Shown piece after piece: positions 1-64,000 of a DNA stretch of 64,000 nucleotides (position 1 is its first letter; each line of letters opens with the position of its first letter). Below the pieces are notes generated by a model. That model was not told the origin of the DNA. It saw only the letters and a program-made list of their open reading frames with translations, and did no database searches. Both the position numbers and the translations under genes were made by a program. The stretch comes from Arctopsyche grandis (lineage: Eukaryota > Arthropoda > Insecta > Trichoptera > Hydropsychidae). The stretch covers positions 20,921,001 to 20,985,000 of the forward strand of contig NC_135364.1 of the NCBI RefSeq assembly GCF_051622035.1, in the 5' to 3' direction.

Positions 1-51
1 AACAATTCTTCCAATACAAATTTTCTTGACAAAAACTTATTTTTCATCACA

Positions 52-280
52 TCTAATATATAATTTCGAAAGAGACTATGTAAGTTTTGGGTCGTAGAAT
101 CCGTGACGTCATCAAACAAATCAAAGTTTATATGCCGACGATATTGATATCGTTGAATATTATTTTTTTTCAATTCAAATCAATTTAATAAAAAAACATA
201 TGAATGTTTACTATTAGATTAGCCATTTGTTTAAGCGATTTATATTACGAACACTGAGCGAAACCGGGTAAAACCACTAG
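52..280 (+). mobile_element. Helitron-like non-autonomous element, copy 1
   Basis: The element begins TCTAATATATAATTTCGAAAG and ends GTAAAACCACTAG. It lies between a flanking A (51) and T (281), the A^T insertion and TC...CTAG ends expected of Helitrons. A second full copy at 38838-39081 matches it along its length. No coding sequence is seen. The Helitron assignment is inferred from the ends and the lack of a target duplication. Confidence 0.65.
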
Positions 281-1463
281 TATTTCAAGTTTTCAAACAA
301 ATGTCATAATATTTTAATATCTCTAGCGAGCTGATTCTTTTTACGGATGATGTTCGATAGGTTTCTCATTTTCTGTTTATCATAAAATGATCTATTGTCA
401 TTGGGCCTGTTTCGGAATGCGTGTGAGGGGAGAATAATTGAGTAAGTGAACATTCAAATTCTAGATCTTCCTTCAAGACTAAAGAACGTACTGTTATTTA
501 ATTTGAATTTGTCTTTTTTCAAAAATATTCCATTACCAATACTTCAAAAACACGTTCCAACAAACGAATGTTAATTATGATGATATTTAAGAACGGGTTT
601 CTGGAATTCTTTAATTTTGAATAAAGGGTATCTGGAAATCACTGTGTATATCAAATTTATAGATTCTGAGGTAATTTACTCGAATTTTGTTTTTAAATAA
701 GAACCCTTTAGTAAGTTTAAGCAAGCCATATGCAAAAAAAGTTCTAGAATAATGTACCTACTAGCAAATACAAACTAAATATTAGATCTGGAGTTCTGGA
801 TACCGACTTCCTTTAACAATTTATTGCAGTGAATCAATCATGAAGATCCTACTATAACAGTTTAATAGCTTTTAGGTAAATCCGTATTGATATAATCTTT
901 AAAGAAAAATCATAAATAGTACGTATTGCATTTATAAAAATATTTTATTCATTAGAAATATGTATGTCATCGTATTTTAATACTAAATAAAAGAGTGCAG
1001 CTAATAAAAAATAGTTCGGATTATCCGTATCTCACTTCTGCATCAATTCATTCGGATAATCTAAAATACATATACCTGCCGTGCTTTCTTTTTGGAGATG
1101 AAATAATGTCTATCTTATGAATGTAATCAAAATTTTACAAAAACATTTTTGATTGTATGCGTTTGTTGTTAGCGTTGGTTCTGCAGTAGCTGTATCTTGG
1201 GTTGCGAATTTTGTTGATGTTGTATTTAGCAGTCGCCGTTGTATCACCGACTCAGCGGTATAGAGGCTTACTTTCAAATATAAAATGCTTATTTTATTAA
1301 AAATTTAAATTGCTTAATAATATAATGTACAAATCATTTAAGTAGCGTCCAGTTGGGGTCGACCCCATAAATAGACCACAATGAAAAAATATGAATGCGG
1401 CCTTGCATTGGCGATAACACCACATATTGTGTTCAGTCTTATCACTCGTGTCTCGGCATCGAC
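281..1463. other. 5' flank of the SMYD-like gene; nothing recognised
   Basis: AT-rich sequence with no convincing coding exon or repeat. It should contain the promoter and 5' UTR of the gene that starts near 1464, but I see no clear core promoter motif. An in-frame ATG at 1395 lies in this stretch, in a poorer initiation context. Confidence 0.4.
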
Positions 1464-17896
<16,433 letters not shown>

Positions 17897-17935
17897 TTAA
17901 TAAGTGTATATATTAGGATATTTATATTTTTTATA

Positions 17936-17941
17936 AATAAA
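17936..17941 (+). terminator. Poly(A) signal of the SMYD-like gene
   Basis: AATAAA 40 bp after the stop codon. Confidence 0.6.
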
Positions 17942-18164
17942 AGCGAAATACCAAAGTCAACTACTTTTATTTAAAATACAAGGATTATTACTTATTTTAT
18001 ATATAATGAAATTTGGTTCACTCATAAGATAACATAAACAGGTCAAAATGCAATACATCCAAGAATAATAGAAGCTTTTTTTTAATTACCTACAGTCAAT
18101 AATTTTGGTGGTTTAATATAAAACAGTCCTCCAGCTTCTTCATAAAAAGAGAGAGCTTCTTGAC

Positions 18165-18420
18165 ATGGTGAAGCGCCGTAAGATGGAATATTTTGGCCAC
18201 ATTATTCGCGGCCCCAAATATCGCCTTCTACAAACAAACATAGAAGGGAATAAGAAGGCAAACGGTGGTTTGGGAGAAAGAAGCTCTCTTGGCTCCGGAA
18301 CATTTTTAAGCAAGCTATTTCGGCTTGCCCATGATAGGGAAGAATTCGCACGGGCTATAAACAATGTCTGCCCATGGTAGTCGCCTACGTCTGAATACAG
18401 ATTCGGCATTAGAAGAAGAA
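18165..18420 (+). mobile_element. LINE 3' end fragment between two genes
   Basis: A 71-aa open stretch, MVKRRKMEYFGHIIRG... to ...AHDREEFARAINNVCPW, resembles the C-terminus of non-LTR retrotransposon RT proteins. It ends in AGAAGAAGAA. It sits in the 766-bp gap between the SMYD-like and opsin-like genes, so any opsin promoter must be close to or within it. Confidence 0.7.
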
Positions 18421-18661
18421 TAATATAAAACAGCAATGTTAAAATATAAATACATACTACATATGTACAATTGTAGACATTTGTGAAACCTCAGACAGGT
18501 TTATTCTGTTTTCCATTCTCAAGTTACCAAATCTATTGTCCCTTTTCCTGTTCGTGTGTGTCTGCTGAAACACAACAGGTTATGCTCCTGTACGTTGCCA
18601 TTAACAGTTCAGCGTCGACAAGGAGACGACCGTGTTCTGTGAATAGTGCACTTTTATAAAA

Positions 18662-18740
18662 ATGTATGAAGATTTTGATTGCCCTTTGAACTTATTGGAT
18701 TCCCACAAAGTTATATTGGGCGCCTGCATTGTTATACTCG
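18662..18740 (+). CDS. Opsin-like gene, exon 1
   Basis: ATG then 26 codons (MYEDFDCPLNLLDSHKVILG...) into TM1, ending CTCG|GTGAGT in phase 1. A competing ATG at 18666 stops after seven codons. Confidence 0.8.
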
Positions 18741-20779
18741 GTGAGTTTGATATACATACACTGTTATTTAAATCAAATATGAAATAATAATACAACAAGT
18801 GAAGAAGTTTTTAAATTAAATAGGTATCGGAGGTGTTCTTTTAAATGCTTGGGTAATGATAACATTTATTCATAGTCATTTGCTATCGTTCAAAAGTCAT
18901 TTGTTGGTGTTAAACTTGTGCACGGCCTGTCTAGCGAGAAATATTCTAGGAGGGTTTACTTTTGCCGGTCCATCTGCTCTGGCTGGACGGTCAGTATTTT
19001 TAAGATTATCAATTTTACAATTTTTTCTTATACGTTAAGTTAATATAGTGCTATGTAAAAAGGAATTAATTCTAATTGATCAGATCATTGTTCTGACGAT
19101 TGATCTTGAACTGCAATCAATAATGTACGACAAATGTGAATTATGTATGTATGGCAAATATGAATTTAAATTGACCTGTGTTTAGTGGTTCTTGACTTGA
19201 TCTGTAATATTATCAGGTCAAATTTAACATGATGTCATTGAACCATATTCAATTATGGCAGTATAAAAGGTACGAATTCTGATGAATATTTTTTATTATT
19301 AATTTTAGATGGATTTTTGGACAACAGTGCTGCAAATTATTTGCCTTTATGCAACAGCTTTTGGGAGTTTTCCAAATGATATCACTTGCTGTATTGTGTT
19401 TTGAAAGATTCTTAATAACTAAGAGGTTAAAAAGAGGTATTTTAAATGAAATATTCATAATATTACTATCGAATGTGTGTCTAATATTTTTATTTAAATG
19501 TGTGTATTGAGTTTTTTCATGCAAACGTTCCATTATTTTATTTAGAGAAACAGGATTTAAGCATAAAATTTTACATGGCGAGTATCGTTTTCTGTTGGAG
19601 TTATTCAATAACATTTTCAATACCTCCTCTGCTCCAATATGGTGATTTTGGATGTGATGCCAGTGGAACAACGTGTACATTAGAGTGGCGTTATAGAAAC
19701 ATTCGCCAAACAAGTTTCAATATCTTATTGGTTATTTTTGCCGGCATAATTCCAATTGTTTGCATGTATGTTGTATGAAATCAAATTTTTAATTTAAATT
19801 TATCATCAAAATATATTTTTGATCATTATGAATTTACTGAAATAGAGGTGTTTCATTGTGGAAATGCGTCAGGCTGAACAGAAGACAAAGACTGTCTGAT
19901 ACGCAGTGGGAGCAATGGTCGTTAACAAAGGTAACAGTTTCAAATTACACAACCTCTTTATTTCGTTTGGATAATAGAAAGACAACCACAGCTTTTGTTA
20001 AATATTTAACATGGAAATGAAAGGATTTTTCTATTTATTTATTTTTATTTTTAGAATACTTGCATTGTGGCTGTCACGATTTTAATATTTTGGCTACCAC
20101 AAGCTGTATTAGCATCATGGGTATCAATAACCAGTTGGTCTAAAGCTCTTCGATACTCAGGTCCTTCCTTTGCGATATCCATTTTAGCTCCTTTAGGAGC
20201 TGAGGTAATCAACATACATTCATTTTTTGGTTTTATCATAGATATATAATACATAGATGGGCCCTGATGCCTGCTTTTGGTCGGAGATCTTGTCGTCACT
20301 AACTGAGGGGTGCGGGGGGTTTAACTAGCGGAGAAGTTGGGAAAAAAAAGGTTTTTTTCCCTACGACGCAGCGGTCGTCGTTTTTTCCACCACTTCCCCG
20401 CTAGTTAAACCCCCCGCACCCCTCAGTTAGTGACGACAAGATCTCCGCAATATCTATGCAATATCGACCTTCCGACTTAGAAGTTAACTAGTTACTGAGA
20501 GAAAGTGTGCATGCGCCATGTATTTTGCATGCGCCAACAGGGAGACCGGCATAAAACGTGAGGGCGTATCTATGTATTATACATCTATGGGTTTTATGTA
20601 CGATTTTTAATATCTTTTTTTTTAATAATTTATAGGCTGCTACATTGATTCCAGTCTTATGTTACATGGCAGGTGAGCCTAGAATACGAACAGCTTTGTT
20701 GGGGCGTTGTAAAGAGAATTATGGAATTATAAAAAGAAGGAGAGAATCTTCAGGTTTTACAATGATTTCTGAAACTTAG
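18662..20779 (+). CDS. Opsin-like G-protein-coupled receptor lacking the retinal lysine
   Basis: Exons 18662-18740, 18824-18989, 19309-19436, 19546-19765, 19846-19930, 20055-20204 and 20636-20779 join in phase to 323 aa with seven membrane segments. Opsin features: a TM1 Asn (GVLLNAWVM), a TM3 Cys (C89 or C90) with C168 in ECL2 (CDASGTTCTLEW) for the disulfide, ERF at 114-116 in place of DRY, FWLPQAV in TM6, and TM7 ending PVLCY. Aligned on that Tyr as Tyr306 of bovine rhodopsin, the Schiff-base Lys296 position is Glu276. The TM2 Asp and the Asn of NPxxY are also replaced. The short loops and TSCT-like ECL2 suggest the RGR/peropsin side of the opsin family. It matches my recollection of the lepidopteran 'unclassified' opsin. 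It may not bind retinal by a Schiff base. Ligand and signalling are unknown. Confidence 0.88.
18824..18989 (+). CDS. Opsin-like gene, exon 2 (TM1-TM2)
   Basis: AAATAG|GTATCGG to GGACG|GTCAGT, entering in phase 1 and leaving in phase 2. Encodes the rest of TM1 and TM2 (LVLNLCTACLARN), where opsins have an Asp that is absent here. Confidence 0.87.
19309..19436 (+). CDS. Opsin-like gene, exon 3 (TM3)
   Basis: TTTTAG|ATGGATT to AAAGAG|GTATTT. Encodes WIFGQQCCKLFAF, then TM3 and ERFLITKR at its cytoplasmic end. Confidence 0.88.
19546..19765 (+). CDS. Opsin-like gene, exon 4 (TM4-ECL2-TM5)
   Basis: TTTAG|AGAAACAGG to TTTGCAT|GTATGT. Encodes TM4, the cysteine-bearing second extracellular loop and most of TM5. 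Confidence 0.88.
19846..19930 (+). CDS. Opsin-like gene, exon 5 (third intracellular loop)
   Basis: AAATAG|AGGTGTT to ACAAAG|GTAACA. A short basic loop (WKCVRLNRRQRLSDTQWEQW) leads towards TM6. Confidence 0.85.
20055..20204 (+). CDS. Opsin-like gene, exon 6 (TM6 and start of TM7)
   Basis: TTTTTAG|AATACTTGC to GCTGAG|GTAATC, fifty codons in phase 0. Encodes FWLPQAV and ends at Glu276, the residue aligned to the missing lysine. Confidence 0.87.
20237..20589. mobile_element. hAT-like MITE with 50-bp GC-rich hairpin in the last opsin intron
   Basis: Imperfect TIRs begin CATAGATATATAATACATAG at the left and CATAGATGTATAATACATAG (reversed) at the right. They are flanked by a perfect 8-bp duplication, GGTTTTAT (20229-20236 and 20590-20597). 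Inside, 20282-20331 and 20398-20447 are exact 50-bp inverted copies, very GC-rich (CTGAGGGGTGCGGGGGG). The 8-bp duplication suggests hAT. Confidence 0.85.
20636..20779 (+). CDS. Opsin-like gene, exon 7 (end of TM7, C-tail)
   Basis: TTATAG|GCTGCTAC to TAG, 47 codons plus stop. Encodes AATLIPVLCYMAGEPRIR and a short basic tail ending FTMISET. Confidence 0.87.
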   Translation, partial: AATLIPVLCYMAGEPRIRTALLGRCKENYGIIKRRRESSGFTMISET

Positions 20780-22715
20780 TGTTCAATTAAAAACTCGAAA
20801 ATTTATTAAGATTTGCTTGTGGTTAAAAATAAATAAAATGTTTTCAAATTAATTTTTATTTAATTGGATTTTTAATTTGAATTAATGTTTATTATTGGAA
20901 TATTTTAAAATATATTTATTGACATTTTCTGTTTCTAACTCATAATAACTACATATACCTAAGTTAGTTGTATTTTTTTTTAAAGAAAACTAATAAATCA
21001 CTAATAAAAAAATATTTTATTCACTTTGTACATACATTGACTAACAATATAAGTTATTTATATCGATGACATCACAGATGTCACAAAGGCCTGAAAAGTG
21101 TTACAATCTAAATTATTAGAAAAAAAATAGGCTCACTCTATTTACATATGTAGTTCTATTTTAAGAGAAGAAGTTAGAAAATTATTAAAAAGTATTCGCA
21201 CTTTTTTTGCAGAAATAATTAATTATTATAATTTAGAATATATCAAAACAAAATTTTATAAAACATTCTATTATTTACAAAATTTACTAAACCTTAATAA
21301 GTATAATGGCATCATATAATTTCTTATAAAATACTTTAAAATATATATATATAAGAAGAAAATTAGAATAAGAAATGAAGTAGAATATATATATTTGTAG
21401 AAATAAGAAGATTTTATTATTGTCAAAGTGATGATTTGATATCATAAGGAAATAAATAAATTTATTCATCATAAAAAAATGAAATTTTCTAGATCAATTC
21501 CACAAATGTTGTTTGTTTTTTTTTTCTTTTATAACGCTAAACGGGTCTCACATGGAATATATGTAGATGGATTCATTCCAATTGGCCCCATAAATTTAAT
21601 AATATTATATATTCATCAATTGGCACCATTAAAATTTATCCATGTGTAGTATTATGCATATATGTATGTATATAGTTTAATATTTTAAAATTCATATATA
21701 GAGATATGTATGACATGTGAGTATATCCGTGTTTGTATTTTTATATTATGAGGCATTACAAGCACAAGAAGAAACTTATTAAGTAAACTTATCTTATTTG
21801 GTCACTTAATTTAATGTAAAGTATATTTCTTCTCAGGTAACACAAATCACTTTTTTTAGAATAATGAATCTTTGTGAGAGATAAAAAGTGCTTATATTTA
21901 AATGAATGTATTATATATAGATTCATCCAAAATTTTACCGTGCGACTATGCATGTATAATTTAAAAGAGTTTGATTATTTTAATACTTGATTTTTGTTTT
22001 AAATATAATGATTATTATTGAAATTTTAGAAGTGCTTTAATAAAATTGTCTTTATATTTATTATATTTTAGCGTAGTTTATTTTGCATTTGAAGTACAAA
22101 ACTATTTTAATTAACAGCATGCTCAAATGTAAAGTATGAGAGATTTCAAAGAATATTGCCAATATCTTTATGATGAAGAGTCATAAATACTTATTGAATA
22201 TATATCCCATACAATTTTTTATATGTATATATTAATCGCAATTTTAATAATATGCCGTAAAAATTCGGTCCCGTTTCATTTCAAATTATACCTGTTGAAG
22301 GCACGAAGAGTAATGATACAGAAGACTATTATTTTCTAGTAAGTTTCTTTTTGGTGTAAAAAAAATAGCTACCCTATCAGAATCCTATACTTTGAGTATA
22401 CCTTTCATCTCTTTCAAACAACTTTTTGTCTTGGACGCTATCTTCAATCATGATTTTTCAGTCTTTGCATGAAATATAAATAGTATATTGAAATTAAAAT
22501 ATTAAATGATATACCCTCACATACAATATACATATACGAAAAAAACATTCAGATGCATAGATACTATGCATATCCGTACGCAGAATTATAGCGAGTGGTG
22601 CAAACATACCACTATAGCTCGACACCAGTGCATATTCATTATATTCATATGTGTTTACACTATTGTGGTTCATCATCACACACTGATTAATATTTATTCC
22701 AACGTCTGCAATTCA
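20780..22715. other. Intergenic region between convergent genes
   Basis: Very AT-rich. AATAAA at 20828-20833 and an overlapping one at 20832-20837 serve the opsin-like gene, and AATAAA on the - strand (22698-22693) the transporter. No other feature is recognised. Confidence 0.7.
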
Positions 22716-53871
<31,156 letters not shown>

Positions 53872-56125
53872 TCACACGGAAATATTTGAAGCAAAATAAT
53901 AATAATATTATTTAAAAATCGATAAGGACGCACAATTTCGTCTACAGCTACAAAACACTGTCGTAGACGAAGGTAAGAAACGAAAATTTCACTTTTGATT
54001 CAGTAATCTTACTTTGCAAGACTAAATTATGAATGTAAATTAAAATAAGCGAAACAAAACTTTTAAATACGATTATGAGTAGTCCCCGTGGGTTATCTCT
54101 TTATAGAAATCATTATTTTTATTTATTATTGTTAGTAGTTTTTCTCGGTTGCACTTTTTCTTCTGCTCGAAACTTTATTTCGCGTCGTCGTACGTTGAAC
54201 TTCAGCGCCATTCAGATGTAATGATTTTTGTGACTTTTAGTATTTACGATTAATTCTATTTAAATGTAAAATCCCTTCGAAGAAATTCAACATCGCCTTG
54301 CAATCTGAAAATGAAATATTTGTTATGTTAGTTAACACAAAGTAAATGTATCAAAATATATACGTTTGGTATCGTTAATTAATTTCCCATGTAAAGTTAC
54401 AGACTAGGTCGAAAGCTTGTTGTTGTTGTGCTTAATATCCGTGTTTTTATGTCGTGCTCGCGGCTTTATTGAGGGCTTCAGATTAATCACCGTAATAATC
54501 TTGAATATAATGATCTTCCCATTATAGTAAAATGTAATGAACCATGAAAATCTTTTAGTTGTAATTATACAATAACTTCTTGAATCGTTTCCTTGAAATT
54601 GTCGTGTTTTAATACAGAAGAGAGAAATTCATTAGCGGATGCTCTTTTACGTAATACTTTTATCTTTGTATTCTTGAGTGGTTCGTGTGAGATAAAACTG
54701 ATAGAATGTTGTTTTTTAACCGATATCGTTTATTCCGTGTAATCATACTACATAGGATGTCACAATATTTTGATCGAGCGATTTCAACGAACGCGAGTCG
54801 TCTTGAATATAGTAAATATATATTATGAAATTTTGATTTTGATCGTATTGATGTGAGGACATGTTCTTTATTTCGTTTTTGAGATTTCATAAACATTTCT
54901 GAGAAGCGTTGGTAGCACAAAGGAGACAGGAACGTACATATGTATGTATGTATATGTATGTACATACATACATACACACAAGCATATGATAAATATGAAC
55001 AAACATATGTACATATGTCCGAGTTCAATGTTTTATTTGTCACTTTTATCCCGAAGGAATGCCTCACTTCGATTCACCGCTTTGTTTTCATATAATAAAT
55101 CCCTGTGGCATGTTTATTTTCACTTAGAGGGGCATCGCTTTGTTCGAAATTACGGAAAACGAGCTCTTTATCGCGAAATATGTACATATGTATATGTGCC
55201 TCGATTCGGTTTTGATTTATTTTATATGTATAAAGGAAGTCGAACAGAGTCGACTGTGATTGAAAATTTAATACAGTTAACTATAAAGTAAATTTTCATT
55301 AGAACAATTATCATATGTATATTATACATGTGTACCTGGTATTTTAAGGACTGTATTTACTGGATAAGTTGTATTTGATTATTATACAATGGAATATGTT
55401 GGATATATTCACCGGAGAATGAAAGTATTTGTTATTGTTAAAGTTTTTATCTTTCAAGTGTAAGCGTGAACTTTAGACCAGTTTACACCGCGTGTTTTAT
55501 ATTTTTATTATTATCATCTTATCGGTTTAATCCACTTTAATTGTTTCTCTGACGTTTCGAATGTGTTGTGAAGTTGCCAAGAAAATTTTCCGTTTTGAAC
55601 GGCTCGTTTGGCGGATAGTTTAGCATTTTTACTTCACGTGAACGAATACGAAAATATTTTGCTGTAGAAATTCAAAACAAAAATATTGTGAATACAATGT
55701 TTTGAGCAGTACTTGCTACGAAATTGACCGTAAAACTGGAGCGTTTACGAGCGAACGTAAATTTTTATGTTTTTGTAACAATTTTTAAAAATTATTTAGG
55801 AACATTATTATCATCGGAGATGTTTTTCTGTTAAAAAATGTCGGAACTCGGAAGCAATTGTCTTTAAGTTGAATTTCATTTGACTTGAATAGAATATGCG
55901 AAACAAAAACGGCAAAATTTGAAAGGAACCTCGCGTGAATATTTGTTTAAAAGTTATTCGATCTCACAGAAGACATACAAAGTAATCAAAATTACGTTTT
56001 GTAGAGAATTTTCAATTTGCATTGTTTAACTTTCACGTTCGTATACCGACTGAATCGGCTAAGCAATTTGTTTTTATATATTAGCCGTTGCTTTTGGATT
56101 TTTCTTTTTATTTTATTTATGTAGG

Positions 56126-56190
56126 CCATTGTGGCGCATTAGGTTAGGTTAGGTTAGGTTAGGTCCAAAACTATAAATGAATGAATATTT
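56126..56190 (+). repeat. Repeat 3' end carrying (TTAGG)5
   Basis: CCATTGTGGCGCA is followed by five exact TTAGG units (56139-56163) and then TCCAAAACTATAAATGAATG. Both flanks match the hairpin repeat at 9706-9765, so the array lies inside that repeat. Confidence 0.75.
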
Positions 56191-56534
56191 GATAGTGTCA
56201 TAAGTGGCACATTTTTTCATTTTGAGAAATATTTCTCAAAACATGAAATGTAATGTTTTGCGTTTAACAATATTTGAAAATACGGGTAGTCGTAATACGT
56301 TTATTTTGCTTTTCCGAGATTCTGGACATGTCGAATTAAAAGAGGTGATAATGGAATTGAAAATTGGACTTCCGCCACTTTCAAATGTAACGGCTCGTAT
56401 GCAAATTTTAATTAAAGTGATACGGTTTCGGTATAAGTATAACAGGTGGTCAAATTCAACAAGTGAAATTACTGAAAAGTGTCGAAAATAGTCGACGAAA
56501 TTCTCACGAAGAGCACAATTTTTCGCACACTCAC

Positions 56535-56790
56535 TTTGCGTCCTTGGAGAAGCGCGTCCGAAGAGAAGACGAATTTAAACAAAGACGCGATTTTAATGCG
56601 ATGAGAATAAATAGCACTAAGTGTTTGTATGCGCGCGCGCGCGCTCGGCTAGATCGTGCTTCGGGCACGTCGCGCTTGTTGCGAGCACGTGCTAGCGAGA
56701 CCGGCTGTGGACCGGCACTGACGCGGGCCAACTTGCAAAGCACCTGTTCGACGGCCAGGGGTGCTCAATCCACAGTCCGCAAATGTCAAA
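56535..56790 (-). promoter_or_regulatory. Candidate non-coding first exon/promoter of the MCT-like gene
   Basis: A GC-rich, CpG-rich block in AT-rich surroundings. Read on the - strand it ends GGACGCAAA|GTGAGTG, a good donor, 2.7 kb before the first coding exon. An initiator-like GCGTCAGTGCC lies near 56725. Open frames through it are probably a base-composition effect. Transcription is inferred only. Confidence 0.35.
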
Positions 56791-57272
56791 ATATATATGA
56801 CGAGATTCCTTGTATCGGCATGGAGACGGTGCGTGAAGATTTTGAACAAATAATGTACACCAAATCGTTACAGAACATGGCCTTCAAAATGGCTATGAAT
56901 CTGAAATAGCACAATAGTACTTACATACATACATATGTATATGGTTGCACACAGTGTGACTGATGATAATAATTAGTTTGAGTACATAAGATTAAAACGA
57001 AAAATCCAATTTTTGTACTCGGTGGAAAACTTTCGTCATATCAAAGGAACGTTAAATGAAAAGTTTTCGTCGAATTTAAACAATGTCCTGTGCCTGCGAC
57101 CAATCGATTTTAGCACGAAAAAGTTGATTTTTTAGTCTTAAATAAAATAATAAAATTTTATAAATTAAAATAATTTCTTTTAACCCCTCCCTCACCGAAG
57201 TGGGGTATGCAAGTGCCCCAATTTTTACGTTTTTCGTAATAACTATGTGGTTTTCAAAGCTATACATGGCGT

Positions 57273-57658
57273 CACGATAAATCACTTACGGATTTTACAC
57301 TCAACTTAAATCGATAAAATACAGTAGATAAATTTTCAATATAAAGCATTGTCAAAAAAGCGAATATGGGTAATACACTCTGTTGTCGTCAGTAGGGGTT
57401 ACAATACCGAAAGTACCGATACCGGTGGTATCGGTATTTGACCGAAAACAAATTTTTGGTACTACCGGTACTATAAACTAAATAAAAGCTTTTGAAAATC
57501 CGCAGATTTATCAAAATAATTGATCTGACATTTACAAATGATTGCAGTGATCATAATTTACACGTTAGTTTGAACTCTATATGATTTGATACATGTGTCA
57601 TTGCATCGATCAAAAACTATAAGCCGTTGAGTGTAAAATCCGTGAGTGATTTGTCGCG
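57273..57658. mobile_element. TIR element with TACCGG module
   Basis: 57273-57305 and 57626-57658 are inverted copies of 33 bp with about three differences (ATTTTACACTCAAC). Between them CAGTAGGGGTTACAATACCG starts a run of ACCGGTA/GGTATCGGTA units. A direct repeat of GGTTTTCAAAGCTATAC brackets it (57250 and 57663). Confidence 0.55.
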
Positions 57659-60600
57659 GAACCGGTTTTCAAAGCTATACAGCCTATATTTCATGTATTC
57701 CTAGAATGAACTACAAGAAATTTATTTTAATAGATTTTGTATGATTTAGAAAAGGGTTACATCGTAAAAAATACATTTATATTTTTCTACGTTCCAAATT
57801 ATGATTTAAAGGCGGTAGCGATAAGTCATGTTTGTGACTGTTCGCTTGCATATTCTTGTTGATCAATGCGAGATAAAGAGACAGCTATATTTTCGTAAGC
57901 TATTGTTTTCGTTGCACGTGGCTATTGAATCATGCAGTCGCCTGTTGGCCTTACCTATGTGCTTTTGCATGTCGATACTTGTCGTTATTTTTTAATATAA
58001 ACATAGTCAGAAACATGCTATAGTACTAAAACTTTTTATGTTGATGTATAAAATGATTAATAAGATATATTGAACCCATTTGTATAGAGAAAAGATGTAT
58101 TTTGATTAAAAAATATTGGGGTCTTACTCGTCCCCGGTTAGGGACACTCGTTCGATTTCGACTCTTCGTCCTTTAAAGGTAATACAAATTCGTGTATTTT
58201 TCGGGTAAATGTTTGTGTTTAAAGTAAAGATAGATGCACACAAAAGCTCTTGCTAACTTTTAAATTCCAAATAATGACGGGAATAAGAAAAAAATGACTA
58301 TTTTCCGAAAAGATCACTTTTGCCATACAAATGGCCGTTGTGAGCGTGGCGCGCTTTATATAGGAGTTTCCGGCAAAACCGTTTTGAATTCTCGTTAATC
58401 AGTCAAAACTAATCATATATTAGACCTAATCAAACTATATAAATAGGTGCTATTGAGGGTTATTTTCAATTCTAAAAAATCGTTTATACATACTTACATA
58501 TGTATGTACATTATGTATGCATATCAGAGTTCATACACTCAGACTTAAAAATAAAATTTACTTCAAAATACGTAATTGGAGAATCTAATGAAAATATAGT
58601 TGACGCTTTCCATAAAATGGATTCTTTTTTGTTTTTTTTTCTTTTCTTAATTGTTTTTTTATATCTTCCTCTATTCTGAGCTATTTTTACTTTATCTATG
58701 TTTTTTATATTTGCTTAATATTTATTTTCGGTTTTTTTTAATCTCATTTGATTATTGTATTTTTTTTATTAACAAAATCTCTTGGCTATGCAACAATTGA
58801 CTATGCCAACTTTCCCAAGTTTTCTCATATAAATAAATAAATATATAAACCACTTTTTCGAATTTTTTGTCCAAATCAATAGATTGGTTGGAGGCACAGG
58901 ACATTGTTTGAAATAGATGAAATCTTTTATTTGGCGTTCTTTTGATACGACTCATGTTTTCATAGTGGAAAATCAAAAATTCGCATTTTTCGTTCCAGTC
59001 TAATCTACAGTCAGCTTGTATGTAGTATTGTATCAAAGTTGTGCGATAAATATATGGAAATATGTACTAAATACCGTAATAAATTGAACTTTTGTTTATT
59101 TTAATATGTTCACAAAGAACATGTTGGATGTGCGAGAAAATTCTGCGAAAGAGGTCTGCGTTCTGCGCTCATGTAGTCCTACGCTTAAATGCAGATGGCG
59201 AATTCCCTTTTCTTGATTGATATTTACGATGTGTTCAATTTTGATGTTAAATAAAGACTATTTTGTGACGATTTGACTTCCTCCTTGAAGAATCTGTTTG
59301 TTGTAATAATAGTAGGTTAAGACTGTATCGGTGTTTATGTGTGCGCATGTCCACGACGGTGATAAATCTGATGTTCTAGTTTTCCGTCTTGTGTAAACTT
59401 TCCATTTCGTATTCGTATATGTTGTTAGGGGATTTTCGTTCTCAGTTTTTCCTCGACGCTTTTCACATATATAATGAAACTAGTGATGACACTAGAGTTT
59501 TAATGGTTAATGGTCTTAATTTTAATGGTTTTAATTGTGTAAAAAATCTGTTTAAATATTAACGAATTCAAATTCCGTTTTGTATTTCATATACCTACAT
59601 ACGTACATATTTGTCTTCTTATATGTATAATTGATTTATTTCTCATTTCAAAATCTTTTTTTATTTAGATAATTGCCTATTCTGTTGAAGTGGTATCTTG
59701 ATTACATGTATTGTTTTAATTTTATTTATATGCTGGATATTTTTATTTATTTTGAAGGTTTCATTACCACAGACATACAGACTTTACGGTTTATATGTAT
59801 AAATAAACGCAAAATAAATAATAACTCTACACATAAACGCGTACTCATTCATGATTATTTCTCTTATCTAATTATTAGTCCGGCGATTTTTAGCCTTTTT
59901 AAATCACAGTACATAATGTCATAAATAAATGTTTCACTGCATTATATTGTTAAGAGTGAATACGTTTTTTGTCAAAAAGCATGAAGTAAAGGTTTATTGG
60001 GTTATTTATCTAAAATTAGATAATATTGATCTCTATTTCATTAGATTTATTTTAAAGATAAAAGAAAATCTTTGTCTTAATGAATTTCGTTAGATAAATC
60101 AAATTAAATTTGATTATATCCTATTAAAAACTACGTTCAAATTTTTAATAAAATATAAAAAAATTAACCGTCAAAAAGTTGATTTAAATAACTCAAGATT
60201 AAAAAAAAAAGGTTTTTTTTATGTATGTACATAGATGTACATATAATATACATATGTAGGTATATAAATTTGTAATATCCTCTCTGATATTCAGCTTTGT
60301 GGAAATATGTATGCCAGTGGGTGAATAATTTGAGAAGATTTTGGGTTTCCATGTTTAATTTTAACGAGATTTTTAAGTCGGCTTGTTTTATTTATGAATT
60401 ATGAATATACACATATGAATATATGTATGCTATATTGCTTTTGTTTTGTTTTGTAATCATGATATTATGTAAAGTCGTCAATCAAACATCTGTAACACAT
60501 CATATATGATAGTTGCAAAAATAAGTAAATAAATAATTTTTTTTTTTAATAAAATGGAAAATTTTATTTTGTTAGATGAAAAACTTTTTGTACATACATA

Positions 60601-62689
60601 TACACGTCGGAAAAGATGTTGAAAAAAGTTTTTCAAACATTTTGATATAAAATCGATTTCTTCGTTTTATAATTAATAAGAAAATATTATACATACATAT
60701 ATATGCTTATATAATTTTATTTTAAAACATTTAAAATGACGGAAATGATGATATTCTGTTAATTATTCAATTCAATTCATCAACGCGAAGTATATTTTTG
60801 CGGCTTAGCACGTGTCGAAAATAGATCATGATAATGTTTTGTTCAATAACATCGAGGTTTGTTTAATTTGTTTTCTTATTTTTTAAAAATACGTAAATGT
60901 TTTCTTCGGGTTTGTATACTTTGCCGATTTTAGTTTACAATATAATATATCCGTAGGCATCAGGAACGTTATGAATTGTGGATATATTTTCAAAACAACG
61001 AATAAATTTGTTCCGAATGGAAAAGGTTAATTGGACGTTTTGATTTCGAGGTAAATATATGTATGTAGTTTTCTGTATGATAATAATTACGACAAAGACA
61101 GTTTGTACTTTTGTACAAAATAAAATAAAAATATTTATGATGTACTTTCTTTTTCCATTTGAGGTACGTAAGTGCCATTTAAAATAGCATTTGGAGAATT
61201 TGAGTGATGCTTTCGAGGCCTTAGACTTACGTTTTATTGTTGGTCACATTTGCGAAGGGTGAAAAAGGGTTTCAAGGTGGGAATACTTGCATGGAATAGT
61301 CGTTTCAAAGTGGTACTTTGTGTTAGCAATCGATATTATTCTATATTTATAGGTGAAGTTTCTATTTTTTTTACGAAAAACATTGAATGCTTTCAATATG
61401 TCGTGAAAAAGGTAACAAATTAAAGAAAAAATATACTAGAATGAACCGTACCAAACGTTCCTCGATTCGTTTTACATCTGGCATCAATACGATTTTTCTG
61501 AATCGAATTCAAATAAATGAGCCCGAGATTTTTTTTTTGATCATTTTTAATATATATATTTTTAAATTAAAGATGAATATTTTTCACAATAGAACTAGTG
61601 AACCTGTTGCACCTGCTTAGTTACAGAACTCATCATTGGTATGGTATCATATTCTCCGAGACGAAGCTCTTTATATGTTTGATAACACAAAGAAAATTGT
61701 ATACTTTGTTACTATCTAGCTGTTTGCACCACGTTTTTATTTTACGACGCGGGAGGAGAAACCATTTTCTCGAGGAAAATCACCGATGGTTGTTATGAAA
61801 AAAGCCACACAGGCGCACTTGCTTCATTGCGCTTCATAAAGTAATACCAAAGACGTCTCTCTTAAGGGATTTTCCGAACGACGAGGGAAAATTGACTCCC
61901 TCCCGGCACGCGCTATAACACCCTTGGAAAATTTTACGTGTAATAAATGTGTGTGATATATCAAGTGTATAATTTCATTACAAGATAGGATGAATTTTTC
62001 ATTGGAGCGTAAATCTGCTGATCAATCATGTCAGATATGAGTGTTTTTTTTTTAATAGTTACGTTTTCTTGAATCATTTCAATTGACCTCGATGTTATCG
62101 GTTTGACGTGAGATTCAAGGATGTCACAATAATGCGGAAAAGTGTGGCGCCAATTGAAAAATCACCTGTTTATGTATCAGTGTGTTGAATTATGTGCATT
62201 TATTACCGTGCGTGATTTCAGAAATGGACTTCGAGTATTAATTATCGAAGTCGTACGGAATTGTAATAATTGGTTTTGGCACCATGAGAGTAATGGGCAA
62301 TTAATAGCAATAATGGGCAAATTGAATCAATTAATTTTAATTTGAGGAAAGTGAAATGGGAGTTGCAGAGATATCGAATTGGCTTCTGGGAAAATTAAAT
62401 ATCATGTTTCGATTTTTATTCCATTCAAATGGAAGACTGAAATTTCAAAGTAAGTTCAGTGTCGAATGAGATTTTAGATATTTAAATTTGAGTAGCTGCA
62501 TTGATGTTTTATTTAGTCTGAAATGAGATGTTTAAAATGTAGACATGCAATTTAAAAATATTTAGAGTTTTTATGTCGAGTTAAGCAAATTTATAAATAG
62601 AAAATTTAGATCTTTACGTGTAATGAAACGGAAAATTTAAATTATAACTTATATGTTTTTATATTTTGAACGAATATATTTCGTTTTAT

Positions 62690-62757
62690 TATTTATTTAT
62701 TTATTTAACGTTTTTGACCATTGTGGCATTACAGGAAGTACCTAATCACCACAATGG
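62690..62757 (-). repeat. Terminal hairpin with 9-bp stem and TAAA tail
   Basis: CCATTGTGG (62718) pairs with CCACAATGG (ending 62757). Reversed, the tail is GTTAAATAAATAAATAAATA. Same subfamily as 9706-9765. Confidence 0.7.
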
Positions 62758-63169
62758 CCTACATAATAAAATAAGAGAGGGAGAAAACAAAAAATAAAAA
62801 AAAATAATAGATAAAACAAAAAGCAAAAGTAAAAAATAATACAGCATTTAACACAATCATAAAAATCTAAATTAAAATAAGTAAAATACAAATAAGGGAA
62901 TGTCTTGCACCTGCAGCCTGTTACGATAAATAAGAACATCCCTGCGAGAGATGTTTTGTATTTTTAATCATAATCGCATAATCCCTGCGATTATGATTTT
63001 TTTCACAATTTCAAGTCCTTTATAAATCTCTATCAAAAATTTAAAAGTATATAAATAAAACATTAGAATTTGTAGTGAAATTTTAAATTTTAGATTCGCT
63101 GTGTTACAGATATTCATTTAAATTGCTATCATAATTATTAAATATATTATATTATTTTATTATATACAT

Positions 63170-63633
63170 ATGTGCCATGACAGGAATTGTCCCAAGGCGA
63201 CACATGATTAAATTATTTTTGTACGTATGTATGTACATATGTAAGTATTATCAATTTTTCAAACATTACATAGAATACAATAGAGACATCTATGTACAAT
63301 AAAAAAAATTGATACGCAGCAAATTTGAGAGAAGTACATTATGTAGGTAGCATTTTTATTAGATTCAACAAATTCGAGATAGTAATAACTGGAAATTGCT
63401 AGAAACTGAGGAGAAAGATACCGATTTATTGAATCCGTTACAACAATTAAGCTAGAAAAATTGGAATATTCTAACAGGAGACGGTCGATCTTTGTTTTAA
63501 TAAATAACATAAATATATTATAAATAATATAAATATTTAATAATAACATAAAGTCTCGCCAGAAGCGTATTTTGCCAGGATTTAAGCATATACTAGTATG
63601 ACATAGGTTTACCAGTGCACAACGCTGTGGTAT
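63170..63633 (-). mobile_element. SINE-like element, reverse, variant subfamily
   Basis: Reversed: CCACAGCGTTGTGCACTGG, a decayed B box, TTCTGGCGAGACTTTA, a body with GATCGACCGTCTCCTGTTAG, and a terminal hairpin (63205-63170) with loop CGCCTTGGGACAATTCCTGT and AT-rich tail. Confidence 0.6.
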
Positions 63634-64000
63634 TTTACTGGATTTGACAATCGTCCAGTTTATTACAATCACTTACAAGATTAAATTTAAAATTTCACAA
63701 TATGTATGTATGTATATACTCCAGACTGATTTTTAGTTACCAGAGTTCTTATTGCTCTATTTAACTATATATATTTTGTAATTGCCGAGAGGTATAAATG
63801 TATTTATAGTGTATTTTTACAGATATTTTCGTGTCTTTGTAAACTTACATACATAGTTTTACTTCAAAATATTTATTTGTTCACGTCTGAGAAACTCTGA
63901 CGTAAAAAAGGCATTTTTGCAAGATAAAGACGTTACCCGTTCCGATCGAACGTTTTTCCCGAGGAAAATTGAGCGGTTCGTTAGTCGATGTTGTCTTTTC

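Follow-up and report, generated by a model that had tools for sequence, protein, structure and literature searches.

An intact caddisfly gene that very probably encodes a gluopsin and carries no lysine at the retinal-binding position

Results

An intact opsin-fold gene in the window

We analyzed a stretch of 64,000 nucleotides from the genome of the caddisfly Arctopsyche grandis (C10:20921001-20985000; hereafter the window) and found in it an intact gene that very probably encodes a gluopsin, judging from a comparison with published motifs and text and from a weakly supported branch in a tree. Strictly defined, an opsin has lysine at position 296 (bovine rhodopsin numbering); in this protein Glu276 or Ala275 stands there instead. 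Glutamate in place of Lys296 is already in print, and this kind of protein has been known since 2022, when Guhmann, Porter and Bok gave the name gluopsins to a clade of 36 opsins among the arthropod chromopsins (PMC9368030).

The gene occupies 18662-20779 of the window on the + strand and has seven exons (Table 1). All six introns are of the GT...AG type, and the product is 323 aa long with one stop, at its end. This agrees with a reading made earlier from the letters alone (the sequence-only reading), which had described a clean, intron-bearing gene and not a pseudogene. Another combination of exon 2 and exon 3 ends is also open and gives a protein of 318 aa that lacks the WIFGQ stretch; since (R)WIFG, present in the 323-aa model, aligns with the loop that precedes the TM3 cysteine in opsins, we preferred that model.

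Table 1. Exons of the gene and other features, in window coordinates unless a contig is named
Feature	Position	Strand	Content
Exon 1	18662-18740	+	Start codon; TM1 begins (MYEDFDCPLNLLDSHKVILGACIVIL, then the first base of the following codon)
Exon 2	18824-18989	+	TM1-TM2
Exon 3	19309-19436	+	TM3: Cys90 (=C110), Lys91 (=111), Phe93 (=113), ERF
Exon 4	19546-19765	+	TM4; extracellular loop 2 with Asp162 (=181) and Cys168 (=187); TM5
Exon 5	19846-19930	+	End of TM5 and intracellular loop 3
Exon 6	20055-20204	+	TM6 (FWLP) and first part of TM7
Glu276 codon, GAG	20202-20204	+	Ends exon 6; in the better-supported register this is position 296 (7.43)
Exon 7	20636-20779	+	Remainder of TM7 (PVLCY, Arg294=314), C-terminal tail, stop
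SET-domain gene	1395-2648	+	Pfam, 47.8 bits
MFS transporter exons	22906-24952	-	Pfam, 80.7 bits (larger piece) and 22.3 bits (smaller piece, below the cut-off)
Pteropsin-like gene	C5:14377491-14380736		Lysine kept
Pteropsin-like gene	C13:27793024-27796248		

A different last exon carrying the lysine had been raised in the sequence-only reading. We found none in the phase-0 frame after any AG before 20205-22499, in a scan that kept frames open for at least 15 aa with the pattern K-9x-Y; exons farther away, or lacking this pattern, lie outside its range. Three candidates came out of the scan, and by eye none of them resembled TM7. Restoration of the lysine by RNA editing can be ruled out by reasoning: A-to-I editing shifts A towards G and the genomic codon is already GAG, so a lysine codon could not be restored in this way. 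The codons AAG and GAG differ by one transition. The last intron also contains a palindromic element (20237-20589), whose 29-nt terminal inverted repeats (90%) enclose a 67-nt palindrome (94%); it looks like a small non-autonomous DNA transposon.

Residues kept and changed

The features characteristic of opsins are partly kept and partly changed relative to bovine rhodopsin. The cysteines of the opsin disulfide (C110 and C187), the ERF motif at 134-136, and FWLP with W265 and P267 are all present, whereas D83 in TM2 is replaced by Cys62, E113 (the vertebrate counterion) by Phe93, and E181 by Asp162. TM7 reads APLGAEAATLIPVLCYMAGEPRIR / SILAPLGAEAATLIPVLCYMAGEPRIR. Lysines of the 323-aa protein lie at 16, 50, 91, 120, 123, 126, 132, 204, 226, 256, 302 and 309; those closest to Glu276 are Lys256 and Lys302, 20 and 26 residues off, and there is none within 19. 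Lys91 takes position 111 (3.26), adjoining the TM3 cysteine, and by its position would be the likeliest substitute site for retinal near the extracellular end of the pocket. The sequence-only reading had been right about the kept motifs, the loss of the TM2 aspartate and the lack of a lysine nearby. It had also pointed to the loss of the NPxxY asparagine, and we too see this (PVLCY), but this change has been published as a family mark (PMC9368030) and is not peculiar to this gene.

Kinship with opsins

Several comparisons place the protein with opsins. The Pfam 7tm_1 model matched residues 34-251 at 62.2 bits (cut-off 30.5), a stretch that does not reach TM7. In the PDB, 107 sequences matched at E ≤0.01, and within the best 60 of these the first 21 were opsins (E 1.5e-14 to 9.3e-10), followed by the histamine H3 receptor as the first non-opsin (9.3e-9); the best match to a non-opsin family that the sequence-only reading had allowed for did not appear. 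With phmmer, five opsins scored 43.5-76.1 bits, and seven receptors of other kinds from this genome scored 2.7-24.4. A pteropsin-like opsin encoded in the genome itself (C5:14.378 Mb) ranked first among those tried (76.1 bits), followed by peropsin (73.2), bovine rhodopsin (56.0), RGR (48.5) and retinochrome (43.5).

A 13-row tree set the opsins apart from the seven other receptors with a support of 99/99. Within the opsins, the window protein grouped with three reference sequences (squid retinochrome, human RGR and human peropsin), which in the tree and in the alignments were entered by hand. Support for this group was 83/82, below the program's mark for firm support. Branches are long, among them the end branch of the window protein (2.13). 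In the PDB matches, the phmmer scores and the tree, the protein sides with opsins rather than with other receptors of the rhodopsin family, and we regard it as an opsin by descent. Its placement among the chromopsins is weakly suggested by the tree.

Which residue stands at position 296

Two registers had been offered in the sequence-only reading: alignment on the terminal Tyr puts Glu276 at position 296, and alignment on Pro puts Ala275 there. We compared them in 36 MAFFT runs, made up of nine sequence sets in four modes each (16 multiple runs, and 20 pairwise runs with five opsins). Glu276 fell on 296 in 27 of the 36, namely in 15 of 16 multiple and 12 of 20 pairwise runs, the latter being all 12 with peropsin, RGR and the pteropsin-like gene of the genome (three of the five opsins). 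The pairwise runs with bovine rhodopsin gave Ala275 in four of four, and those with squid retinochrome were divided between Ala275 (two) and Pro272 (two). The one multiple run that gave Ala275 was a 13-row set; the alignments used for residue mapping and for the tree, which are of the same kinds, likewise gave Ala275.

Scores over TM7 were divided along the same lines. The ungapped Glu register scored better than the gapped Ala275 register against peropsin (38 vs 1), RGR (12 vs -4) and the pteropsin-like gene (14 vs -1). Ala275 was the better choice against bovine rhodopsin (13 gapped and 10 ungapped vs 6 for Glu) and squid retinochrome (6 ungapped vs -5 for Glu). APLxA precedes the site in the window protein, as it does in the human peropsin sequence used in these comparisons.

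In the Glu276 register, the spacing to Tyr at +10 (306) and Arg294 at +18 (314) is gapless, as in bovine rhodopsin, N302-P303 becomes Pro-Val so that PVLCY replaces NPxxY, and Pro272 stands at -4 (292). The gluopsin paper's own reading of Glu296, Pro292, PVxxY and Arg314 corresponds to this ungapped register (PMC9368030). On these alignments Glu276 is the better-supported occupant of 296, although the runs are not unanimous. In all three registers (Glu276, Ala275 and Pro272) the site is without lysine.

Genome and window context

We searched the genome (475,669,232 bases in 189 contigs), scoring the best candidates alone, and found no second copy of the gene among 18 matches at E ≤10. Seven of these were the gene's own pieces, and the other 11 were weak matches elsewhere (best 5.5e-5, 21-35% identity). 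Four of the 11, at C5:14.378-14.381 Mb and C13:27.79 Mb, fall in two genes that are apparently paralogues. We presume them to be pteropsin-like from the motif FGWG-Y--E-ANI. The C5 gene is followed by an open frame of 272 aa, which may be a long C-terminal tail.

Elsewhere in the window lies a SET-domain gene, probably one of SMYD type; there are also MFS transporter exons (Table 1). Long simple repeats at 37202-37609 and 50429-51005 have open frames that read IYIYIY. Rfam gave no match across the window at gathering thresholds. A phage collection gave no match to the window gene, a result that means little where the gene is from an insect.

Discussion

The sequence-only reading had proposed a conserved gene of opsin fold in a non-canonical role. 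The intact gene, the opsin matches and the tree are in line with this, as are two published accounts (PMC9368030, PMC6698658), the first of which supplies the conservation. Lepidopteran unclassified opsins had rightly been suggested for comparison; that the group had been named gluopsins in 2022 was absent from the suggestion. Within the gluopsin clade, 33 of 36 sequences carry Glu296, and of the remainder two are fragments and one is misassembled; the clade is mainly from butterflies and dragonflies, and the carriers of Glu span different higher insect taxa (PMC9368030). Its authors state that the function of gluopsins is unknown and leave a list of possible roles open, with which the roles named in the sequence-only reading overlap (PMC9368030). 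Our literature search, conducted mostly at the level of listings, found no functional test of a gluopsin. The main text of a survey of caddisfly opsins (PMC11381090) contains none of the terms RGR, unclassified, UnRh, gluopsin, peropsin and lysine.

A second line of published work bears on where such a protein may act. Macias-Munoz et al. (2019) described a lepidopteran unclassified opsin, UnRh, that lacks the lysine, citing Kanost et al. (2016). UnRh is upregulated in Heliconius heads, and its protein is found in cone, primary pigment and secondary pigment cells, not in photoreceptor cells; it was proposed to be a retinochrome-like photoisomerase (PMC6698658), a suggestion restated in a 2026 review (PMC12942528). 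We read UnRh and the gluopsins as the same gene, because the gluopsin paper lists sequences of Manduca and Bombyx among its members (PMC9368030) and both descriptions are of opsins without the lysine. The window gene is probably an orthologue of lepidopteran UnRh.

We considered what a protein of this kind might do. It would form no Schiff base with retinal at the usual site, and with no covalent chromophore there it would therefore not be an ordinary photopigment. The role that we consider most likely, if only tentatively, is to bind or handle retinoid non-covalently in the support cells of the eye (cone and pigment cells), where the protein would support the supply of chromophore; retinoid handling without a Schiff base is favoured because the published location of UnRh is in support cells. 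In a more specific and rather doubtful version, retinoid is sensed or shuttled non-covalently by the gluopsin, in whose pocket Glu296 would act as an acid; the support cell would thereby monitor or supply chromophore through a receptor that is independent of light. The kept ERF and FWLP motifs could equally mean that signalling is retained, and they would suit the main rival, which ranks next and is possible: a light-independent chemoreceptor GPCR, as Drosophila opsins are for aristolochic acid. Chemoreception has been argued not to need the lysine (PMC9368030), although the derived state of NPxxY (PVxxY) speaks against such a receptor. By comparison, it is unlikely that another lysine binds retinal and makes the protein a photopigment or photoisomerase. 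Lys91, directly after the TM3 cysteine, would be the best candidate; the lysine of bovine rhodopsin can be moved without loss of activity (PMC9368030), and UnRh has been proposed as a photoisomerase (PMC6698658). Against this, inspection by eye in the gluopsin paper revealed no alternative lysine common to all gluopsins (PMC9368030), and with Phe at 113 the usual counterion is gone, though Asp at 181 stays.

Two further explanations concern what the gene is rather than what it does. That it encodes a rhodopsin-family receptor other than an opsin is suggested by the missing residue that defines opsins, but opsins rank above other GPCRs among the best 60 of 107 PDB matches, outscore the seven other receptors of the genome and, in the 13-row tree, form a branch with the window protein that has 99/99 support, so that we consider this explanation highly improbable. 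A pseudogene or an assembly error might account for the several changed residues that opsins conserve; an open frame across seven exons with proper splice sites, and the occurrence of this Glu in 33 sequences that come from various higher taxa of insects (PMC9368030), make this a barely credible explanation. The gene stands as an intact, apparently single-copy addition to the opsins that have lost their defining residue, and a clean insect gene model helps to test whether gluopsins handle retinoid, sense chemicals or signal.

Comparison with known opsins

Compared by published rules, the window protein shows no difference from gluopsins at the level of motifs. Most gluopsins have PVxxY or PLxxY replacing NPxxY (7.53), and Pro292 and Arg314 are marks of chromopsins (PMC9368030); we find Glu at 296 in the better register, PVLCY, Pro272 at -4 and Arg294 at +18, the Pro292 match being valid in the Glu register alone. 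By description, UnRh is similar as well: it is an opsin without the lysine, and it groups with squid retinochrome and an RGR-like opsin (PMC6698658). RGR-opsins, retinochromes and peropsins are the partners of the window protein in the tree, but they have Lys296 where Glu (or Ala) stands in the present protein. NPxxY is also retained in peropsins (PMC9368030). The C5 pteropsin-like opsin of the same genome, unlike the window protein, keeps both the lysine and NPxxY (VIPALVAKSSICYNPIIY).
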